Part shown: positions 1 to 64,000 of the stretch, one piece after another
Layout of the letters: every line of letters begins with the position of its first letter
Position numbering within the stretch: the stretch's first letter is position 1
Source of the DNA: Halpernia humi
GTDB lineage: Bacteria; Bacteroidota; Bacteroidia; Flavobacteriales; Weeksellaceae
Reading direction: 5' to 3'
Assembly: GCF_900108025.1 (NCBI RefSeq)
Contig: NZ_FNUS01000003.1
Span: 186,001 to 250,000, forward strand
DNA length: 64,000 nt
Program-made: the position numbers and the translations under genes
Notes under the pieces: model-generated
Told to the model about the DNA's origin: nothing
Database searches by the model: none
The model's input: the letters and a program-made list of their open reading frames with translations, nothing else

Positions 1-1
1 T

Positions 2-67
2 ATAGTGAAAAGAACGAATATTAAAGAAAAAGTATCGCAAACCGTGAGACTTTTAACCAATGCTTAA
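2..67 (+). CDS. 3' end of a gene cut by the window start
   Basis: An open frame enters from the left edge and stops with TAA at 65-67, giving a basic 21-residue tail ending in LLTNA. A good factor-independent terminator follows 28 bases later, which supports this being the true end of an upstream + strand gene. The product cannot be identified from so little sequence. Confidence 0.4.
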   Translation: MVKRTNIKEKVSQTVRLLTNA

Positions 68-94
68 ATTCTATTATTTAAATTAATTTACTAA

Positions 95-130
95 AAATCT
101 CTCTTTCACTAGAGAGATTTCTTTTGTTTT
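95..130 (+). terminator. Rho-independent terminator
   Basis: A perfect 10-bp stem (AAATCTCTCT / AGAGAGATTT) with a 6-base loop is followed by CTTTTGTTTT. It ends the transcript entering from the left edge. Confidence 0.75.
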
Positions 131-244
131 ATAACTTTTAATACATTTATTTTATAGGCTTTCACAAGAAATTTTAAAAACTAATAATTACTTAATTCTC
201 TTAATGCCTTAACCAAATCTTAATGTTGAAAAAACATTTCCAAA
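131..244. other. AT-rich spacer, no feature seen
   Basis: This is the spacer between the first terminator and the DUF6973-like gene. It presumably holds that gene's promoter, but no convincing TAnnTTTG box is visible. Confidence 0.3.
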
Positions 245-766
245 ATGAGAACTTTTAAGATTATTTTTAACGCGCTTCGTTCTCTTACCATTGGGAAACT
301 TTGGAAATTGGTTCTGCTTTTTCTACAAAATCCTTTATTTACTTTAATTTCATTTTACGCAACATTGAAAACTTTTAACATTGCTAAAAAAGAATATCCC
401 AAAACAAATTCTAATGACGGCGCAGGAAACGCCTTTCGCCACGCGCTTTGGTGCTGTTTGATAATGATGTATTGCTGCAAAATCTCGTCGCCAAAGAAAT
501 CTTTAAATTTCACTAAAAAAATGACAGATTTGCATGAAGAACTTTTCCCAAACAAACCTTTGCAGAAAAAAATGGATCTTCATAACAATAAAATAGGAAT
601 GGATTTTTTTATGGAATTGTTACCTGGAATTCACCGTCAGTTTTTTGAAACTTCATTTTTTATTGAAAAATTGAAAGAAAAAACCACAAATGCCAAAGTT
701 TTAAAAAACTTAAATGATAAATTTGAAGGAAGTTTGGTGTATCTTGAGGTTGAAAAAATTAAATAA
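245..766 (+). CDS. DUF6973-like protein
   Basis: This 173-residue protein has a hydrophobic N-terminal stretch (about residues 16-42) followed by a domain with two conserved blocks: GNAFRHALW at 61-69 and a DLHNNKIG block near 111-118. This NAFRHA...HNN arrangement is what I remember of the DUF6973 family, whose biochemical role is unknown. The repeated His/Asn/Asp residues suggest metal binding or catalysis, but that is inference. There is no clear signal peptidase site, so the N-terminus is more likely a membrane anchor. It stands alone between two terminators, so it appears monocistronic. Confidence 0.6.
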   Translation: MRTFKIIFNALRSLTIGKLWKLVLLFLQNPLFTLISFYATLKTFNIAKKEYPKTNSNDGAGNAFRHALWCCLIMMYCCKISSPKKSLNFTKKMTDLHEELFPNKPLQKKMDLHNNKIGMDFFMELLPGIHRQFFETSFFIEKLKEKTTNAKVLKNLNDKFEGSLVYLEVEKIK

Positions 767-769
767 ATT

Positions 770-803
770 ATAATATTTAAATAATGTTAAATATTATTTT
801 TTG
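770..803 (+). terminator. AT-only hairpin with T-run
   Basis: TAATATTTAA and TTAAATATTA pair across a 6-base loop, followed by a T-run. The stem contains no GC pairs, so it may be weak, but its position just after the stop codon at 766 fits a terminator. Confidence 0.5.
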
Positions 804-861
804 TATGGCGAATTAACACTTTCAAAATAATTCAATTTTAAACTAAACTAATTATTAAATC

Positions 862-1674
862 ATGAAAAAGACACTAACATTTATCCTTTTTTCAATTTTC
901 ATCTTAAATATTAATGCGCAAGGAGAAAACCAAAAAATACAATTTGGAGCGAATTTTATGCCTTTTATATATTGGAAAAAAAATAGTTTTTTAGACAACA
1001 GTTCGCATATAAAAGTTCAACCTGCAAAAATAAATGGAGTATATGGCGGTGTATTTGCAGAAAAGTACATTAATGAAAATTGGGGTTTTAAAATTGCAAT
1101 TAATTATGGACAGCAAAAAAGTGAAGTACAATCCAAATTAGTTGCAAAAGAAAATGGAGTATTTGTTATTAATGAAGCCAATATGTTCTTTCAAGTACGA
1201 TCAAAAAATACATTTGAATATTTTATAATTCCGATAACCACTGAATATGCACTTCCTTTAGATAATCAAAATAAAATTTGGGGTTTAGTTGGTGCAGGCC
1301 CGCAACTTTCATTATTTTCAAAATTTGAAGTTATTAAAGATGGGCTTAACGAGGATGGCAGTTTTCGTAATACCTTGGGTTCATACAATTCCCAAAATTT
1401 CGATTCGTATAGAAAGTTATTAATTGGTGGCACTTTTTATACAGGAATAAAGTTTAAAATTTCAGACGCATTCAATGGCTTTACTAATATCAAGTTCGAT
1501 TATGATTTCAGTAATGCCTCTAAAGCAAACTGGAATAGTTATGAAACAAACCCGCAGGAATATGGTCAATTAGAATTTAGTGATCCTACTCTTCCATATT
1601 CTTCTGTGAACGCGTCAAAATTTCATAATATGCGGCTTGGTTTGGAGTTTGGTGTAGAATATGATTTTAATTAA
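862..1674 (+). CDS. secreted outer-membrane beta-barrel protein
   Basis: The 270-residue protein has a clear signal peptide (MKKTLTFILF..., cleavage probably after NINA). The rest alternates polar and aromatic residues and ends in a short strand with a terminal aromatic pattern (EYDFN), as in small PorT/outer-membrane beta-barrel proteins of Bacteroidota. It contains regularly spaced strand-like segments such as YGGVFAEKY, GLVGAGPQL and GGTFYTGIKF. No enzymatic motif is visible. It is flanked by terminators, so it is probably a single-gene transcript. The exact family is not recognised. Confidence 0.6.
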   Translation: MKKTLTFILFSIFILNINAQGENQKIQFGANFMPFIYWKKNSFLDNSSHIKVQPAKINGVYGGVFAEKYINENWGFKIAINYGQQKSEVQSKLVAKENGVFVINEANMFFQVRSKNTFEYFIIPITTEYALPLDNQNKIWGLVGAGPQLSLFSKFEVIKDGLNEDGSFRNTLGSYNSQNFDSYRKLLIGGTFYTGIKFKISDAFNGFTNIKFDYDFSNASKANWNSYETNPQEYGQLEFSDPTLPYSSVNASKFHNMRLGLEFGVEYDFN

Positions 1675-1692
1675 ATTTTTTTTTAAACATTT

Positions 1693-1720
1693 AAGAACCT
1701 CAAATTGAGGTTCTTTTTTT
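1693..1720 (+). terminator. Rho-independent terminator
   Basis: An 11-bp perfect stem (AAGAACCTCAA / TTGAGGTTCTT) with a one-base apex runs into a T-run, 19 bases after the stop of the barrel-protein gene. Confidence 0.8.
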
Positions 1721-1785
1721 GTTTAAGTTTTATTTGAAATTGTATTTTTATTTTACATTCTTTAAAGGGTTTGTTTTTAAAATTT

Positions 1786-1793
1786 TACTTTTG
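1786..1793 (+). promoter_or_regulatory. -7 promoter box (TACTTTTG)
   Basis: This exactly matches the Bacteroidota -7 consensus TAnnTTTG, 32 bases before the start codon of the M14 peptidase. No well-spaced -33 TTTG is visible, so the call rests on the -7 box and position. Confidence 0.5.
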
Positions 1794-1825
1794 TGGTTTA
1801 AAATTCATTTTTTAATTAAAATTTT

Positions 1826-3541
1826 ATGAAAATAAAAATATTTTTCCTATTTTTTTCAATTGGTTTATTTGCTCAAAATCAATATCTTACACCATTTGAA
1901 AAAGGTGACGGCAATCAATCTGCAACTTATGAAGAAGTGGTAAAATATTACGATAATCTGGAGAAAAACTTTGATAAAATAAAAGTTTTAGATTTGGGTT
2001 CCACAGATTCTGGCGAGCCATTGCGCTTGGTGGTTTTTAATCCTGAAAAAATATTTAATCCAAAATTTATTAAAAATAAAGCCCTAATTTTAATTAATAA
2101 CGGCATTCATCCCGGCGAACCAGACGGCATTGATGCTACAATGATGATGATGCGGGATTTTGCCACAGGAAAACTAAAAGCACCAAAAAACACCGTAATT
2201 GCCGCCATCGAAGTTTACAACATCGGCGGAATGCTAAACAGAGGAAGTTTTTCCCGCGCCAACCAAAACGGTCCGGAAGAATATGGTTTTCGTGGAAATG
2301 CTAGAAATTTAGATTTAAACCGGGATTTTATAAAAACAGATTCTAAAAATTCTGACAGTTTTCAACGGATTTTTCAGGCTTTAAATCCAGATGTTTTTAT
2401 CGACAATCATGTGAGCGATGGCGCTGATTATCAATATACTTTGACCTATATTTTGACCAATAAAGAACGTTTAGGAAATCTGCTTGGAAATTTTTACCAC
2501 GGCGAAATGAACGATTGGATTGTGGCAGATTTAAAAAAGAAAAGCATCGACCCAATTCCTTATGTTTCTGTTGAAGGAACCACGCCAGAAAAAGGTTACG
2601 AGCAATTTATGGATTCACCGAGATATTCTACAGGTTACACCACTTTGTTCAACACGATTGGAACAATTCCAGAAACACACATGCTGAAACCTTACAAAGA
2701 CCGCGTAAAAGTGACTTATGAAAATATGCTCAGTTACATTGATTATTTGGATAATAATTATTTGAAAATCAAAGAACTAAGACAAAAAAACCTCGAACAA
2801 TATTTACCTAAAAAATCTTACGCGGTTCAATATGCATTAGATTCTACAAAATTTAAAATGATCGATTTTAGAGGTTTTCAAGATGGCATGAAACCAAGTG
2901 CAATTTCTGGTTTTCCAAGGTTATTTTATGATCGCACAAAACCTTACACCAAAAAAATCCCGTTTTATAACACTTATAAAGCCACAAAAGAAATTATAAT
3001 TCCATCTTTTTATGTGATTCCAAAATCTGAATGGCAAGTCGTGAAAAATTTAAAAAGAAATCAAATTAAATTTATTGAACTTAAAAATGATAGTTTAATT
3101 GCGGTTCAATCTTATAAAATCAAAGATTACAAAACTGTACCAAAGCCTTACGAAGGTCATTATTTGCATTACAACACGGAAGTTTCTACAACTACGGAAA
3201 AAATAAAATTCCATAAAGGCGACTATTTAATTCCATTAAAACAAAATGGCGTAAAATATTTACTTGAAACCTTGGAACCAGAAGCCGTAGATTCTTTCTT
3301 CAACTGGAATTATTTTGATTCTTTTCTCGGTCAAAAAGAATATTTTTCTTCTTATGTTTTTGAAGATACTGCCGCGAAATTATTACAAGAAAATTCCACT
3401 TTAAAAGAAAATTTTGAAAAGAAAAAGAGTGAAGATTCTTCTTTTGCAAAAGACGGAAGCGAACAATTGAATTGGATTTACCGCAATTCTAAATATTTTG
3501 AAAAATCTTTTATGCAATATCCAATTTACAGAATTCCTTAA
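1826..3541 (+). CDS. M14 family zinc carboxypeptidase, secreted
   Basis: The 571-residue protein has a signal peptide (about residues 1-16, ending LFAQ). The M14 zinc site is visible: HPGE at 95-98 supplies the first His and the Glu ligand, and DNHVSDG supplies the third ligand at H195. E283 in the segment IPETHML is a reasonable catalytic Glu. The NLNRDF-like segment (LDLNRDFIK) is the usual substrate-binding Arg region. It should hydrolyse C-terminal residues of peptides in the periplasm or outside the cell. The C-terminal ~200 residues form an accessory region without a recognised motif. The C-terminus shows no obvious T9SS sorting domain. Confidence 0.85.
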   Translation: MKIKIFFLFFSIGLFAQNQYLTPFEKGDGNQSATYEEVVKYYDNLEKNFDKIKVLDLGSTDSGEPLRLVVFNPEKIFNPKFIKNKALILINNGIHPGEPDGIDATMMMMRDFATGKLKAPKNTVIAAIEVYNIGGMLNRGSFSRANQNGPEEYGFRGNARNLDLNRDFIKTDSKNSDSFQRIFQALNPDVFIDNHVSDGADYQYTLTYILTNKERLGNLLGNFYHGEMNDWIVADLKKKSIDPIPYVSVEGTTPEKGYEQFMDSPRYSTGYTTLFNTIGTIPETHMLKPYKDRVKVTYENMLSYIDYLDNNYLKIKELRQKNLEQYLPKKSYAVQYALDSTKFKMIDFRGFQDGMKPSAISGFPRLFYDRTKPYTKKIPFYNTYKATKEIIIPSFYVIPKSEWQVVKNLKRNQIKFIELKNDSLIAVQSYKIKDYKTVPKPYEGHYLHYNTEVSTTTEKIKFHKGDYLIPLKQNGVKYLLETLEPEAVDSFFNWNYFDSFLGQKEYFSSYVFEDTAAKLLQENSTLKENFEKKKSEDSSFAKDGSEQLNWIYRNSKYFEKSFMQYPIYRIP

Positions 3542-3599
3542 TTTTTATCTAAAATTTCTTACTTAAAAAAATACCTTATTTTTACCTAAATTTTTTTGA

Positions 3600-5003
3600 A
3601 TGGTTTTAAGCAAAATTTGGAGCGCCTTTATCATCGTGGCTATTTTTGTAGCCGGAATAAAGTATGTTTCATCAAACAATTACGGTAGTATTTTTAATGA
3701 TATGGTCGTGGGAAAAGGCGGCGATACCGTACAAATTACCACTAAAAAATCCGCAGAATTATCCCCATTTATTTTAAATAATTTAGACAAAAATCCAGAT
3801 TTTGCTGAAGGAAGAATTCATTATAAAAGAAACGCAGAAAAAACTGAAGTAAAAGTTTATAGAATTCAAGAAACCGATGGCGTTATTGGGACGAGCCAGG
3901 TTGCCGTCAATATTTGTATTGGTTTAATCGGCATTATGACGCTTTTTATGGGTTTTATGGCGATTGCAGAAAGAGCAGGCGGAATCAATCTTTTAAGCAG
4001 AATGATTCAGCCATTTTTTTCAAAATTATTCCCCGAAATTCCTAAAAACCATCCGGCTTTCGGACATATGCTATTGAATTTCAGCGCCAATCTTTTAGGT
4101 TTAGATAATGCGGCGACGCCTTTTGGCCTAAAAGCCATGGAAAGTTTGCAGACTTTAAATCGCGACAAAGACCGCGCAAGCAATTCCCAAATTATGTTTC
4201 TCTGTTTGCACGCTGGCGGAATGACTTTAATTCCGGTTTCCATTATCGCAATTCGCGCTTCAATGGGCTCTGTAACGCCAACTGATATTTTTCTACCGTG
4301 CATGATGGCCACTTTTGCCGCCACTTTAGCCGCGATGGTAGTCGTTTCTATTCATCAAAAAATAAATTTATTTCAACCAGTAATTATTGCTTACATTGGT
4401 GGAATTTCTGCAATTATTGCACTTTTGGTCGTTTATTTAGTAAGATTAAGCAAAGAAGATTTAGACCAATTTAGCAAAGTTTTAAGCAGCGGAATTATTT
4501 TATTGATTTTCATCGCCATCGTTTTGGGCGCACTTTATAAAAAAATAAATGTATTCGACGCTTTTATAGACGGCGCCAAAGAAGGCTTTTGGGTTTCCGT
4601 GAAAATTATTCCTTATCTCGTTGGAATGTTGATTGCGATTTCACTTTTAAGAACTTCAGGCGTTTTTGATGTGATTATCGATGGCATGAAATATTTGGCA
4701 AATTTTGCCAATCTCGACACACGTTTTGTTGACGGTTTACCGACGGCTTTGATAAAGCCACTTTCTGGTTCCGGTGCGCGCGGAATGATGGTTGACACGA
4801 TGACAACTTTCGGCGCAGATAGTTTTCAAGGGAAATTAGCGGCAGTTCTACAGGGAAGTTCGGATACTACTTTTTACGTGATCGCCGTGTATTTTGGCGC
4901 GGTTGGAATTAAAAACACAAGATATGCAGTTACAGCAATGCTTTTAGCCGATTTAGTGGGCGTGATTGCTTCTGTAATTTTAGCGTATTTGTTTTTTGCT
5001 TAA
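3600..5003 (+). CDS. nucleoside-recognition (Gate) domain membrane protein, SpmA/SpmB-like
   Basis: This is a 467-residue multispanning membrane protein. After one N-terminal helix and a short extracytoplasmic segment (about 25-95) come two homologous halves, each with a Gate/nucleoside-recognition core: NLLGLDNAATPFGLKAM in the first half and a SGSGARGMMVDTM-type loop in the second. The halves match spore maturation proteins A and B, here fused, as is usual in Bacteroidota. The family is related to concentrative nucleoside transporters, but no substrate is established and it has no sporulation role here. It starts 58 bases after the peptidase gene and may be cotranscribed with it. Confidence 0.8.
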   Translation: MVLSKIWSAFIIVAIFVAGIKYVSSNNYGSIFNDMVVGKGGDTVQITTKKSAELSPFILNNLDKNPDFAEGRIHYKRNAEKTEVKVYRIQETDGVIGTSQVAVNICIGLIGIMTLFMGFMAIAERAGGINLLSRMIQPFFSKLFPEIPKNHPAFGHMLLNFSANLLGLDNAATPFGLKAMESLQTLNRDKDRASNSQIMFLCLHAGGMTLIPVSIIAIRASMGSVTPTDIFLPCMMATFAATLAAMVVVSIHQKINLFQPVIIAYIGGISAIIALLVVYLVRLSKEDLDQFSKVLSSGIILLIFIAIVLGALYKKINVFDAFIDGAKEGFWVSVKIIPYLVGMLIAISLLRTSGVFDVIIDGMKYLANFANLDTRFVDGLPTALIKPLSGSGARGMMVDTMTTFGADSFQGKLAAVLQGSSDTTFYVIAVYFGAVGIKNTRYAVTAMLLADLVGVIASVILAYLFFA

Positions 5004-5035
5004 TAAGACTTTTTTTAATTTAAAATATATTATAA

Positions 5036-5422
5036 ATGATACAAGATAAAGACTTCACGCTTCGTTTGGTGCGACAACTTTCCACCTCTTTGGAAAAATT
5101 ACTTTTAGGAAAACCTGAAGAAAGTTTAATGGAAAAAGATTTGGATTTTGATATCGCCTTACGTGATATTTTTAAAATGGATTTTAAAACCTATTCCGAA
5201 ATCTCAACTGATGAAATGAAACAAATGGTTTTAGATTTAGAAGATCGCAATCACGTGGATTATTTTCTGCTGATCGGGAATTTATTTTTCTACCATTGGA
5301 AAGAGGCGAAAAGCGAAAACTTTAAAGAAAAAGCAATTATGGGTTACGAAAACTATTTGCAAAAAAGTGGCGTTTTTGCGCTTCCCATTATCACCAGAAT
5401 TGGTGAACTCAAAAAAGCATAG
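5036..5422 (+). CDS. hypothetical protein, helical
   Basis: This 128-residue soluble, helix-rich, acidic protein has no signal peptide or membrane segment. The N-terminal pattern (KDFTLRLVRQLSTSLEKLLLGK) vaguely resembles DUF6483-type proteins of other phyla, but I cannot confirm this. It lies 6 bases upstream of the MutS paralogue and 32 bases downstream of the transporter, so it is probably part of one operon. Function is unknown. Confidence 0.6.
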   Translation: MIQDKDFTLRLVRQLSTSLEKLLLGKPEESLMEKDLDFDIALRDIFKMDFKTYSEISTDEMKQMVLDLEDRNHVDYFLLIGNLFFYHWKEAKSENFKEKAIMGYENYLQKSGVFALPIITRIGELKKA

Positions 5423-5428
5423 AAGTAA

Positions 5429-7216
5429 ATGGAAGAAATAAATCTCTTGCTTTCTGAAAAAGAAACAATTTTAAACTCCTTAAAAAAGAAACAAACACTT
5501 ATAGGCTGGTTTCGCGTGCTGGTTTTCCTTGCTCTCACCTATTTTTTATTACAATTTTTCATCTTTGAAAGCGCATTAAAAATTCATTTATATTTGGGGG
5601 TTTTCTTCCTGATTTTGTTTTTTGTGTTGGGTTTTTTCTTGGTTAATGTAAAACAGAAACTCAATTTTATTAAAAATTATCTTCACATCGGAAACCAAAT
5701 AATCAAGAAAACCGAATTTGAAACCGGTCTTGCTTTCGAAGAAAATGTTGATAATCATCCGTTTGCAAAAGATTTAGATGTTTTGGGTAAAAACTCGCTT
5801 TTCAGTTATATCAGTTATTGCGAAACTATTTTAGGTAAAAACAAACTTAAAGATTTTTTTTTAAATTTAAGTTTAGAAAAAGAAAAAATATTAGCCAAAC
5901 AAAAAGCCGTACAAGAAATTTCCAAAAAAACAGAATGGAATATTCATTTTTTAACTTTAGCGAAATCGCTCCACATTAATGGAAAAATAAAACATCCAAA
6001 AAGCGCGAATGCAGTTTTTGAAAATGCAATGCTGGCAAAAATCGCAGTAAATCTTGTTCCAATCTTAACTTTGGCGACTTTATTTTCGCTGGTATTTATT
6101 TCAATTTCGGGTTTATATTTATCTCTTATTTTCGGTGGAATTTTAATTATTTCTAGGATTATTTTATCTATTTATGGTAAAAAAATAGATGCCATTTCCG
6201 AAACTTTGGCCTTTAATTCTGAACAATACGAGCAATTTTTAGCCGTTTTTTCATTAATTGAAAAAGAAAATTTTGAGCAAAAACTGAATGTTCAACTTCA
6301 GAGTAAATTTATTTCGGGGAAAAGCAAATCTTCACGCAAAGAAATAGAAAAACTGGCAAGACTTTTAAGAAATTATGAAAGCGCACACAGCAATATCGGT
6401 GTTTTTCTAAATAATTTTTTGTTGTGGAAACTCAATTTTGCCATGAAAATTGAAAACCAAATTAAGAATATCGAGCAAGATTTACCGCAATGGTTTGATG
6501 CATTTGCCGAGCTTGAAGCCTTAATTTCGTTAGGTGTTTTTCGTTATAAAAATCCAAACTATATTTTCCCAGAAATACCAAATTCGGGTGAAAAATTTAA
6601 TGCAGAAAAATTAGTTCATCCGCTTTTATTTCAAAAAGAAGTAGTTTCTAATGATTTTAAAATCAATTCTGAAACAGAAATTTCAATTATTACTGGCGCA
6701 AATATGACGGGGAAAAGTACCTTTTTGCGAACCGTCGGAGTTAATTTGGTTCTAGCAATGATGGGTTGCCCAGTTGCAGCGAAAAAATTTATTTTTCAGC
6801 CAATGCATTTATTTACATCGATGCGAACAAGCGATTCCTTGAGCGATGGCACTTCTTATTTCAACGCAGAAATTCTGCGATTGCGGCATTTAGTGGAAAA
6901 TTTGGAGAACGGAACGCCGCAATTCATCATTTTAGATGAAATTTTAAAAGGCACCAATTCTCAAGATAAATTAACTGGTTCCGAATTATTTCTGGAAAAA
7001 TTAATGAAAAGCCAAACGCTTTTTTCTTGTTTAATCGCCACGCACGATTTGGATCTAACAAAAATTGAAGAAAAATTTCCTCTAAAAATTAAAAATTATT
7101 GCTTCGAACTTCAAAATAATAACGGCGAATTGGAAACTGATTATAAACTTCAAAACGGCGTTACAAAAAGTATGAACGCAATTTATTTGATGAAGAAATT
7201 TGGGATTATTGATTAA
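5429..7216 (+). CDS. MutS-family ATPase with N-terminal membrane segments
   Basis: This 595-residue protein has the MutS ATPase at its C-terminus: Walker A GANMTGKST (423-431), the MRTSDSL/SYF signature shortly after, and Walker B ILDE with D503-E504. The N-terminal ~80 residues contain two hydrophobic helices and another pair lies near 205-245, so it is predicted to be membrane-associated. There is no MutS domain I mismatch-reading module and no Smr domain. This architecture is the MutS-related protein common in Flavobacteria, whose role is undefined and should not be equated with mismatch repair. Its stop is separated by one base from the convergent response-regulator gene. Confidence 0.8.
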   Translation: MEEINLLLSEKETILNSLKKKQTLIGWFRVLVFLALTYFLLQFFIFESALKIHLYLGVFFLILFFVLGFFLVNVKQKLNFIKNYLHIGNQIIKKTEFETGLAFEENVDNHPFAKDLDVLGKNSLFSYISYCETILGKNKLKDFFLNLSLEKEKILAKQKAVQEISKKTEWNIHFLTLAKSLHINGKIKHPKSANAVFENAMLAKIAVNLVPILTLATLFSLVFISISGLYLSLIFGGILIISRIILSIYGKKIDAISETLAFNSEQYEQFLAVFSLIEKENFEQKLNVQLQSKFISGKSKSSRKEIEKLARLLRNYESAHSNIGVFLNNFLLWKLNFAMKIENQIKNIEQDLPQWFDAFAELEALISLGVFRYKNPNYIFPEIPNSGEKFNAEKLVHPLLFQKEVVSNDFKINSETEISIITGANMTGKSTFLRTVGVNLVLAMMGCPVAAKKFIFQPMHLFTSMRTSDSLSDGTSYFNAEILRLRHLVENLENGTPQFIILDEILKGTNSQDKLTGSELFLEKLMKSQTLFSCLIATHDLDLTKIEEKFPLKIKNYCFELQNNNGELETDYKLQNGVTKSMNAIYLMKKFGIID

Positions 7217-7217
7217 A

Positions 7218-7961
7218 TTATTTCACCAACCAATTTTTAAAATCTTTTACGCGATCTCGGCTCACGGTAATTTCTACTTCGGGCTGAAAATCTAAATCTA
7301 CTTTGTAGAAAGGTGATGTGTGAATGTTTTTAATATAATTTAGATTAATAATTATTTGCCGATTTACTCGGAAAAATTGTTTTGAATCTAAAGAACTTTC
7401 CAGTTCTTCTAAAGTAAAATCGGTTGGGTAAACGCGCTCTTTGGTTTGCAAATAAGCGATTTTGTTTTCGCTGTAAAAACAACTCACCTCATCGGTAGAA
7501 ATAATTTTTAAATTATAGCCAATTTTAACCAAAATTCGGGATAATTTCGGCTCTTCTTTTTTAATTAAATTCTTGTAATTCAATTCATTAGAAGGCAGTT
7601 CATTTGGTAAGTAACTGTTGTATTTTTCTACTGCTTTTTCCAAATCTTCTTGTAAAATTGGTTTCAAAAGATAGTCGATGGAATTGAGTTTGAAGGCTTT
7701 CAGGGTGAATTGATCGTAAGCGGTGGTGAAAATAATGAAGCTTTTAACGGGAAATTTCTCAAAAATATCGAAAGACATGCCGTCGCCCAACATTATATCT
7801 GAAAATATTAAATCTGGCTCTGCATTATTCTTAAACCAATCTAAACCTTCTTCTACGGAAGAAATGGTTGCAACTATTTCTAAATCAGGCATTAAACCTA
7901 ACATTCTTTCTAGTTTTCTTGCGGCGGGTTTTTCATCTTCGATGATTACTGTTTTGATCAT
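7218..7961 (-). CDS. LytTR-type response regulator
   Basis: The 247-residue protein has a receiver domain (acidic pair E8-D9 and phospho-acceptor D55 in FSDIML) followed by a LytTR DNA-binding domain at about 145-245 (FYSENKIAYLQT, FFRVNRQIIINLNYI). I chose ATG at 7961 rather than the in-frame GTG seven codons upstream, because MIKTVIIEDE is the normal receiver start. It is the distal gene of a minus-strand cluster with a LytS-type kinase at 9258-10586 and is its likely partner. An intergenic repeat of about 120 bases separates it from the rest of the cluster. Confidence 0.85.
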   Translation of the reverse strand: MIKTVIIEDEKPAARKLERMLGLMPDLEIVATISSVEEGLDWFKNNAEPDLIFSDIMLGDGMSFDIFEKFPVKSFIIFTTAYDQFTLKAFKLNSIDYLLKPILQEDLEKAVEKYNSYLPNELPSNELNYKNLIKKEEPKLSRILVKIGYNLKIISTDEVSCFYSENKIAYLQTKERVYPTDFTLEELESSLDSKQFFRVNRQIIINLNYIKNIHTSPFYKVDLDFQPEVEITVSRDRVKDFKNWLVK

Positions 7962-7977
7962 TTGTTGATTTTTTTTA

Positions 7978-8099
7978 ACCACAAAGGCACAAAGTTTAAT
8001 TTAAAATTCGCTGACACAAAGGACACAATGAATTTAAAATAATTACTTGATGATATTTCTTATAAAGTTAAGTAATTCTTTGTGACTTTGCGGTTTTGA
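7978..8099. repeat. intergenic inverted repeat, AACCGCAAAG-type
   Basis: The left arm reads AACCACAAAGGCACAAAG and the right arm, read on the minus strand, AACCGCAAAGTCACAAAG. They form an imperfect inverted repeat filling the spacer between the ICMT-like gene and the LytTR gene. A weaker internal copy (GACACAAAGGACACAA) lies near 8011. The same core recurs at 10776-10793 and 10907-10924. Confidence 0.6.
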
Positions 8100-8105
8100 A
8101 ATTTA

Positions 8106-8666
8106 TTAATAAATAAAAGGAATTAGACGTTTTGTTTTCTGCATATAATCTAAATAAGCCTGCCCAAATTCTTCGGTTAAAACTTTTTCTTCAATTTTAA
8201 TTCTTCGAGAAAACATTAAAAACACAGGAACTAATAGTAAAATAACAGAAATACAATTATTTAAAACAATCGCTAATCCTACAAAAGTTAGCAGCGAAAA
8301 AGTGTAAGAAGGATGCCGCATATATTTGTAAAATCCCGTGGAAATTAATTGATGATCTTCTTTAATCGTAACATCTACGGTGAAATATTTTCCCAAATAA
8401 TAAACCACCATCAAGCGCAAAACCACACCTAAAAGTAGCAAACCCAAGCCAACAATCGTCACTGTTTTACTATTATAAAATGGGAAATATGTGCTTTTTG
8501 AAATGAAAATTCCAAAGAAAATACTGAACCCGATCACAAGCCACAAATAAGATAGCGACTTTTTGTCTTTGCCTTTCGCGTCGGCTTTACTAGAGCGCAT
8601 TTTTAGCAGCAAAAAGATTTCTGAAAGGCCCCAAAATGCTGTGATAAGGTTTATTGCGGTATTCAT
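8106..8666 (-). CDS. isoprenylcysteine carboxyl methyltransferase (ICMT)-family membrane protein
   Basis: This 186-residue membrane protein has four to five hydrophobic helices and the ICMT/PEMT signature in its C-terminal half: GFYKYMRHPSY (about residues 112-122), then EEKVLTEEFGQAYLDYM near the end. These residues bind S-adenosylmethionine in the family. Bacterial members have mostly unknown acceptors, so the substrate is open. The gene follows a 2TM gene with a one-base gap, which indicates operon membership with the kinase cluster. Confidence 0.75.
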   Translation of the reverse strand: MNTAINLITAFWGLSEIFLLLKMRSSKADAKGKDKKSLSYLWLVIGFSIFFGIFISKSTYFPFYNSKTVTIVGLGLLLLGVVLRLMVVYYLGKYFTVDVTIKEDHQLISTGFYKYMRHPSYTFSLLTFVGLAIVLNNCISVILLLVPVFLMFSRRIKIEEKVLTEEFGQAYLDYMQKTKRLIPFIY

Positions 8667-8667
8667 T

Positions 8668-8967
8668 TTATTTGTACTTATTCATTAATTCTCTAATTTT
8701 CTTTTCTTCCCAGTCTTTTCCAAAAATAAAACTTGGCATAAAAACGCCCATTCCGTGTGCAAAAAGGCCAATTCCCCAAAAGAAAAGGGATAAGAAATTA
8801 TACCAAACGAAGTAACTTTGGCCTGGTTGTAAAGCTTGATAATTAATAAAAGCAATTATTGAATTTACCAAAACGAAAATTGCAGCATGTGTGTAAAAGC
8901 CCTTTATTCTTTTTACCTTTTTTTTGGCTTCAAGGTATTTTATATTGTCGTTGTTAAAAGTTTCCAT
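8668..8967 (-). CDS. 2TM domain protein
   Basis: This 99-residue protein has the complete 2TM layout: a helical ARKKVKRIKGFY-like N-terminus, a membrane helix (~28-48), a short turn with FLSLFFWGIGL leading into the second helix, then the HGMGVF and GKDWEEKKIRE blocks. The function of this family is unknown; it often sits beside LytS/LytTR systems. The first 14 bases of the gene overlap the end of the preceding 2TM gene, indicating translational coupling. Confidence 0.8.
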   Translation of the reverse strand: METFNNDNIKYLEAKKKVKRIKGFYTHAAIFVLVNSIIAFINYQALQPGQSYFVWYNFLSLFFWGIGLFAHGMGVFMPSFIFGKDWEEKKIRELMNKYK

Positions 8968-9253
8968 TTTCTTTTTGTTTTAATTCTTTATCCATCATTC
9001 TGCGCTCCCAATCATTATTTAGGTAAAAAATCTTAACCGCTTTTATGGCCAAAACAAGTCCCCAAATCCAAAATATGAAAGAAAAATTATTCGTATCAAA
9101 AAAAGCAATTTCTCCTGAAAGGTAGTATTTTCTAAAACTAAAAAATGCAAGAACTACGATGAAAATTGCCAAAGATGAATAGAATTTTTTTAATTGCTGC
9201 ACTCTATTTTTTGCGTTTGAATAGTCGATTTCTTTTTGTGATAAATTTTCCAT
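8954..9253 (-). CDS. 2TM domain protein (divergent)
   Basis: This 99-residue protein has two membrane helices (about 27-44 and 58-77) and the NDWERRMMDKELK tail that corresponds to the GKDWEE block of its neighbours. It lacks the HGxxVF motif, having AIKAVKIF instead, so it is the most divergent copy of the four. It starts 4 bases after the kinase-2TM gene and overlaps the next 2TM gene by 14 bases. Confidence 0.75.
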   Translation of the reverse strand: MENLSQKEIDYSNAKNRVQQLKKFYSSLAIFIVVLAFFSFRKYYLSGEIAFFDTNNFSFIFWIWGLVLAIKAVKIFYLNNDWERRMMDKELKQKENGNF

Positions 9254-9257
9254 GGTA

Positions 9258-10586
9258 TTATTTGTGATTTTCTCGTTCTAATATTTTTTGAATTTGTCGT
9301 TCTTCCCAATCTTTGCTAATGCCAAAAACCGCGATTCCGTGCGAAGCAAGGCCAATTCCCCAGCCAAGCATCGGCCACCAAAACCATTGGTATTGCGGTG
9401 CGGTGTAAAGATTTACAAAGATTAAAAAAGGAATTACCAGGCAATAAGAAATTAAATTGCCGTAGAATCCTTTTAGTTCATTTACGCGTTTTGCGGCTCT
9501 TTCATAAGCAGAATTTTCAGAATATTTTGTTGTGTTCATTTTTGTTGATGTTTTTTCTATTAATATTGGGATTTTTACTTTAAAATAGTCTTCAGATTTT
9601 TCTATAAAAACATTTCTTTTCGTGAGTAAAGCGTAGCGCTGAACGATATTAGAAAGCCCGATTCCTGAAGATTCTTTTATGTTTTCTCTAAATTGTAAGT
9701 TGTTTTCTATCATTAAAAATCCGTCTTCAGAACTGATTTTTATATGCAATGGTTTTGATGAAGTCGCGAAATTGTGTTTAATGCAATTTTCTAATAAAAG
9801 TTGCAGTGAAAGTGGCACTACAAAGTTTTTTTGATCGTTTTCGTTTACATTAAATTCAAATGTTACGCTGTCTTCAAAGCGGGTTTTTAAAAGCGCGGTA
9901 TAGGTTTTAGCAAAATCTAACTCTTCTTCTACCGACACCAATTCTTTGTCTTTTTGCTCTAAAATATAGCGGTAAATTTTGGACATTGAAGCCGTGAATA
10001 CCTGCGCCTGATCTGGGTTTTCATCTATCAATGAACTTAGAACATTTAAAGAATTAAATAAAAAATGCGGGTCTAACTGGTTTTTTAAAGTTTCAAATTG
10101 GGCGTTGGCTGATTTGGCGATTAATTTCTGCTCAACCACTTCTTTTTTAGAAGATTTTTTCCATTCTTCCATAAACCCTTTTGCATGAAAAATGGCAGAA
10201 AATAATAGTGCGATATTGACGATAATCCAGTTAAAAAGTCCCATTTCACCGGTAAAAAATTTGGCAGGATTGTTTTTTTGAATGACGATTAAGTTTAAAT
10301 AATTACAGACAAAAACCAGAACTACATTTACAAAAATGGTAGATAAAATGCCCAAAACAATACGGGTTTTGGTGTCATCAATCCAGGAATATTTTGAGTT
10401 TAGGTAGCAATTGGTGTAATAATTCCCTATTATGAATACAAAAGAATACATAAATGAAACTAGAAAGCTAATGATCAAATTTGAAACGCTTTTATTATCC
10501 GTGAAAAACGCGAAAAAGAAAATTCCTGTTGCAAAGGAAACCCAAAGCATTGTCGATAACTTATTCTTTAAATCTTTTGTATCCAT
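9258..10586 (-). CDS. LytS-type sensor histidine kinase with C-terminal 2TM domain
   Basis: The 442-residue protein begins with four predicted membrane helices (about residues 10-135). A His_kinase domain follows with the phospho-accepting motif LDPHFLFNSLNVLSSL (near 172-187) and an HATPase region (LLLENCIKHN, then SSGIGLSNIVQRY). From residue ~350 a full 2TM domain is fused in frame (NELKGFYGNL...WGIGLASHGIAVFG...KDWEERQIQKIL). Its output partner is probably the LytTR protein at 7218-7961. The 2TM part could be an independent start at MNTTKY, but it is uninterrupted with the kinase. Confidence 0.85.
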   Translation of the reverse strand: MDTKDLKNKLSTMLWVSFATGIFFFAFFTDNKSVSNLIISFLVSFMYSFVFIIGNYYTNCYLNSKYSWIDDTKTRIVLGILSTIFVNVVLVFVCNYLNLIVIQKNNPAKFFTGEMGLFNWIIVNIALLFSAIFHAKGFMEEWKKSSKKEVVEQKLIAKSANAQFETLKNQLDPHFLFNSLNVLSSLIDENPDQAQVFTASMSKIYRYILEQKDKELVSVEEELDFAKTYTALLKTRFEDSVTFEFNVNENDQKNFVVPLSLQLLLENCIKHNFATSSKPLHIKISSEDGFLMIENNLQFRENIKESSGIGLSNIVQRYALLTKRNVFIEKSEDYFKVKIPILIEKTSTKMNTTKYSENSAYERAAKRVNELKGFYGNLISYCLVIPFLIFVNLYTAPQYQWFWWPMLGWGIGLASHGIAVFGISKDWEERQIQKILERENHK

Positions 10587-10936
10587 TTTGTAAATTTAAT
10601 TATTTAAATAATTCTCTAGGAAGTTTTTTAGTCTCGCAGATTAGAAGGATTTGGCCGATTTTAAAACTGTAACTGTAAATCTGTGTCATCTGGAAAATCT
10701 GCTAGAAAAACCTCTAATTTAGAATTTTGTTATTTAAATTTTATTTATTTAACCTGTTGTGCATATAGAAAAACATTAAACGCAAAGGCGCAATTAATTT
10801 ATTTGCAGATATTTACGTTTATAAGGCGCAAAGTTTTAACTTCGTTAAAAGTTGAAAATCTTTGATTTTCTTGCGCCTTAGAACTATTTTCATAATAACT
10901 AAGTTCTTGCGCCTTTGCGTTTAACTTGATTTACGG
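10587..10936. other. 350-base spacer dominated by a nested palindromic repeat
   Basis: There is no credible gene here. The right two thirds are occupied by the nested inverted repeat described at 10751-10972. The left part, up to about 10740, would carry the kinase promoter, but no clean TAnnTTTG box is visible. Confidence 0.5.
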
Positions 10937-10972
10937 TTAATTATGCAGCTTGTCTAAATGCACAACAGGTTT
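10751..10972. repeat. nested inverted-repeat element with CGCAAAGGCGCAA arms
   Basis: Three nested perfect arms are visible. The outer arm is AACCTGTTGTGCAT at 10751-10764 with its complement at 10959-10972. The middle arm is TTAAACGCAAAGGCGCAA at 10776-10793 with its complement at 10907-10924. The inner arm is TAAGGCGCAA at 10822-10831 with its complement at 10871-10880. Small hairpins (GAAAATC TTT GATTTTC at 10854-10870) sit inside. The right outer arm extends into the last codons of the 2TM gene at 10937. Confidence 0.75.
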
Positions 10973-11257
10973 ATTTAATATTTTCTGAATTTCCCTTTCT
11001 TCCCAATCTTTTCCAAAAATATAGTCTTTCCCAAAAACTGAAAAACCGTGTGCTAAAAGACCAATTCCCCAGAAAACCGCTGTCATGTAAGGATCTGAAG
11101 TATTTAAACTCGCCGGATTGTCAATATAGCAACTTGCAATGATGAAAATATTGACGAATAAAAAAACTGTAGCGTGGATGTAAAATCCTTTCATGTTTTT
11201 CACTCTTTGTTGTGCTTGTGCAAGTTTTTGTTCTGAACTAAAATTGTAAGTTTCCAT
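10937..11257 (-). CDS. 2TM domain protein
   Basis: This 106-residue protein has the full family pattern: AQQRVKNMKGFY, helix 1 (~26-45), AVFWGIGLLAHGFSVFG, then FGKDWEEREIQKIL. It is very close to the C-terminal domain of the neighbouring kinase and to the 8668-8967 protein, so the cluster grew by local duplication. It has its own promoter-like box (11290-11297), and its last codons overlap the right arm of the nested repeat. Confidence 0.8.
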   Translation of the reverse strand: METYNFSSEQKLAQAQQRVKNMKGFYIHATVFLFVNIFIIASCYIDNPASLNTSDPYMTAVFWGIGLLAHGFSVFGKDYIFGKDWEEREIQKILNKPVVHLDKLHN

Positions 11258-11289
11258 TTCGATTTAATTTATTTGGTTAATTAATAGTG

Positions 11290-11297
11290 TAAAGATA
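11290..11297 (-). promoter_or_regulatory. putative -7 box (TATCTTTA)
   Basis: Read on the minus strand this is TATCTTTA, one base off TAnnTTTG, 32 bases before the 2TM start codon. The 35-base block from this box towards the gene (11263-11297) closely matches the block 12206-12238 upstream of the 11540-12196 gene, which supports a shared promoter. Confidence 0.4.
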
Positions 11298-11405
11298 AAC
11301 TGACAAACAGCGGTTTACAATTATTTTAGTCCGAAGGGCAACTTTCTTTTGCTGAATGGTATTACTTGTTTTCTAAAGTTTACTCGCCATGTAAGTTTCC
11401 ATCAC

Positions 11406-11469
11406 TTTGTCATTCCTTAGGAATCCACACGGAAAAAAAGGACTGCTGAGATTCCTTCGGAATGACAAA
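11406..11469. repeat. intergenic GTCATTCC-type palindromic repeat
   Basis: TTTGTCATTCCTTAGGAATC at 11406-11425 pairs with GATTCCTTCGGAATGACAAA at 11450-11469 at 18 of 20 positions. This matches a dispersed intergenic repeat that I remember as common in Flavobacteriia (TGTCATTCCGAAGGAATC). It sits just downstream of the gene at 11540-12196 only when read from the 2TM side; relative to both minus genes it is upstream of the 2TM stop-distal gene pair and may act as a transcript end for the 11540-12196 gene. Confidence 0.6.
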
Positions 11470-11539
11470 ATTGCTGTTAACAAATATTTTTAAATAGAAA
11501 AACTCCACCGAAGCAGAGTTTTATAGTTAATTTCAAAAA

Positions 11540-12196
11540 TTATTTTCCCGCTTGAGACAGAAAATAATCTGCTTCTTCTTTGCCCCAAGTTGGGCTAAAT
11601 TTTGATGGAGACTTATACACGGCAAATTGCGCTTGCGCTTTTTTAAATAATTCTAATCCTTTTTCTTTGCTTCCTCCAAATTGTTCTGGCGTGTAATAAG
11701 TGTCTTCTGCTTTTATCAAAGTTATTCTTGGATTTTCAGGATCCATTTTTTCGGCTTCTGCTAAAAAACCGGCGGCAAGAGAACCTTCACTCATAAAACG
11801 CGCTTGCGGATCCACCATCATTCTTAAACTGTGAACCATTTTTTTAAGAATTGTGATTTCTACATTATTTGGTGAGATGGCTTCTGCTGCATCAATGTGC
11901 TTTTGTGCGTCGTCCGCCAAAGCATCAAGTTCTGTAAGTTTGCCTTCTTGCATCAAAACTCGCCCTTTTTGGATGTTTGCGTAGGCTGCGTAATATTGCG
12001 GCAACCATTCTTTGTTTTCCTTTAAAGCAATTCTGGAAAAATCATTGGAAAGAGCGCTCAATTCATCGGTGTTTCGCGTTTGTTGAACTTTTGCAACTTT
12101 GTCTGTCATTGCTTTTTCATAAGCGGTTTGTGCAAAAGCATTGACTCCTGTGAACGTAAGCGCGAGGCTTAAAACTAAATTTTTAATTGTTTTCAT
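11540..12196 (-). CDS. periplasmic helical repeat protein (TPR-like), unknown role
   Basis: The 218-residue protein has a signal peptide (cleavage after NAFA) and an all-helical mature part with TPR-like spacing, for example YYAAYANIQKGR, AEAISPNNVEITILKKM and AEKMDPENPRITLIKAE. Such proteins are frequently encoded next to TonB-dependent receptors in Flavobacteria, as here, but no specific function is established. It has a promoter box of its own, 34 bases upstream. A 190-base spacer with a heptad repeat separates it from the receptor gene. Confidence 0.65.
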   Translation of the reverse strand: MKTIKNLVLSLALTFTGVNAFAQTAYEKAMTDKVAKVQQTRNTDELSALSNDFSRIALKENKEWLPQYYAAYANIQKGRVLMQEGKLTELDALADDAQKHIDAAEAISPNNVEITILKKMVHSLRMMVDPQARFMSEGSLAAGFLAEAEKMDPENPRITLIKAEDTYYTPEQFGGSKEKGLELFKKAQAQFAVYKSPSKFSPTWGKEEADYFLSQAGK

Positions 12197-12230
12197 AATA
12201 TTTTTTTTAATTGATTTGTTAATTATGGTG

Positions 12231-12238
12231 TAAAGATA
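12231..12238 (-). promoter_or_regulatory. putative -7 box (TATCTTTA)
   Basis: Read on the minus strand this is TATCTTTA followed by ACACCAT, 34 bases before the start codon of the periplasmic protein. It shares its 33-base context with the box at 11290-11297. Confidence 0.4.
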
Positions 12239-12335
12239 CTTTTGGTTTTATTTAATTAAAATAAATTCTGGCTGAATGGTTGGTTTTGATTTCTGAAGGG
12301 TTAAAACTAATTGAACTACGCTTATTTTTATTAAA

Positions 12336-12380
12336 TCTTGGTTCTTGGTTCTTGATTCTTGATTCTTGGTTCTTGGTTCT
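12336..12380. repeat. tandem heptanucleotide repeat (TCTTGGT/TCTTGAT)
   Basis: Six 7-base units in the order GGT, GGT, GAT, GAT, GGT, GGT after TCTT, plus a partial seventh, end 5 bases before the stop codon of the TonB receptor. The symmetric order of variants is notable. Confidence 0.8.
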
Positions 12381-12385
12381 AAAGT

Positions 12386-14593
12386 CTACAAATTATTATT
12401 AATCGCATCAGTGGTTTTATCGACACCAAAACTGATGAAAGCGCCAATGAAAACGAAAGTATTAACAGGCGGAACAACTGCAGAACTTCTCATTCCATCA
12501 TTAGAAAAATTATAGCCGTAAACATTTTTCTGTCCTAAAATATTTGAAATGCTCAACACTAAAACCGTAAATGCTTTGGAATCTTTTTTACCCAAATTTG
12601 GCAGATAATTTAAACTAAAATTGAGTCCGCTGTAATTTTTTAATGTTCCTTCGTGGCGAATAATATTTTGTCCATTATTATCGACAATATCATAATATGG
12701 TCGTCCAGAAGAATAGGTGTAAGACATGTTGAAGCCTGTTTTCCATTTGGTTACAAATTTTTTCGCAACGATATTGAAGGTGTGTTTTGCAGCAAAACTC
12801 GGCATTAAACTTATGGGATAATTTTGAAAATCGCGTTTAGAATCGAGGTAAGAATAAGTGACCCAATAATCTATATTTTTAATAGATTTCCTATCGCGCC
12901 AGAACAATTCTAAACCTTTTGCGTATCCATTTCCTTGGTTATTAATGGCGGTTTGAAAGTTTTGTTCTCCCGAAGTTTTAATTAGTTGATCATATTTTTT
13001 ATAAAAGGCTTCAAATCTCAAATTTCTACCTTCCGTATTTCTTTGAACCTGAAAAATATAATGTTCGGCTTTTTGAAACGTTAAAGGTGCAGAAGAATTC
13101 AAATATTTACTTTCCGGGTTTTGGTAGAAAATGCCGTAAGCCAAAGATGTGGTGTAATTTTTCGCTAGTCTGTAGGCAAAAGCAACACGTGGCGCAAAAT
13201 TCCAATGCTTTAAATAAGAAGAATTTTCTGCTCGAACGCCCACTTTTGCGGAAAAATTATTGCTAAAACCCAAATCTGTTTCCAGAAATCCGGACGAAAT
13301 AAGATCAGAATATTTTTTATGAAAACCATCATATTGAGAATTTTCATTGGCATTATTAAATTCAAAACCACCGCGCAAAGCAGAAATTTTATTTATTTTT
13401 CTTTCTACAACGGCTTTTGCATTTAGATAATTTCCTAAAGTATTAGAGGCAAAACTACTTTTCGGAACGTTATTTAGCAAAGTAGAAAATTGAACATCTG
13501 ATTTATTGTAGGCATAAGAAGTTCCCACATTTAGCAAATATCTCCCGAATTTTTGTTTAAATGACAGGTTTTGAAAGATATTACTTCCCTTTAAGGAAAC
13601 TTTATTTTGATCCGAATCTGGCTCTAAACTTTCGGAAAGTACGCTCAATTTATTGCTATCAAAATTGGCATAATATTTAAAAAATCCGCCGCTTTTGGTT
13701 TTGATTCTAAAATTGGCGTCGCCATTTATACTTTCTGGTGCTTTTTCAAAATCGGTGTTAAAATTTAAGATTTTTTGTATAAATTTTAAATTAGAATAGC
13801 CCAAACTTGCGCCATAGGAATAAGTTTTAGAATTGCTTAATTTCTGATAACTTCCTGTTAAAAAAATAGGAGAAATACCGACATCATAAGAAGTGGTTTC
13901 TGGCAAATCCACACTTTCTAAAATTAAAACGCCAGATAAGGCTTGACCGTAAAGCGCAGAATAACCGCCACTTGAGAAAACATTTCCTTTAAAAAGCGAA
14001 GTGTTAAAGCGGTCTCTTCCGGCAATTCCTGGGACAGAATTGCTGAAATAATTATTAATTAAACTGCCGTCCATAAAAATTTTGGTTTCTGCGCCAGTTC
14101 CACCACGAACGAATAATCCTTCGCTTTCACCCACTTTTTGCACGCCGGGGAGATAATTTAATGCAGAAGAAATCTGTCCATCTGCGCCGGCTGTGGTATA
14201 AATATCAATGGGTGTGAGCAAGGCGGTTGCGCGTTTTTTATCGCTTGCATCTATGCTTCCTGCGGAAATTACAACGGCGTCTATTTCATTAATTTGTTCT
14301 TTTAAATCTACATTTACGGTTATATTTTCATCGTTTAAAACAATTGGTTTTTGCACTTCTTCATATTTAGAATTGGTAAAAACTAAGGTTTGGTTGCCTT
14401 TTTCAGAAGTTTCAAAACTGTAATTTCCGTCTTTATCTGAAGTAGCGCCGTCGTAAGTATCTTTTAAAGTAATTGAAATATTGGGAATGCCTTTGTTTTT
14501 ATAGGTGATTTTTCCACTAATTTTTATTTGCGCACAAAGTGGCAAAAGCATTAACAGTAAGAAAAGAGTAATAAATTTTGAAAAAGTTTTCAT
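12386..14593 (-). CDS. TonB-dependent outer-membrane receptor
   Basis: The 735-residue protein has a signal peptide (about 1-21), an N-terminal carboxypeptidase-regulatory-like beta domain (~22-100, KISGKITYKNKGIP), a plug domain (~130-240, including the LPGVQKVGESEGLFVRGG segment) and a 22-strand barrel to the C-terminus. Plug sequences of the form FVRGG...FMDGSLINNYF are typical of the superfamily. The ligand cannot be read from the sequence. No SusD partner is adjacent, so a glycan-uptake pair is unlikely; iron or vitamin complexes are possible. No iron-box-like palindrome is seen in the 211-base upstream spacer. Confidence 0.85.
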   Translation of the reverse strand: MKTFSKFITLFLLLMLLPLCAQIKISGKITYKNKGIPNISITLKDTYDGATSDKDGNYSFETSEKGNQTLVFTNSKYEEVQKPIVLNDENITVNVDLKEQINEIDAVVISAGSIDASDKKRATALLTPIDIYTTAGADGQISSALNYLPGVQKVGESEGLFVRGGTGAETKIFMDGSLINNYFSNSVPGIAGRDRFNTSLFKGNVFSSGGYSALYGQALSGVLILESVDLPETTSYDVGISPIFLTGSYQKLSNSKTYSYGASLGYSNLKFIQKILNFNTDFEKAPESINGDANFRIKTKSGGFFKYYANFDSNKLSVLSESLEPDSDQNKVSLKGSNIFQNLSFKQKFGRYLLNVGTSYAYNKSDVQFSTLLNNVPKSSFASNTLGNYLNAKAVVERKINKISALRGGFEFNNANENSQYDGFHKKYSDLISSGFLETDLGFSNNFSAKVGVRAENSSYLKHWNFAPRVAFAYRLAKNYTTSLAYGIFYQNPESKYLNSSAPLTFQKAEHYIFQVQRNTEGRNLRFEAFYKKYDQLIKTSGEQNFQTAINNQGNGYAKGLELFWRDRKSIKNIDYWVTYSYLDSKRDFQNYPISLMPSFAAKHTFNIVAKKFVTKWKTGFNMSYTYSSGRPYYDIVDNNGQNIIRHEGTLKNYSGLNFSLNYLPNLGKKDSKAFTVLVLSISNILGQKNVYGYNFSNDGMRSSAVVPPVNTFVFIGAFISFGVDKTTDAINNNL

Positions 14594-14804
14594 TTGTTGG
14601 TATTTAATTTTTTAGTCAGATGTTATTGTCAAAATCGGTCAAATTTTATATATCAAGTTTATTATTGGCGATTTCATGTTTTAAATTTTGAACAAAGATA
14701 ATTTCACTGTACCTTTAGATTCTAATTTTTGTTGCTGAGTTGTCAATTTTTAAGACTCAATGGTGACTAAATGTTTTTTATTAAAAATAACTTAAAAAAA
14801 TAAT

Positions 14805-15314
14805 ATGAAAAATTTAAAAATTTTATTTGTGGCTGCAAGTGGCATTTTGCTGAGTTCTTGCGGAACATCAAAAACAATAACGGATACTATTAACTCTAAA
14901 AGTGGTACAGATACACAAGGAACGGCGAAGTTTAGCCAAAAAGGAAAAATGGTTACGATGGATATGAATGTTTACAAACTAACGCCAGGAACGCACGCTG
15001 TGCACGTTCATGAATTTGGAGATTGCTCTTCTGCTGATGGAAAATCTGCAGGTGGCCACTGGAATCCTTCAAAAGACGAACATGGAAAATGGGATTCTGA
15101 ACATTTTCACATGGGCGATATAGGAAATTTAGTTGCTGATAAAAATGGTACGGCGCGCCTAATTTTTAAAACCGATAAATGGTGTTTGGGTTGCTCTGAT
15201 GCGTCTAAAAATATTGTGGGTAAATCTATCATCATCCATGCAGGGAAAGACGATTTTAAAACTCAACCCACAGGAAATGCGGGCGGAAGAGTTGGTTGTG
15301 TGGAAATTAAATAG
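14805..15314 (+). CDS. sodC: Cu/Zn superoxide dismutase, lipoprotein
   Basis: The 169-residue protein has a lipobox (LLSSC, lipid Cys19). All metal ligands are visible: copper H67, H69, H85 and H145; zinc H85, H93, H102 and D105. The disulfide Cys pair is C73 and C165, and the active-site Arg is R162. It should dismutate superoxide in the periplasm. A second Cys pair in KWCLGC (127, 130) precedes the last copper His and could form an additional disulfide. It is divergent from the TonB receptor and converges on the MscS gene across a shared terminator. Confidence 0.9.
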   Translation: MKNLKILFVAASGILLSSCGTSKTITDTINSKSGTDTQGTAKFSQKGKMVTMDMNVYKLTPGTHAVHVHEFGDCSSADGKSAGGHWNPSKDEHGKWDSEHFHMGDIGNLVADKNGTARLIFKTDKWCLGCSDASKNIVGKSIIIHAGKDDFKTQPTGNAGGRVGCVEIK

Positions 15315-15334
15315 TTTTTTTTCGATTTATTAAA

Positions 15335-15368
15335 AAAAAGAGCAGTAAGTAAAATTACTGCTCTTTTT
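15335..15368. terminator. bidirectional terminator between sodC and MscS gene
   Basis: A perfect 14-bp stem (AAAAAGAGCAGTAA / TTACTGCTCTTTTT) with a 6-base loop carries A-runs on the left and T-runs on the right. It can stop transcription in both directions and overlaps the stop codon of the MscS gene. Confidence 0.85.
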
Positions 15369-16239
15369 CTATATCATTATTATCTTTTGACGGAAATTCT
15401 AAAGTACGTATTGGATACGGAATATTGACATTATTGTCTCTGAATTTCTTTAAAATCACCATTCTTAAATCACTTCTCACTTGTGGTGCAGCAAATAATT
15501 CTACGCTGTAATAGTATAATTTTAAATCTAAAGAACTATCGCCAAAGTTTTCTAAGCGCACAAAAATAGGTTTGTCTTGCAGCACGGCTTTATTTTCTCG
15601 CGCAGCTTCTTCTAATAATCTTACTGCTAAATCTATATCGGTATCATAGTGAACACCAACTTCTATTACAAAAATAACCGCTGGAGAATCGTGGCTAAAG
15701 TTGGTGAGTTTATCTTTGGTTAAAAGAGAGTTCGGGTAGATTACGCTTTTTCTTTCTCTGGTTTCTATGGTGGTGGTTCTCATTCTAATTTCTTTCACTT
15801 CGCCGATGGTATCGCCAATGTCTATTACATCTCCCACCATTACAGAGCGATCAAATAGAATAATAATCCCTGAAATAAAATCTAAAAATAAGTTTTGAAG
15901 ACCAAGGCCAATCCCCACCAAAATTGCCCCTGAACCAAGAAGTAACGGCGAAATATCTACCCCTAAAGATTTCAAAACCAATATTGTGGCAATTATGAAA
16001 ATAATGTAGAATAAGATTTGCGAAACGGCAAACTTTCTACCGATATCTACTTTTTTAGAATTATAAACGAGTTTTTTGACCGATTTATTTAAAATAATCG
16101 CTAGAAGTATGACTAAAATTGCTGCCAAAATTTCATAAACACTTAAAGAATATTTCCCGACAGAAAATATATTATATTCTAAGAATTGCTGAAAAGACAG
16201 GCCTACATCACCTGACATTTTGTGCATTTGGTCTTTCAT
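15355..16239 (-). CDS. MscS-family mechanosensitive channel
   Basis: This 294-residue protein has three membrane helices (about 30-50, 75-95, 100-120). The last is the Gly/Ala-rich pore helix (GSGAILVGIGLGLQNLFLDFISG), followed by the MscS beta domain (FDRSVMVGDVIDIGDTIGEVKEI) and the cytoplasmic alpha/beta domain. It is a small-type MscS expected to open on hypo-osmotic shock. Its 43-base leader is strikingly like that of the PorW/SprE gene (see 16240-16282). Confidence 0.9.
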   Translation of the reverse strand: MKDQMHKMSGDVGLSFQQFLEYNIFSVGKYSLSVYEILAAILVILLAIILNKSVKKLVYNSKKVDIGRKFAVSQILFYIIFIIATILVLKSLGVDISPLLLGSGAILVGIGLGLQNLFLDFISGIIILFDRSVMVGDVIDIGDTIGEVKEIRMRTTTIETRERKSVIYPNSLLTKDKLTNFSHDSPAVIFVIEVGVHYDTDIDLAVRLLEEAARENKAVLQDKPIFVRLENFGDSSLDLKLYYYSVELFAAPQVRSDLRMVILKKFRDNNVNIPYPIRTLEFPSKDNNDIEKEQ

Positions 16240-16282
16240 CTAAAGTTATATATTGTTTTTAAAAGTTATATACAATCGCCTA
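16240..16282 (-). promoter_or_regulatory. leader shared with the PorW/SprE gene
   Basis: These 43 bases immediately before the MscS start codon match the 43 bases before the gene starting at 48899 at 34 positions, without gaps. Conserved blocks are TAGGCGATT at the far end and AAAACAATA closer to the start codon. Confidence 0.5.
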
Positions 16283-16328
16283 ATTTCTCATTTGTTTGCT
16301 CGTAAACTTGTGAATAGTGGTTTTTATA

Positions 16329-18449
16329 TTATTTCATTTCCGAAACGATATGTACGGCTTCATCAAGATAAAAATCGCGGCTTAAGTTTTTAGTCCATGC
16401 TTTTGTTTTTTTAGCAAAAGCGGTATCTGTTTTTTCTCTTACAACCTCATCTGGGTTAATGATAAAACTCAATTTGTTATTATAATTTTCTAGTGGTTTA
16501 AATTGTTTTATTTCTTCTTTTCTTTTTGCCATAAGCGCCATAAATTTATTTTCATTCAAGGTAACGCTTTTTTCTTTATCTAATTTATCTTTCCATTCAG
16601 CAGATTTTTGCAGCAATTGGTAGTTTGCATTATTGTGAATTCTCGCGTTGCTTTCTTTTTCTAAAGCCTGAATATCATAAATATTCATTTTTTTAAAATC
16701 TGTGGATGAAATTTTATCCCATGGCAATGCATAATCACTAAAACGCTCGCCGATATCAGAATTTGTGAAGAAATCTTTTAAGGTGATGTCAGAATTTACA
16801 CCTTTTATTTGGGTAGATTCTCCTGTAATTCTATAAAATTTTTGAATGGTTAATTTCAAAGAGCCAAAATCGTCATTGGTGTTTAAAAACCGGTTTAAAT
16901 CTACAAAAGTTTGCACCGTTCCTTTGCCATACGATTGTGGCGAACCAATAATCACCGCTCTACCATAATCTTGCATAGCGCCTGCTAAAATTTCTGAGGC
17001 AGAAGCCGATAACTCATTTTGCATAATTACGAGTGGCCCGGTCCAAAGAGGTGTGGTAGATTTGTCTTTTAGGGTTTGGATTTTTCCATCACCATTTTTC
17101 ACCTGAACATAAGCACCGCCTTTCATGAAAAGCCCCATGATATCTCCAACTTCCGTTAAAGATCCACCGCCGTTATTTCTTAAATCTAAAATAATGCCAT
17201 CTACTTTCTGGGCTTTTAATTTTATAAGTTCTGCTTTGATATCGTCGGATGCATTTCTTCCTTTCGGGTCATTAAAATCTGCATTAAAACTAGGTAAATT
17301 AATATAGCCGTACTTCTTTCCATTTTTATATTGTATAGAAACACCTCTAGCAAAAGTGTCTTCTATGGTGATTTCATCTCGAATTAAAGTCACTTCTTTT
17401 ATGGATTTATCTTTTTTCTCAACAGTCAAAGTTATCGGCGTTCCTTTTTCTCCACGAATGAGAACAACGGCTTCATCGGCCAACATTCCTGCGGCGTTTA
17501 CGGCGTCTTCGTTGGGTTTAGATTTTATTTTTAAAATTTTGTCGCCTTCCGTAAGTTGTTTAGACTTCCAAGCAGGTGCGCCTGTTACCAATTCACCTAA
17601 ATAGAGATAGCCCTTGCTCTCCTTTATTACGGCGCCAATGCCAATAAATTTTCCACTGAAGCTGCTGTCAAAATTATCTTTGTCTCGTGGCGAAAAATAA
17701 TTGCTGTGCGGATCAAAAACCTGCGTATAAGCATTCATATAAACCGTGAACCAATCCATTTTTTTTCTTTTTTTAAACCTGCGAAACATATCTGTCACCA
17801 AATCTTTTACTTCGCTTGTTGCTTTTATCTTTTTGGCTTCTGGTGTTAAAACTTCCAATTTTATTGTGTCTTTTAAGTGAAATTTTTGCACAGAATCTTT
17901 CTTTTCTTTTTGGGTCTCTTCTTTGGTTTTTAAAGTCGCCATTTCCTGAAGAATGTTATATTTAATATAACGTTTCCATTCTTTGTATTGCTCTGCTTTG
18001 TTGGCAGGATTCACTCTTTCTTTTGGCTCAATTATTAAACTGTCGTCTTCGTCCAAATTGATGGGTTTGCTTAAAATATCTTGCGTCATACTATCAATTT
18101 CGTTCACTCTTTGATAAAGTCTATCCGTTGTCGCTTTATAAAAAGTGAGGTCGCCACCAATAAGATAGTCGTCTAGTTTAGTTTTATACTGGGCAAAATC
18201 TTTCATATCCGATGCCAAAAAGTACCGCTTTGATGGATCTACCATTTCAAAATATTGCTTATAAACATCTTGCGAATAAGCGTCATTAATCGGTTTTGGG
18301 CTGTAATGAAGGTAAGAAAGGGTGTTTTTAATACTTATCATTATCGTTGACATTTTTTGATCGTCATCTTTGGGAGAATTAAAACAAAAAGCAAGCGTTG
18401 TAAGTGGAATAAAAAGTAGTAGTTTATTGAACTTGAATTTTTTTAGCAT
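16329..18449 (-). CDS. prc: C-terminal processing peptidase (Prc/Tsp, family S41)
   Basis: The 706-residue protein has an N-terminal hydrophobic segment, a Tsp N-terminal domain (~30-230), a PDZ domain (~240-330, IGIGAVIKESKGYLYL...GDKILKI), and the S41 catalytic domain. In ELSASASE the nucleophile is S483 by analogy with E. coli Prc, and the general base Lys is K508 in YGKGT. A C-terminal domain (DUF3340-like) completes the family length. It degrades or trims proteins in the periplasm. It is divergent from surE with a 142-base spacer between start codons. Confidence 0.9.
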   Translation of the reverse strand: MLKKFKFNKLLLFIPLTTLAFCFNSPKDDDQKMSTIMISIKNTLSYLHYSPKPINDAYSQDVYKQYFEMVDPSKRYFLASDMKDFAQYKTKLDDYLIGGDLTFYKATTDRLYQRVNEIDSMTQDILSKPINLDEDDSLIIEPKERVNPANKAEQYKEWKRYIKYNILQEMATLKTKEETQKEKKDSVQKFHLKDTIKLEVLTPEAKKIKATSEVKDLVTDMFRRFKKRKKMDWFTVYMNAYTQVFDPHSNYFSPRDKDNFDSSFSGKFIGIGAVIKESKGYLYLGELVTGAPAWKSKQLTEGDKILKIKSKPNEDAVNAAGMLADEAVVLIRGEKGTPITLTVEKKDKSIKEVTLIRDEITIEDTFARGVSIQYKNGKKYGYINLPSFNADFNDPKGRNASDDIKAELIKLKAQKVDGIILDLRNNGGGSLTEVGDIMGLFMKGGAYVQVKNGDGKIQTLKDKSTTPLWTGPLVIMQNELSASASEILAGAMQDYGRAVIIGSPQSYGKGTVQTFVDLNRFLNTNDDFGSLKLTIQKFYRITGESTQIKGVNSDITLKDFFTNSDIGERFSDYALPWDKISSTDFKKMNIYDIQALEKESNARIHNNANYQLLQKSAEWKDKLDKEKSVTLNENKFMALMAKRKEEIKQFKPLENYNNKLSFIINPDEVVREKTDTAFAKKTKAWTKNLSRDFYLDEAVHIVSEMK

Positions 18450-18566
18450 CTGAAAGTTTATAATATTATATATGAATAAGTCTTTGAAATTGATTTTTTG
18501 TTACTTATAGAAAAATCAAATGACAAATTTAATACCTAATTTACTAAGAAGACGTAAGTTTTTAAT

Positions 18567-18574
18567 TAAATTTG
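18567..18574 (+). promoter_or_regulatory. -7 box (TAAATTTG) for surE
   Basis: This perfect TAnnTTTG match lies 17 bases before ATG 18592. It falls downstream of the alternative ATG at 18520, so it supports the shorter SurE. Confidence 0.55.
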
Positions 18575-18591
18575 TGGAAACTCATTTTTCT

Positions 18592-19359
18592 ATGCAAAAA
18601 CCCCTAATTTTAGTAACCAATGATGACGGCATTACCGCTCCTGGAATAAGAAATTTAGTGAAATTTATGACCGAAATTGGCGAAGTAATCGTTGTTGCTC
18701 CCAACTCACCACAATCTGGAAAAGGGCACGCCATCACCATCAATTCCACTTTAACATACGAAGAAATACAACTAGAAGGTTCTCAAAAAGATTACGCTCT
18801 CTCCGGAACCCCCGTAGATTGCGTGAAATTTGCTTTAGACAAGATCTTAACCAGAAAACCAGATTTAGTGGTTTCTGGTATTAATCATGGCGCCAACTCT
18901 TCCATTAATGTCATTTATTCTGGCACCATGAGCGCCGCTGTAGAAGCAGGTGTAGAAGGTTTACAAGCCATCGGCTTTTCGCTTTTAGATTTTGCTTGGG
19001 ATGCAGATTTCTCGCAAGGCAAAAAATATATTCAAAAAATCGTTAAAAATATCTTAGAAAATCCTTTGCCAAAAGGCATCGTGCTCAATGTAAATATTCC
19101 AAAATTGCCCGAAGACGAAATAAAAGGTATAAAAGTTTGCCGCCAAGCCCACGCAAAATGGGAAGAAAATTTTGATGAAAGAACCAATCCGCATGGTAAA
19201 AAATATTATTGGCTTTCTGGCTATTTTAATAATATGGATTCAGACAAAAATGCCGATGAAAACGCGCTTGCCGAAGGTTATGTTTCTGTGGTTCCGGTAA
19301 AATTTGATTTGACGGCGCACGACTATATTGCCGAACTTTCTACGGTTTTAAATGACTAA
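18592..19359 (+). CDS. surE: 5'/3'-nucleotidase SurE
   Basis: The 255-residue protein carries the SurE metal site NDDG at 10-13 close to the N-terminus, then SGxPVDCVKFAL and VSGINHGAN motifs. It dephosphorylates nucleoside monophosphates with a divalent metal. I place the start at 18592 because MQKPLILVTNDDG is the family start and a promoter box lies between this ATG and the in-frame ATG at 18520. Next comes the small multidrug-resistance-type gene after 23 bases, probably cotranscribed. Confidence 0.9.
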   Translation: MQKPLILVTNDDGITAPGIRNLVKFMTEIGEVIVVAPNSPQSGKGHAITINSTLTYEEIQLEGSQKDYALSGTPVDCVKFALDKILTRKPDLVVSGINHGANSSINVIYSGTMSAAVEAGVEGLQAIGFSLLDFAWDADFSQGKKYIQKIVKNILENPLPKGIVLNVNIPKLPEDEIKGIKVCRQAHAKWEENFDERTNPHGKKYYWLSGYFNNMDSDKNADENALAEGYVSVVPVKFDLTAHDYIAELSTVLND

Positions 19360-19382
19360 TTATTTTTAAAATCGCTCTAATT

Positions 19383-19712
19383 ATGAATTGGATAGTGCTA
19401 ATTATTGCAGGTCTATTTGAAGTCGCTTTTGCTTCTTGTTTAGGAAAAGCCAAAGAAACTTCCGGCAATGAAATGTATTTTTGGTATTTTGGATTTGCTA
19501 TTTCCCTCACAATCAGCATGTTGCTTTTGCTAAAAGCCACTGAAACCTTACCAATTGGAACGGCTTATGCCGTCTGGACTGGAATTGGCGCTGTTGGAAC
19601 TGCATTAATTGGAATTTTCTTTTTTAAAGAACCAGCTCATTTTTGGCGGGTCTTTTTCTTAATTACTTTAATAAGTTCAATTGTCGGCTTAAAATCTGTT
19701 TCTGTTTCTTAG
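19383..19712 (+). CDS. small multidrug resistance family exporter, Gdx/SugE type
   Basis: This 109-residue protein has four membrane helices, with the essential E13 in helix 1 (GLFEVAFA) and the GTAYAVWTGIGAVG block in helix 3. That block is characteristic of SugE/Gdx guanidinium exporters rather than EmrE-type drug pumps (whose motif is closer to AYAIWSG). It is a single gene, so it would act as a dual-topology homodimer. No guanidine riboswitch is visible: only 23 bases separate it from surE. Confidence 0.8.
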   Translation: MNWIVLIIAGLFEVAFASCLGKAKETSGNEMYFWYFGFAISLTISMLLLLKATETLPIGTAYAVWTGIGAVGTALIGIFFFKEPAHFWRVFFLITLISSIVGLKSVSVS

Positions 19713-19799
19713 ATCCTGCTTAAAATTGTAACAGAAAAAGAAATTTTGGTAGATTTTAACTTAATAATAAGTGGATAATCTAAATCTTAAACAATAATT

Positions 19800-20876
19800 A
19801 TGAGAACTTTAGTTTATTCCTTATTTGCTTTTTTCATAGTCAATAGTTGTGCTAGAAATCCTGATAATTCAGACACTTCAGAAGCGACACCTGAAGGCAT
19901 CTATTTTCCACCAAATAATTCTAACATTTGGGAATCTACAGACCTCAATTCACTCGGGTGGCATTATCCCGCGGTTCAACCTCTTTATAATTTTTTAGAG
20001 CAAAAAAACACAAAATCTTTTATTATTCTTTATAACGGAAGAATTGTTCTGGAAAAGTATTTTGGTGCACAAACATCATCTTCTCCTTGGTATTGGGCTA
20101 GCGCGGGAAAAACTTTAACATCAACGGTAGTCGGAATCGCGCAGCAAAATAATCTCATTAATCTTGATGATAGGGTTTCTACTTATCTAGGAAACGCTTG
20201 GACAAGTGAAACTCCCGCGCAGGAAAATCTCATAAAAGTAGATAATTTATTGACGATGACTTCTGGCTTAGATGATTCTTTGGGCAACAATGTAGATCCA
20301 TCTAATTTAAAATTTAAAGCAAATGCCGGAACAAGATGGGCATACCACAATGTTTATGTAAAATTACAAGACATCATCGCCAGTGCGAGCCACCAAACCT
20401 GGATTAATTATTTTAATACCAATTTAAGAGATAAAATCGGGATGACAGGAACTTGGATTCAAAACGGTGATGAAAATGTTTATTGGAGCACTGCGAGAAG
20501 TATGGCGCGATTTGGACTTTTAATTTTAAACAATGGCAACTGGGCGGGAACGCAAATTATAAATAAAGATTATGTGAATGCTGCCACTAACACGTCACAA
20601 AAGATTAACCTTTCTTACGGCTATCTTTGGTGGCTTAATGGCAAAACGAGTTATCATTTACCACAAACACAATATCAATTTTCTGGTTCATTAATTCCAA
20701 GTGCGCCAAGCGATATGTTTTGTGCATTGGGTAAAAACGATCAAAAAATTTACGTCGTTCCATCGAAAAAACTGGTAATTATAAGAATGGGCGATGCTGC
20801 AGATGGAACTAATTTTGCGCTATCTGGTTTTGATGACGAACTTTGGCAAAAAATTAATACATTAATTAATCCATAA
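19800..20876 (+). CDS. class C beta-lactamase-family serine hydrolase, lipoprotein
   Basis: This 358-residue protein has a lipobox-like N-terminus (VNSC, Cys17) and the penicillin-binding fold. The SxxK motif is S101-A-G-K104 and the second motif is Y182-H-N184 (YxN). A third KTG-like element is not obvious; HLPQTQYQFSG may replace it. Members of this group include esterases and D-Ala peptidases, so true beta-lactamase activity should not be assumed. It is preceded by an 87-base spacer and followed by guaC. Confidence 0.8.
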   Translation: MRTLVYSLFAFFIVNSCARNPDNSDTSEATPEGIYFPPNNSNIWESTDLNSLGWHYPAVQPLYNFLEQKNTKSFIILYNGRIVLEKYFGAQTSSSPWYWASAGKTLTSTVVGIAQQNNLINLDDRVSTYLGNAWTSETPAQENLIKVDNLLTMTSGLDDSLGNNVDPSNLKFKANAGTRWAYHNVYVKLQDIIASASHQTWINYFNTNLRDKIGMTGTWIQNGDENVYWSTARSMARFGLLILNNGNWAGTQIINKDYVNAATNTSQKINLSYGYLWWLNGKTSYHLPQTQYQFSGSLIPSAPSDMFCALGKNDQKIYVVPSKKLVIIRMGDAADGTNFALSGFDDELWQKINTLINP

Positions 20877-20927
20877 GAATCTTTTCGTACTTTTTTATAT
20901 ATTTAGCACTACAATAAAACTTCAAAA

Positions 20928-21968
20928 ATGCGCATAGAAAACGATATAAAATTAGGCTTCAAAGATGTAATGATCCGCCCAAAAAGATCCACTTTAAAAT
21001 CTAGATCTTTGGTTTCTGTAGAAAGAAATTTTAAATTTTTGCATTCCCAAAAATCTTGGCAAGGCATCCCAATTATGGCCGCCAATATGGATACTGTAGG
21101 AACTTTTGAAATGGCAATCGCTTTATCTAAAGAAAAGATTTTTACTGCGATTCATAAACATTACTCGCTTGATGAATGGACGAGTTTTCTAAACAATCGA
21201 ACGCCAGAATTCTACAATTATATTGCATTGAGCACCGGAACGGGCAAAGATGACGAAGCAAAAATCAAAAATATAATAGAAAAATTTCCACAAATTGAAT
21301 TTATTTGTGTGGATGTTGCAAATGGCTATTCTGAACATTTCGTAGATTTTGTGAAAAAAACCCGCGCTAATTTTCCTACTAAAACTATAATTGCTGGCAA
21401 TGTGGTAACAGGTGAAATGGTAGAAGAGCTTCTACTTGCCGGCGCAGATATTATAAAAGTTGGCATCGGACCCGGCTCTGTATGCACAACGCGTGTGAAA
21501 ACCGGCGTTGGATATCCGCAACTTTCGGCCATTATAGAATGTGCTGATGCGGCGCATGGACTTGGCGGCCATATCATTTCAGACGGCGGCTGCAAAATTC
21601 CGGGCGACGTTGCAAAAGCATTTGGCGGCGGCGCAGATTTCGTGATGCTCGGCGGAATGCTTGCTGGTCACGACGAATCTGGTGGTGAAATGATTGAAGA
21701 AAATGGCAAAAAATACCGTTCTTTTTATGGAATGAGTTCTAAAACCGCAATGGATAAACATTCTGGCGGCGTTGCAGAATACAGAGCTTCTGAAGGAAAA
21801 ACCGTAAAAGTGGCCTACAAAGGTAAGGTTGCAGAAACCATCAAAGATTTGTTGGGCGGTCTTCGTTCTACCTGCACTTATGTCGGTGCTTCTGCCTTGC
21901 GAGAACTATCAAAACGCACCACTTTTATACGTGTGCAAGAGCAAGAAAACCAAGTATTTAACGTTTAA
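20928..21968 (+). CDS. guaC: GMP reductase
   Basis: The 346-residue protein belongs to the IMPDH/GMPR family but lacks the CBS domains of IMP dehydrogenase, and its length fits GuaC. The catalytic loop GPGSVCTTR places the nucleophilic Cys at 186, the same number as in the E. coli enzyme. It converts GMP to IMP and ammonia with NADPH in purine salvage. Other family blocks are [14 protein letters not shown] near the N-terminus and [20 protein letters not shown]. Confidence 0.9.
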
Positions 21969-21984
21969 TTTTAAAAAAATAAAT

Positions 21985-22644
21985 ATGAAAAAAATATTAC
22001 TTCTTTCCACTTTTTTCTTTGTTGCTATTTTCTTCGCTCAAGAAAAAACAAAAGCTGAAAAATTACTTGTAGAAATACAACAAGTTAAACAAGTTAATAA
22101 AAACATCAAAATGGTTTGGTGGATGCCCACGGAATATTGGAGAGCTGCAACGATAAACACCAAACAAATAACAGAACAACAACTTCAAACCCTTGAAAAC
22201 ATGCTGGATGATTACACCATAATTGCAGCGGGCGATTATAATTTGGGCAGCGAAATAAACGGTGTGGATTTTAATTCTTTACCTATTAGCAACAAATTCG
22301 AACTATACGATTTAAAAGGAAAAAAAATCCCTGTATTGAAAAATGCTGAAATTGATGAAAAAGTAAGTCTTTTAATAGATCGCTTTTTAAAGCCTCTTTT
22401 TGGCAAAATGTTGGGCAAAATGGGAACAGGAATTGAATTTTTTATCTTTAGCAACAAAGATTCAGCTGGAAATAAAATTATAGACCCAACGAAAGAAGGC
22501 GGCTTTAAGGTTGTTTTAAGCGGCCAATCATTTACTTATAAATTGCCTTTAGTTTCTTTGATGCCAGAAAAAACTTGCCCAATTGATCAGCAAAAATTCC
22601 CAGGAAATTATATCTATTGCCCTATTCACGGCAATAAGTTTTAA
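21985..22644 (+). CDS. secreted protein with C-terminal Cys/His ribbon, unknown function
   Basis: The 219-residue protein has a signal peptide (MKKILLLSTFFFVAIFFAQ). I start it at ATG 21985, because the longer frame overlaps guaC and lacks a signal. The mature protein carries no recognised domain until its last 25 residues, where a CPID...CPIHG pair forms a compact Cys/His knuckle reminiscent of a zinc ribbon half. It lies 16 bases after guaC, and its end is 6 bases from the convergent racemase homologue. Confidence 0.65.
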   Translation: MKKILLLSTFFFVAIFFAQEKTKAEKLLVEIQQVKQVNKNIKMVWWMPTEYWRAATINTKQITEQQLQTLENMLDDYTIIAAGDYNLGSEINGVDFNSLPISNKFELYDLKGKKIPVLKNAEIDEKVSLLIDRFLKPLFGKMLGKMGTGIEFFIFSNKDSAGNKIIDPTKEGGFKVVLSGQSFTYKLPLVSLMPEKTCPIDQQKFPGNYIYCPIHGNKF

Positions 22645-22650
22645 AATAAT

Positions 22651-23313
22651 TTATGCTAAAAAAGCCTCAATCTGCAATTCTGCCATATCTAAAACCTTTG
22701 CATTTCCCTTTGTGGCAAATACGGAAAGTTCGGTGCAAGCAATCATAACGTATTGGTTTTGAGAATATTTTTTAATTAAAGATTGAAAATATTGTATTTG
22801 GCTTTCAGACGCCTTTTCATCATAAACCAATTTTCTAAAACCATCAATCCACTTTTGGTCTTCGCCCGAAGTTTGGGTAATTTTAATGTTTTCCGTACTA
22901 AATTTTTCCTTTAAATAGTCGGAATTCATAGTATAAATGGTTCCGAAAATAACGATTTTAGAAATGTAGTTTTCTTTCAAATATTTAATGGTTAAATTTA
23001 CTGGATGGCAAATTTCACCACGGTAATGCATTAAATCTAATGTTTCGTGCAATGTAATATTTGGAACGATTAGTTTTGAAATTCCCAAATCTTCAATTTG
23101 CTTTAAATAGGCCTCAATTTTTGGTTTTAACACAGAAAATTGATTAGGCAAAAAAGGATTTACATCCTGAAAATCAATTTGATACAGAATAAACGGACAA
23201 GTAGAGAACCCCCCATTAATTTCATTATATTTTTGATGAATTCTTTGCAAATAATAGTTGGTAGATTCTTTTCCTAACCCTAAAACGCCTTTTATTGGTA
23301 ATTCTGAACTCAT
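22651..23313 (-). CDS. Asp/Glu racemase-family protein lacking the first catalytic Cys
   Basis: This 220-residue protein has the Asp/Glu/hydantoin racemase fold. The second catalytic site is intact (ACTE, Cys193). At the first site, where racemases have PCNTAH, the sequence is P84-N85-I-T-L-H, so the Cys is missing. Two-base racemisation is therefore doubtful. A one-Cys reaction such as decarboxylation or isomerisation, or loss of activity, is more likely. Its start overlaps the EgtD stop by ATGA, so it is translationally coupled to the ergothioneine genes. Confidence 0.75.
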   Translation of the reverse strand: MSSELPIKGVLGLGKESTNYYLQRIHQKYNEINGGFSTCPFILYQIDFQDVNPFLPNQFSVLKPKIEAYLKQIEDLGISKLIVPNITLHETLDLMHYRGEICHPVNLTIKYLKENYISKIVIFGTIYTMNSDYLKEKFSTENIKITQTSGEDQKWIDGFRKLVYDEKASESQIQYFQSLIKKYSQNQYVMIACTELSVFATKGNAKVLDMAELQIEAFLA

Positions 23314-24263
23314 TTTTTAGTTAAAATATAATCTGCAAAATAGTTTTCAGAATCCAAGAATTTTTCCTGAATTTCCATATTAGAATTTTCTAGAATTTTA
23401 TTTAAAATTTTGTCATTATACTTTCGGGAAACTTCCGTAGTAATCAATTCTCCTTCGGCAAATTCAAAAGATTTATTTAATGCTTTAATGAAAACACTTT
23501 GTTTAATTTTGCTTTTTAAAAAACTTTTTGCGATGCCTTCTTCTTCCTCGTAATAGGGAAAATGATCAAATTTCTCCAGATTAAAATCAGCGCCGAATTC
23601 ATGATTAATTCTCTCTAAAAGATTAATATTAAAGGCTTTTGTAATCCCTGCGCTATCATTATACGCAGGCAAAACAATGTTTTTTGATTTAATTAAATCT
23701 AAACCCAGCAACAATTTTTCGCCCCATTTTAAATTATCAGAAAGTTTGTGCAAAAAATCGTGCGCAACTTCATCATTCAGGTTTCCTAAATTTGAACCGA
23801 TAAACAAAATTATTTTTGGGTTCTTGGACTGAAAAAGCGCTTCCAAAACCTGAAAATATTCGCCTTGCATGGCTTCAATATGCAAATTTGGAAATATCTT
23901 TTTGAGTCTTGTTGAAATTACATCTAAACTATTTTGGGAAATATCTACCGGAATATATTTGAATTTTAGGTGTTTTTCCAAAAGTTTTTCTAATAAATAT
24001 TGCGTTTTTTTGCCGTCTCCGGCGCCCAATTCTATCAGTTCAAATTCTTGATTTTCATTGATATTAAAAGCAGAAATTATGGCCTCGCTTTGCTCCTTGA
24101 AGATTTCCATTTCGCAATTGGTGAGATAATATTCGGGCATCTCCATTATTTGTTGAAAAAGTTGATCTCCTTTCTTATCGTAAAAATACTTAGAAGAAAT
24201 ATGTTTCACTTTTTGGCTTAATCCGTCGTTTACATCCTTTAAAAAAGTGGTGTTTTTAGTCAT
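23310..24263 (-). CDS. egtD: L-histidine N-alpha-methyltransferase EgtD
   Basis: The 317-residue protein matches the EgtD/DUF2260 methyltransferase family: an N-terminal substrate-facing segment with KYFYDKKGDQLFQQIMEMPEYY, then the S-adenosylmethionine loop ELGAGDGKKTQYLL, and later IGSNLGNL. It trimethylates histidine to hercynine, the first step of ergothioneine synthesis. I start it at ATG 24263, which overlaps the EgtB stop (ATGA); the in-frame ATG at 24293 would lie inside egtB. Confidence 0.85.
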   Translation of the reverse strand: MTKNTTFLKDVNDGLSQKVKHISSKYFYDKKGDQLFQQIMEMPEYYLTNCEMEIFKEQSEAIISAFNINENQEFELIELGAGDGKKTQYLLEKLLEKHLKFKYIPVDISQNSLDVISTRLKKIFPNLHIEAMQGEYFQVLEALFQSKNPKIILFIGSNLGNLNDEVAHDFLHKLSDNLKWGEKLLLGLDLIKSKNIVLPAYNDSAGITKAFNINLLERINHEFGADFNLEKFDHFPYYEEEEGIAKSFLKSKIKQSVFIKALNKSFEFAEGELITTEVSRKYNDKILNKILENSNMEIQEKFLDSENYFADYILTKK

Positions 24264-25411
24264 TTTGCTAATCTTATTCCTGTTATTTGCCATCTGTATT
24301 TTGGGTGGAAAAAATTTCTGTAAGTTTTTCTTTCGTGCCCTTTTGGTGTGGCAGTCGAAGAACCGCGCAAAACCATTTGGTTAATCATAAATTTTCCGTT
24401 GTATTCTCCCACTGCGCCTTCAGCGATTTTAAATTTTGGGTATGGAAGATATGCGGAATAAGTCCATTCCCATCTTTTTCCCCAATTTAATTGGTTGGCT
24501 GCGACTTCCCATTCAAATTCTGTGGGTAATCTTAAACCTTTCCAAGCCGCGAATGCTTGTGCTTCGTAGAAAGAAATATGCGTTAAAATATGATTTGGCT
24601 CGATTGGCTTTAAACCTTCCAAGGTATAAGAAAACCATTTTCCCTCAATTTCTTGCCAATAAAGCGGCGATTTTATTTCGTTTTCACACACCCAATTCCA
24701 AGCTTCATCTAGCCAATATTTAAAATTTTCGTAACCGCCGTCTTTCATAAATTCTAGAAATTCCCCATTTGTGACCAAATGTTTTGAAATTTCAAAATCA
24801 TGCAAATAAACCTTGTGCCGTCCTTTTTCGTTATCAAAATGAAAACCTTCGCCTTCAAAACCAATTTCATAAATACCTTCTGGGATTTTTAACCAGCCCG
24901 CCGTTTCATTTTCTTGAGCCGTCAAATTAAAGCCTATTTTGTAAACAGGATGTGTCGGATTATAAGAAAAAGTGTGTTTTAAGTCTGTAATAAGCAGTTC
25001 CTGATGTTGTTGCTCGTGATTGATTCCTAAAATAATTAATTCTTCAAGTTCAGAATTTTTATTGTTTTCTAAAAGTTTTTCGATGTGAGAATCAACATGT
25101 TTTCGGTATTCGTAAACCTCTTCAACAGTCGGTCGCGTGTTTGTTCCACGTTCGGTTCTAATCGCTCTTTCGCCGATGGCGTGGTAATAACTATTAAATA
25201 GAAAAGAAAAATGTGGATTGAATATTTTATAATCTTTAAAATATTTCTTTAAAATCATTTCCTCAAAAAACCAAGTAGAATGACTCAGGTGCCACTTTGG
25301 CGGGCTTGCGAAATCCACTGGTTGCGGAATGTAATCTTCTATTTCCAAAGGCTTACACAACTCAACTGAGTAATTTCTGGTTTCCTTAAATTTTTCTAAC
25401 AATTTCTGCAT
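24260..25411 (-). CDS. egtB: ergothioneine biosynthesis sulfoxide synthase EgtB
   Basis: The 383-residue protein has an N-terminal DinB-like domain with the iron triad H44 (HLSHSTWFFE), H132 and H136 (NHEQQHQE), then a formylglycine-enzyme-like C-terminal domain (GLRLPTEFEWEVAA...WEWTYSAY...RGSS). It forms the C-S bond between hercynine and a thiol (Cys or gamma-glutamyl-Cys) using oxygen. No EgtA, EgtC or EgtE gene is beside it, so the final lyase step must be encoded elsewhere. It is first in a three-gene coupled operon. Confidence 0.9.
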   Translation of the reverse strand: MQKLLEKFKETRNYSVELCKPLEIEDYIPQPVDFASPPKWHLSHSTWFFEEMILKKYFKDYKIFNPHFSFLFNSYYHAIGERAIRTERGTNTRPTVEEVYEYRKHVDSHIEKLLENNKNSELEELIILGINHEQQHQELLITDLKHTFSYNPTHPVYKIGFNLTAQENETAGWLKIPEGIYEIGFEGEGFHFDNEKGRHKVYLHDFEISKHLVTNGEFLEFMKDGGYENFKYWLDEAWNWVCENEIKSPLYWQEIEGKWFSYTLEGLKPIEPNHILTHISFYEAQAFAAWKGLRLPTEFEWEVAANQLNWGKRWEWTYSAYLPYPKFKIAEGAVGEYNGKFMINQMVLRGSSTATPKGHERKTYRNFFHPKYRWQITGIRLAK

Positions 25412-25471
25412 TGGAACTATTTAAAATTCTAAATTATTTTTTGAAATTGATACAAATAATATTCCGTAAAG

Positions 25472-25497
25472 TAAAAATCACCGACAAGTTCGGTGAT
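25472..25497 (-). terminator. terminator of fabG
   Basis: An 8-bp perfect stem (ATCACCGA / TCGGTGAT, 5-base loop) is followed on the minus strand by a T-run (A-run at 25473-25477 on +). It lies 31 bases past the fabG stop. Confidence 0.7.
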
Positions 25498-25527
25498 ATT
25501 AGTAGGTTTTCTTATTTAATAAATACA

Positions 25528-26271
25528 TTAAGTTAACATTCCACCATCCACATTTAGGACTTGGCCAGAAATATAAGACGACATTTCACTGCCTAAAAAC
25601 ACACACGCGTTTGCAACATCTTCTGGCTGTCCGCCGCGTTTCAAAGGAATTGCATCTCTCCAACTTTGCACGGTTTTTTCGTCTAAAGCGGCGGTCATTT
25701 CAGTTTCAATAAAACCTGGTGCTATGGCGTTGCAACGAATATTTCGCGAGCCAAGTTCTAAAGCAATAGATTTTGTAAACCCAATTACACCCGCTTTTGA
25801 CGCAGCATAATTGGCTTGTCCTGCGTTTCCTTTTACGCCAACAATCGATGTCATATTAATAATTGAGCCCGATTTTGCCTTCATCATTGGTTTTACCACG
25901 GCTTTGGTTAAATTAAAAACAGAATCTAAATTGGTTTTTATGACAGCGTCCCAATCATCTTTGCTCATTCTAAGCATTAAATTGTCTTTTGTAATTCCAG
26001 CGTTATTGATTAAAATATCTATTTTGCCAAATTCTGCAAACACTTCTTCAACTAATTTTTGTGCCGCGTCATAATCTGAAGCGTCTGATTGATAGGCTTT
26101 TGCCTTTGTTTTTTGGTTTAATTCTTTTTCTAATTGTGTGGCTTTATCCACAGAGCCTGCGTAAGTAAAGGCTACTTGAGCGCCTTGCTCTGCAAAAACT
26201 TCTGCGATGCCTTTTCCAATTCCACGAGTTGCGCCTGTTATTAAGGCTACTTTTCCTTCTAATAATTTCAT
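25528..26271 (-). CDS. fabG: 3-oxoacyl-[acyl-carrier-protein] reductase
   Basis: This 247-residue short-chain dehydrogenase shows the full FabG signature: GATRGIGKGIA for NADPH binding, NNAG, the catalytic Ser in NMTSIVG, YAASKAG with the Tyr/Lys pair, and the IAPGFIETEMT and SYISGQVLNVDGGM blocks. It reduces beta-ketoacyl-ACP in type II fatty-acid synthesis. It is a single gene with its own terminator. Confidence 0.9.
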   Translation of the reverse strand: MKLLEGKVALITGATRGIGKGIAEVFAEQGAQVAFTYAGSVDKATQLEKELNQKTKAKAYQSDASDYDAAQKLVEEVFAEFGKIDILINNAGITKDNLMLRMSKDDWDAVIKTNLDSVFNLTKAVVKPMMKAKSGSIINMTSIVGVKGNAGQANYAASKAGVIGFTKSIALELGSRNIRCNAIAPGFIETEMTAALDEKTVQSWRDAIPLKRGGQPEDVANACVFLGSEMSSYISGQVLNVDGGMLT

Positions 26272-26327
26272 ATGCTATTTGTTTGTATTTAATATTAATG
26301 CAGACTTACTTGATTAATAATGCATTT

Positions 26328-26999
26328 TTAAACATTATTCACCACCAAAACAATCTCGCCTTTTAAGGTTTTTGTTTTAGAAAACGCAATTAATTCATCA
26401 ATTGTTCCGCGTTTGGTTTCTTCAAACTTTTTAGAAATTTCTCGGCTTAAACTTACTTTGGTCTCATCACCAAAAAACTCTTTTATTTGCTCTAAACAAG
26501 TGTTGATTTTGTGTGGACTTTCATATAATATGATAGTCTTTTTTTCTGCTGCCAATTGTTTCAGTTTTGTTTGGCGGCCTTTTTTTGGTGGTAAAAATCC
26601 CGCAAAATAAAATTCATTATTTGGTAAACCTGAAATTACCAATGCGGGAACAAAAGCCGTTGAGCCCGGTAAACATTGCATTTCTAAATTTTCATCTGCA
26701 ATTGCTTTTGCTAAAAGATAACCTGGATCCGAAATTCCTGGTGTTCCTGCGTCTGTAATTAATGCAATATTTTGCCCATTTTGCAAATCAGAAATTACCT
26801 TTTGCGTGTAAGAATGTTCGTTGTGTAAATGATAGGATTTCAGCGGTTTAGCAATTTCATAATGCTTTAGAAGTTTCCCTGAAGTTCGGGTATCTTCACA
26901 TAAAATATAATCTACTTCTTTTAAAATCCGCACCGCTCGGAAGGTCATATCTTCCAAATTACCAACAGGCGTTGGAACAAAATACAAAATACCACTCAT
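26328..26999 (-). CDS. rsmI: 16S rRNA 2'-O-methyltransferase RsmI
   Basis: The 223-residue protein has the tetrapyrrole-methylase fold: PTPVGNLEDMTFRAVRIL at the N-terminus, CEDTRTS, then DAGTPGISDPG. These are diagnostic of RsmI, which methylates the ribose of C1402 in 16S rRNA. The start follows the stop of the upstream coiled-coil gene directly, so the two form one transcription unit. Confidence 0.92.
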   Translation of the reverse strand: MSGILYFVPTPVGNLEDMTFRAVRILKEVDYILCEDTRTSGKLLKHYEIAKPLKSYHLHNEHSYTQKVISDLQNGQNIALITDAGTPGISDPGYLLAKAIADENLEMQCLPGSTAFVPALVISGLPNNEFYFAGFLPPKKGRQTKLKQLAAEKKTIILYESPHKINTCLEQIKEFFGDETKVSLSREISKKFEETKRGTIDELIAFSKTKTLKGEIVLVVNNV

Positions 27000-28016
27000 T
27001 TAGTTGAATTTATTTTCTACCAAGGCCCAAAGTCTTTGCGCGTAATCGTCCACTTTTTGCCATCCATTTTCGTAGTAGAGTTCACTTAAATATTCTTTGG
27101 CTTCTTGCAAGGTTTTATAGGAATTTAATTGATTAATCGTGGCTCTTAAATACGCTTCATCACCTTTAAATAAAAGTTTTGTGAAAGCGACTTTATCATT
27201 TAAATCAATTCTAAAATCTAATTTCGGCTTTTCGGCTTCCATGAGTTTTGCGTCCATATTTCTACTTTGCAGAGGCGTTTTCTTTTCAATCACAGTTTCA
27301 GATAAATCAGAAAAATCGTCATCAAATAAAGATTTCACAACGCTTAAACCCTTTATTTTTCCTAATCTAAATTTTTTCTCGGCATGCGTTTCATGTTTAA
27401 AATCATTGAAAACGGGTTCTTTTTCGACACTAATCTCATCTTTTCTATCAAATTCTACTATTTTTCGGCGGTTTTCTTCTTTTTCGGCTTCATCGTTTTT
27501 GCCAGAAACTTCATTTTCTTTTTCGGTTTCTAAAATTGGTAAAATAGTGTCTTCTTTTATTTCTGTGGTAATATTTTCTGGTTTTTCTTCTTCGCTATTT
27601 TCTTGCGAGACAAAGAAATCTTCAAGTGGCAATTTCGGACGAATTTCTTCCAAATCATCTTCAATGTTTGTCGCAACCATTTGTCTATCAGCCGAAAGTT
27701 TTATTTGCGAAGTTAATTCTGCAATTTGATTTTCTTTTTCCTCTAAAGTTTTCCAATATTCTTCCTTTAACCTTTGAATGTAATTTTCTGTTTCTATTTT
27801 TTCAGCATTGCTTTTTTCCAAATTTGAATGCCGCTCTCCCTCAATATTTTTAGTAATGGAATCTAAATTTTTCAGTAAAGACACTTTTTCCATAAGTTGA
27901 AAAAGCGCGCCCTGTTCCGTTATTAAGGCTTCTGCGTTTTCAGATTCGTTTAGTTTTTGAATTAAAGTTCTACAATCTGAAAATAGCGTTTCCTTTAAAT
28001 TTTGTATGGTTTGCAT
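27000..28016 (-). CDS. coiled-coil protein with conserved C-terminal domain, unknown function
   Basis: This 338-residue protein has no signal peptide. Residues ~1-120 are helical and coiled-coil-like. The middle (~120-260) is very acidic and low-complexity (Glu/Lys-rich). The last ~70 residues form a compact conserved domain (FRIDLNDKVAFTKLLFKGD...LWALVENKF) that I recognise from many flavobacterial hypothetical proteins next to rsmI or tdk. Role unknown. It is divergent from tdk and is the promoter-proximal gene of the rsmI unit. Confidence 0.7.
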   Translation of the reverse strand: MQTIQNLKETLFSDCRTLIQKLNESENAEALITEQGALFQLMEKVSLLKNLDSITKNIEGERHSNLEKSNAEKIETENYIQRLKEEYWKTLEEKENQIAELTSQIKLSADRQMVATNIEDDLEEIRPKLPLEDFFVSQENSEEEKPENITTEIKEDTILPILETEKENEVSGKNDEAEKEENRRKIVEFDRKDEISVEKEPVFNDFKHETHAEKKFRLGKIKGLSVVKSLFDDDFSDLSETVIEKKTPLQSRNMDAKLMEAEKPKLDFRIDLNDKVAFTKLLFKGDEAYLRATINQLNSYKTLQEAKEYLSELYYENGWQKVDDYAQRLWALVENKFN

Positions 28017-28040
28017 TATTTTATCTTGTTAAATTTTGCT

Positions 28041-28048
28041 TACTTTTG
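28041..28048 (+). promoter_or_regulatory. -7 box (TACTTTTG) for tdk
   Basis: This perfect TAnnTTTG match lies 28 bases before ATG 28077, in the 60-base divergent spacer. Confidence 0.55.
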
Positions 28049-28076
28049 AAGTAATTTATAATTGCTAATTTACCAA

Positions 28077-28664
28077 ATGTTTTTAGAAAACACAATAAAT
28101 CACGCGAAACAAAGTGGATGGATGGAAGTGATCTGCGGCTCAATGTTTTCGGGCAAAACGGAAGAATTAATCCGCAGATTGCGGCGTGCAGAAATGGCCG
28201 GACAAAATGTGGAGATTTTTAAACCCAAAATAGACATCCGATATTCTGAAGAAGAAGTGGTTTCTCACAATCAAAATAAAATCAGAAGCACATCCGTACA
28301 AAGTACTTCAGAAATTTTGCTTTTAGGTTCTGGCTGCGATGTGGTGGGGATAGATGAAGCCCAATTTTTTGATGAAAGTATTGTAGAAATAGCAAATCAA
28401 CTAGCAAATAATGGCATTAGAGTAGTAATTGCAGGTTTAGATATGGATTTTTTGGGAAGGCCGTTTGGACCGATGCCAAATTTAATGGCGACGGCAGAAT
28501 ATGTAACGAAAGTTCACGCTATTTGCCGTGATACAGGGAACTTGGCCAATTATTCTTTGCGAACTTCTTCTGGAAAAAATTTAGTAGAACTTGGCGAAAC
28601 CGAAAATTATGAAGCCGTAAGTCGCCGAATATTTTTCGAAAAAATGTCGAACAAAAAAGAATGA
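28077..28664 (+). CDS. tdk: thymidine kinase
   Basis: This 195-residue type II thymidine kinase has the P-loop GSMFSGKT at 21-28, the DEAQFF block with catalytic E94, and RPFGPMPNLMATAEYVTK. It phosphorylates thymidine for salvage. Of the usual zinc-ribbon cysteines only the first is present (AICRDTG instead of a CxxC), and the C-terminal one is Ser (AVSRRIF). I chose ATG 28077 over TTG 28062. Its last base pairs overlap the MurF-Alr start (ATGA). Confidence 0.9.
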   Translation: MFLENTINHAKQSGWMEVICGSMFSGKTEELIRRLRRAEMAGQNVEIFKPKIDIRYSEEEVVSHNQNKIRSTSVQSTSEILLLGSGCDVVGIDEAQFFDESIVEIANQLANNGIRVVIAGLDMDFLGRPFGPMPNLMATAEYVTKVHAICRDTGNLANYSLRTSSGKNLVELGETENYEAVSRRIFFEKMSNKKE

Positions 28665-31108
28665 ATTATACTACTTTACAACTTGCAAAAATCACAAATT
28701 CCCAATTAATTGGTAATGAAAATTTGCACGTACAATCTATTGCGTATGATAGTAGAATTATTTTTTCTACTATTGACACGGCATTTATCGCCCTAAATAG
28801 TTTTAAAAACTCTGGCGAAAAATATATAAATGATGTTATTGAAAAAGGGGTTTGCATCATTATTTCTGCACATCAAATTTTTGACCATCCAAATATCACT
28901 TGGATTATTACCGAAAATACGACACATTTTTTACAGAAATTAGCCAAATATCATTTTGAAAACTGCCATCTAAAAAGCATTGGAATCACAGGAAGTAACG
29001 GCAAAACCATCGTAAAAGAATGGCTTTACCAATGTTTGTGGGATGAGTTTCCAACCGTAAAAAGCCCGAAAAGTTTTAACTCACAAATCGGTTTGCCACT
29101 TTCGCTTTTGCAAATAGAAAAAAAACATCAACTTGGGATTTTTGAAGTCGGGATTTCAAAACCTGGCGAAATGAAAATTTTAGAAGAAATATTCTCGCCA
29201 GAAATAGGAATTTTAACCCATATTGGAACGGCACATTCCATCAATTTTGAATCAGAAAAAGAAATTATTGATGAAAAATTAAAATTATTTAAAGAATCGC
29301 GTGTCATCATTTTTAATGGCGATAATGATTTATTATACAGCACTTTAACTCAATTATATTCTGATAGAATACTAATTTCTTATGGCAAAAACCCAAGAAA
29401 TTCATATCATCTGCTTTCTGATTGGTCTACAAGCGCCAATGACATCAAGGTTAAACATAACGAAGAAGAATTTTCATTTCCTGTAAAAGTTCGGACAGAA
29501 GCAATTGTTCTAAACGCTTTATGTGTGATAGCCGTTTTAAAGTATTTTAACTTTAATCTTGATAAAATTGTTTCTAAACTAAATGCTATAAAATCCGTTG
29601 AAATGCGGCTAGAGAGCGTGGAAGGAACGCGAAATAATTTAATTATAAATGATTCTTTTAATTTAGATATAGATTCTTTGCAGATTGCATATCAATTCAT
29701 TAAAGAATATCAAAAAGACAGAAAAGTTTTAATTCTGACGGATATTATAGACGTAAAAGAAGAGCCAGAAGTTCTTTATCCTTTTGTCGCAAAACTTACA
29801 AACGAGCAAAATTTTGATAAAATATTTTTAGTAGGAAATAAAATTACCAAATATTCAGAATTATTTTCGAATGAGGTGCTTTGCTTTGAAACAACGGAAG
29901 AACTAATTGATAATCAAGAATTAAACAAAATTGAAAATGCGATAATTCTATTAAAAGGCGCACGAAAATTTGAGATTGATCGTTTAAAATTGACTTTAGA
30001 GCTGCAAAAACACGACACGGTTTTGGAAGTGAATTTGAATAACATGTTGCATAATATAAATGTGCATAAAGCCTTATTAAAGCCAGAGACAAAAGTTATG
30101 GCAATGGTAAAAGCAGATTCTTATGGTTTAGGTGGATATGAAATTGCAGAATTTTTGCAGCACCACCGCATAGATTATTTGGGTGTGGCTTTTGTGGATG
30201 AGGGAATTGATTTAAGAAAGAAAGGAATTACCGTCCCGATTATGGTGATGAATCCGGAGCAGCAAAGTTATAACAGCATTATAGATTTTAATCTTGAACC
30301 AGAGATTTATAGTTTGCGAGTTTTAAAGCAATTCACTGATAAACTTCAGGAAAAAGGTGTCGAAACTCGATATCCTGTGCATATCAAACTCGAAACGGGA
30401 ATGCACCGTTTGGGTTTTAAATCTTGGGAATTAGATGAATTGATTCTTCTACTTTCACAAAAAAATTTAGTAGTAAAAAGTATTTTCAGCCATCTATCTT
30501 CTGCTGATGACGAGGATCAGAAAGAATACACATTAAACCAAATAAAAGTTTTTACACAAAATTCTGATAAAATAATTTCCGCCTTAAAATATCCTGTTTT
30601 ACGGCATATTTTAAATTCGTCAGGCATTGCGAATTATACTGATTTTCAATTTGATATGGTAAGAATTGGAATAGGAATGGTGGGGATTTCGCCAAATAAA
30701 ACGATTGAAAAACAATTGAAATCAGCGGTTAGTTTAAAGACCGTTATTTCGCAAATTTCAGAAATTAAAGAAGGGGAAAGTGTAGGTTACAACAGAAAAT
30801 TTATTGCAAATTCAAGTACAAAAGTGGCGACAATTCCTGTAGGTTATGCAGATGGAATCCCAAGATTGATAGGAAATGGCGTGGGCAAATTTGGCGTTCA
30901 TAAAGTTTTAAAGCCAATCATTGGTAACATTTGTATGGATATGATTATGCTAGATTTAGGAGATTTGGTTGCAAATGAGGGCGATGAAGTAATTATCTTT
31001 AATGAAAACCCAAGCCTTAAAGAATTTTCAAGTTATTGTAATACAATTCCTTACGAAGTTTTAACATCTATTTCGCGTCGTGTAAAAAGAGTGTATATAA
31101 AAGATTAA
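28661..31108 (+). CDS. murF-alr: bifunctional MurF / alanine racemase fusion
   Basis: In this 815-residue protein, residues ~1-445 are MurF, with the ATP loop GITGSNGKT at 108-116. It adds D-Ala-D-Ala to the UDP-MurNAc-tripeptide. Residues ~455-815 are a complete alanine racemase, with the PLP lysine K484 in MVKADSYGLG and the second catalytic base Y710 in SVGYNRKF. The fusion joins production and use of D-alanine and is common in Bacteroidota. Several MurF residues are divergent (ITGSNGKTIVKEWL is intact), so the ligase should still be active. It is coupled to tdk upstream and lies 3 bases from the patatin gene. Confidence 0.93.
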   Translation: MNYTTLQLAKITNSQLIGNENLHVQSIAYDSRIIFSTIDTAFIALNSFKNSGEKYINDVIEKGVCIIISAHQIFDHPNITWIITENTTHFLQKLAKYHFENCHLKSIGITGSNGKTIVKEWLYQCLWDEFPTVKSPKSFNSQIGLPLSLLQIEKKHQLGIFEVGISKPGEMKILEEIFSPEIGILTHIGTAHSINFESEKEIIDEKLKLFKESRVIIFNGDNDLLYSTLTQLYSDRILISYGKNPRNSYHLLSDWSTSANDIKVKHNEEEFSFPVKVRTEAIVLNALCVIAVLKYFNFNLDKIVSKLNAIKSVEMRLESVEGTRNNLIINDSFNLDIDSLQIAYQFIKEYQKDRKVLILTDIIDVKEEPEVLYPFVAKLTNEQNFDKIFLVGNKITKYSELFSNEVLCFETTEELIDNQELNKIENAIILLKGARKFEIDRLKLTLELQKHDTVLEVNLNNMLHNINVHKALLKPETKVMAMVKADSYGLGGYEIAEFLQHHRIDYLGVAFVDEGIDLRKKGITVPIMVMNPEQQSYNSIIDFNLEPEIYSLRVLKQFTDKLQEKGVETRYPVHIKLETGMHRLGFKSWELDELILLLSQKNLVVKSIFSHLSSADDEDQKEYTLNQIKVFTQNSDKIISALKYPVLRHILNSSGIANYTDFQFDMVRIGIGMVGISPNKTIEKQLKSAVSLKTVISQISEIKEGESVGYNRKFIANSSTKVATIPVGYADGIPRLIGNGVGKFGVHKVLKPIIGNICMDMIMLDLGDLVANEGDEVIIFNENPSLKEFSSYCNTIPYEVLTSISRRVKRVYIKD

Positions 31109-31111
31109 CTA

Positions 31112-33256
31112 ATGAAAAAATTCCTGCTTCTGATATGTTTTCTTTTAGCCCAAGCTTTCACTGCGCAGGTCAAAAAAGATTTTGAAATACCACCACATCC
31201 GAGAATTGGGCTTTCTTTAAGCGGCGGCGGCGCAAAAGGATTTGCACATATTGGTGTTTTAAAAGTTTTAGATTCGCTGGGAATTAAAATAGATTATATT
31301 TCTGGGACATCTATGGGCGCTATTGTCGGGGGACTTTATGCTTCAGGGTATTCGGGTAAAGAAATAGAAAAAATTGTTTTAGATACAGATTTTTACAACA
31401 TTATTGCAAATGAAAGAACACGGCAAGAAACATCTTTTTTAAATAAATCTATAGATAAATATATCTTCTCTATTCCAGTCAATAATGGCAAGTTTAATGT
31501 TTTACCAAAGGCAATTTCCACTGGCCAAAAGAATATTTACCTTTTGAAAGAACTTTTTAGAAATGTTTCTACTATTAATGATTTTTCTAAATTGCCGATT
31601 CCTTTTATGTGTGTGGCGACTAACCTAGAAACGGGCTCTGTAAACATTTTAGAAAAGGGAGATTTATCGCAAGCCATCATGGCCAGTTCAGCATTTCCTG
31701 GTTTGATGGATCCGGTAAAAATTGGCGACAGTTTGTACATTGATGGTGCAATGACCATCAATTATCCGTCTAAGCCACTAAAAGACAAAGGCATAGATAT
31801 CGTAATTGGCGTAGATCTTAGCCAAGGTTTGGCAAAGCGAGATAATTTGAATAGTGCATTATCGATTCTAAATCAAGTGATAGATTTTGGTATTCAGCGA
31901 GAAACTAAAAATCAATATAAATATACAGATATCAATATTCATCCAAATTTAGCCGGTCTTGGCGCAACAAGTTATGATGCAAAAAAACAAATTTTAGATT
32001 CCGGATTTGTAGAAGCAAAAAAATATATTTCTATCCTTAAAGAACTTCCAAAAAAAACAGATACAATCCTACGTGCACCAATGAACGGTATTTATGCCAA
32101 TGTTTATAAAATTGATAGTTTGCAACTTGTTAATAATAACATTTTCAATCGCTCTTACGTTCGCGGGAAAATGAACCTTAAAACCCCTGCTCTTCTCACT
32201 TACGGAAATATCAATAAAATGATTGATAAATTGTACGCTACAAACAATTATAAACTCATAAATTATGATATAATACAAAGTGATAATCATAATATTCTCC
32301 GAGTAGATGTTCAAGAAGATGATACCCGTTTATTTTTAAAATTTGGTCTGCATTACGATGAAATATTTAAAACTGGCCTACTCTTAAATGCAACAGTAAA
32401 AAGGCTTTTCTTCAGAAATTCTACTATTTCTTTAGACGGTATAATTGGTGATAAACCACGCTATTATTTCAACTATTTTATTGATAATGGATACATTCCG
32501 GGTTTTGGTGTGTATGCATCGGGAATGAGTTTTAACACTAAAAATAGCGATGGAGAAAATAATCAACCCACCAATTGGTTTCGAACTGAAGCATACATAC
32601 AATCGGTTTACAAAGACCGCTACGCCTTAGGTGGCGGTATTAGCAATGATATATTTAAAACAAATGGCATACAAACCCAAACTTTTTACAACGCCTACGT
32701 CTTTCTAAAAAGTGACACCCAAGATGATAAAGAATTCCCAACGCGGGGCTTTTATCTAAATGCCGAAGGTAAAATTTTAGATTTATTTAATAAAAATATC
32801 TCAACAAAATCCTACCAAGCAAAAGCAGATTTGCGCCTTCATTTCCCTCTAAATACAAAATTCACCTATTCTTTACGACTTTTTACAGGTTTCACCGTAG
32901 GTGTAGAACGCTATACAAATTACGAATTCGGAATAGGTGGTATCTTTGAGCAAAATCTAGGCAATTTTGTATCCTTTCAAGCCTATCAATTCGGACAAGT
33001 TAGAAACAGCAATATTCTACTTGCTTCGAACAACCTGCAATATAGTGTTTCTAAAAACTTCTTTTTAACAGGAAATTTTAGTATTTCAAATCTCTTTAGT
33101 GAAATTCAACTAAAAGAATTTCTAAATATTAGATATAAATCCGCAGGTTTAGGCCTTGGCTATAAATCGCCTTTCGGACAAATAAAATTAAATTACAGCC
33201 ATCCTTTAAATAATCAAAAAGGTATTTTTAATGTGATTTTAGGTCACTATTTTTAA
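31112..33256 (+). CDS. patatin-like phospholipase with outer-membrane barrel (PlpD-like)
   Basis: The 714-residue protein has a signal peptide (~1-18). The patatin domain (~30-310) has the oxyanion loop SGGGAKG (37-43), nucleophile S67 in GTSMG, and catalytic D211 in DGA. A POTRA-like linker (~340-420) and a C-terminal 16-strand Omp85-type barrel follow, ending in a terminal aromatic (GHYF). It is a type Vd-like arrangement, so the lipase could be displayed on or released from the cell surface. It is embedded in the murF-alr/ybeY unit. Confidence 0.88.
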   Translation: MKKFLLLICFLLAQAFTAQVKKDFEIPPHPRIGLSLSGGGAKGFAHIGVLKVLDSLGIKIDYISGTSMGAIVGGLYASGYSGKEIEKIVLDTDFYNIIANERTRQETSFLNKSIDKYIFSIPVNNGKFNVLPKAISTGQKNIYLLKELFRNVSTINDFSKLPIPFMCVATNLETGSVNILEKGDLSQAIMASSAFPGLMDPVKIGDSLYIDGAMTINYPSKPLKDKGIDIVIGVDLSQGLAKRDNLNSALSILNQVIDFGIQRETKNQYKYTDINIHPNLAGLGATSYDAKKQILDSGFVEAKKYISILKELPKKTDTILRAPMNGIYANVYKIDSLQLVNNNIFNRSYVRGKMNLKTPALLTYGNINKMIDKLYATNNYKLINYDIIQSDNHNILRVDVQEDDTRLFLKFGLHYDEIFKTGLLLNATVKRLFFRNSTISLDGIIGDKPRYYFNYFIDNGYIPGFGVYASGMSFNTKNSDGENNQPTNWFRTEAYIQSVYKDRYALGGGISNDIFKTNGIQTQTFYNAYVFLKSDTQDDKEFPTRGFYLNAEGKILDLFNKNISTKSYQAKADLRLHFPLNTKFTYSLRLFTGFTVGVERYTNYEFGIGGIFEQNLGNFVSFQAYQFGQVRNSNILLASNNLQYSVSKNFFLTGNFSISNLFSEIQLKEFLNIRYKSAGLGLGYKSPFGQIKLNYSHPLNNQKGIFNVILGHYF

Positions 33257-33264
33257 AATGAATT

Positions 33265-33672
33265 ATGATAAATTACTTCTTTGAAAACATAGAAAAGATA
33301 GAAATCTCCTCCAAAATTTCACCTTGGCTAGAACAAATCATTCTTACCGAAAACAAAAAAACGGGCGATATTAACTATATTTTTGCAGATGATGCCTATA
33401 TTTTGAAGATCAACCAAGACTATCTGAAGCACGATTATTATACAGATATCATCACATTCGATTATGTAAAAGGCAAAACAATAAGCGGCGATATTTTCGT
33501 ATCTTTGCCGCGCATTTCAGATAATGCCAAAATGCTAAATAAAGACTTGGAAAGGGAGTTTCTCCGAGTTTTAGCACACGGTATTCTTCACCTATGTGGA
33601 TATAAAGATAAATCTAAAGAAGAAATTTCTGTAATGCGAGACAAGGAAGATTTTTATATAAATATTTTTTAG
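33265..33672 (+). CDS. ybeY: endoribonuclease YbeY
   Basis: This 135-residue protein shows the UPF0054 block: YYTDIITFDY, then LAHGILHLCGYKD. H105 and H109 are the first two zinc ligands; the expected third His is replaced by D115, as in other Bacteroidota members that I remember. It acts in 16S rRNA 3' end maturation and ribosome quality control. It starts 8 bases after the patatin gene and its stop codon touches the structured element at 33671. Confidence 0.88.
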   Translation: MINYFFENIEKIEISSKISPWLEQIILTENKKTGDINYIFADDAYILKINQDYLKHDYYTDIITFDYVKGKTISGDIFVSLPRISDNAKMLNKDLEREFLRVLAHGILHLCGYKDKSKEEISVMRDKEDFYINIF

Positions 33673-33753
33673 GAGCTATTTCCTGCTTTCCGTTACAATC
33701 TTTTTTGTTGCTGTTCCAGCATCAAAAAAGGATTTCCACTGCAATCAGGGCTA
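33671..33753 (+). ncRNA. conserved structured element between ybeY and mnmG (Flavo-1-like?)
   Basis: The sequence starts AGGAGCTATTTCCTGC and ends GCAATCAGGGCTAG. It has a long central hairpin: CTTTTTTG-(TT)GCTG at 33700-33713 pairs with CAGC-(AT)CAAAAAAG at 33717-33730, then GGATTTCCACT follows. This looks like the widespread Bacteroidota element that I associate with the Flavo-1 RNA motif, but I cannot confirm the Rfam assignment from memory. It directly follows the ybeY stop codon. Confidence 0.5.
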
Positions 33754-33787
33754 GTTACAACTTTCGCTTCTAATGAATTTTTATAAA

Positions 33788-33803
33788 TGTTTCACGTGAA
33801 ACA
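33788..33803. promoter_or_regulatory. parS site, ParB-binding centromere (left)
   Basis: TGTTTCACGTGAAACA is a perfect 16-bp palindrome and identical to the universal chromosomal parS consensus. It lies 11 bases before the mnmG start codon. Confidence 0.9.
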
Positions 33804-33814
33804 ATTTTAAAATT

Positions 33815-35677
33815 ATGATAAACGAAATATACGACGTTATCGTTGTTGGCGGAGGTCACGCTGGTTGTGAAGCCGCTGCAGCCGCTGCAAATTTAGGGTC
33901 AAAAACACTTTTGGTAACTATGAACATGCAAACCATCGGGCAGATGAGTTGCAACCCCGCAATGGGCGGAATAGCCAAAGGACAAATTGTGCGCGAAATA
34001 GACGCAATGGGCGGCTATTCAGGAATAGTAGCCGATAAATCTGCCATACAGTTTAAAATGCTCAATCTTTCCAAAGGTCCCGCAATGTGGTCTCCCAGAA
34101 CACAAAACGATAGAATGCTCTTCGCAGAAGAATGGAGAATTGCCCTAGAACAAACACCAAATCTCGATTTCTTTCAAGATATGGTAAAAGAATTAATCAT
34201 CGAAAACAACCAAGTTTGTGGCGTAAAAACATCATTAGGAATATCAATAAAATCTAAATCTGTTGTCTTAACGAATGGTACATTCCTAAATGGCTTAATC
34301 CACGTTGGCGATAAGCAATTAGGCGGGGGTAGAATGGGCGAACCAAAATCATTTGGCATCACAGAACAACTGGTAAGTTTAGGCTTTGAAGCAGGAAGAA
34401 TGAAAACCGGTACTCCACCAAGAATTGATGGTAGAACACTGGATTACAGCAAAATGGAAGAACAAAAAGGGGACGAAAATCCGCAAAAATTTAGCTTTAC
34501 AGACACTCCAAAAATTACAAAACAATTAAGTTGTCATATTGCGTACACCAACGAAAAAGTACACGATATTTTACGCACTGGCTTCGAAAAATCACCTATG
34601 TTTAATGGTACAATCCAAAGTATAGGTCCTAGATATTGCCCAAGTATTGAAGATAAAATAAATAGATTTGCAGAACGAAACCGCCATCAACTTTTTGCAG
34701 AACCAGAAGGCTGGAGAACAGTAGAAATCTATTTGAATGGTTTTAGTTCATCTTTACCAGAAGATGTTCAAATAAAAGCAATGCAAGCCATTCCAGGCTT
34801 TGAAAATGCAAAAGTTTTCCGCCCAGGATACGCCATCGAATATGATTACTTCCCGCCTACTCAACTTAGCCATACTTTGGAAACAAAATTAATAGAAAAC
34901 CTATATTTCGCCGGACAAATAAACGGAACTACTGGCTACGAAGAAGCGGCCGGACAAGGCTTAATTGCAGGTATAAATGCACATAACAAAGTACATGAAA
35001 AACCAGAATTTATACTAAACAGAGACGAAGCCTACATCGGTGTTCTAATAGATGACCTAATTACAAAAGGAACCGAAGAACCTTACCGAATGTTCACATC
35101 CAGAGCAGAATACCGCTTACTTTTAAGACAAGATAATGCAGATATTCGTTTAACTGAAAAATCATTTAAAATAGGTTTAGCAAAAGAAGAACGTTTAAGA
35201 AAAGTTGAAGAAAAAATAAATAAAAGTTCTGAATTAGAAGCATATTTGGCTAAAACTTCTTTAAAACCAAGCATTATAAACCCTGTTCTAGAAAGTGTAG
35301 AATCTGCACCCGTCGATCAAGCCTACCGCGCAACACAAATATTAACTCGTCCAAATGTGACGCTGAAAACTTTAGAAGACATACCCGATTTAAAAGAAAA
35401 TATTGAGAGATATTCAGCAGAAGTGCAAGAGCAAGCACAAATAAATATTAAATATAAAGGCTATATAGAAAAAGAAAAAGCCAACGTAGATAAACTCACA
35501 CGATTAGAAAACATCAAAATATCCGAAACTTTTGAATACTTAAATATTAAATCACTATCTATGGAAGCGCGCCAAAAACTGACTAAAATAAGACCAAAAA
35601 CATTAGCGCAAGCAGGTAGAATAAGTGGCGTATCGCCTTCTGACATTAATGTCTTGATTATTTATATCGGTAAATAA
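33815..35677 (+). CDS. mnmG: tRNA uridine 5-carboxymethylaminomethyl modification enzyme MnmG (GidA)
   Basis: The 620-residue protein has the FAD loop VVGGGHAGCEAAAAAA at the N-terminus, then MSCNPAMGGIAKG, GTFLNGLIHVG and the C-terminal helical region with AGRISGVSPSDI. With MnmE it modifies the wobble uridine of certain tRNAs. It is flanked by parS sites on both sides. The G/C balance of its coding strand is unusual for the window (hand count of five lines: 57 G, 65 C), unlike the right-hand genes. Confidence 0.93.
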   Translation: MINEIYDVIVVGGGHAGCEAAAAAANLGSKTLLVTMNMQTIGQMSCNPAMGGIAKGQIVREIDAMGGYSGIVADKSAIQFKMLNLSKGPAMWSPRTQNDRMLFAEEWRIALEQTPNLDFFQDMVKELIIENNQVCGVKTSLGISIKSKSVVLTNGTFLNGLIHVGDKQLGGGRMGEPKSFGITEQLVSLGFEAGRMKTGTPPRIDGRTLDYSKMEEQKGDENPQKFSFTDTPKITKQLSCHIAYTNEKVHDILRTGFEKSPMFNGTIQSIGPRYCPSIEDKINRFAERNRHQLFAEPEGWRTVEIYLNGFSSSLPEDVQIKAMQAIPGFENAKVFRPGYAIEYDYFPPTQLSHTLETKLIENLYFAGQINGTTGYEEAAGQGLIAGINAHNKVHEKPEFILNRDEAYIGVLIDDLITKGTEEPYRMFTSRAEYRLLLRQDNADIRLTEKSFKIGLAKEERLRKVEEKINKSSELEAYLAKTSLKPSIINPVLESVESAPVDQAYRATQILTRPNVTLKTLEDIPDLKENIERYSAEVQEQAQINIKYKGYIEKEKANVDKLTRLENIKISETFEYLNIKSLSMEARQKLTKIRPKTLAQAGRISGVSPSDINVLIIYIGK

Positions 35678-35684
35678 AACAAAA

Positions 35685-35700
35685 TGTTTCACGTGAAACA
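35685..35700. promoter_or_regulatory. parS site, ParB-binding centromere (right)
   Basis: This is a second, identical TGTTTCACGTGAAACA, 8 bases after the mnmG stop codon and 10 bases before the start of the next gene. With the left site it brackets mnmG about 1.9 kb apart. Confidence 0.9.
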
Positions 35701-35709
35701 TTATCTTAT

Positions 35710-36330
35710 ATGAAACACTATTTCTTATTCTTTGTTCTTGTTTTAATTCAAAGTTGCGCAGTTACAAACTTGAAGAAAATACATAATGGCGATTTATTAT
35801 TTGTAGAAGCAAAAAAAGAAAATCTATCTGGCGCCATCAGCCGCGTAACAGAAAATGATAATTCTATTTCTTTCGATCATATTGCAATTGTAGAAAGAAA
35901 AAATAATAAAATAAATGTATTAGAGGCCTCTATAAAAAATGGTTCCAACAAACTTCCATATAGAGAATTCTTAAAAGAACATAAGGAAACCAAAATCCTA
36001 CTCTATCGTCTAAAACCTGAATATCAATATTCAATTCCCAATGCATTAGCAAAAGCAAATTCAATGCTCGGTAAACCCTACAATACTTCTTACATATTAA
36101 ATGATGATTCTTATTATTGCTCAGATTTTATAGAAAGAAGTTTTAGAAATGACAAAATATTTGAGTTAAAACCAATGACATTCATTAACCCCAAAACTGG
36201 CAAAACAGATGAATTTTGGTTAACCTTTTACAAAAAATTAGGCTTGGAAGTTCCAGAAGGAAAACTAGGTTGTAACCCAAACGGGCTTTCACAATCAAAT
36301 AAAATTGAAAAAATAGCAGTCTTAAATTAA
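35710..36330 (+). CDS. YiiX/YebB-like (permuted NlpC/P60) lipoprotein hydrolase
   Basis: This 206-residue protein has a lipobox (LIQSC, Cys at 16) and the permuted papain-like layout: GDLLFV followed by SFDHIAIV (catalytic His), and the Cys in YYCSDFIERSF about 110 residues later. Related proteins are predicted peptidases or amidases. The second parS lies in its upstream region, so ParB could influence its transcription. Confidence 0.75.
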   Translation: MKHYFLFFVLVLIQSCAVTNLKKIHNGDLLFVEAKKENLSGAISRVTENDNSISFDHIAIVERKNNKINVLEASIKNGSNKLPYREFLKEHKETKILLYRLKPEYQYSIPNALAKANSMLGKPYNTSYILNDDSYYCSDFIERSFRNDKIFELKPMTFINPKTGKTDEFWLTFYKKLGLEVPEGKLGCNPNGLSQSNKIEKIAVLN

Positions 36331-36336
36331 ATTTTT

Positions 36337-37161
36337 ATGGAAATAAAAGACCATTTTCTTACCCAAGAATTATTCGAAATAAAAGAAACGGAAATAAAAG
36401 GCGTTTTTAAAACTACACCCATTCCGGCTGATATTTCGAAATATTACGATAGTAAGGATTATATTTCTCATCATCAAGATTCGGGAAGCTTAAAGGAAAA
36501 ATTCTATAAATATTTGCAAGGATTTAATTTAAAATATAAAAAAAATATTCTTTCAAAATTTATTCAAACCGGTCCAAAAATCTTAGATTATGGTTGCGGC
36601 GCAGGAGAATTTTTGAAATATATAGAAACAAATTTTCAAACTTTAGGTTTTGAACCAAATGCATCTGCTAGAAATTCGGCTTTACAAAAACTAACAAAAA
36701 CTAAAATAATTGATGACTTAAATTTAGTTGAAAATGAAAGTTTAGACGCCATTACTTTATGGCATGTTTTCGAACATGTAGAAAATCAAGATGAAATTTT
36801 AGACTTATTTCATCAAAAATTAAAAGAAGGCGGAATTTTAATTATTGCCGTTCCAAACCCCGATTCTTTTGATGCAAAACATTATGGAAAATTTTGGGCG
36901 GCTTATGATGTTCCGCGTCATATTTTTCATTTTACAAAAAGCGGAATGGAAAATTTAATTAAAGCAAAAAGCGAAAATTGGAATCTAAAAAAAATTCGCC
37001 CTCTTCTACTCGATTCTTTTTATATTTCAATGTTGAGCGAAAAATATAAAAAATCTTCTCTATTTTGGGTAAAAGGTTTCATTTTTGGAGCGATTTCTAA
37101 TTTTAAGGCCTCAAAAAACTACGAATTTTCTAGTTTGATATATATTATCGAAAAAAAGTAG
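36337..37161 (+). CDS. class I SAM-dependent methyltransferase
   Basis: The 274-residue protein has the glycine-rich motif I ILDYGCGAGEFLKYI (about 85-99), the acidic end of strand 2 (GFEPNASAR), then LWHVFEHVENQ and LIIAVPNPDSFD. This resembles methyltransferases that act on small molecules or lipid/sugar acceptors in surface-polymer loci, but the substrate is unknown. It follows the YiiX-like gene by 6 bases and ends 36 bases from a convergent lipoprotein gene. Confidence 0.75.
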   Translation: MEIKDHFLTQELFEIKETEIKGVFKTTPIPADISKYYDSKDYISHHQDSGSLKEKFYKYLQGFNLKYKKNILSKFIQTGPKILDYGCGAGEFLKYIETNFQTLGFEPNASARNSALQKLTKTKIIDDLNLVENESLDAITLWHVFEHVENQDEILDLFHQKLKEGGILIIAVPNPDSFDAKHYGKFWAAYDVPRHIFHFTKSGMENLIKAKSENWNLKKIRPLLLDSFYISMLSEKYKKSSLFWVKGFIFGAISNFKASKNYEFSSLIYIIEKK

Positions 37162-37197
37162 ATAATTGAATTTTGACAGGTTTATGAAAGCGAAATT

Positions 37198-37842
37198 TTA
37201 CCAGAAATTGCCATTTTTTAAAATTCTATGAATTCTTTCTTCCGAAAAATGACTTTCGATTTTTAAAGTATCTTGGTAAATGAATTTTTTTATTTCTTTA
37301 GTTTTAAAATTTATTTCAGAAATTATAGGTTTTCTATTTTCTGAACTTTCAAGCAAAACTAAAATATCATCATTTTTCCAGTAAGCATTTTCTACCCAAA
37401 CCGAAGAACCCAAAAAATCTATTCTCTCAATAGATTTTTTTGAGATATCTACAAGATTAATTTCTTGGTCTAACGCAAAATTAATTTTACCATCGGCTAA
37501 ATTCCAATTATAACCATCAAAATCTAAATATTTATCTTTTGCTTTATTGAATATTAAAAAGTTGGTATAAACTTTATCAAATTTCTTATCAAAAATTCCA
37601 TACACATTTCCTTTTCTAAAAATTAAGGCTTTCTTTGAAGTAAATTCAAATTTATTTAATGAAAATTTAGAATCTAATTTTTTGTAATAATCAACCCAAT
37701 TTTTTAAAATTAAATTATCATCGCTTGCAAAAAATAAATCTTTATTTTTAGTCTCGAAATTTTGAGAATTATACTTATCTGATTTTGAACAACTTAAAAT
37801 TACAAAACAAGAAAATAGCGAAATTAAAAAAAGTTTTCTCAC
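37198..37842 (-). CDS. lipoprotein, unknown function
   Basis: The 214-residue protein has a lipobox (VILSC, Cys18). The mature part alternates short beta-strand-like stretches (KNWVDYYKKL, VYTNFLIFN, ALDQEINLVDIS) that suggest a beta-propeller-like or all-beta domain, but no family is recognised. It starts 7 bases after pgk and is likely cotranscribed. Confidence 0.6.
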   Translation of the reverse strand: MRKLFLISLFSCFVILSCSKSDKYNSQNFETKNKDLFFASDDNLILKNWVDYYKKLDSKFSLNKFEFTSKKALIFRKGNVYGIFDKKFDKVYTNFLIFNKAKDKYLDFDGYNWNLADGKINFALDQEINLVDISKKSIERIDFLGSSVWVENAYWKNDDILVLLESSENRKPIISEINFKTKEIKKFIYQDTLKIESHFSEERIHRILKNGNFW

Positions 37843-37849
37843 AAGATTT

Positions 37850-39040
37850 CTATTTCGTAATCGCAGCCACGCCAGGAAGTTCTAATCCTTCCAAACTTTC
37901 CAACATCGCACCACCACCAGTGGAAACATAACTTACTTTATCTTCGTAACCGAATTGTTTCACGAACGCAACGCTATCTCCACCGCCAACTAAAGAAAAA
38001 GCACCCATTTTAGTAGCTTCAGCAATACTATCGCCTAAAGCAATTGTTCCATTTGCAAAATTATCCATTTCAAAAACGCCAATTGGTCCATTCCATAAAA
38101 TGGTTTTAGAATTAATGATCACATCATTAAATAACAAACGCGTTTTAGAACCCGCGTCAAGCCCCATCCAGCCTTCAGGAATTTCATAGATATTGACTTC
38201 TTGCTGCTCGGCTTCATTATTAAATTCTTTCGCAACAATCGTGTCTGTAGGTAAATACACTTTCACATTATGTTTTTTCGCCTCTTCCAAAATCTCTAAT
38301 GCCAATTGCATTTTATCATCTTCTATCAAAGAATTTCCAATGTGGCCACCTTGCGCTTTTATAAAAGTAAAAGCCATTCCACCGCCGATAATTAAATTAT
38401 CTATTGCTGGTAAAATGTTTTCAATAATTGTAATTTTTGTGGACACTTTAGATCCACCAAGAATTGCAGTAACCGGTTTTTCACCAGAATTTAATACTTT
38501 ATCTATTGCTTTTAATTCATTTTCCATCAATAAACCGAAAAATTTAGTTTCAGGGAAAAATTGCGCAATTACCGCAGTTGAAGCATGCTCTCTATGTGCT
38601 GTTCCAAAGGCATCGTTTACATATACATCTCCGTATTTTGATAATTTTTCAGCAAAATCTTTATCGCCTTTTTCTTCTTGGCTATAAAATCTTAGATTTT
38701 CTAAAAGTAATATTTCTCCACCTTTAAGCTCAGACACCAACTCCTGAGTCTTATCTCCTAAAGCGTCTTCAGCAAATTTTAATTTTCGTCCCAAAACCTT
38801 TTCAATCTCTGGAATTATATTTTTTAAAGAGTATTTTTCATTCTTTTCACCTTTTGGTCTGCCAAGGTGAGTCATCAAAATTACAGCACCACCTCCATTC
38901 AAAATTAAATCTAAAGTTGGTTTCACTGCGGAAATTCTAGTTCCATCTGTAACCTCTAAATTCTCATTTTGCGGCACATTAAAATCCACACGAACTAAAA
39001 CTTTTTTATCTTTGAAATCGAAATCTGAAATATTTTTCAT
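37850..39040 (-). CDS. pgk: phosphoglycerate kinase
   Basis: The 396-residue protein has VLVRVDFNVP near the N-terminus, MTHLGRPKGE, and the C-terminal nucleotide site ending GGGDSVAFV ... STGGGAMLESLEG. It transfers phosphate from 1,3-bisphosphoglycerate to ADP in glycolysis. A perfect -7 box (39077-39084) lies 36 bases upstream. It is the first gene left of the candidate replication origin and is transcribed away from it. Confidence 0.95.
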   Translation of the reverse strand: MKNISDFDFKDKKVLVRVDFNVPQNENLEVTDGTRISAVKPTLDLILNGGGAVILMTHLGRPKGEKNEKYSLKNIIPEIEKVLGRKLKFAEDALGDKTQELVSELKGGEILLLENLRFYSQEEKGDKDFAEKLSKYGDVYVNDAFGTAHREHASTAVIAQFFPETKFFGLLMENELKAIDKVLNSGEKPVTAILGGSKVSTKITIIENILPAIDNLIIGGGMAFTFIKAQGGHIGNSLIEDDKMQLALEILEEAKKHNVKVYLPTDTIVAKEFNNEAEQQEVNIYEIPEGWMGLDAGSKTRLLFNDVIINSKTILWNGPIGVFEMDNFANGTIALGDSIAEATKMGAFSLVGGGDSVAFVKQFGYEDKVSYVSTGGGAMLESLEGLELPGVAAITK

Positions 39041-39076
39041 GGCTTGCTATTTTTTTATTTTACGAATTAACTTGAA

Positions 39077-39084
39077 CAAATTTA
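39077..39084 (-). promoter_or_regulatory. -7 box (TAAATTTG) for pgk
   Basis: On the minus strand this is a perfect TAnnTTTG match, 36 bases before the pgk start codon. It marks the left edge of the AT-rich spacer. Confidence 0.55.
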
Positions 39085-39647
39085 AGATTTCTAAACGGGT
39101 TTAAAAAAGATTACATTCGAAAAGTTTCCTCATTCCCCAAAGTCATACATTCATCATTATATTTCTTTATTATAAAAAAAATATATGAGTACTGTTGTTG
39201 TAGTCTCTGGAATTGTTGAAAAGTAATTTAAAATAGTTTACCGCAAAATGTTAAAGTTTAAATCATATTTTAATCACTTTTTAAGATATTGAAAATTAAT
39301 GATTTAGCATACTTATTAACAAATGTTGATAAACTTGAATTTATCAATCTGTTGACAATTTCGTTATGGAAAAAGTTTGCAAAACCTAATAATTATTTTA
39401 AAAACTTTTTTAGAAATTTTAAAAATTAATTTGCATTAGGAATAATTATTGGAAGAAAAAAGCAAAATAATTATAAACTTATCCACACTTATTTGTGAAA
39501 TTCTTAACATATTTTAAGATAGTTTATAGTTTAGGTAAAAAACATCTCATTTTCAGTAGTTTATAGATTTTTTTTAATTGTTTGAACGTTTTTTAGTTGC
39601 AAATCTCTATTTTATTTTAGAAAAGTGACTATTAAACTTTTATATCT
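39085..39647. other. candidate chromosomal replication origin (oriC)
   Basis: The 0.56-kb spacer between divergent pgk and rpiB has no gene, only ORFs under 15 codons. It has long A/T-only runs. A perfect DnaA box TTATCCACA lies at 39479-39487. Near-boxes are TTATTAACA (39313-39321), TGTTGATAA (39324-39332, complement TTATCAACA) and TTATCAATC (39341-39349), clustered within 40 bases. Repeated AGTTTATAG (39521-39529, 39558-39566) and AT-rich DNA after the perfect box would fit an unwinding region. The parS pair is 3.5-5.5 kb to the left. By hand count, the coding-strand G/C balance changes between mnmG (57:65) and rnr (78:39). This is a prediction. Confidence 0.6.
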
Positions 39648-39655
39648 TAAATTTG
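39648..39655 (+). promoter_or_regulatory. -7 box (TAAATTTG) for rpiB
   Basis: This perfect TAnnTTTG match is 13 bases before ATG 39669, giving a very short leader. It marks the right edge of the AT-rich spacer. Confidence 0.55.
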
Positions 39656-39668
39656 TATAAAAAGCAAA

Positions 39669-40100
39669 ATGAAGAATATTGCCATTGCAGCAGATCACGC
39701 TGGTTTCGAATACAAGGAATTAATAAAGGAACATTTAAAATCTAGCTATAAAGTGCAAGATTTCGGCACTTTTTCGAAAGATTCTGTTGATTATCCAGAT
39801 TTTGTTCATCCTGCGGCAAGTTCTGTGGAAAATGGTGACAATGTCTTTGGAATTTTAATTTGTGGCAGTGGCGAAGGTGTTTCTATAACCGCAAATAAAC
39901 ATCAAAATATTCGTTGTGCACTTTGTTGGGAAGTAGAAATTGCGAAATTGTCAAGACAACACAATAATGCAAATATGATTGCGATTCCTGCCCGATTTGT
40001 TTCAGAAAAATTAGCGTTAGAAATGATAGATGCTTTTCTTGAAACAGAGTTTGAAGGCGGAAGACACCAAAATAGAGTAAATAAAATTAGTTGTTGCTAA
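39669..40100 (+). CDS. rpiB: ribose 5-phosphate isomerase B
   Basis: The 143-residue protein has the RpiB layout: AADHAGFEYKE at the N-terminus, DFGTFSKDSVDYPDF, ICGSGEGVSITANKHQNIRCALC with the catalytic Cys/His region, and NNANMIAIPARF. It interconverts ribose 5-phosphate and ribulose 5-phosphate. It is transcribed away from the candidate origin. A 143-base spacer without recognised signals separates it from rnr. Confidence 0.93.
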   Translation: MKNIAIAADHAGFEYKELIKEHLKSSYKVQDFGTFSKDSVDYPDFVHPAASSVENGDNVFGILICGSGEGVSITANKHQNIRCALCWEVEIAKLSRQHNNANMIAIPARFVSEKLALEMIDAFLETEFEGGRHQNRVNKISCC

Positions 40101-40243
40101 ACGTTTTTTTAAACTTAGTTCGTCTAAACATATTTCAATATTGAAAAAAAGTAAAAATTGAAAAAAAGGAAATTTTTTATTTCCATAAAAGATTATCAGA
40201 AAAATTTGATAATTATCTAAAACATTTAATAGAAAATTAAAAA

Positions 40244-42400
40244 ATGCCAAAAAAGTCAAAATATCATAGCGATAAAAACAACAACAAACTCCAAGAAATC
40301 GGACGTTTAATTGTAAGATTTATGAATGGAAATTCTACCAAAATCTACAACTATAAACAGATTTCTGATGGGATAGATTATAAAAATCCCCGCCAAAGAG
40401 AGCAAGTCATTCAAGCTTTGCATAAATTATTAGCAAGCGAAAAAATAAAAGAAGTTGAGAAAGGAAAATATATTATTAATTTAAAAATAAAAGGCACTTT
40501 AACAGGAAAAATTGATTTTAACCAAAGTGGAAATGCTTATGTGAAAGTAGATGAACTGCCAGATGACGTTTTTATTCATCAAAAAAATGTGAAAGATGCT
40601 TTGCAAGGCGATAAAGTTTTGATTGTTACTTATAATTTTAAAGGAAAAAAATTAGAAGGCTCTGTTGTAGAGGTTTTGGAAAGAAATCGCACAGAATTTG
40701 TGGGCACTTTTCAATTGATTGAGCATAAAGATTTTGGCTTCGTTATTTGCGACAAAAAAGTAATAAATACGGATATTTTCATTTCGAGAAACCATTTCAA
40801 TGAGGCGAAAGATGGGCAGAAAGTAATTGTAAAAATGCTTGGTTGGGAAGCGGGAAATAGGAACCCGTCAGGAGAAATTATTCAGGTTTTGGGCGAACCA
40901 GGGAATCACGAAACAGAAATCCATTCAATATTAGCAGAATATGGTTTGCCATACGAATTTCCGTCTGATGTAGAACTCGAAGCCCAGAATATTGATACAT
41001 CTATTGGTGGAAAAGAATTAGAAAAGCGCCGAGATATGCGCAATGTTTGCACTTTCACCATAGATCCGAAAGATGCAAAAGATTTTGATGATGCGCTTTC
41101 CATTCAAAAATTAGAAAACGGAAATTGGGAAATAGGCGTTCACATTGCAGATGTTTCACATTATGTGCAGCCTGGAACTTTGTTGGACGATGAAGCCTAC
41201 AAAAGAGCAACTTCCATTTATTTGGTAGATCGAGTGGTTCCAATGCTTCCAGAAGTTTTAAGTAATGAAGTTTGCTCACTTCGGCCAAACGAAGAAAAAT
41301 ATACCTTTTCGGCTGTATTTGAAATGAATGATAGAGCAGAAGTTGTAAAAGAATGGTTTGGTAGAACCATCATCTATTCCGATCGCCGTTTTGCTTATGA
41401 AGATGCACAGGAAAGAATTGAAACAAAAGAAGGCGATTTGGTGGATGAAATTTTAACTTTAGACCGGTTAGCAAAAATTTTAAGAAGAAAAAGAATTGAA
41501 AATGGCGCGATTACTTTTGATAGAAGCGAAGTGCGTTTTAATTTAGATGAAAACAGCCAACCAATTGGCGTCTATTTTAAAATAAGCAAAGATTCTAATC
41601 ATTTAATAGAAGAATTTATGCTTCTCGCGAATAGAAAAGTATCAGAGTTTGTTTCGCTTAAAAAGAATGGCGTACCTACGCAAAATACATTTATTTACAG
41701 AATTCACGAAGATCCCGATCCTGCAAAATTGGAAGCATTGCGAGAATTTGTAGGCACTTTTGGCTATAAAATGGATTTGGCAAACACCAAAAAAGTAGCG
41801 CAATCTTTAAATAAATTATTGCACGATGTGAAAGGAAAAGGCGAAGAAAACATGATAGAAACTTTGGCGATGCGCTCTATGAGTAAAGCCATCTACTCCA
41901 CCGAACCAATCGGGCATTACGGTTTAGGCTTCGATTATTATTCGCATTTTACATCGCCAATTAGGAGATATCCAGATTTAATTGCGCACCGTTTGTTGCA
42001 ACATTATCTGGACGGCGGAAGATCGCCCTACAAGCCAGAATATGATGAAAAATGCAAACATTGCAGTTCTATGGAACGTTTGGCAGCCGATGCAGAAAGA
42101 GATTCCATCAAATTTATGCAAGTGAAATTTATGCAAACCCACCTAAATGAAGAATTTACAGGCGTTGTTTCTGGCGTTGCAGAATTTGGTTTTTGGGTGC
42201 AAATCCCAGAAAACGGTGCAGAAGGTTTAATAAAATTAAGAGATTTAATGGATGATACCTATCAATACGATGCAAAAACACACGCCGTTTACGGTAAAAA
42301 AACAGGCAATAAATACCAGTTGGGCGACGAATTAAGAATTAAAGTGGTGAAAGCCAACCTTATTGCAAAACAACTCGATTTTAAAATTGTTGAAAATTAA
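40244..42400 (+). CDS. rnr: ribonuclease R
   Basis: The 718-residue protein has an N-terminal winged-helix and cold-shock domains, then the RNB catalytic centre (TIDPKDAKDFDDALS, with the Asp cluster binding magnesium), FTSPIRRYPDLIAHR, and a C-terminal S1 domain (EFTGVVSGVAEFGFWVQI). It degrades structured RNA 3' to 5'. The coding strand is strongly G-rich relative to C (78 G to 39 C in five lines). Confidence 0.93.
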   Translation: MPKKSKYHSDKNNNKLQEIGRLIVRFMNGNSTKIYNYKQISDGIDYKNPRQREQVIQALHKLLASEKIKEVEKGKYIINLKIKGTLTGKIDFNQSGNAYVKVDELPDDVFIHQKNVKDALQGDKVLIVTYNFKGKKLEGSVVEVLERNRTEFVGTFQLIEHKDFGFVICDKKVINTDIFISRNHFNEAKDGQKVIVKMLGWEAGNRNPSGEIIQVLGEPGNHETEIHSILAEYGLPYEFPSDVELEAQNIDTSIGGKELEKRRDMRNVCTFTIDPKDAKDFDDALSIQKLENGNWEIGVHIADVSHYVQPGTLLDDEAYKRATSIYLVDRVVPMLPEVLSNEVCSLRPNEEKYTFSAVFEMNDRAEVVKEWFGRTIIYSDRRFAYEDAQERIETKEGDLVDEILTLDRLAKILRRKRIENGAITFDRSEVRFNLDENSQPIGVYFKISKDSNHLIEEFMLLANRKVSEFVSLKKNGVPTQNTFIYRIHEDPDPAKLEALREFVGTFGYKMDLANTKKVAQSLNKLLHDVKGKGEENMIETLAMRSMSKAIYSTEPIGHYGLGFDYYSHFTSPIRRYPDLIAHRLLQHYLDGGRSPYKPEYDEKCKHCSSMERLAADAERDSIKFMQVKFMQTHLNEEFTGVVSGVAEFGFWVQIPENGAEGLIKLRDLMDDTYQYDAKTHAVYGKKTGNKYQLGDELRIKVVKANLIAKQLDFKIVEN

Positions 42401-42439
42401 TTTTTTAACTTTACTTTTTTAATTAAATAGTTTTTAAAA

Positions 42440-43123
42440 ATGCTGGAACTAATATTTTCCGCCATTGGTTTGGGTTTTATGTTGAGCGTGGTTTTTATTG
42501 GGCCCATATTTTTTTTATTAATTGAAACCAGTTTTTCGCGCGGACCAAAACATGCGCTTTCTTTAGATTTCGGCGTTGTTTCTGCAGATATTTTGTGCAT
42601 TGTTGCCGCGTATTTTGCCAGCGACGATTTGGTCGCTTTAATTGATCAGCATCCGGGGTTTTATAGAATAACGGCATTAATCATTTTCATTTATGCTTTG
42701 TTTATGATAAATTCTAAAACCAAAATGCATATCGCGGGCGAAGAAAAGTTAATAAATCAAAATTATTTAAGAACCTTTATTAATGGCTTTTTACTTAATA
42801 TTTTAAACATTGGCGTCGTTTTATTTTGGTTGGTGACGGTAATTTCTGTGCGAAGTTCTTATCCACAATCGGGGAATTTCGTATTTTATATTGGCCTTGT
42901 AATCGGTACTTATCTTTTGATAGATTTGCTTAAAATATTTTTAGCCAAACAGTTTCACGATAGATTAACGCAAAAATTAGCCAACAGAATTCGCAAAGGC
43001 GTTGGTTTTATTTTAATTTTATTCAGTTTCTTAATTTTTATGCAGAGTTTCAAAAAATTTAATCAATTTGATAAAAGATTAGAGCAAGCAGAAAAAAAAG
43101 AACAATCTCAAATTCATCAATGA
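42440..43123 (+). CDS. LysE-family amino-acid exporter
   Basis: The 227-residue membrane protein has about six helices and the N-terminal GPIFFLLIETSFSRGPKHAL block typical of LysE/RhtB transporters, followed by LSLDFGVVSADILCIV. It probably exports an amino acid or small metabolite; the substrate is not predictable. The stop overlaps the LD-carboxypeptidase start (ATGA). Confidence 0.8.
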   Translation: MLELIFSAIGLGFMLSVVFIGPIFFLLIETSFSRGPKHALSLDFGVVSADILCIVAAYFASDDLVALIDQHPGFYRITALIIFIYALFMINSKTKMHIAGEEKLINQNYLRTFINGFLLNILNIGVVLFWLVTVISVRSSYPQSGNFVFYIGLVIGTYLLIDLLKIFLAKQFHDRLTQKLANRIRKGVGFILILFSFLIFMQSFKKFNQFDKRLEQAEKKEQSQIHQ

Positions 43124-44052
43124 AAAATATTATTTTCCCAAAACCTTTACTTAAAGGCGCAAAAATCGCCATCATTTCTCCCGCCGGAGCGGTGCAAAAA
43201 ACAGCGGTAGAACCTACATTAAAGTTAATTGAATCAAATGGTTATGAAGCAGTTTTTGGAAAACATACTTTTGAAAAATATGAGCATGGCTATAATTATG
43301 CAGGCACAGAAAAAGAAAGAATTTCAGATTTGAATTGGGCTTTAAATGCACCAGAAATTTCTGCGATCTGGGCAACGCGCGGCGGTTACGGATGTATGCA
43401 TTTATTAGAAAAATTGGATTTAAAAGAATTTAAAAAAAATCCAAAATGGTATATCGGTTATTCAGATAACACGGTTATTCACAGTTATTTACTGAAAAAG
43501 GGTTTTGCATCTATCAATGGACAAACTTTAAAAACATCTTCTTTTGGCGTTTCAGACGAGAGTTATTCAGATATTTTTAAAATTTTAAAAGGAAAACTTC
43601 CAACTTATAAAACAACCGAAAATAAATTTAATAAAAAAGGAATTGCCGATGGAGAAATAGTTGGTGGAAATTTCGCTTTAATTTACGCGCTTTTAGGGAC
43701 GAAATTTTCCTTTAATTTTAAAGATAAAATTCTTTTTATTGAAGAAATTGGCGAAAACTTTTACGCTTTAGATCGCATGATGATGAGTTTAGAATTGGCC
43801 GGTGTTTTTAAAAAAATTAAAGGCTTAATTATCGGTGGAATGATCAATATGGGCGACGAAAAAGACAACAAAAATTATGAAAATAGTTTTGATGAAATGG
43901 CTTATCAAATTATTTCAGAACGCGTTTCTAAATACAGCTTCCCTACTCTTTTTGGCTTTCCAAATGGGCATATTTTTGAAAACAGACCTTTAATAATTGG
44001 CGCAAACATAAGGTTGAAAGTAGGAAAATCTAACGAAATAAAATATTTATAA
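43120..44052 (+). CDS. LD-carboxypeptidase (family S66)
   Basis: The 310-residue cytoplasmic protein has the S66 motifs: ISPAG near the N-terminus, ARGGYGCMHLL-type block, nucleophile S115 in GYSDNT, then FIEEIGENFYALDRMM and the C-terminal GFPNGH with the catalytic His. It removes the terminal D-Ala from muropeptide tetrapeptides during cell-wall recycling. It is translationally coupled to the LysE gene. Confidence 0.88.
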   Translation: MKNIIFPKPLLKGAKIAIISPAGAVQKTAVEPTLKLIESNGYEAVFGKHTFEKYEHGYNYAGTEKERISDLNWALNAPEISAIWATRGGYGCMHLLEKLDLKEFKKNPKWYIGYSDNTVIHSYLLKKGFASINGQTLKTSSFGVSDESYSDIFKILKGKLPTYKTTENKFNKKGIADGEIVGGNFALIYALLGTKFSFNFKDKILFIEEIGENFYALDRMMMSLELAGVFKKIKGLIIGGMINMGDEKDNKNYENSFDEMAYQIISERVSKYSFPTLFGFPNGHIFENRPLIIGANIRLKVGKSNEIKYL

Positions 44053-44056
44053 TAAG

Positions 44057-44407
44057 ATGGCTTATTCAAAATTTGCACTTATTTTTTTATTAATTTTTGC
44101 AGGATTAATGCATTTTTTAAAACCCTATTTTTTTATAAAAATAATACCAAGTTACGTTCCATTTCCTCTTAAAATGGTTTATATAAGTGGCGTTGTAGAA
44201 ATTTTATGTGGTTTGCTTTTGCTCTTTCCTCAAACTCAAAGTTTTGGTGCTTATCTTTCAATTCTTTTGTTTATTGCTGTTTTCCCTGCAAATATTGAGA
44301 TGGCAAAAGATTTTTATTTAATGCATCACAAATATTTTTGGCTCACAGTTTTAAGGCTTCCGTTGCAGTTTGTTTTAATTTGGTGGGCATATCAATTCGT
44401 GAAATAA
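44057..44407 (+). CDS. DoxX-like small membrane protein
   Basis: The 116-residue protein has four hydrophobic helices and the pattern AGLMHFLKP...IIPSYVPFP...VYISGVVEILCGLLLL...AVFPANIEM, characteristic of DoxX/MauE-like proteins widespread in Bacteroidota. Function unknown. Its stop shares one base with the YraN start (TAATG). Confidence 0.75.
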   Translation: MAYSKFALIFLLIFAGLMHFLKPYFFIKIIPSYVPFPLKMVYISGVVEILCGLLLLFPQTQSFGAYLSILLFIAVFPANIEMAKDFYLMHHKYFWLTVLRLPLQFVLIWWAYQFVK

Positions 44408-44778
44408 TGGCAGATCACAACGAATTTGGAAAATTAGCCGAAGAAATGGCCGTTAAATATTTAGAAGATTTAAAATATAAAATTTTGGCGCGCAATTACC
44501 GTTTTATGAAAGCGGAAATAGATATTATTGCAGAATTTGAAAACGAATTAGTCGTTGTAGAAGTAAAAGCCCGAAATTCTGACGCGTTTATAGAACCGCA
44601 AGAAGCGATTAATAAAAAGAAAATGCGCTTGCTGATTTCTGCGGCAAATGATTTTTCCGAAAATTATAAGCATGATTTAAACACCAGATTTGATGTCATC
44701 ACGATACTTCCAGACGAGCAAAATAAATTAGAAATCACCCATATTATCAATGCTTTTTTGAGTATTGATGGCAATTAA
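44407..44778 (+). CDS. yraN: YraN/UPF0102 family nuclease-fold protein
   Basis: The 123-residue protein has the PD-(D/E)XK-like core AEIDIIAEFENELVVVEVKAR and N-terminal GKLAEEMAVKYLE typical of UPF0102. A nuclease function is suggested by the fold but is not established for the family. I chose ATG 44407, because the ATG at 44338 lies deep inside the DoxX-like gene and the family starts at this position. Confidence 0.85.
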   Translation: MADHNEFGKLAEEMAVKYLEDLKYKILARNYRFMKAEIDIIAEFENELVVVEVKARNSDAFIEPQEAINKKKMRLLISAANDFSENYKHDLNTRFDVITILPDEQNKLEITHIINAFLSIDGN

Positions 44779-44805
44779 AAATAATAAATATATTTAATTT
44801 TAATA

Positions 44806-45558
44806 ATGAGAACAGCATTAATTACCGGCGCAACTTCCGGAATAGGCAAAGCAACAGCCAAACTTTTAGCAGCACAAAATTATAGGCTAATTCTCTGCGG
44901 AAGAAGAAAAGAAGCCTTAGAAGAATTAACCACGGAACTTTCTAATTATACTGAGGTTTTTAGTTTAAACTTTGATGTGCGCTCAAACGCAGAAGTTTCC
45001 GATGCATTTAAAACGCTTCCGAAAGAATGGCAAGAAATTGATGTTTTAATTAATAACGCCGGAAATGCACACGGTTTAGAACCAATGTCAGAGGGCAACG
45101 TAGAAGATTGGGACACGATGATTGATGGAAATGTAAAAGGACTTTTATACGTTTCGAAAGAAGTGATGCCACAGATGAAAAGGAGAAATTCTGGCCATAT
45201 TGTGAATATTTCTTCCGTTGCGGCGCTTCAAACTTATGCGAATGGCGTGGTATATTGCGCCTCAAAAAAGGCCGTAGATGTTATATCTGAAGGGATGCGT
45301 TTGGAACTTACAGAATTTAATATAAAAGTTTCCAATGTTCAGCCAGGAGCGGTAGAAACTGAATTTTCTAACATAAGATTTAAAGGCGATGAAGAACGCG
45401 CCGCAAAAGTTTATGACGGTTACGAAGCCTTAAAAGCGGAAGATATTGCAGATTTAATCGCTTATATTATCAACGCACCAAAGCACGTTTCAATCGCAAA
45501 TGTTTCCATTTTTCCCACAGCGCAGGCGGAACCAAGAACTATTTATAGAAGAACTTGA
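44806..45558 (+). CDS. short-chain dehydrogenase, YdfG-like
   Basis: This 250-residue protein has the NADP motif TGATSGIGKATA, NNAGNA, catalytic Ser in NISSVAA, YCASKKAVDVISEGMRLE, and the VQPGAVETEFSN block. Close relatives are NADP-dependent 3-hydroxy acid (L-allo-threonine) dehydrogenases; the physiological substrate here is inferred from similarity only. Confidence 0.8.
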   Translation: MRTALITGATSGIGKATAKLLAAQNYRLILCGRRKEALEELTTELSNYTEVFSLNFDVRSNAEVSDAFKTLPKEWQEIDVLINNAGNAHGLEPMSEGNVEDWDTMIDGNVKGLLYVSKEVMPQMKRRNSGHIVNISSVAALQTYANGVVYCASKKAVDVISEGMRLELTEFNIKVSNVQPGAVETEFSNIRFKGDEERAAKVYDGYEALKAEDIADLIAYIINAPKHVSIANVSIFPTAQAEPRTIYRRT

Positions 45559-45677
45559 AAATCTAATAGAAAAGAAATTGCAGAAATTCCGAAACTGAAA
45601 TCCTGATTTTAAAGAAATATTTATAACAAAACCCAATTGTTAAACCGTTACATTGTTAATTTGTTAGATTAAAAAAA

Positions 45678-46370
45678 ATGAAAATCCTCCACCTCGAAAC
45701 TTCCTCCAAAAATTGTTCTGTCGCTATTTCTGATGGCGAAGAATTGCTGTGTCTTTGCGAAGAAGTTTCAGAAAATTATAAACAATCCGAAAATTTGCAC
45801 ACTTTTGTAGAATGGGCTTTGGAAGGCGCTGAAATAAAACTGCAAGATTTAGACGCGGTTTGCCTCGGCAAAGGGCCAGGTTCTTACACAGGATTGAGAA
45901 TTGGTGCCGCTGCCGCAAAAGGCTTTTGCTTTGGTTTAAATATTCCACTAGTTTCGGTAGAATCCATGCATTCTATGGTTGAGCCATTTTTTAATGAAAA
46001 ATTTGAATTTATAATTCCGCTCATTGATGCGAGAAGAATGGAAGTTTATGCGGCAGTTTATAACAAAACCGGCGAAATGATTTCAAACACAGAAGCATTA
46101 ATTTTAGCAGAAAATTCTTTTGAAACCTTTAAAGATAAAAAAACACTGTTCGTAGGAGATGGCGCTGCGAAAACTAAAGAAATTTTACTAAATTCAGGGG
46201 GTTTTGAAGATTCAGATTTTAAGGCTCAAATTTATCCTTCAGCGCAATTTTTAATTAAAAAAGCGGTAGAAAAATTTAACAATAAAGATTTTGAAGACAT
46301 CGCATATTTCGAGCCTTTTTATCTCAAAGATTTTCAGGGGATAAAAGCGAAAAAAAGAGTGATAAATTAA
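45678..46370 (+). CDS. tsaB: tRNA threonylcarbamoyladenosine biosynthesis protein TsaB
   Basis: The 230-residue protein matches TsaB: LHLETSSKNCSVAIS, DAVCLGKGPGSYTGLRIG, and KGFCFGLNIPLVSVESM. With TsaD and TsaE it attaches threonylcarbamoyl to A37 of tRNAs reading ANN codons. It ends three bases from the convergent PorW/SprE gene, with no visible terminator between them. The 119-base upstream spacer has three TTGTTA repeats (about 45639-45666). Confidence 0.92.
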   Translation: MKILHLETSSKNCSVAISDGEELLCLCEEVSENYKQSENLHTFVEWALEGAEIKLQDLDAVCLGKGPGSYTGLRIGAAAAKGFCFGLNIPLVSVESMHSMVEPFFNEKFEFIIPLIDARRMEVYAAVYNKTGEMISNTEALILAENSFETFKDKKTLFVGDGAAKTKEILLNSGGFEDSDFKAQIYPSAQFLIKKAVEKFNNKDFEDIAYFEPFYLKDFQGIKAKKRVIN

Positions 46371-46373
46371 TTT

Positions 46374-48899
46374 TTAATAAGGAGGATTTTCTGACGGTTT
46401 AATTCTTTTTCTCGGCGGGCCACTTTCACCACTGCCATTGGTATTGATGCCTTGTGGATTGTTGGGGTTTCTAGAATCATCAATTCTTCGCTTTTCGGGA
46501 ATGGCTCTATTTTCAATTGGTTTGCCAGGCCCATTTGTATTTTGCCTGTTATCGTTTACATTTCCAGGTATTTTCTGGCCATTTTCATTAGTCATTTCCA
46601 CAGAAATATCACTTTTTAAATATTTCAACATTTCTTTGGCTTTTTCACCTTCTGGCGTTTTAGCATAATTTAAAGCAATTTGTTCTAATTGTAAAATCAT
46701 AATTTCTTTGCCCGAAGTTTTCCCCGCATTGAAGGCATTCAGCAAGGCAAATTTTGGCACCAAACCATCTTTCGGATATTTTGACAAGGCAGAATCTATC
46801 ACGGCTTTCGATTCTTCAAATTTCTCTTTTTCATATAAATCAAAAGCTTTCGAATACGTTTTTTCTACATCGGCTGAAGATTGCGAGAAGGTATTATTTT
46901 TCGGGTTTTTCACATATTCAGCATACGAACTGTATGGGAAGTCGCTCAAAATAATTTGTTTAGCGCGCTCTGCTGCGGCAGGATTTTTTTCATAATTCAT
47001 CGCAAATATTTGGTACAAAGCCTGCAATTTTACATCATCTTCGGGTTTATTATCTACCAAATCATATAAGGTTTTGGTGGCTAATTTTGTATTTCCAAAA
47101 TAGGCATCAAACATTCTTCCTAGGCCTAAACTTGCCGTGTCTCGCGCTTTTTTTAAGGCTAAAATTTCTGCGCCATCGGTTGGTATTTTTTCAATATAAA
47201 ATTCTGGTTCCAATCGCCGCGGATCTTTTGTTGAAGTTACGCCCAAAGCCTCATTTTTAAGATCTTGAATGCTAGTTGTGCGGGCAGAAGTTCGCCAATT
47301 ATCAATTAATGTTCGGTCGCCCCAAACGCGTTTAAAATCAGACTCACCTTTTGAAATGGCATTTTGATTCGCAAAATAAAAACCTTTTGAGCCTGAACCG
47401 CTTCCAAAATCTTGAAAATTATTTCCGCCCGATGTATTAAAAACTGAATTAGCATTGTAGTCACCCGTATCAAAACCTTTGCTGCGTTCGTCGCGTTTTT
47501 GCTGCGCCAGTTCTGCGTCTTCTTTTGCTTTTAGAGTAGCGATATATTTATTAAAGTAGGCCACTTTTTCTGGCTCTGTCATTTTAGCCAAATTTAAAAT
47601 GCTGTCATTTTTTTTAATTAAATAATAATTCGCCGTAAGTTTTTTAATGTTTTTAGATTGCTCTGCGAGCAAAATTTTGGTGGGTTGATAATTCATCACA
47701 GCCAAAGCAGAATCGTAATAAGCACCTGCAGAGAGATAATCGTCTTTTTCAAAATAAGATTTTCCGATTTCATAAAAATCCAAACCACGAATTTGCGGAT
47801 CCGATATTTTTTCCTTCAAAGATTTTGCAAAATACTCTTGCGCTTCATCTTTTTTCCCCGCTTTATTTGCCATTAATCCCAAAGCATAATAAAACTCGTT
47901 TTTCCGACTTTCATAAGTTCCTTTTTTGCTAATTTTTTCCAAATAAGTTTTCGCGCCATCATAATCGTCCTCTTTCCCGTTAAAGGTTTTCGCGATTTCT
48001 ACTTGTGCTTTCACTTCAAATTCAAAATCGTTGGCGTTTTTATAAGCCGTTACAAAACTTTCTCTCGCATCTTCATTTTTGCCCAAACTTGCTAGAATTT
48101 GCCCGCGTAAAAATGCAATTCTACTGCGGATTTTTCTGTTTTTATTTAAGGCGTAAGCGTTTGAAAGTTCATTGATGGCTTCATCTTTTTTACCAGATTT
48201 TAGTAGCATTTCAGAATAATAAAGGCTGGCCAGTTTGCGATATTTTTTTTTGATTTTATCCTTTTTTAAGTCTAAAAATAGTTCGTTCGAGCGGTAATAA
48301 TTTCCCATTTTAGAATAAGCAAGCGCTTCGTAAACCCTTGCTAAAGGAATTCTTTTGTCTTTTTTCATGTGGACAAAAATGTAATTTAATGCATCTAAAC
48401 TTTCTAAAGCTTTGTTATCATAAATGCGCGCTTGAGCCAAAATCAAATGCGCATCAAACATTTTTTTGTTTTTTTCTACACCGTTTTTTAGCACAGAATA
48501 TTTTTCAATTGCTTTTAAAGCTTTGGCTTCTGAAATTTGTAAAATTGAAACGCCCTTGCTGCCGCCATTGTTAAGGTTATCATTATCAATTTGTGACGGC
48601 GGACCGCTGCGCCCTACTGAAAATTGTGGTGCGTTTTCTTCAGGATTATTTTCATTTAAACCATTTAAAATTGAAGTATCATCTTCATAAGTAAGCAGTT
48701 GAATGTATGGTGCATAAAAGTTGTCTTTGTGTGCTGTTGTTCTGTTTTTTAATTCCGTTTCCAGCGCAGATTTGCTATTAAAAAGCGTGTTGTAATAGGT
48801 GAAAAAGCCTTTCATAAAAGTAGAATCACTCTTTTTCTTTCGCGTGGAGCAAGAAGCAAGGATTAATATTGAAATAAGAAAAAATAATAGTTTTTTCAT
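46374..48899 (-). CDS. porW: type IX secretion / gliding lipoprotein PorW (SprE)
   Basis: The 841-residue protein has a lipobox (ILASC, Cys17) and a helical N-terminal part rich in TPR-like units (YFNKYIATLKAKEDA, AQEYFAKSLKEK, AESFVTAYKNAND). The start TFMKGFFTYYNTLFNSKSALE matches the SprE/PorW family required for T9SS secretion and gliding. The C-terminal ~80 residues are Pro/Asn/Gly-rich and end in a basic stretch (PPRKRIKPSENPPY). It has its own promoter box and a leader similar to that of the MscS gene. Confidence 0.8.
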   Translation of the reverse strand: MKKLLFFLISILILASCSTRKKKSDSTFMKGFFTYYNTLFNSKSALETELKNRTTAHKDNFYAPYIQLLTYEDDTSILNGLNENNPEENAPQFSVGRSGPPSQIDNDNLNNGGSKGVSILQISEAKALKAIEKYSVLKNGVEKNKKMFDAHLILAQARIYDNKALESLDALNYIFVHMKKDKRIPLARVYEALAYSKMGNYYRSNELFLDLKKDKIKKKYRKLASLYYSEMLLKSGKKDEAINELSNAYALNKNRKIRSRIAFLRGQILASLGKNEDARESFVTAYKNANDFEFEVKAQVEIAKTFNGKEDDYDGAKTYLEKISKKGTYESRKNEFYYALGLMANKAGKKDEAQEYFAKSLKEKISDPQIRGLDFYEIGKSYFEKDDYLSAGAYYDSALAVMNYQPTKILLAEQSKNIKKLTANYYLIKKNDSILNLAKMTEPEKVAYFNKYIATLKAKEDAELAQQKRDERSKGFDTGDYNANSVFNTSGGNNFQDFGSGSGSKGFYFANQNAISKGESDFKRVWGDRTLIDNWRTSARTTSIQDLKNEALGVTSTKDPRRLEPEFYIEKIPTDGAEILALKKARDTASLGLGRMFDAYFGNTKLATKTLYDLVDNKPEDDVKLQALYQIFAMNYEKNPAAAERAKQIILSDFPYSSYAEYVKNPKNNTFSQSSADVEKTYSKAFDLYEKEKFEESKAVIDSALSKYPKDGLVPKFALLNAFNAGKTSGKEIMILQLEQIALNYAKTPEGEKAKEMLKYLKSDISVEMTNENGQKIPGNVNDNRQNTNGPGKPIENRAIPEKRRIDDSRNPNNPQGINTNGSGESGPPRKRIKPSENPPY

Positions 48900-48942
48900 T
48901 TGAAGTTATTTATTGTTTTCTAAAGACAAATATAATCGCCTA
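48900..48942 (-). promoter_or_regulatory. leader shared with the MscS gene
   Basis: These 43 bases directly upstream of the PorW/SprE start match 16240-16282 at 34 of 43 positions at the same distance from the start codon. Confidence 0.5.
48927..48934 (-). promoter_or_regulatory. -7 box (TATATTTG) for porW
   Basis: On the minus strand this is a perfect TAnnTTTG match, 27 bases before the start codon, inside the shared leader. Confidence 0.55.
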
Positions 48943-49224
48943 GAAACGTCGTGGGTGTTTGTTTTGAAGATTGAAGTTAGCGGTTTCATAAATAGAAATA
49001 TAACAACAGAAAGCCGTTTTTAGTATAATTTTAGTCAGAATTTCTGTAAAAATAGCAAATTTTTGTTTGAATTAAATTATGAATCGAGATAATTCGAGTT
49101 GGCTTAAAATGCATAGGAAAGAAACGCTGTATATTCTAAATTTTTTTTGATTTTAAAAAGAAGAACGTGATTTTGTAAGCAAATTGAATTCAAATTCTTT
49201 GTATTGTTAAAAAGGGTTTTAATT
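48943..49224. other. AT-rich spacer upstream of porW
   Basis: No gene is visible; the longest frame here is a 23-codon ORF at 49079-49150 without support. Together with the shared leader it makes a 325-base gap between the porW start and the Maf stop. Confidence 0.4.
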
Positions 49225-49788
49225 TTATCCCGCCATTATATTTTCGAGCATTTCATAAACCAAATGCGTCGGAAAACCCATAATTGTGTAGAAATTGCCT
49301 TCAATTTTTTTTATTTTCGCCATTCCAAGCCAATCCTGAACGCCGTAACTCCCAGCTTTGTCTAAAACTTGATAATTATTAATGTAATGATCGATTTCAG
49401 CATTATTTATTTCATCAAAATAAACTTTCGCAACATCGCTTTTTGTAATTAATTTTTTTGATGTTTTAATCGTAATTGCGGTGAAAACCAGGTGTGACTT
49501 ACCCGACAATTTTTTTAACATCAAAACCGCATCTTCTTTTGAATTTGGTTTTCCTAAAATTTCTCCGTTGATCACCACAACGGTGTCTGCGGTTATTAAA
49601 ATTTCATCTTCTTTTAAAACCCGAAAACTTCCGGATTTTAATTCAGATAAATAAGCAGCAACATTTTCTGGCTTTAAATTTTGGGGATAGATTTCTTCAC
49701 AGTTTATTTTAACCGTTTCAAAAGAATAGCCGAGTTTATCTAATAATTCTTTTCTGCGTGGCGATTCAGAACCTAATAATACTTTCAT
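49225..49788 (-). CDS. maf: Maf-like nucleoside triphosphate pyrophosphatase
   Basis: The 187-residue protein has the Maf/HAM1-like N-terminus GSESPRRKELL, then ITADTVVVING, GKPNSKEDA, and DKAGSYGVQDWLGMAKIKKIEG. It hydrolyses non-canonical or specific nucleotides (dTTP/UTP in the YhdE group). It directly follows a KdsC-like phosphatase with a one-base gap. Confidence 0.9.
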   Translation of the reverse strand: MKVLLGSESPRRKELLDKLGYSFETVKINCEEIYPQNLKPENVAAYLSELKSGSFRVLKEDEILITADTVVVINGEILGKPNSKEDAVLMLKKLSGKSHLVFTAITIKTSKKLITKSDVAKVYFDEINNAEIDHYINNYQVLDKAGSYGVQDWLGMAKIKKIEGNFYTIMGFPTHLVYEMLENIMAG

Positions 49789-49789
49789 T

Positions 49790-50308
49790 TTAAGTAGATT
49801 GTGTATCGTCTTCGTGCCATTTTCCCTGCACTTTCATCACTTGTTCTATCACGTCTCGAACGGCGCCTTTTCCACCTTCAATGGGTGAAATATAATCTGA
49901 AATTTGCTTTACATCCGGAACGGCATTTTTCGAACAAGCCGAAATGGCCGCCAATTTCATCATACCAACATCTGGAACATCGTCTCCCATTATCAATATT
50001 TCGTCATCATTAAGATGGTGTTTAGATTTAAAATTTTGATAATCAGCAAGTTTATTGGGAGATTTTGGGTAGTAATCTTCAATCCCCAAATATTCTAAAC
50101 GGTTTTTTACCATCGCATCATTTCCGCCGGTGATCACGCCAATTTTGTAGTTGGCTTTCACAGCTTTCACCACGGCTAAACCATCCAGAACATTCATGAC
50201 TCGCGCCATATTTCCTTCTGGCAAAAGATAAACGCTTCCGTCGGTAAAAACGCCATCTACATCAAAAACGAAGGCGGTTATATCTTTTAATTTATTTTTA
50301 TAACTCAT
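49790..50308 (-). CDS. KdsC-like HAD phosphatase
   Basis: This 172-residue HAD protein is of the capless C0 subclass. Motif I is FVFDVDGVFTDG with D16 and D18, followed by GVITGGND (motif II), and MGDDVPDVGMM (motif IV). It fits 3-deoxy-manno-octulosonate 8-phosphate phosphatase or related sugar-acid phosphatases; kdsA/kdsB are not adjacent, so the exact substrate is uncertain. It overlaps the DUF2520 gene by 11 bases. Confidence 0.8.
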   Translation of the reverse strand: MSYKNKLKDITAFVFDVDGVFTDGSVYLLPEGNMARVMNVLDGLAVVKAVKANYKIGVITGGNDAMVKNRLEYLGIEDYYPKSPNKLADYQNFKSKHHLNDDEILIMGDDVPDVGMMKLAAISACSKNAVPDVKQISDYISPIEGGKGAVRDVIEQVMKVQGKWHEDDTQST

Positions 50309-51056
50309 TTTTATACATGTCTTTTATGGAAATATTCATTGTTTTATAAATTGCTTTTGCGTCTTTATCTTTAATTAATTTTTCGTGAGATTCTATAATT
50401 TTTTCATCGCCACGAAACGCAGGACCGGTTTGTGCTAATTTGGGTTCAATTTTGTAAATTTTATCTACCGTTTCTTTTATTAATGGTAGAAAATACTCGA
50501 ACGGAATCTCTTGGGAGTCTGAAATTTCTTTCGCTTTGGCAAAAAGGTGATTGGTAAAATTACACGCAAAAACCGCGGTTAAATGGATGTATTTTCGCTG
50601 TTCGAAATTGGAATTTAAAACTTTTTTAGAAATTTTCTGCGCAATGCTATTCATTAAATTAAAATCTGCCTCATTTTCGGCTTCCAAAAAAAATGGAATC
50701 TCGCTATAAACTAAATCTTTAGTTTTAGAAAAAGTTTGTAAAGGATAAAAACAAGCCTTTCTGTAATTTCCGTTTAATTTTTCCTTTTCTAGAGAGCCAG
50801 AAGTATGCGCAACCAAACAATTTGTTTTAGTAATAAGTTTTGAAACATCTGCAATAGAATCATCTTTAACAGCGATAATATAGAAGTCTGCATCTGCTAT
50901 TTCGCTTGTAGAAAACGGAATCTGCAATTCATTAGAAATTACTTTCAAATCTTTTTCATTTCTACCGAAAATTTGCGCAACAGGAATTCCACCTTGTGTA
51001 AAGGCTTTTGCTAAATGATAAGCCACGTTTCCAGAACCGATGATTACTATTTTCAT
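50298..51056 (-). CDS. DUF2520 Rossmann-fold protein
   Basis: This 252-residue protein has an N-terminal Rossmann domain (IIGSGNVAYHLAKAF) and a C-terminal helical dimerisation domain with the HLTAVFACNFTNHLFA block typical of Rossmann-like/DUF2520 proteins. It resembles ketopantoate or pyrroline-carboxylate reductases in fold, but the substrate is unknown. It is the first gene of the three-gene unit with the KdsC-like and Maf genes. Confidence 0.75.
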   Translation of the reverse strand: MKIVIIGSGNVAYHLAKAFTQGGIPVAQIFGRNEKDLKVISNELQIPFSTSEIADADFYIIAVKDDSIADVSKLITKTNCLVAHTSGSLEKEKLNGNYRKACFYPLQTFSKTKDLVYSEIPFFLEAENEADFNLMNSIAQKISKKVLNSNFEQRKYIHLTAVFACNFTNHLFAKAKEISDSQEIPFEYFLPLIKETVDKIYKIEPKLAQTGPAFRGDEKIIESHEKLIKDKDAKAIYKTMNISIKDMYKNEL

Positions 51057-51060
51057 TAAG

Positions 51061-51068
51061 CAAAGATA
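51061..51068 (-). promoter_or_regulatory. -7 box (TATCTTTG), almost abutting the start codon
   Basis: On the minus strand this perfect TAnnTTTG match ends 4 bases before the DUF2520 ATG, suggesting a leaderless or nearly leaderless message. Confidence 0.5.
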
Positions 51069-51295
51069 AAGAAATCAGAAATGAGCGAGTTTCTATTTTT
51101 AGTTAAAAAACCATTTTCACGCCTCAAAAAATTTCTGTTGCGGATAAAATTATGCAGATGGAGGTTTTCTTAGAAGAATTTAAAAATACTTTCTAAATTC
51201 GTGGTCTAAACTTTGATATTAGTCTTTTTTGGAAATAATTAAAAATCCATTTAACTTTTTAGTAATATTACAATCAAAACCATGTACACGTCCCG

Positions 51296-51853
51296 ATGAA
51301 GGTTACAGAAAAAGAAATTATAGAATGGATGTCGCATCCAAGAAGCCAAGAAAAGGGACTTCGGGCTTTAATGGATACCCATCAAAGCAGGCTTTATTGG
51401 CATATAAGAAGATTGATTGTAGATCATTCTCTTGCGCAAGATGTTTTGCAAGATACATTTATAAAAGCGTTTCAAAACTTTCATCAGTTTAAAAAAGAAA
51501 GCAAATTGTACACTTGGCTTTATAGGATTGCTACTAATGAAGCACTTCAGCAACTAAACAAGATGAAAAAAATGCAAAAAACAGATGAAGATGCAGAATA
51601 CCATTTGCAAAACTTGACGGCCGAAAACGCAAGTGCGACAGGCGAAGAGATAGAAATAATTTTGCAGAAAGCCATTCATACGTTGCCAGACAAACAGAAA
51701 TTGGTTTTCACATTGCGCTATTATGATGAATTGCCTTACGAAGAAATTTCGAATATTTTGGAGATGTCGGTTGGGACTTGCAAAACCAATTACCATTATG
51801 CCAAGCAAAAAATTGAAGAGTATATAAAAACAAACGCCGAAGAAATTGATTGA
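51296..51853 (+). CDS. ECF-type RNA polymerase sigma factor
   Basis: The 185-residue sigma-70 family protein has region 2 (DHSLAQDVLQDTFIKAFQNF and TWLYRIATNEALQQL) and region 4 with a helix-turn-helix (YDELPYEEISNILEMSVGTCKTNYH). No regulator of anti-sigma type with a FecR domain is adjacent; instead it overlaps the start of a membrane protein (ATGA, 51850-51853), the probable anti-sigma factor. Confidence 0.88.
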   Translation: MKVTEKEIIEWMSHPRSQEKGLRALMDTHQSRLYWHIRRLIVDHSLAQDVLQDTFIKAFQNFHQFKKESKLYTWLYRIATNEALQQLNKMKKMQKTDEDAEYHLQNLTAENASATGEEIEIILQKAIHTLPDKQKLVFTLRYYDELPYEEISNILEMSVGTCKTNYHYAKQKIEEYIKTNAEEID

Positions 51854-52425
51854 TGAAAAATTTTGATATAGAAAAATTAGACCGAAAAACACCTTACGAT
51901 TTACCCGAAAATACATTTGCGGAAATCCAAAGGAATGTTTTTGACAAGGTAGAGATTAAAAAAGAAACACCTATTTTTAGTCTGAAATGGATTTATGCTG
52001 CCGCCGCAGTAATATTATTAATTGTGAGCGCAAATTTTTTGATTAATTTTAATAAAAATGATGGATCACAAAACGTTAAAATGGCCAGTAAAAATGTTGT
52101 AGTTCCGCAAGAAAATAGCGAAGTGCAATCTTTCGCACAAACAACGGAAAAGCCAGCAGTTGAAAAAACTGAAAAAGCAAATTTAACTTCTACTCCTATT
52201 TCGCATCACACTGCAAACCATCAACTTGCAAAAAACGAAAATTCAAAATCAGTAAAAAGCGCAGATTTGGTAGCAGTAAAAGCGAATACATCTAAAACAA
52301 AGACTACAATTATGCCACCAACTGAAGCGCAGATTGATGAAGTTTTAAATGGATTTTCTTCCGCTGAAATTGCGTCTTTAAGTAATAATTCTGAACAAGA
52401 TGTTTATTTAGATTTGTATAATTAA
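51850..52425 (+). CDS. single-pass membrane protein, probable anti-sigma factor
   Basis: The 191-residue protein has a cytoplasmic N-terminus (~1-40, with YDLPENTFAEIQRNVFDKVE), one membrane helix (~44-62, WIYAAAAVILLIV), and a Ser/Thr/Lys-rich extracytoplasmic part. The position coupled to the sigma gene and the topology suggest an anti-sigma factor, but there is no recognisable zinc anti-sigma motif (HxxxCxxC), so the role is inferred. Confidence 0.65.
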   Translation: MMKNFDIEKLDRKTPYDLPENTFAEIQRNVFDKVEIKKETPIFSLKWIYAAAAVILLIVSANFLINFNKNDGSQNVKMASKNVVVPQENSEVQSFAQTTEKPAVEKTEKANLTSTPISHHTANHQLAKNENSKSVKSADLVAVKANTSKTKTTIMPPTEAQIDEVLNGFSSAEIASLSNNSEQDVYLDLYN

Positions 52426-52435
52426 TTTTAAAAAA

Positions 52436-52921
52436 ATGAAAACAAAAATATTTTTTAGCAGTTTAATTTTGCTTTTTGCGATAAATTGCATGTCTGCGCA
52501 GAATACGTCATTATTAAAAATGGGGTTTCAAGAAAGAAGAGCAGAAATAAAAAAGATGTCTCCAAAAGAAAAGTATGAAGCACTGAAGCAATTTAAAGAA
52601 GATTTGGTTTTATCGGAACTGCAAATTCCAGAAGGCCAAAAAGATGAATTTTTACAATTGTACAATGAATATCAGGCAAAACAGAGAGAAATAAAAAATA
52701 AATTTAAACCAACTAAAGATTTTGCAAATATGACAGACGACGAGGCGAATGCCGAGTTGGAAAATAGTTTTGAAATAGGTCAGCAATTATTAGATTTAAG
52801 AAGAAAATATGCTGAAAAATTCAACCAAGTTATTAAGCCTCAAAAAGTGCTTCAATTGTTTCAAACAGAAGGCATGATGCGAAATAAGATGATGAAACAC
52901 CAAATGCCGCGAAAAAAATAA
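52436..52921 (+). CDS. CpxP/Spy-like periplasmic sensor protein
   Basis: This 161-residue protein has a signal peptide (cleavage after MSAQ) and an all-helical, charged mature part (RRAEIKKMSPKEKYEALKQF...LLDLRRKYAEKFNQVI). Its length, helix pattern and position after an ECF sigma/anti-sigma pair match the periplasmic sensor-of-ECF/heavy-metal-resistance type common in Bacteroidota. It starts 10 bases after the membrane protein. Confidence 0.7.
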   Translation: MKTKIFFSSLILLFAINCMSAQNTSLLKMGFQERRAEIKKMSPKEKYEALKQFKEDLVLSELQIPEGQKDEFLQLYNEYQAKQREIKNKFKPTKDFANMTDDEANAELENSFEIGQQLLDLRRKYAEKFNQVIKPQKVLQLFQTEGMMRNKMMKHQMPRKK

Positions 52922-52973
52922 TCTGTGAATGCAGGTTTTGTGACACCATAGTAGTTTATTTTTTTAATGTTGG

Positions 52974-53009
52974 GCGACCTCCACAAATTTATTGTGGAGG
53001 TCGCTTTTT
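52974..53009 (+). terminator. strong Rho-independent terminator
   Basis: A perfect 13-bp stem (GCGACCTCCACAA / TTGTGGAGGTCGC) with a 5-base loop is followed by a T-run. It ends the ECF sigma operon. Confidence 0.9.
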
Positions 53010-53164
53010 GCTACAAAATCTAATATTATTATTGTACTAAATCAAACAAGTAAAATTAGCAAAATGTATACAAATAGTCAAAAAAATTACGCTAAGCCTC
53101 AAAAAAGTATCAAATTAGTAATGAATTATTAAAATAATTTAGTAACTTTAAAAAAAATATTATT

Positions 53165-53752
53165 ATGAAAAAGTTAATTTTATTATGTCTATTTGCTTCT
53201 AGTTTTGGCAACATTGAGGTAAAAGCGCAAGCGACCGAACCTTTTCTCGGGCAAATTGCTTTTGTTGCATTTAATTTTGCACCACGAGGTTGGGCAGAAT
53301 GTAACGGTGCAATTCTGCCAATAAGTCAATATTCAGCGTTATTTGCGTTGTTGGGAACACAGTATGGAGGTGATGGCAGAACCACTTTTGCACTTCCAGA
53401 TATGAGAGGTCGTGTTATTCTTTCTAATGGACAAGGGCCTGGACTTTCAGCTTATTCCCAAGGACAAATAGGAGGGCAAGAAAGCGTTACATTAACCGTT
53501 AACCAAATGCCGTCGCATTCTCATACAGTAAATGCCGTTCTTGCAGACGGAAATAGTTCAGTAGCAACAGGTAGTTTACCAGCCAATACCAAAACTTTAG
53601 ACCCAGAATATTCTAATTCTGCAGGAGATACAACCATGAACGCTAATATGGTGGCTCCAGCAGGAGGAAATCAAGCACATGAGAATAGACCGCCGTACTT
53701 GGTTTTGAAATGTATTATTGCTACACAAGGTATTTTTCCATCAAGAAATTAA
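53165..53752 (+). CDS. secreted phage tail collar-domain protein
   Basis: The 195-residue protein has a signal peptide (cleavage near VKAQA), then the collar fold: FLGQIAFVAFNFAPRGWAECNG, LPISQYSALFALLGTQYGGDGRTTFALPDMRGRV, and MPSHSHTVNA. This is a microcystin-dependent-type protein, a family related to phage tail fibre assembly proteins. The presence of a signal peptide shows it is exported and not part of a prophage. Function outside the cell is unknown. It is followed immediately by a T9SS cargo protein. Confidence 0.8.
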   Translation: MKKLILLCLFASSFGNIEVKAQATEPFLGQIAFVAFNFAPRGWAECNGAILPISQYSALFALLGTQYGGDGRTTFALPDMRGRVILSNGQGPGLSAYSQGQIGGQESVTLTVNQMPSHSHTVNAVLADGNSSVATGSLPANTKTLDPEYSNSAGDTTMNANMVAPAGGNQAHENRPPYLVLKCIIATQGIFPSRN

Positions 53753-53754
53753 TT

Positions 53755-54444
53755 ATGAAAAAAGCATTTATTTTTTCAGCAATTTGTATCGGCACGTTGA
53801 TATTTTCTCAAACAATAAATTTTAAGGGTTGCATCCCATTATTTGATGATCAAATGTTCACTCTAAACCAAACAAGCACAGATTCTTTCGGAAAGAAAAT
53901 CTATGTTACAACCCCAGTAAATGGGGATCAACCCTGTGGTGGTATTGGAACATGCGAATTTAAATTACAGTGGAATGATACAGCAGGGCGATGGGAGTTT
54001 CTAGCAGATAAAGGGAATGGAGACTTTGTAGATCCTTTTCTAATTTATTACAGCACCACCCAAAATACTTCTGCGGATAACCCGCCAAACGCTTCCATTG
54101 GAACTTGGGTAGAAAATACAGCTGTCACAACCGGCGCTTGTGGTGGAGATTTAACGGATACAAACTCTACCTTTACAGGAGATGTGAGAACGACCACTTT
54201 AGCTGTAAATGAATTTGATAGCACAAAAATTACGGTTTATCCAAATCCTGCAACCGAATATGTGAACATTTCAGGATTATCTAACATTAAAACAATTAAA
54301 ATTATCTCGATAGATGGAAAACTAATTTCCATTCTTAAAAATAGCAATAAGATTAATGTGGGCAAACTTGCCAGAGGCGTTTATTTCTTAGAGATTCAAA
54401 CAGATAATGCGGTTATAAAAAGGGTGAAATTCATCAAAAAATAA
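53755..54444 (+). CDS. secreted protein with T9SS C-terminal sorting domain
   Basis: The 229-residue protein has a signal peptide (~1-20), a Cys-bearing middle domain of unknown function (GCIPLFDD..., GGIGTCEF, TGACGGDL) and a classic type A T9SS sorting domain (about residues 155-229: ITVYPNPATEYVNISGL...GVYFLEIQTDNAVIKRVKFIKK). It should cross the outer membrane via T9SS, to which PorW/SprE belongs. I start at ATG 53755, where the signal begins, not at 53710 inside the collar gene. Confidence 0.85.
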   Translation: MKKAFIFSAICIGTLIFSQTINFKGCIPLFDDQMFTLNQTSTDSFGKKIYVTTPVNGDQPCGGIGTCEFKLQWNDTAGRWEFLADKGNGDFVDPFLIYYSTTQNTSADNPPNASIGTWVENTAVTTGACGGDLTDTNSTFTGDVRTTTLAVNEFDSTKITVYPNPATEYVNISGLSNIKTIKIISIDGKLISILKNSNKINVGKLARGVYFLEIQTDNAVIKRVKFIKK

Positions 54445-54467
54445 ACTCAAATATAATTTTTAAATAG

Positions 54468-54492
54468 ACACCTGCGAAAAGCAGGTGTTTTT
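54468..54492 (+). terminator. Rho-independent terminator
   Basis: An 8-bp stem (ACACCTGC / GCAGGTGT) with a GAAAA loop runs into a T-run, 24 bases past the T9SS cargo gene. Confidence 0.8.
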
Positions 54493-54666
54493 ATATGGAA
54501 ATGAGAATTAGTTTCACAAGATTACTTTATTAAATTTTTACTTTAAAAAAATCTTATTTTTACCCAGAAAAATAAAATTTTATGAAATCACTATGATTTA
54601 CAAACGCAAACACATATGAAGATTGAGCGATTGCACATGACCTTTAAATTCAATAAATATCTACTT

Positions 54667-55674
54667 ATGAAAAACGCGCTAATTCTTTTTCTTTTTCCAC
54701 TCCTTATTTTCGCACAGAAGAAAGAAGTTTTCAAGCTAAAATTTCCCTTGAAAGATTACACAAGAACTACCAAAAGTTTAGAAGTTATTGATGTCCGAAA
54801 AAATAAAGAAATTAAGGATATATTTTACAGAGGAAACACCTATTCTTTCAGTTTCCCAACAAATAATTTATCTAAAGATATTGAAAATTGGTTTGAAGAA
54901 AACAACAAAAAAAGAGATAAAGCAACAAATGAAATTGTGATGCTTGTGGAAGATTTAAACATTTTTAATGAAAACCGAAACAACCAGATTTTTTGTGTTT
55001 TAGATATGAAAGTAAGTACTTTTCTGAAAAAAGATCAGAACTATTATTTTTTAAAAAGATATGATAACGTAATTAGTTTAAACTCAAAAGAAGAAGCAGG
55101 AATTCCAAATACTTTCGCTGAAAACACACAGAAAGTTCTTCAGAATTTAATGTTTGAAACCTATCGCGCAAATCCTTTAGAAATTGCGATTCCTGAAAAG
55201 GACTTAAATAATTACGATGAAATTTTAAAAAGCAACTACGCCGCTTTTTCTAAAAACGATTTGAAAGACGGAGTTTATCTAGATTCAAAAAGTTTTTTTA
55301 CTCAAACGCCTTTGGAAAATTATAAACTTATTAAAAACAGCAAAGATGAAGTTTTGAAGGCAACAAATGCTTAAGAGGATAAAATTCCAAGAAGAAAAAT
55401 ATACATTTATGTTGAAAACGGAAAGGCTTTTAAAAATACACAAGCCGGGTTTTTACAGTTGCAAAAAGATGAAAATGGATTTTATGTAATCGCAAATAAA
55501 TACATTTTGTTTCCTGAAGAAATTAATACTTCTTCCGCATTTTTCCTTTTTGGCGCTATTGGTGGCATTGCAGCGAGTGTACAATTTTATATTAAGTATA
55601 AAAAAGCACTTGAAGGCGAAAAATATAAAATTTATATCGATTATCTTAACGGAGAATATAGCTTTGTAAAATAA
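54667..55674 (+). pseudogene. secreted-protein gene interrupted by an in-frame stop
   Basis: The frame opens at ATG 54667 with a signal peptide (MKNALILFLFPLLIFAQ) and reads to TAA at 55372-55374. The same frame then continues without a start codon until TAA at 55672-55674. The downstream part reads as continuous protein (EDKIPRRKIYIYVENGKAF..., ...YILFPEEINTSSAFFLFGAIGG...). Without the stop the product would have 335 residues. The downstream part includes a hydrophobic stretch (~SAFFLFGAIGGIAASVQF) that could be a membrane segment. A nonsense mutation is the simplest explanation. The family is not recognised. Confidence 0.65.
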
Positions 55675-55719
55675 AATTTCACCCTAAATATTAAGTCGCT
55701 AACTTCTACTCACTTTCAT

Positions 55720-55727
55720 TATCTTTG
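55720..55727 (+). promoter_or_regulatory. -7 box (TATCTTTG) for lepA
   Basis: This perfect TAnnTTTG match is 16 bases before ATG 55744. Confidence 0.55.
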
Positions 55728-55743
55728 CAAATTATACATTTTA

Positions 55744-57540
55744 ATGAAGAACATCAGAAATTTCTGCATCATTGCGCATATTGATCACGGCAAATCGACT
55801 TTAGCAGACCGACTTTTAGAATACACAAACACCGTCACCCAAAGAGAATTACAATCTCAAACCTTGGATGATATGGATTTGGAAAAGGAACGCGGCATTA
55901 CCATAAAATCTCACGCCATACAAATGGACTATGAACTTAATGGTGAAAAATATATCTTTAATTTAATTGATACTCCAGGACACGTTGATTTTTCATACGA
56001 AGTTTCCCGTTCCATCGCCGCTTGTGAAGGTGCGCTTCTTATTGTAGATGCCGCGCAAAGCATTCAGGCTCAAACAATAAGCAATTTATATTTGGCTTTA
56101 GAGAATGATTTAACGATTATTCCTGTTTTAAATAAAATTGATCTTCCATCCGCAAATCCTGAAGAAGTAACCGACGAAATAATGGGTCTTATTGGCTGCG
56201 AATATGAAGATGTTTTGCGCGTTTCTGGCAAAACAGGAGAAGGCGTTCGTGAACTTTTAGAGCAAATTGTTACCCGAATTCCTGCGCCAGTTGGCGACCC
56301 AAACGCACCATTGCAAGCCCTAATTTTCGATTCAGTTTATAATCCGTTTCGTGGGATTGAAGCCTACTTTAAAGTGGTAAACGGTAAAATTACAAAAGGG
56401 GAAAAAATTAAATTTTTCGCTACCGAAAAAACCTATGAAGCCGATGAGGTCGGAACCCTAAAACTTAAACAATCGCCAAAAAAAGAAATTTTATGTGGTG
56501 ATGTGGGATACATTATTTCTGGGATAAAAGATGCGCGCGAAGTAAAAGTAGGAGACACCATAACAAGCGTTGTAAATCCTGCAGATAAACCAATAGACGG
56601 ATTTGAAGAAGTAAAACCAATGGTTTTTGCAGGGATTTATCCTATAGAATCGGAAGATTTTGAAGAATTAAGATTTTCATTAGAAAAATTAAGATTGAAC
56701 GATGCCTCTTTGGTTTTTGAACCAGAAAGTTCTGCCGCGCTTGGTTTTGGTTTTCGATGTGGATTTTTAGGAATGCTTCACATGGAAATTGTGCAAGAAA
56801 GATTAGATCGAGAATTTAATATGGACGTTATTACAACCGTTCCCAACGTTTCTTATTTCGGGTATTCTAAAAGAGATCCGGAAACACCGATTTTAATTAA
56901 TAATCCGTCCGAGATGATGGATCCTACAATTTTAGACCGTGTAGAAGAACCATTTATTAAAGCCTCAATTATCACAAAATCTGATTTCGTGGGTTCGGTA
57001 ATGACTTTGTGCATAGAGAAACGCGGTGAAATTGTGAACCAATCTTATCTTACTTCAGACCGCGTAGAATTGGTTTTCAATATGCCTTTAGCCGAAGTTG
57101 TTTTTGATTTTTATGATCGTTTAAAATCCATTTCAAAAGGTTATGCCTCGTTTGATTATCATCCAATTGGGATGCGAGCGTCTAAATTGGTTAAAATGGA
57201 TATTTTAATTAATGGCGACATGGTAGATGCGCTTTCATCATTAATTCACGATTCCAATGCTTATAATATTGGTAAAAAAATGTGCGAAAAACTGCGCCAG
57301 TTAATTCCTCGTCAACAATTTGATATCGCTGTTCAGGCAGCTTTAGGCGCAAAAGTAATTGCCCGAGAAACCATCAAAGCATTAAGAAAAGATGTAACTG
57401 CAAAATGTTATGGAGGCGATATTTCGCGAAAAAGAAAATTACTCGAAAAGCAGAAAGAAGGTAAAAAGAAGATGAAGCAAATTGGTAGAGTAGAAGTGCC
57501 GCAATCTGCATTTATGGCGGTTTTGAAATTGAATGATTAA
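55744..57540 (+). CDS. lepA: elongation factor 4 (LepA)
   Basis: This 598-residue GTPase starts with [16 protein letters not shown] (G1), then [12 protein letters not shown] (G3) and NKIDLPSA (G4), with domains II, III and V and the LepA-specific C-terminal domain ([29 protein letters not shown]). It promotes back-translocation or late steps in ribosome assembly. Length is normal for the family. Confidence 0.95.
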
Positions 57541-57653
57541 GATTTTTTGGATGCCTTTTCCGTCTTCCATTCCCAAGCACGACGTAGCGGGGATTTCCAC
57601 TCGAGTTGGAGCACAATGGTTCCCGAAATTTAGTTTCGAATAAAAGCATACAG
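57541..57653. other. degenerate spacer after lepA
   Basis: No gene is visible. GGATTTCCACT (57591-57601) is identical to a block of the 33671-33753 element, and CGAAATTTAGTTTCG (about 57625-57639) is a small hairpin. This could be a decayed relic of a repeat, but the evidence is thin. Confidence 0.3.
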
Positions 57654-57682
57654 AAAACGCTTTCAAATTTTGAAAGCGTTTT
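57654..57682. terminator. bidirectional terminator between lepA and cupin-like gene
   Basis: AAAACGCTTTCAAA and TTTGAAAGCGTTTT pair across a short apex, with A- and T-runs on both sides, between convergent genes. Confidence 0.8.
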
Positions 57683-57684
57683 TA

Positions 57685-58566
57685 TTATTTAGGCAGCCCC
57701 TTTGCTAAAGCGCGTTTTGCAATTTGTACAGATTTTTTTTCCTTCCAATCCATGTAGCGCGATTTGTATTTGCGTTTCATGATATTATCAAAATTACGCT
57801 GAATAATTAAATTGTAAAGAGAATGCGCCTTTACCGCCCAAGATTTGTCCCAAGCGCGTTGCGAAATAGAAAAACTTCCGTCTAAATATTTCATATAATG
57901 CCACCATCCTGTGGGCATAAAAAGGGTGTCGCCATGTTCTAGAAAACATTCAATTCCTTCAATACCATTTAATGCAGGAAATTTTTCAAAATCCGGGTTT
58001 GCAATAGTATAATCTTCTAAAGCGTAAGTTGCAAATGGAAGTTTATATAATCGTTCTTTCCATTTATATTCAAATAAAAGCACGTGTTTCCGACCATTAA
58101 AATGGGTATGGAAAATGTGTGGCATATCAATATCAAAATGCAGGAAGGTTTCTGAACCTTCTCCGCCAAAGAACATTGCTGGGTGTTTATCAAGAAATCC
58201 GCCCATCAAATCTTTTGGAGCGATGTAATCTTCTAATAATTTTGGCGCAGATTTTATGGGGTCAAACAAAAATATTCGTAAATCTGTAGGTTCTCTTTGT
58301 ATTAAATCTATATAATCTGCAAATTTCATTTTCATTGCAGATGAATTAATTGGCGCAGCAGGATCTGCTTTTGAACTATCATAAAGCGGTACTTCTACGT
58401 CGCCAACAGTTTCTTTCATATATTCCATCGTCCATTTTTGAAAAGCCGGCCATTTTTTTGCCATATTTTTTAGAACAACGGGTTTTCTTGGTTTCAAATA
58501 GTTGTTGTAGAAATCTTCTTTAGAAATATCCTCAACAATATCGATTGGTTTTAAATGAAGCGGCAT
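57685..58566 (-). CDS. cupin-like (JmjC-type) domain protein
   Basis: The 293-residue protein resembles cupin_8/JmjC oxygenase-like proteins: RKPVVLKNMAKKWPAFQKW, then SETFLHFDIDMPHIFHTHFNGRKHVLLFEYKWKERLY with the HxD...H iron-binding pattern (HFDID, and the later His in DTLFMPTGWWHYMKYL). It may be a 2-oxoglutarate/Fe(II) hydroxylase acting on a protein. No substrate is predictable. It lies alone, convergent with lepA. Confidence 0.75.
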   Translation of the reverse strand: MPLHLKPIDIVEDISKEDFYNNYLKPRKPVVLKNMAKKWPAFQKWTMEYMKETVGDVEVPLYDSSKADPAAPINSSAMKMKFADYIDLIQREPTDLRIFLFDPIKSAPKLLEDYIAPKDLMGGFLDKHPAMFFGGEGSETFLHFDIDMPHIFHTHFNGRKHVLLFEYKWKERLYKLPFATYALEDYTIANPDFEKFPALNGIEGIECFLEHGDTLFMPTGWWHYMKYLDGSFSISQRAWDKSWAVKAHSLYNLIIQRNFDNIMKRKYKSRYMDWKEKKSVQIAKRALAKGLPK

Positions 58567-58753
58567 AATTTTGTGTTAATCAGCAAATTTATTAAAAAAT
58601 ATTAATAGATTTTTTTTAAAGTAAATTTAACCAAATATTCTTTTAATAATCTTATTTCTTTGAAGTTTTCAAAAGCAAGCCATTGTTCTAAAATTTTTAC
58701 TAAATCTGTAACAAGATGAATGGTTTATTGACTAATAACGCATAACTTTTATA
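58567..58753. other. AT-rich divergent spacer
   Basis: The 187-base gap between the cupin-like gene and the outer-membrane receptor presumably holds both promoters. No clear -7 box or operator was recognised. Confidence 0.3.
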
Positions 58754-61435
58754 ATGAAAAAACTTTTATTCTTTTTATTTCTCTCCTTGTCTGGAGTTTT
58801 ATTTTCGCAACACACTATTTCTGGCAAAATTACAGATTCTGATGGGCATGCTGTTCCAAGTGCTTCTGTTACTATCGAGGAACCGGGCAAAGACGCCATC
58901 ATTGCGTATTCTATCACCAATTCTAAAGGTGAATATAAAGTGACATTCACCACGACTTCGCCCAATGTAGATTTAAAAATAAAAGCCTTTAACCAAAAAC
59001 CCTTTTTAAAATCGGTTTCAAATTCTACGCAGACTTCTAATTTTAAATTAGAATCCCAAGCCACAGAAATAAAGGAAGTTAAAATTAAAACCAAAATGAT
59101 CACCAAACGCGGTGATACTATTTCGTACGATTTGAAAGCCTTTGAAAGCAAAAGCGACCGTTCACTAGCCGATGTTTTGAAAAAAATACCAGGAATAGAA
59201 GTCAACCCAGACGGTTCTATTTTATACCAAGGCGAGGCCATCAATAAATTTTACGTCAATGGGAAAGATTTAATGGAAGGCGCGTACGGAAGCATCAACA
59301 ACGCTTTGCCAAAAGATGCAGTGCAAAAGGTAGAAGTGATGGAAAATCATCAACCGATTAAAATGCTTCAAGGAAAAGTGCCCTCGCAAAGCGCAGCCTT
59401 AAATGTAAAATTAAAAAAATCGGTTACTATGACGGGCCGTGGCGAAGTGGGAATTGGCGCAGATCCTTTTCTATGGAATGTGAAACTCACCCCTATGTTT
59501 TTCGGGCAAAAAACGCAGTGGGTGGTGAATTATAAAACCAATAACAACGGAGACTCTGTGGAAAATGAAGGGAATTTGTTGTCTTTCGGAAATCGCTTTG
59601 AAGGTAGAAGAGGCAATGTTTCGCAAAATAGTTGGCTAAATGTAGAGCAAGCTTCTACGCCAAATTTGCCAGAAAAACGCTATTTATTTAATAGTGTGCA
59701 TTACCTCGCCGCCAATTTTTTAACCAATATTGATGATAAAAAAGAGTGGGAACTTAAAGCCAACGCAAGCTATACCAACAACGCGGTTACAAGAGAATCT
59801 TACAATTTGGTGAGCAGAACAAACCTAGCAACCAATCAAGTATTCACCACAGAAACCAGCCTTAGAAATAAATTATATACAGATAAAGTAAAAGGAGAGC
59901 TTATATTTACTAAAAACGCAAAAAAAGGATTTTTTAAAAACACCACTACTTTTTCGCAATTTTGGAATGGAAATAGAGCAGATGTTACAAGAAATAACGT
60001 AGATGCGGGGCAAAGTGTAAACTCACCAACAACTTCTTTTCAAAATTCATTGAGTACCATTATTCCTTGGAAAGAGAAAATGGTAAACTTAATGTCTTAC
60101 ATTAATTATCAAGATGATAATCAGTCTTTGCTTGTAAGACCTGTGGATTATTTAAGTTTTGCAAACAAGACAACTGGCGATAAATTATTTGATGTCAACC
60201 AAGAGTTTGTAAATCAGAATTTAAAATTAAAAACTTTTGAAGCCTCCCAGTCTGTAAATGTAGGTTTTAGCGCAAAAAACTGGACTTTCACACCAGAAAC
60301 TGGCTTAGATTACACTTATAATAAATTAAATACAAATTTATTAGGTTTAAACACAACTCTTCCAAATTTTAATATTGATAACTATGTAAATGATTTAAAA
60401 TTTACAACAACTACACCTTACGCACAATTAGGCATTAATTATAAAAATGATTCTTGGCAGTTATATTCTAATTTCCCTGTTAAATTTAACAACATAAAAG
60501 CCGAAGACCCATTCAGAAATGTTTCAAAAACGCTTAATAAAGTGACATTTGAGCCAAACGCTTTTGCACAATATTCTTTCGCCTCTTTTTGGAAAGCAAG
60601 TTTCTATGGAAGTATTAATTATAATTACGGCGACATCAATAACGCTTATGCAGGAAATATTTTAAGCACGGCGACTAATTTGGGCTCTATCGCCGCAAAC
60701 ACGCCAATTTCAGAAACAATATCAAAAGGTTTTGGCCCTAGAATAGAATATAGAAACCCTCTGAATAATTTATTTTTTAATGTTCGGTATAACTATTCTC
60801 ATAGCAAAAACAACCTATTAGCATCGCCCTCTTTTGATGATTTTGGCTCCACGATTATTAATTATAAAGTGTCAGACAACACAAGTGTTAGCAATAGAGA
60901 AAGCGTAGAAGTAGGAAAGTATTTCCCTAAATTTAAAACAAACGCATCCATTAGTGGAAGCAATACTGTAAACGAATCTGTTTCTTCGCAAGATGGCGTA
61001 GATTTTCAAAATAAATCTAATGGGCAATCTTTTGGATTTAAGTTTAATAACGCCTATTTTTCTTGGATGAGTTTAGACTATAACTTCACCAAATCTTGGA
61101 ACAAGCAAGACAATATATTAAACCAAATTAAAAGTAACTCATACACACATAATTTGACGGCGGCATTCTATCCTTTAGAAAATAATACCGTGACGTTTAA
61201 TTGGGATCAGATAAATTCTGCGCAAGGACCAAATGTATATCACAACGCCTTTTATGATGTGGCCTACCAATACACTTGGGCAAAAAAGAAAATAGATTTT
61301 GAACTAAAATGGCTAAATATTACCAACAGAAAAGTATTTGAAAGATTTAGCAACGATGCCATCACACAATCGTACACAAGGCTACAACTTCGCCCAAGCC
61401 AAGTCATGTTTACAGTAAAATTTAATTTTAAATAA
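58754..61435 (+). CDS. TonB-receptor-like outer-membrane protein with carboxypeptidase-regulatory domain
   Basis: The 893-residue protein has a signal peptide, an N-terminal CarboxypepD_reg-like domain (~20-100, HTISGKITDSDGHAVPSASV), a plug-like segment with ADVLKKIPGIEVNPDGSILYQGEAINKFYVNGKDLMEG, and a long barrel ending in VMFTVKFNFK. The plug lacks a clear TonB box, so it is better described as a receptor-like outer-membrane protein. It is followed by a GLPGLI-family gene, a pairing typical of Bacteroidota. Confidence 0.8.
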   Translation: MKKLLFFLFLSLSGVLFSQHTISGKITDSDGHAVPSASVTIEEPGKDAIIAYSITNSKGEYKVTFTTTSPNVDLKIKAFNQKPFLKSVSNSTQTSNFKLESQATEIKEVKIKTKMITKRGDTISYDLKAFESKSDRSLADVLKKIPGIEVNPDGSILYQGEAINKFYVNGKDLMEGAYGSINNALPKDAVQKVEVMENHQPIKMLQGKVPSQSAALNVKLKKSVTMTGRGEVGIGADPFLWNVKLTPMFFGQKTQWVVNYKTNNNGDSVENEGNLLSFGNRFEGRRGNVSQNSWLNVEQASTPNLPEKRYLFNSVHYLAANFLTNIDDKKEWELKANASYTNNAVTRESYNLVSRTNLATNQVFTTETSLRNKLYTDKVKGELIFTKNAKKGFFKNTTTFSQFWNGNRADVTRNNVDAGQSVNSPTTSFQNSLSTIIPWKEKMVNLMSYINYQDDNQSLLVRPVDYLSFANKTTGDKLFDVNQEFVNQNLKLKTFEASQSVNVGFSAKNWTFTPETGLDYTYNKLNTNLLGLNTTLPNFNIDNYVNDLKFTTTTPYAQLGINYKNDSWQLYSNFPVKFNNIKAEDPFRNVSKTLNKVTFEPNAFAQYSFASFWKASFYGSINYNYGDINNAYAGNILSTATNLGSIAANTPISETISKGFGPRIEYRNPLNNLFFNVRYNYSHSKNNLLASPSFDDFGSTIINYKVSDNTSVSNRESVEVGKYFPKFKTNASISGSNTVNESVSSQDGVDFQNKSNGQSFGFKFNNAYFSWMSLDYNFTKSWNKQDNILNQIKSNSYTHNLTAAFYPLENNTVTFNWDQINSAQGPNVYHNAFYDVAYQYTWAKKKIDFELKWLNITNRKVFERFSNDAITQSYTRLQLRPSQVMFTVKFNFK

Positions 61436-61455
61436 AAACTTAAAGCATAAAAAGC

Positions 61456-61485
61456 AAAAACCCACTTCTATGAGTGGGTTTTTTT
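61456..61485 (+). terminator. Rho-independent terminator
   Basis: AAAAACCCACT and AGTGGGTTTTT pair across a 6-base loop, followed by more T. It lies 20 bases after the receptor-like gene and so separates it from, or attenuates, the GLPGLI gene. Confidence 0.8.
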
Positions 61486-61551
61486 AGAAAGTAAATCTAA
61501 ATTATGTAACAAATTTTTAAAAAGCCTACTAATTATTCAAATAACATTAAA

Positions 61552-62442
61552 ATGAAAAAACAGTTTACAATCATTCTATTGATGATTGCCTTTGTCGCAA
61601 ACGCACAAATATCGGCCAATCGATTTTTTTACGAATTAACCTTTAAACCAAAGAAAGATTCCGCAAAAACGGAAAAAGTGATGACGATTTTAGACATTAC
61701 GAAAGATAAGTCACTTTATCGCGATTATACTATGGTGGCGCAAGATTCAATCGTTAAAGTTGCCGTAGAGGAAATGCAGAAATCAGGCGTCTTTAAAGAT
61801 ATGTCAAAAATGATTACGATGCCGAAGTTCGCTTTTAAAATAGAAAAGGAATATCCAGGCATGAAAGAAACCTATTTAGATAGAATTTCTAGCGGATTTA
61901 CACCCGTGCAAATAGGGTATAATGAAGAACCCAATTTTAACTGGAAGATTTCGCCAGAAAAAGAAAAAATAGGAGATTATGACACCCAAAAAGCAACTAC
62001 AGAATACGGCGGAAGACAGTGGACAGCTTGGTTTTCAACAAACATTCCGTTTCAAGATGGACCGTACAAATTTAAAGGTTTGCCGGGCTTGATTGTTAAA
62101 ATTGAAGATAAAGACAAGAATTATTCTTGGGTTTTAAAAGGGAACAAAAAAATTGAAAATTTTGAAGAATTATCTTATGCAGAGAAAATATCACCTGGTG
62201 GTGGTGGTAAATTAACCATCGTGCCAAGAGAAAAATTCGAAAAAACAATGGCACAATACAAAAAAGATCCGTTTGCAACAATGAGACCGATGCTTACAAA
62301 AGAAATTATGGACAGAAAAATGCCCGGCTCTGAGATGACAGTTGGTGAAATGATAAAAAAACAAGAAAAAATGACGCGCGATTTTTATGACGCAAACAAT
62401 AATCCGATAGAAGTTTCAGGCCCATATAGAGTTGAATATTAA
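61552..62442 (+). CDS. GLPGLI family protein
   Basis: This 296-residue secreted protein has a signal peptide and the diagnostic KGLPGLI motif (about residue 180) followed by VKIEDKDKNYSW. The family is defined by this motif and often follows outer-membrane receptors; its function is unknown. The C-terminal part is charged and helical. Confidence 0.88.
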   Translation: MKKQFTIILLMIAFVANAQISANRFFYELTFKPKKDSAKTEKVMTILDITKDKSLYRDYTMVAQDSIVKVAVEEMQKSGVFKDMSKMITMPKFAFKIEKEYPGMKETYLDRISSGFTPVQIGYNEEPNFNWKISPEKEKIGDYDTQKATTEYGGRQWTAWFSTNIPFQDGPYKFKGLPGLIVKIEDKDKNYSWVLKGNKKIENFEELSYAEKISPGGGGKLTIVPREKFEKTMAQYKKDPFATMRPMLTKEIMDRKMPGSEMTVGEMIKKQEKMTRDFYDANNNPIEVSGPYRVEY

Positions 62443-62460
62443 TTTCAAATTAAATTGTTT

Positions 62461-62493
62461 AAAACCCAAAAGCCATTAGGTTTTTGGGTTTTT
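62461..62493 (+). terminator. terminator after GLPGLI gene
   Basis: AAAACCCAAAA and TTTTTGGGTTTTT pair around a 9-base loop and run into T, 19 bases after the stop codon. Confidence 0.75.
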
Positions 62494-62522
62494 ATGATTT
62501 ATGTCTTTTATTCGAAAATTCC

Positions 62523-62545
62523 TTATTTAGATTAAATTTAAATAA
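62523..62545. promoter_or_regulatory. palindromic operator, candidate iron box for feoAB
   Basis: TTATTTAGATT (62523-62533) is complementary to AATTTAAATAA (62535-62545) at 10 of 11 positions around a single central base. It directly abuts the -7 box of feoA. A Fur- or DtxR-type iron regulator is inferred from the gene context. Confidence 0.5.
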
Positions 62546-62546
62546 G

Positions 62547-62554
62547 TATATTTG
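62547..62554 (+). promoter_or_regulatory. -7 box (TATATTTG) for feoA
   Basis: This perfect TAnnTTTG match is 17 bases before the TTG start at 62572, supporting the chosen start. Confidence 0.6.
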
Positions 62555-62571
62555 CAGTTCAAATTAAAAAA

Positions 62572-62826
62572 TTGAAAGGAGATATTTCTAATAAGTTGTG
62601 TTGCTTCCCAAAAAATAAATTGGGAAAAATTGAAGGTTATGATAACGATAACCTCAAAATGCCCACGAAAATTATTGAAATGGGGCTTTTGCCCGAAACC
62701 ACTTTCAGAATACTTTACCAAGCCCCTTTTAAAGGACCACTTTATATTGAGTTTGGTGAAGAAAAAAGTAGAATTGCCTTGCGCGAAGAAGAAGCGCAGT
62801 ACATATTTGTGAAAGCTACAATTTAA
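62572..62826 (+). CDS. feoA: ferrous iron transport protein FeoA
   Basis: This 84-residue protein is an SH3-like FeoA: KIEGYDNDN..., EMGLLPETTFRILYQAPFKGPLYIEFGEEKSRIALREEEAQYI. It assists FeoB. No ATG is suitably placed, so TTG 62572 is used. It is preceded by a -7 box and a putative iron operator. A 7-base tandem repeat lies between it and feoB. Confidence 0.8.
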   Translation: MKGDISNKLCCFPKNKLGKIEGYDNDNLKMPTKIIEMGLLPETTFRILYQAPFKGPLYIEFGEEKSRIALREEEAQYIFVKATI

Positions 62827-62867
62827 TTTTTTTATAATTAATGAAGATTTCTAATCAATTTTAAAGT

Positions 62868-62913
62868 TTAGATTTTAGTCTAACATCTAATGTCTAAAAT
62901 CTAATTTCTAAGT
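62868..62913. repeat. heptad repeat and inverted repeat between feoA and feoB
   Basis: Five 7-base units of the form TCTAANN run from 62879 to 62913. TTAGATTTTAG (62868-62878) is the exact complement of CTAAAATCTAA (62894-62904). It ends 2 bases before the feoB start codon, so it forms part of the feoB leader. Confidence 0.7.
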
Positions 62914-62915
62914 AA

Positions 62916-64000
62916 ATGTCCCAAAAAAAACAAGAAATAATTTTAGTAGGAAACCCAAATGTGGGGAAATCTACTATTTTTAATTGGCTTTGTAATAAAA
63001 AACAAAAAACCGGTAATTACGCAGGTGTAACGGTTGCAAGCCAATCTGGGATTTACAGTTACAATGGCCAAGAAGTAGAAGTGATAGATTTACCGGGTTC
63101 TTACAGCGTTTATCCTGGTTCTGAAGATGAAGCGATTTTCACAAAATTTTTAATAGATGAACAGCCAAATTATGCAGGCGTTGTCTATGTTTTAGAAGCG
63201 TTAAGTATAAAAAGAGGCTTATTGCTTTTTCAGCAAATTCAAGATTTAGGAATTCCCGTTCTTTTGGTGGTAAATCAAATCGATCAAGCAGAAAGACGCG
63301 GTATAAATTTAGATTTAGATTTACTTTCAAAACTTTTAAAAGTAAATATTATTAAAACCAATGCTAAAGCAAATATTGGCATTGATGATATTCGAGAAGC
63401 CGTTTTCCACCAAAAATTTTCAGTTTCTTCAGAGGTTTCTTTTGAAATCCCAATGGAGCAAAAGGGCTTGGTTTTCAAAATTTTAGAAAACATTCACGAA
63501 AGCAATCAGTATAAAGTTTGGACGCTTTTGCCTTCAGACACCCATCTGCGGAAACTTGAAACGGTGAATGACCAAATCACTCAAAATGATGTTAAATGCC
63601 TAGTTCCGAAACGCTTGCAAGCCCAAGAAACGGTTCGGCGTTATCAAAAAATTGACGGAATTGTTTCTAAAGTTTTAACTAAAAAACCACAGTTCAAAGA
63701 ACTTTTAACGGAGAAATTAGACAAACTTTTAGTGCACCCAATTTTTGGTTACATCATTTTCGCTTTGGTTTTACTCGTGATTTTTCAAAGTGTCTTCTTT
63801 CTAGCAGAATATCCAATGAAATGGATTGAGGAATTTTTCCTTCTTTTTTCTGATTTTACAGCCACACACCTTCCTGCCGGCCCGATTAATTCTTTAATTT
63901 CAAATGGAATTATACCGGGAATTGGCGGCATTATGGTTTTTGCACCACAAATTGGGATTTTATTATATTTTCTTTATTTATTAGAAGATTCTGGCTATAT
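62916..64000 (+). CDS. feoB: ferrous iron transporter FeoB (cut by window end)
   Basis: About 361 residues are present. The N-terminal G domain has VGNPNVGKSTIFNWL (G1), the G2 region GVTVASQSG, DLPGSYS (G3) and NQID (G4, the FeoB-typical NxxD). The helical GDI-like region and the first transmembrane segments follow (VHPIFGYIIFALVLLVIFQSVFF, then the Gly-rich NGIIPGIGGIMVFAPQIGILLYF gate). It imports Fe2+ coupled to nucleotide hydrolysis. The rest lies beyond the right edge. Confidence 0.93.
   Translation, partial: MSQKKQEIILVGNPNVGKSTIFNWLCNKKQKTGNYAGVTVASQSGIYSYNGQEVEVIDLPGSYSVYPGSEDEAIFTKFLIDEQPNYAGVVYVLEALSIKRGLLLFQQIQDLGIPVLLVVNQIDQAERRGINLDLDLLSKLLKVNIIKTNAKANIGIDDIREAVFHQKFSVSSEVSFEIPMEQKGLVFKILENIHESNQYKVWTLLPSDTHLRKLETVNDQITQNDVKCLVPKRLQAQETVRRYQKIDGIVSKVLTKKPQFKELLTEKLDKLLVHPIFGYIIFALVLLVIFQSVFFLAEYPMKWIEEFFLLFSDFTATHLPAGPINSLISNGIIPGIGGIMVFAPQIGILLYFLYLLEDSGY

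Follow-up and report, generated by a model that had tools for sequence, protein, structure and literature searches.

In many bacteria the chromosomal origin of replication lies beside dnaA. The 64-kb stretch of DNA analyzed here (the window; positions 186001-250000 of the 323,571-bp contig C8, in a genome of 3.12 Mb and 12 contigs) contains parS sites and a long AT-rich spacer between pgk and rpiB, and it raises the question of whether replication of this chromosome starts here, away from dnaA, as an initial annotation of the window had proposed. The nearest named rpiB neighbours of the host come from Frigoriflavimonas (80%), followed by Kaistella, Epilithonimonas and Chryseobacterium, and the host is therefore placed in the Chryseobacterium clade. 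Judging from sequence comparisons, we consider it highly probable (roughly 0.92) that this Chryseobacterium-clade bacterium has its chromosomal oriC in the pgk-rpiB spacer. An origin away from dnaA, as proposed, is supported by the minimum of the GC skew of C8, by conservation in related genomes and by the location of dnaA on a different contig (C2).

The candidate oriC (39041..39668) is a spacer of 628 bp with a GC content of 21% that separates two divergent genes: pgk, encoding phosphoglycerate kinase, on the left (37850..39040, minus strand) and rpiB on the right (39669..40100, plus strand; TIGR01120, above cut-off). The best match of pgk is to NF010569, at 507 bits, below the cut-off of 883, with the model matched in its Pgk part only. 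No open reading frame of at least 80 amino acids was found in the spacer, which can thus be called geneless and extremely AT-rich, as first described. The divergent -7 boxes (TAAATTTG) described at its ends are also present: the box at 39077..39084 (minus strand) probably belongs to the pgk promoter and that at 39648..39655 (plus strand) to the rpiB promoter, and the two face outwards and are paired in a 13-nt perfect inverted repeat. The -7 motif is not enriched across the window (104 found, 109 expected), and a sigma-70 promoter scan of 38900-39800 was uninformative (8 predicted, 5.8 expected). No terminators were predicted in the same interval, and no Rfam elements reached gathering scores in 37000-41000.

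A stability scan of the 64 kb shows that the window's least stable 500 bp begin at 39158, within the spacer. The spacer is thus AT-rich intergenic DNA, as looked for in an oriC, and unwinding is predicted in it. Its least stable 100 bp by nearest-neighbour stability (39382..39481), a candidate DNA unwinding element, rank eighth among the separate least stable 100-bp stretches of the window; they lie between a pair of near-DnaA boxes and an exact DnaA box, overlapping the start of the latter.

The exact box, TTATCCACA at 39479..39487 (plus strand), had been noted in the initial annotation as a perfect DnaA box, which it is; three such boxes, including this one, occur in the window against 0.40 expected. 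A cluster of near-boxes had also been described at 39313-39349. An inverted pair does stand at 39313..39332, consisting of TTATTAACA on the plus strand (two mismatches to the exact box) and TTATCAACA on the minus strand (one mismatch), in a block that is partly kept in an alignment of 42 spacers, whereas the third near-box, at about 39340-39349, is poor and was not counted. Compared with 2000 Markov copies of the spacer, the presence of one exact box has a p value of 0.005 and that of two boxes with at most one mismatch a p value of 0.009; none of the copies has three boxes matching TTAT[CT][CA]ACA, a pattern written after the sequence had been seen. The whole genome contains 48 exact boxes, against 17 matches of a backward control pattern, so that a single box means little by itself, and the weight of the DnaA-box evidence comes from conservation and position. 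The cluster in the spacer, with one exact box and two near-boxes, is above chance and conserved in relatives, yet sparse by comparison with the oriC of E. coli, which is richer in DnaA boxes.

Both parS sites of the window (TGTTTCACGTGAAACA, at 33788..33803 and 35685..35700) are exact matches and stand on either side of mnmG (gidA; 33815..35677, plus strand; TIGR00136, 852 bits). They are the only exact parS sites in the genome and lie 5.3 and 3.4 kb to the left of the spacer, in agreement with the distance of 3.5-5.5 kb first given; parS sites this close by are usual, if not defining, for an oriC. The exact parS pattern is present in 29 of 40 genomes, the host's own included, and absent from 11, among them the family members G003, G006 and G014. 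The distance from parS to rpiB ranges from 2.5 to 54 kb in the 22 genomes that have both on one contig, and is less than 10 kb in 12 of these; the remaining parS-bearing genomes either have parS and rpiB on separate contigs (five) or have no rpiB match (two).

The cumulative GC skew of C8, computed over joined stretches that cover 317,571 of the 323,571 bp, has its minimum at 39165 (C8:225165), inside the pgk-rpiB spacer. The skew is negative immediately to the left of the spacer and positive immediately to the right, the direction already suggested by hand counts of G and C in mnmG and rnr. A skew minimum elsewhere, for example beside dnaA, had been named as the finding that would speak against an origin here; C8 has its minimum in the spacer, and dnaA on C2 lies by a skew maximum. 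Thus the minimum of cumulative skew that is looked for at an oriC is present, and it is modest in the host's own contig: 5-kb blocks to the left and right differ with a Mann-Whitney p of 0.022, and a free change-point permutation gives a p of 0.082. Intergenic DNA gives G/C counts of 3368/3398 to the left and 2012/1834 to the right. When fourfold sites are compared inside a single gene strand, the two sides show no significant difference (p = 0.10 and 0.64), so gene orientation may account for much of the C8 minimum; divergent genes promote a local skew minimum in any case. The replication skew of fourfold sites is too weak to be decisive.

The spacer could, in principle, be just a long divergent promoter region, with the boxes serving transcriptional control and the skew minimum arising from the divergent genes. 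We consider this very unlikely. The two outward -7 boxes and the fourfold skew without significant change within gene strands agree with it, but it leaves unexplained why the genome's sole parS pair is found here, and it also fails to account for three features of the relatives, namely the skew of complete genomes, the enrichment of boxes and the fate of the boxes after a rearrangement.

The skew signal is stronger in complete relatives, sampled in 20-kb stretches, than in C8. In the 3.94-Mb genome G008, with the arms split at the observed extremes, one arm has negative skew in 16 of 19 sampled stretches and the second has positive skew in 17 of 21; the interpolated minimum is at about 2.85 Mb and the maximum near 0.87 Mb. 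Within a contiguous 280 kb of this genome the minimum falls at 2,855,655, with rpiB at 2,867,202 and dnaA at 97 (the record starts at dnaA), so that the G008 minima are 11-16 kb from rpiB. In G002 (2.04 Mb) all 13 stretches sampled from 140 to 1220 kb are positive and all seven elsewhere are negative; the minimum is beside the parS-pgk block, and dnaA is within the negative arm. G005 is a poor global test because its interpolated minimum is at a contig junction, with rpiB 21 kb from the contig end; the minimum of its last 90 kb is 10.5 kb from rpiB, and its dnaA is in the positive arm. In all three sampled relatives, therefore, the skew minimum is near the mnmG-parS-pgk-rpiB block and not at dnaA, which a promoter region would not explain. 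For G021 and G027, 80-kb stretches have their minima at 1,032,465 and 1,457,211, about 150 bp or less from the pgk-rpiB spacers, and G037 has a local minimum about 19 kb from rpiB; the local minima of G005, G008 and G037 thus lie 10 to 19 kb from this gene. Local minima of this kind are only supportive, since they are favoured by the divergent pair.

The arrangement of the block was compared across 80 named loci, of which 49 (L006-L054) are Chryseobacterium-type and 31 (L055-L085) are mostly from Pedobacter; this split follows identity rank, was set after the results had been seen and leaves Bergeyella cardium (L068) in the second part. Of the 49 Chryseobacterium-type loci, 46 have pgk and rpiB in divergent orientation, six of these with a gene in between, and 43 have at least one upstream parS inside the locus (in two of the six exceptions the left flank is short). 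Among the other 31, pgk is present in one and parS in none. Some family members thus depart from the arrangement: no pgk was found beside rpiB in L031, L040, L051 or L068, and the last of these, from a relative, has neither pgk nor parS at its rpiB locus. In the genome set, examined with flanks of about 1.5 kb, pgk is divergent next door in 20 of 30 rpiB loci (own included) and not in 10.

Conservation extends to the boxes. Across 48 spacers, no 9-mer is more enriched than the exact box (28 of 48, 0.13 expected). In the alignment of 42 whole spacers, which includes the window and L065 and omits the six loci in which another gene separates pgk from rpiB, the exact box is found in 28 and a box with at most one mismatch in all 42; the six omitted loci all carry boxes in the part nearest to pgk, one of these boxes being exact. 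When target spacers are compared with 83 control intergenics (other ORF-free stretches of at least 250 bp in the same loci), the exact box is present in 26 of 42 targets and 1 of 83 controls (Fisher p = 8e-15, with related species not independent). The check on pgk-rpiB spacers of related genera that had been suggested for this locus thus speaks in favour of an origin, and the excess over controls is the second feature that a promoter region would leave unexplained. Each of the 20 pgk-rpiB spacers of the genome set has at least one box-like site; no exact box was found in those of G005, G008, G021 and G027. Two other features of the alignment and the spacer set concern single stretches: TGTTGTTG, at 39193-39200 on the pgk side, is kept across the 42 spacers, and the second most enriched 9-mer, CTCAACAAC (20 of 48 spacers), belongs with it. 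In Elizabethkingia spacers (L018 and L046) two exact boxes form a close palindrome, TTATCCACA-3 nt-TGTGGATAA.

The third feature comes from G002, which is rearranged such that rpiB (at 103 kb) no longer adjoins the group of pgk, mnmG and parS, which stands at 155-159 kb. Upstream of pgk, this genome still has AT-rich DNA containing TTATTCACA and TTTTCCACA, and the skew reaches its local minimum at 146.7 kb, 8 kb from this box-bearing DNA and 43 kb from rpiB. Since boxes, parS and skew minimum all stay near pgk, the origin element seems to be tied to pgk and parS and not to rpiB; a shared promoter region does not explain why boxes and parS remain with pgk once rpiB has split off.

A further alternative, which we regard as highly improbable, places the origin within tens of kilobases of here in a different spacer, such as one next to mnmG or parS. 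Skew minima give the position only to within 10-20 kb in G005, G008 and G037, and the legend of one figure of a Flavobacteriaceae chromosome marks 'oriC (mnmG)' (PMC12843772), both of which would suit such a location. The conserved box-bearing AT-rich DNA, however, sits in the pgk-rpiB spacer, and the 1 in 83 frequency of exact boxes in other intergenics of at least 250 bp argues against those neighbours.

A place beside dnaA is common, but not defining, for an oriC, and the pgk-rpiB spacer does not have it. Host dnaA is a single match at C2:504896-506245 (459.5 bits, against a TIGR00362 cut-off of 343.9). Its product carries a C-terminal GGKDHSTV stretch, which we take to resemble the known box-reading motif, and reading of TTATNCACA by host DnaA is putative. 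On C2, four stretches at 100 to 420 kb are positive in skew, five from 600 kb on are negative and 1-20 kb is slightly negative; the maximum, located in the joined 445-545 kb, is at C2:485126, some 20 kb away from dnaA, as would fit a nearby terminus. No exact DnaA box was found within 40 kb of dnaA, the nearest being at C2:460886. An origin beside dnaA on C2, with the pgk-rpiB place acting as a segregation centre only, has general precedent among bacteria and a counterpart in the wider group in Melioribacter, for which an origin is predicted between dnaA and dnaN (PMC3534657), but its probability is close to nil given this skew maximum, the lack of nearby exact boxes and, in G002, G005 and G008, the position of dnaA inside an arm of uniform sign.

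If the pgk-rpiB spacer is the origin, the general model of DnaA-dependent origins allows the following steps to be inferred. DnaA, supplied from its distant gene, would bind both the strong 39479 box and the weaker pair at 39313-39332, and bound DnaA would open the AT-rich stretch between the boxes, which is least stable at 39382-39481. Helicase would then be loaded and forks would leave to the left via pgk-mnmG and to the right via rpiB-rnr, and ParB on the two parS sites beside mnmG would subsequently segregate the new origins.

An origin of this kind is already known, and its position has probably been predicted in a neighbouring genus. In Elizabethkingia meningoseptica G4076, Ori-Finder reports an oriC of 649 bp (740,720-741,368) that has three DnaA boxes with at most one mismatch and is 1.9 Mb from dnaA at 2,613,273 (PMC8994065). 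In E. miricola (L018) the pgk-rpiB spacer measures 650 bp and has two exact boxes and one with a single mismatch. Because length, boxes and distance from dnaA agree, the published in silico origin is probably the same spacer, although the passages that describe it leave the flanking genes unnamed (PMC8994065). Our search of the open PMC literature found no paper in which an origin is assigned by name to the pgk-rpiB spacer. In a study of 12 gut bacteria, including Bacteroides caecimuris, origins were placed by parS and skew and were not systematically associated with dnaA (PMC10197239). The parS consensus is the same as in the host and the origins were likewise called from a parS cluster and skew, whereas those bacteria belong to other orders and were studied by Hi-C and read coverage, compared with sequence alone here. 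In Blattabacterium Bge, which has no dnaA, the origin was placed by skew alone (PMC2768785).

The B. subtilis-type oriC (BUS) has two DnaA boxes and DnaA-trios (PMC8287927). A likeness to it is seen in 11 of the 42 spacers, where the main box is followed by TTATTCACA at a step of 10 bp, often with a weaker further box. The host spacer differs in having neither this tandem second box nor a trio run above chance: its longest run of 5'-TAG-like trinucleotides is three (p = 0.65 versus shuffled copies). A DnaA-trio element was rejected for the spacers at large, since only one of the 48 scanned fell below p 0.05 by the same comparison.

What is more novel is that dnaA and oriC have lastingly stayed apart across the family. 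In all 34 single-contig family genomes, from 148 searched, dnaA is 0.19-0.50 chromosome lengths from rpiB (median 0.34; more than 0.25 in 32); these genomes are related and give no independent statistic, and rpiB serves as a proxy for the origin that is off by about 50 kb in G002. One speculative and rather unlikely explanation is that the family's origin has largely been anchored to the mnmG-parS-pgk-rpiB block, with dnaA retained in a later-replicating part, such that initiator dosage would rise only late in each round and delay re-initiation. If true, this would be a built-in re-initiation delay, opposite to the usual design with dnaA at the origin, and the lasting separation allows a simple test of initiation dosage control. 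There is also a practical consequence: some records of the family are numbered from dnaA (for example, G008, G021 and G161) and start 0.27-0.36 of a chromosome from rpiB, and hence far from the likely true origin. In these genera the pgk-rpiB spacer should be used instead when replication rates are estimated, gene dosage is studied or origin plasmids are built.

Exact boxes less than 100 bp apart are found at two other places in the host genome, on C9 and C11. The inverted pair at C9:17015/17037 (C9:17015-17045, L233) is just upstream of a ParA-like gene, whose product starts MAKIIGIANQKGGVGKT (translated by eye), and may represent DnaA control of a partition gene. The second inverted pair, C11:148233/148304 (148233-148312, L237), has starts 71 bp apart and is upstream of an open frame; it is possibly a DnaA titration or control site. 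As rival origins both were rejected: the five sampled stretches of C11 are all positive in skew, and the C9 pair has no parS, with a mixed skew in four sampled stretches of C9 that is not strictly excluding.

Within the window, other gene content includes PorW/SprE of the type IX secretion system (46374-48899), less than 10 kb from the candidate origin, and, at 23310-25411, matches to EgtB (above cut-off) and EgtD (just below cut-off), which correspond to ergothioneine synthesis.
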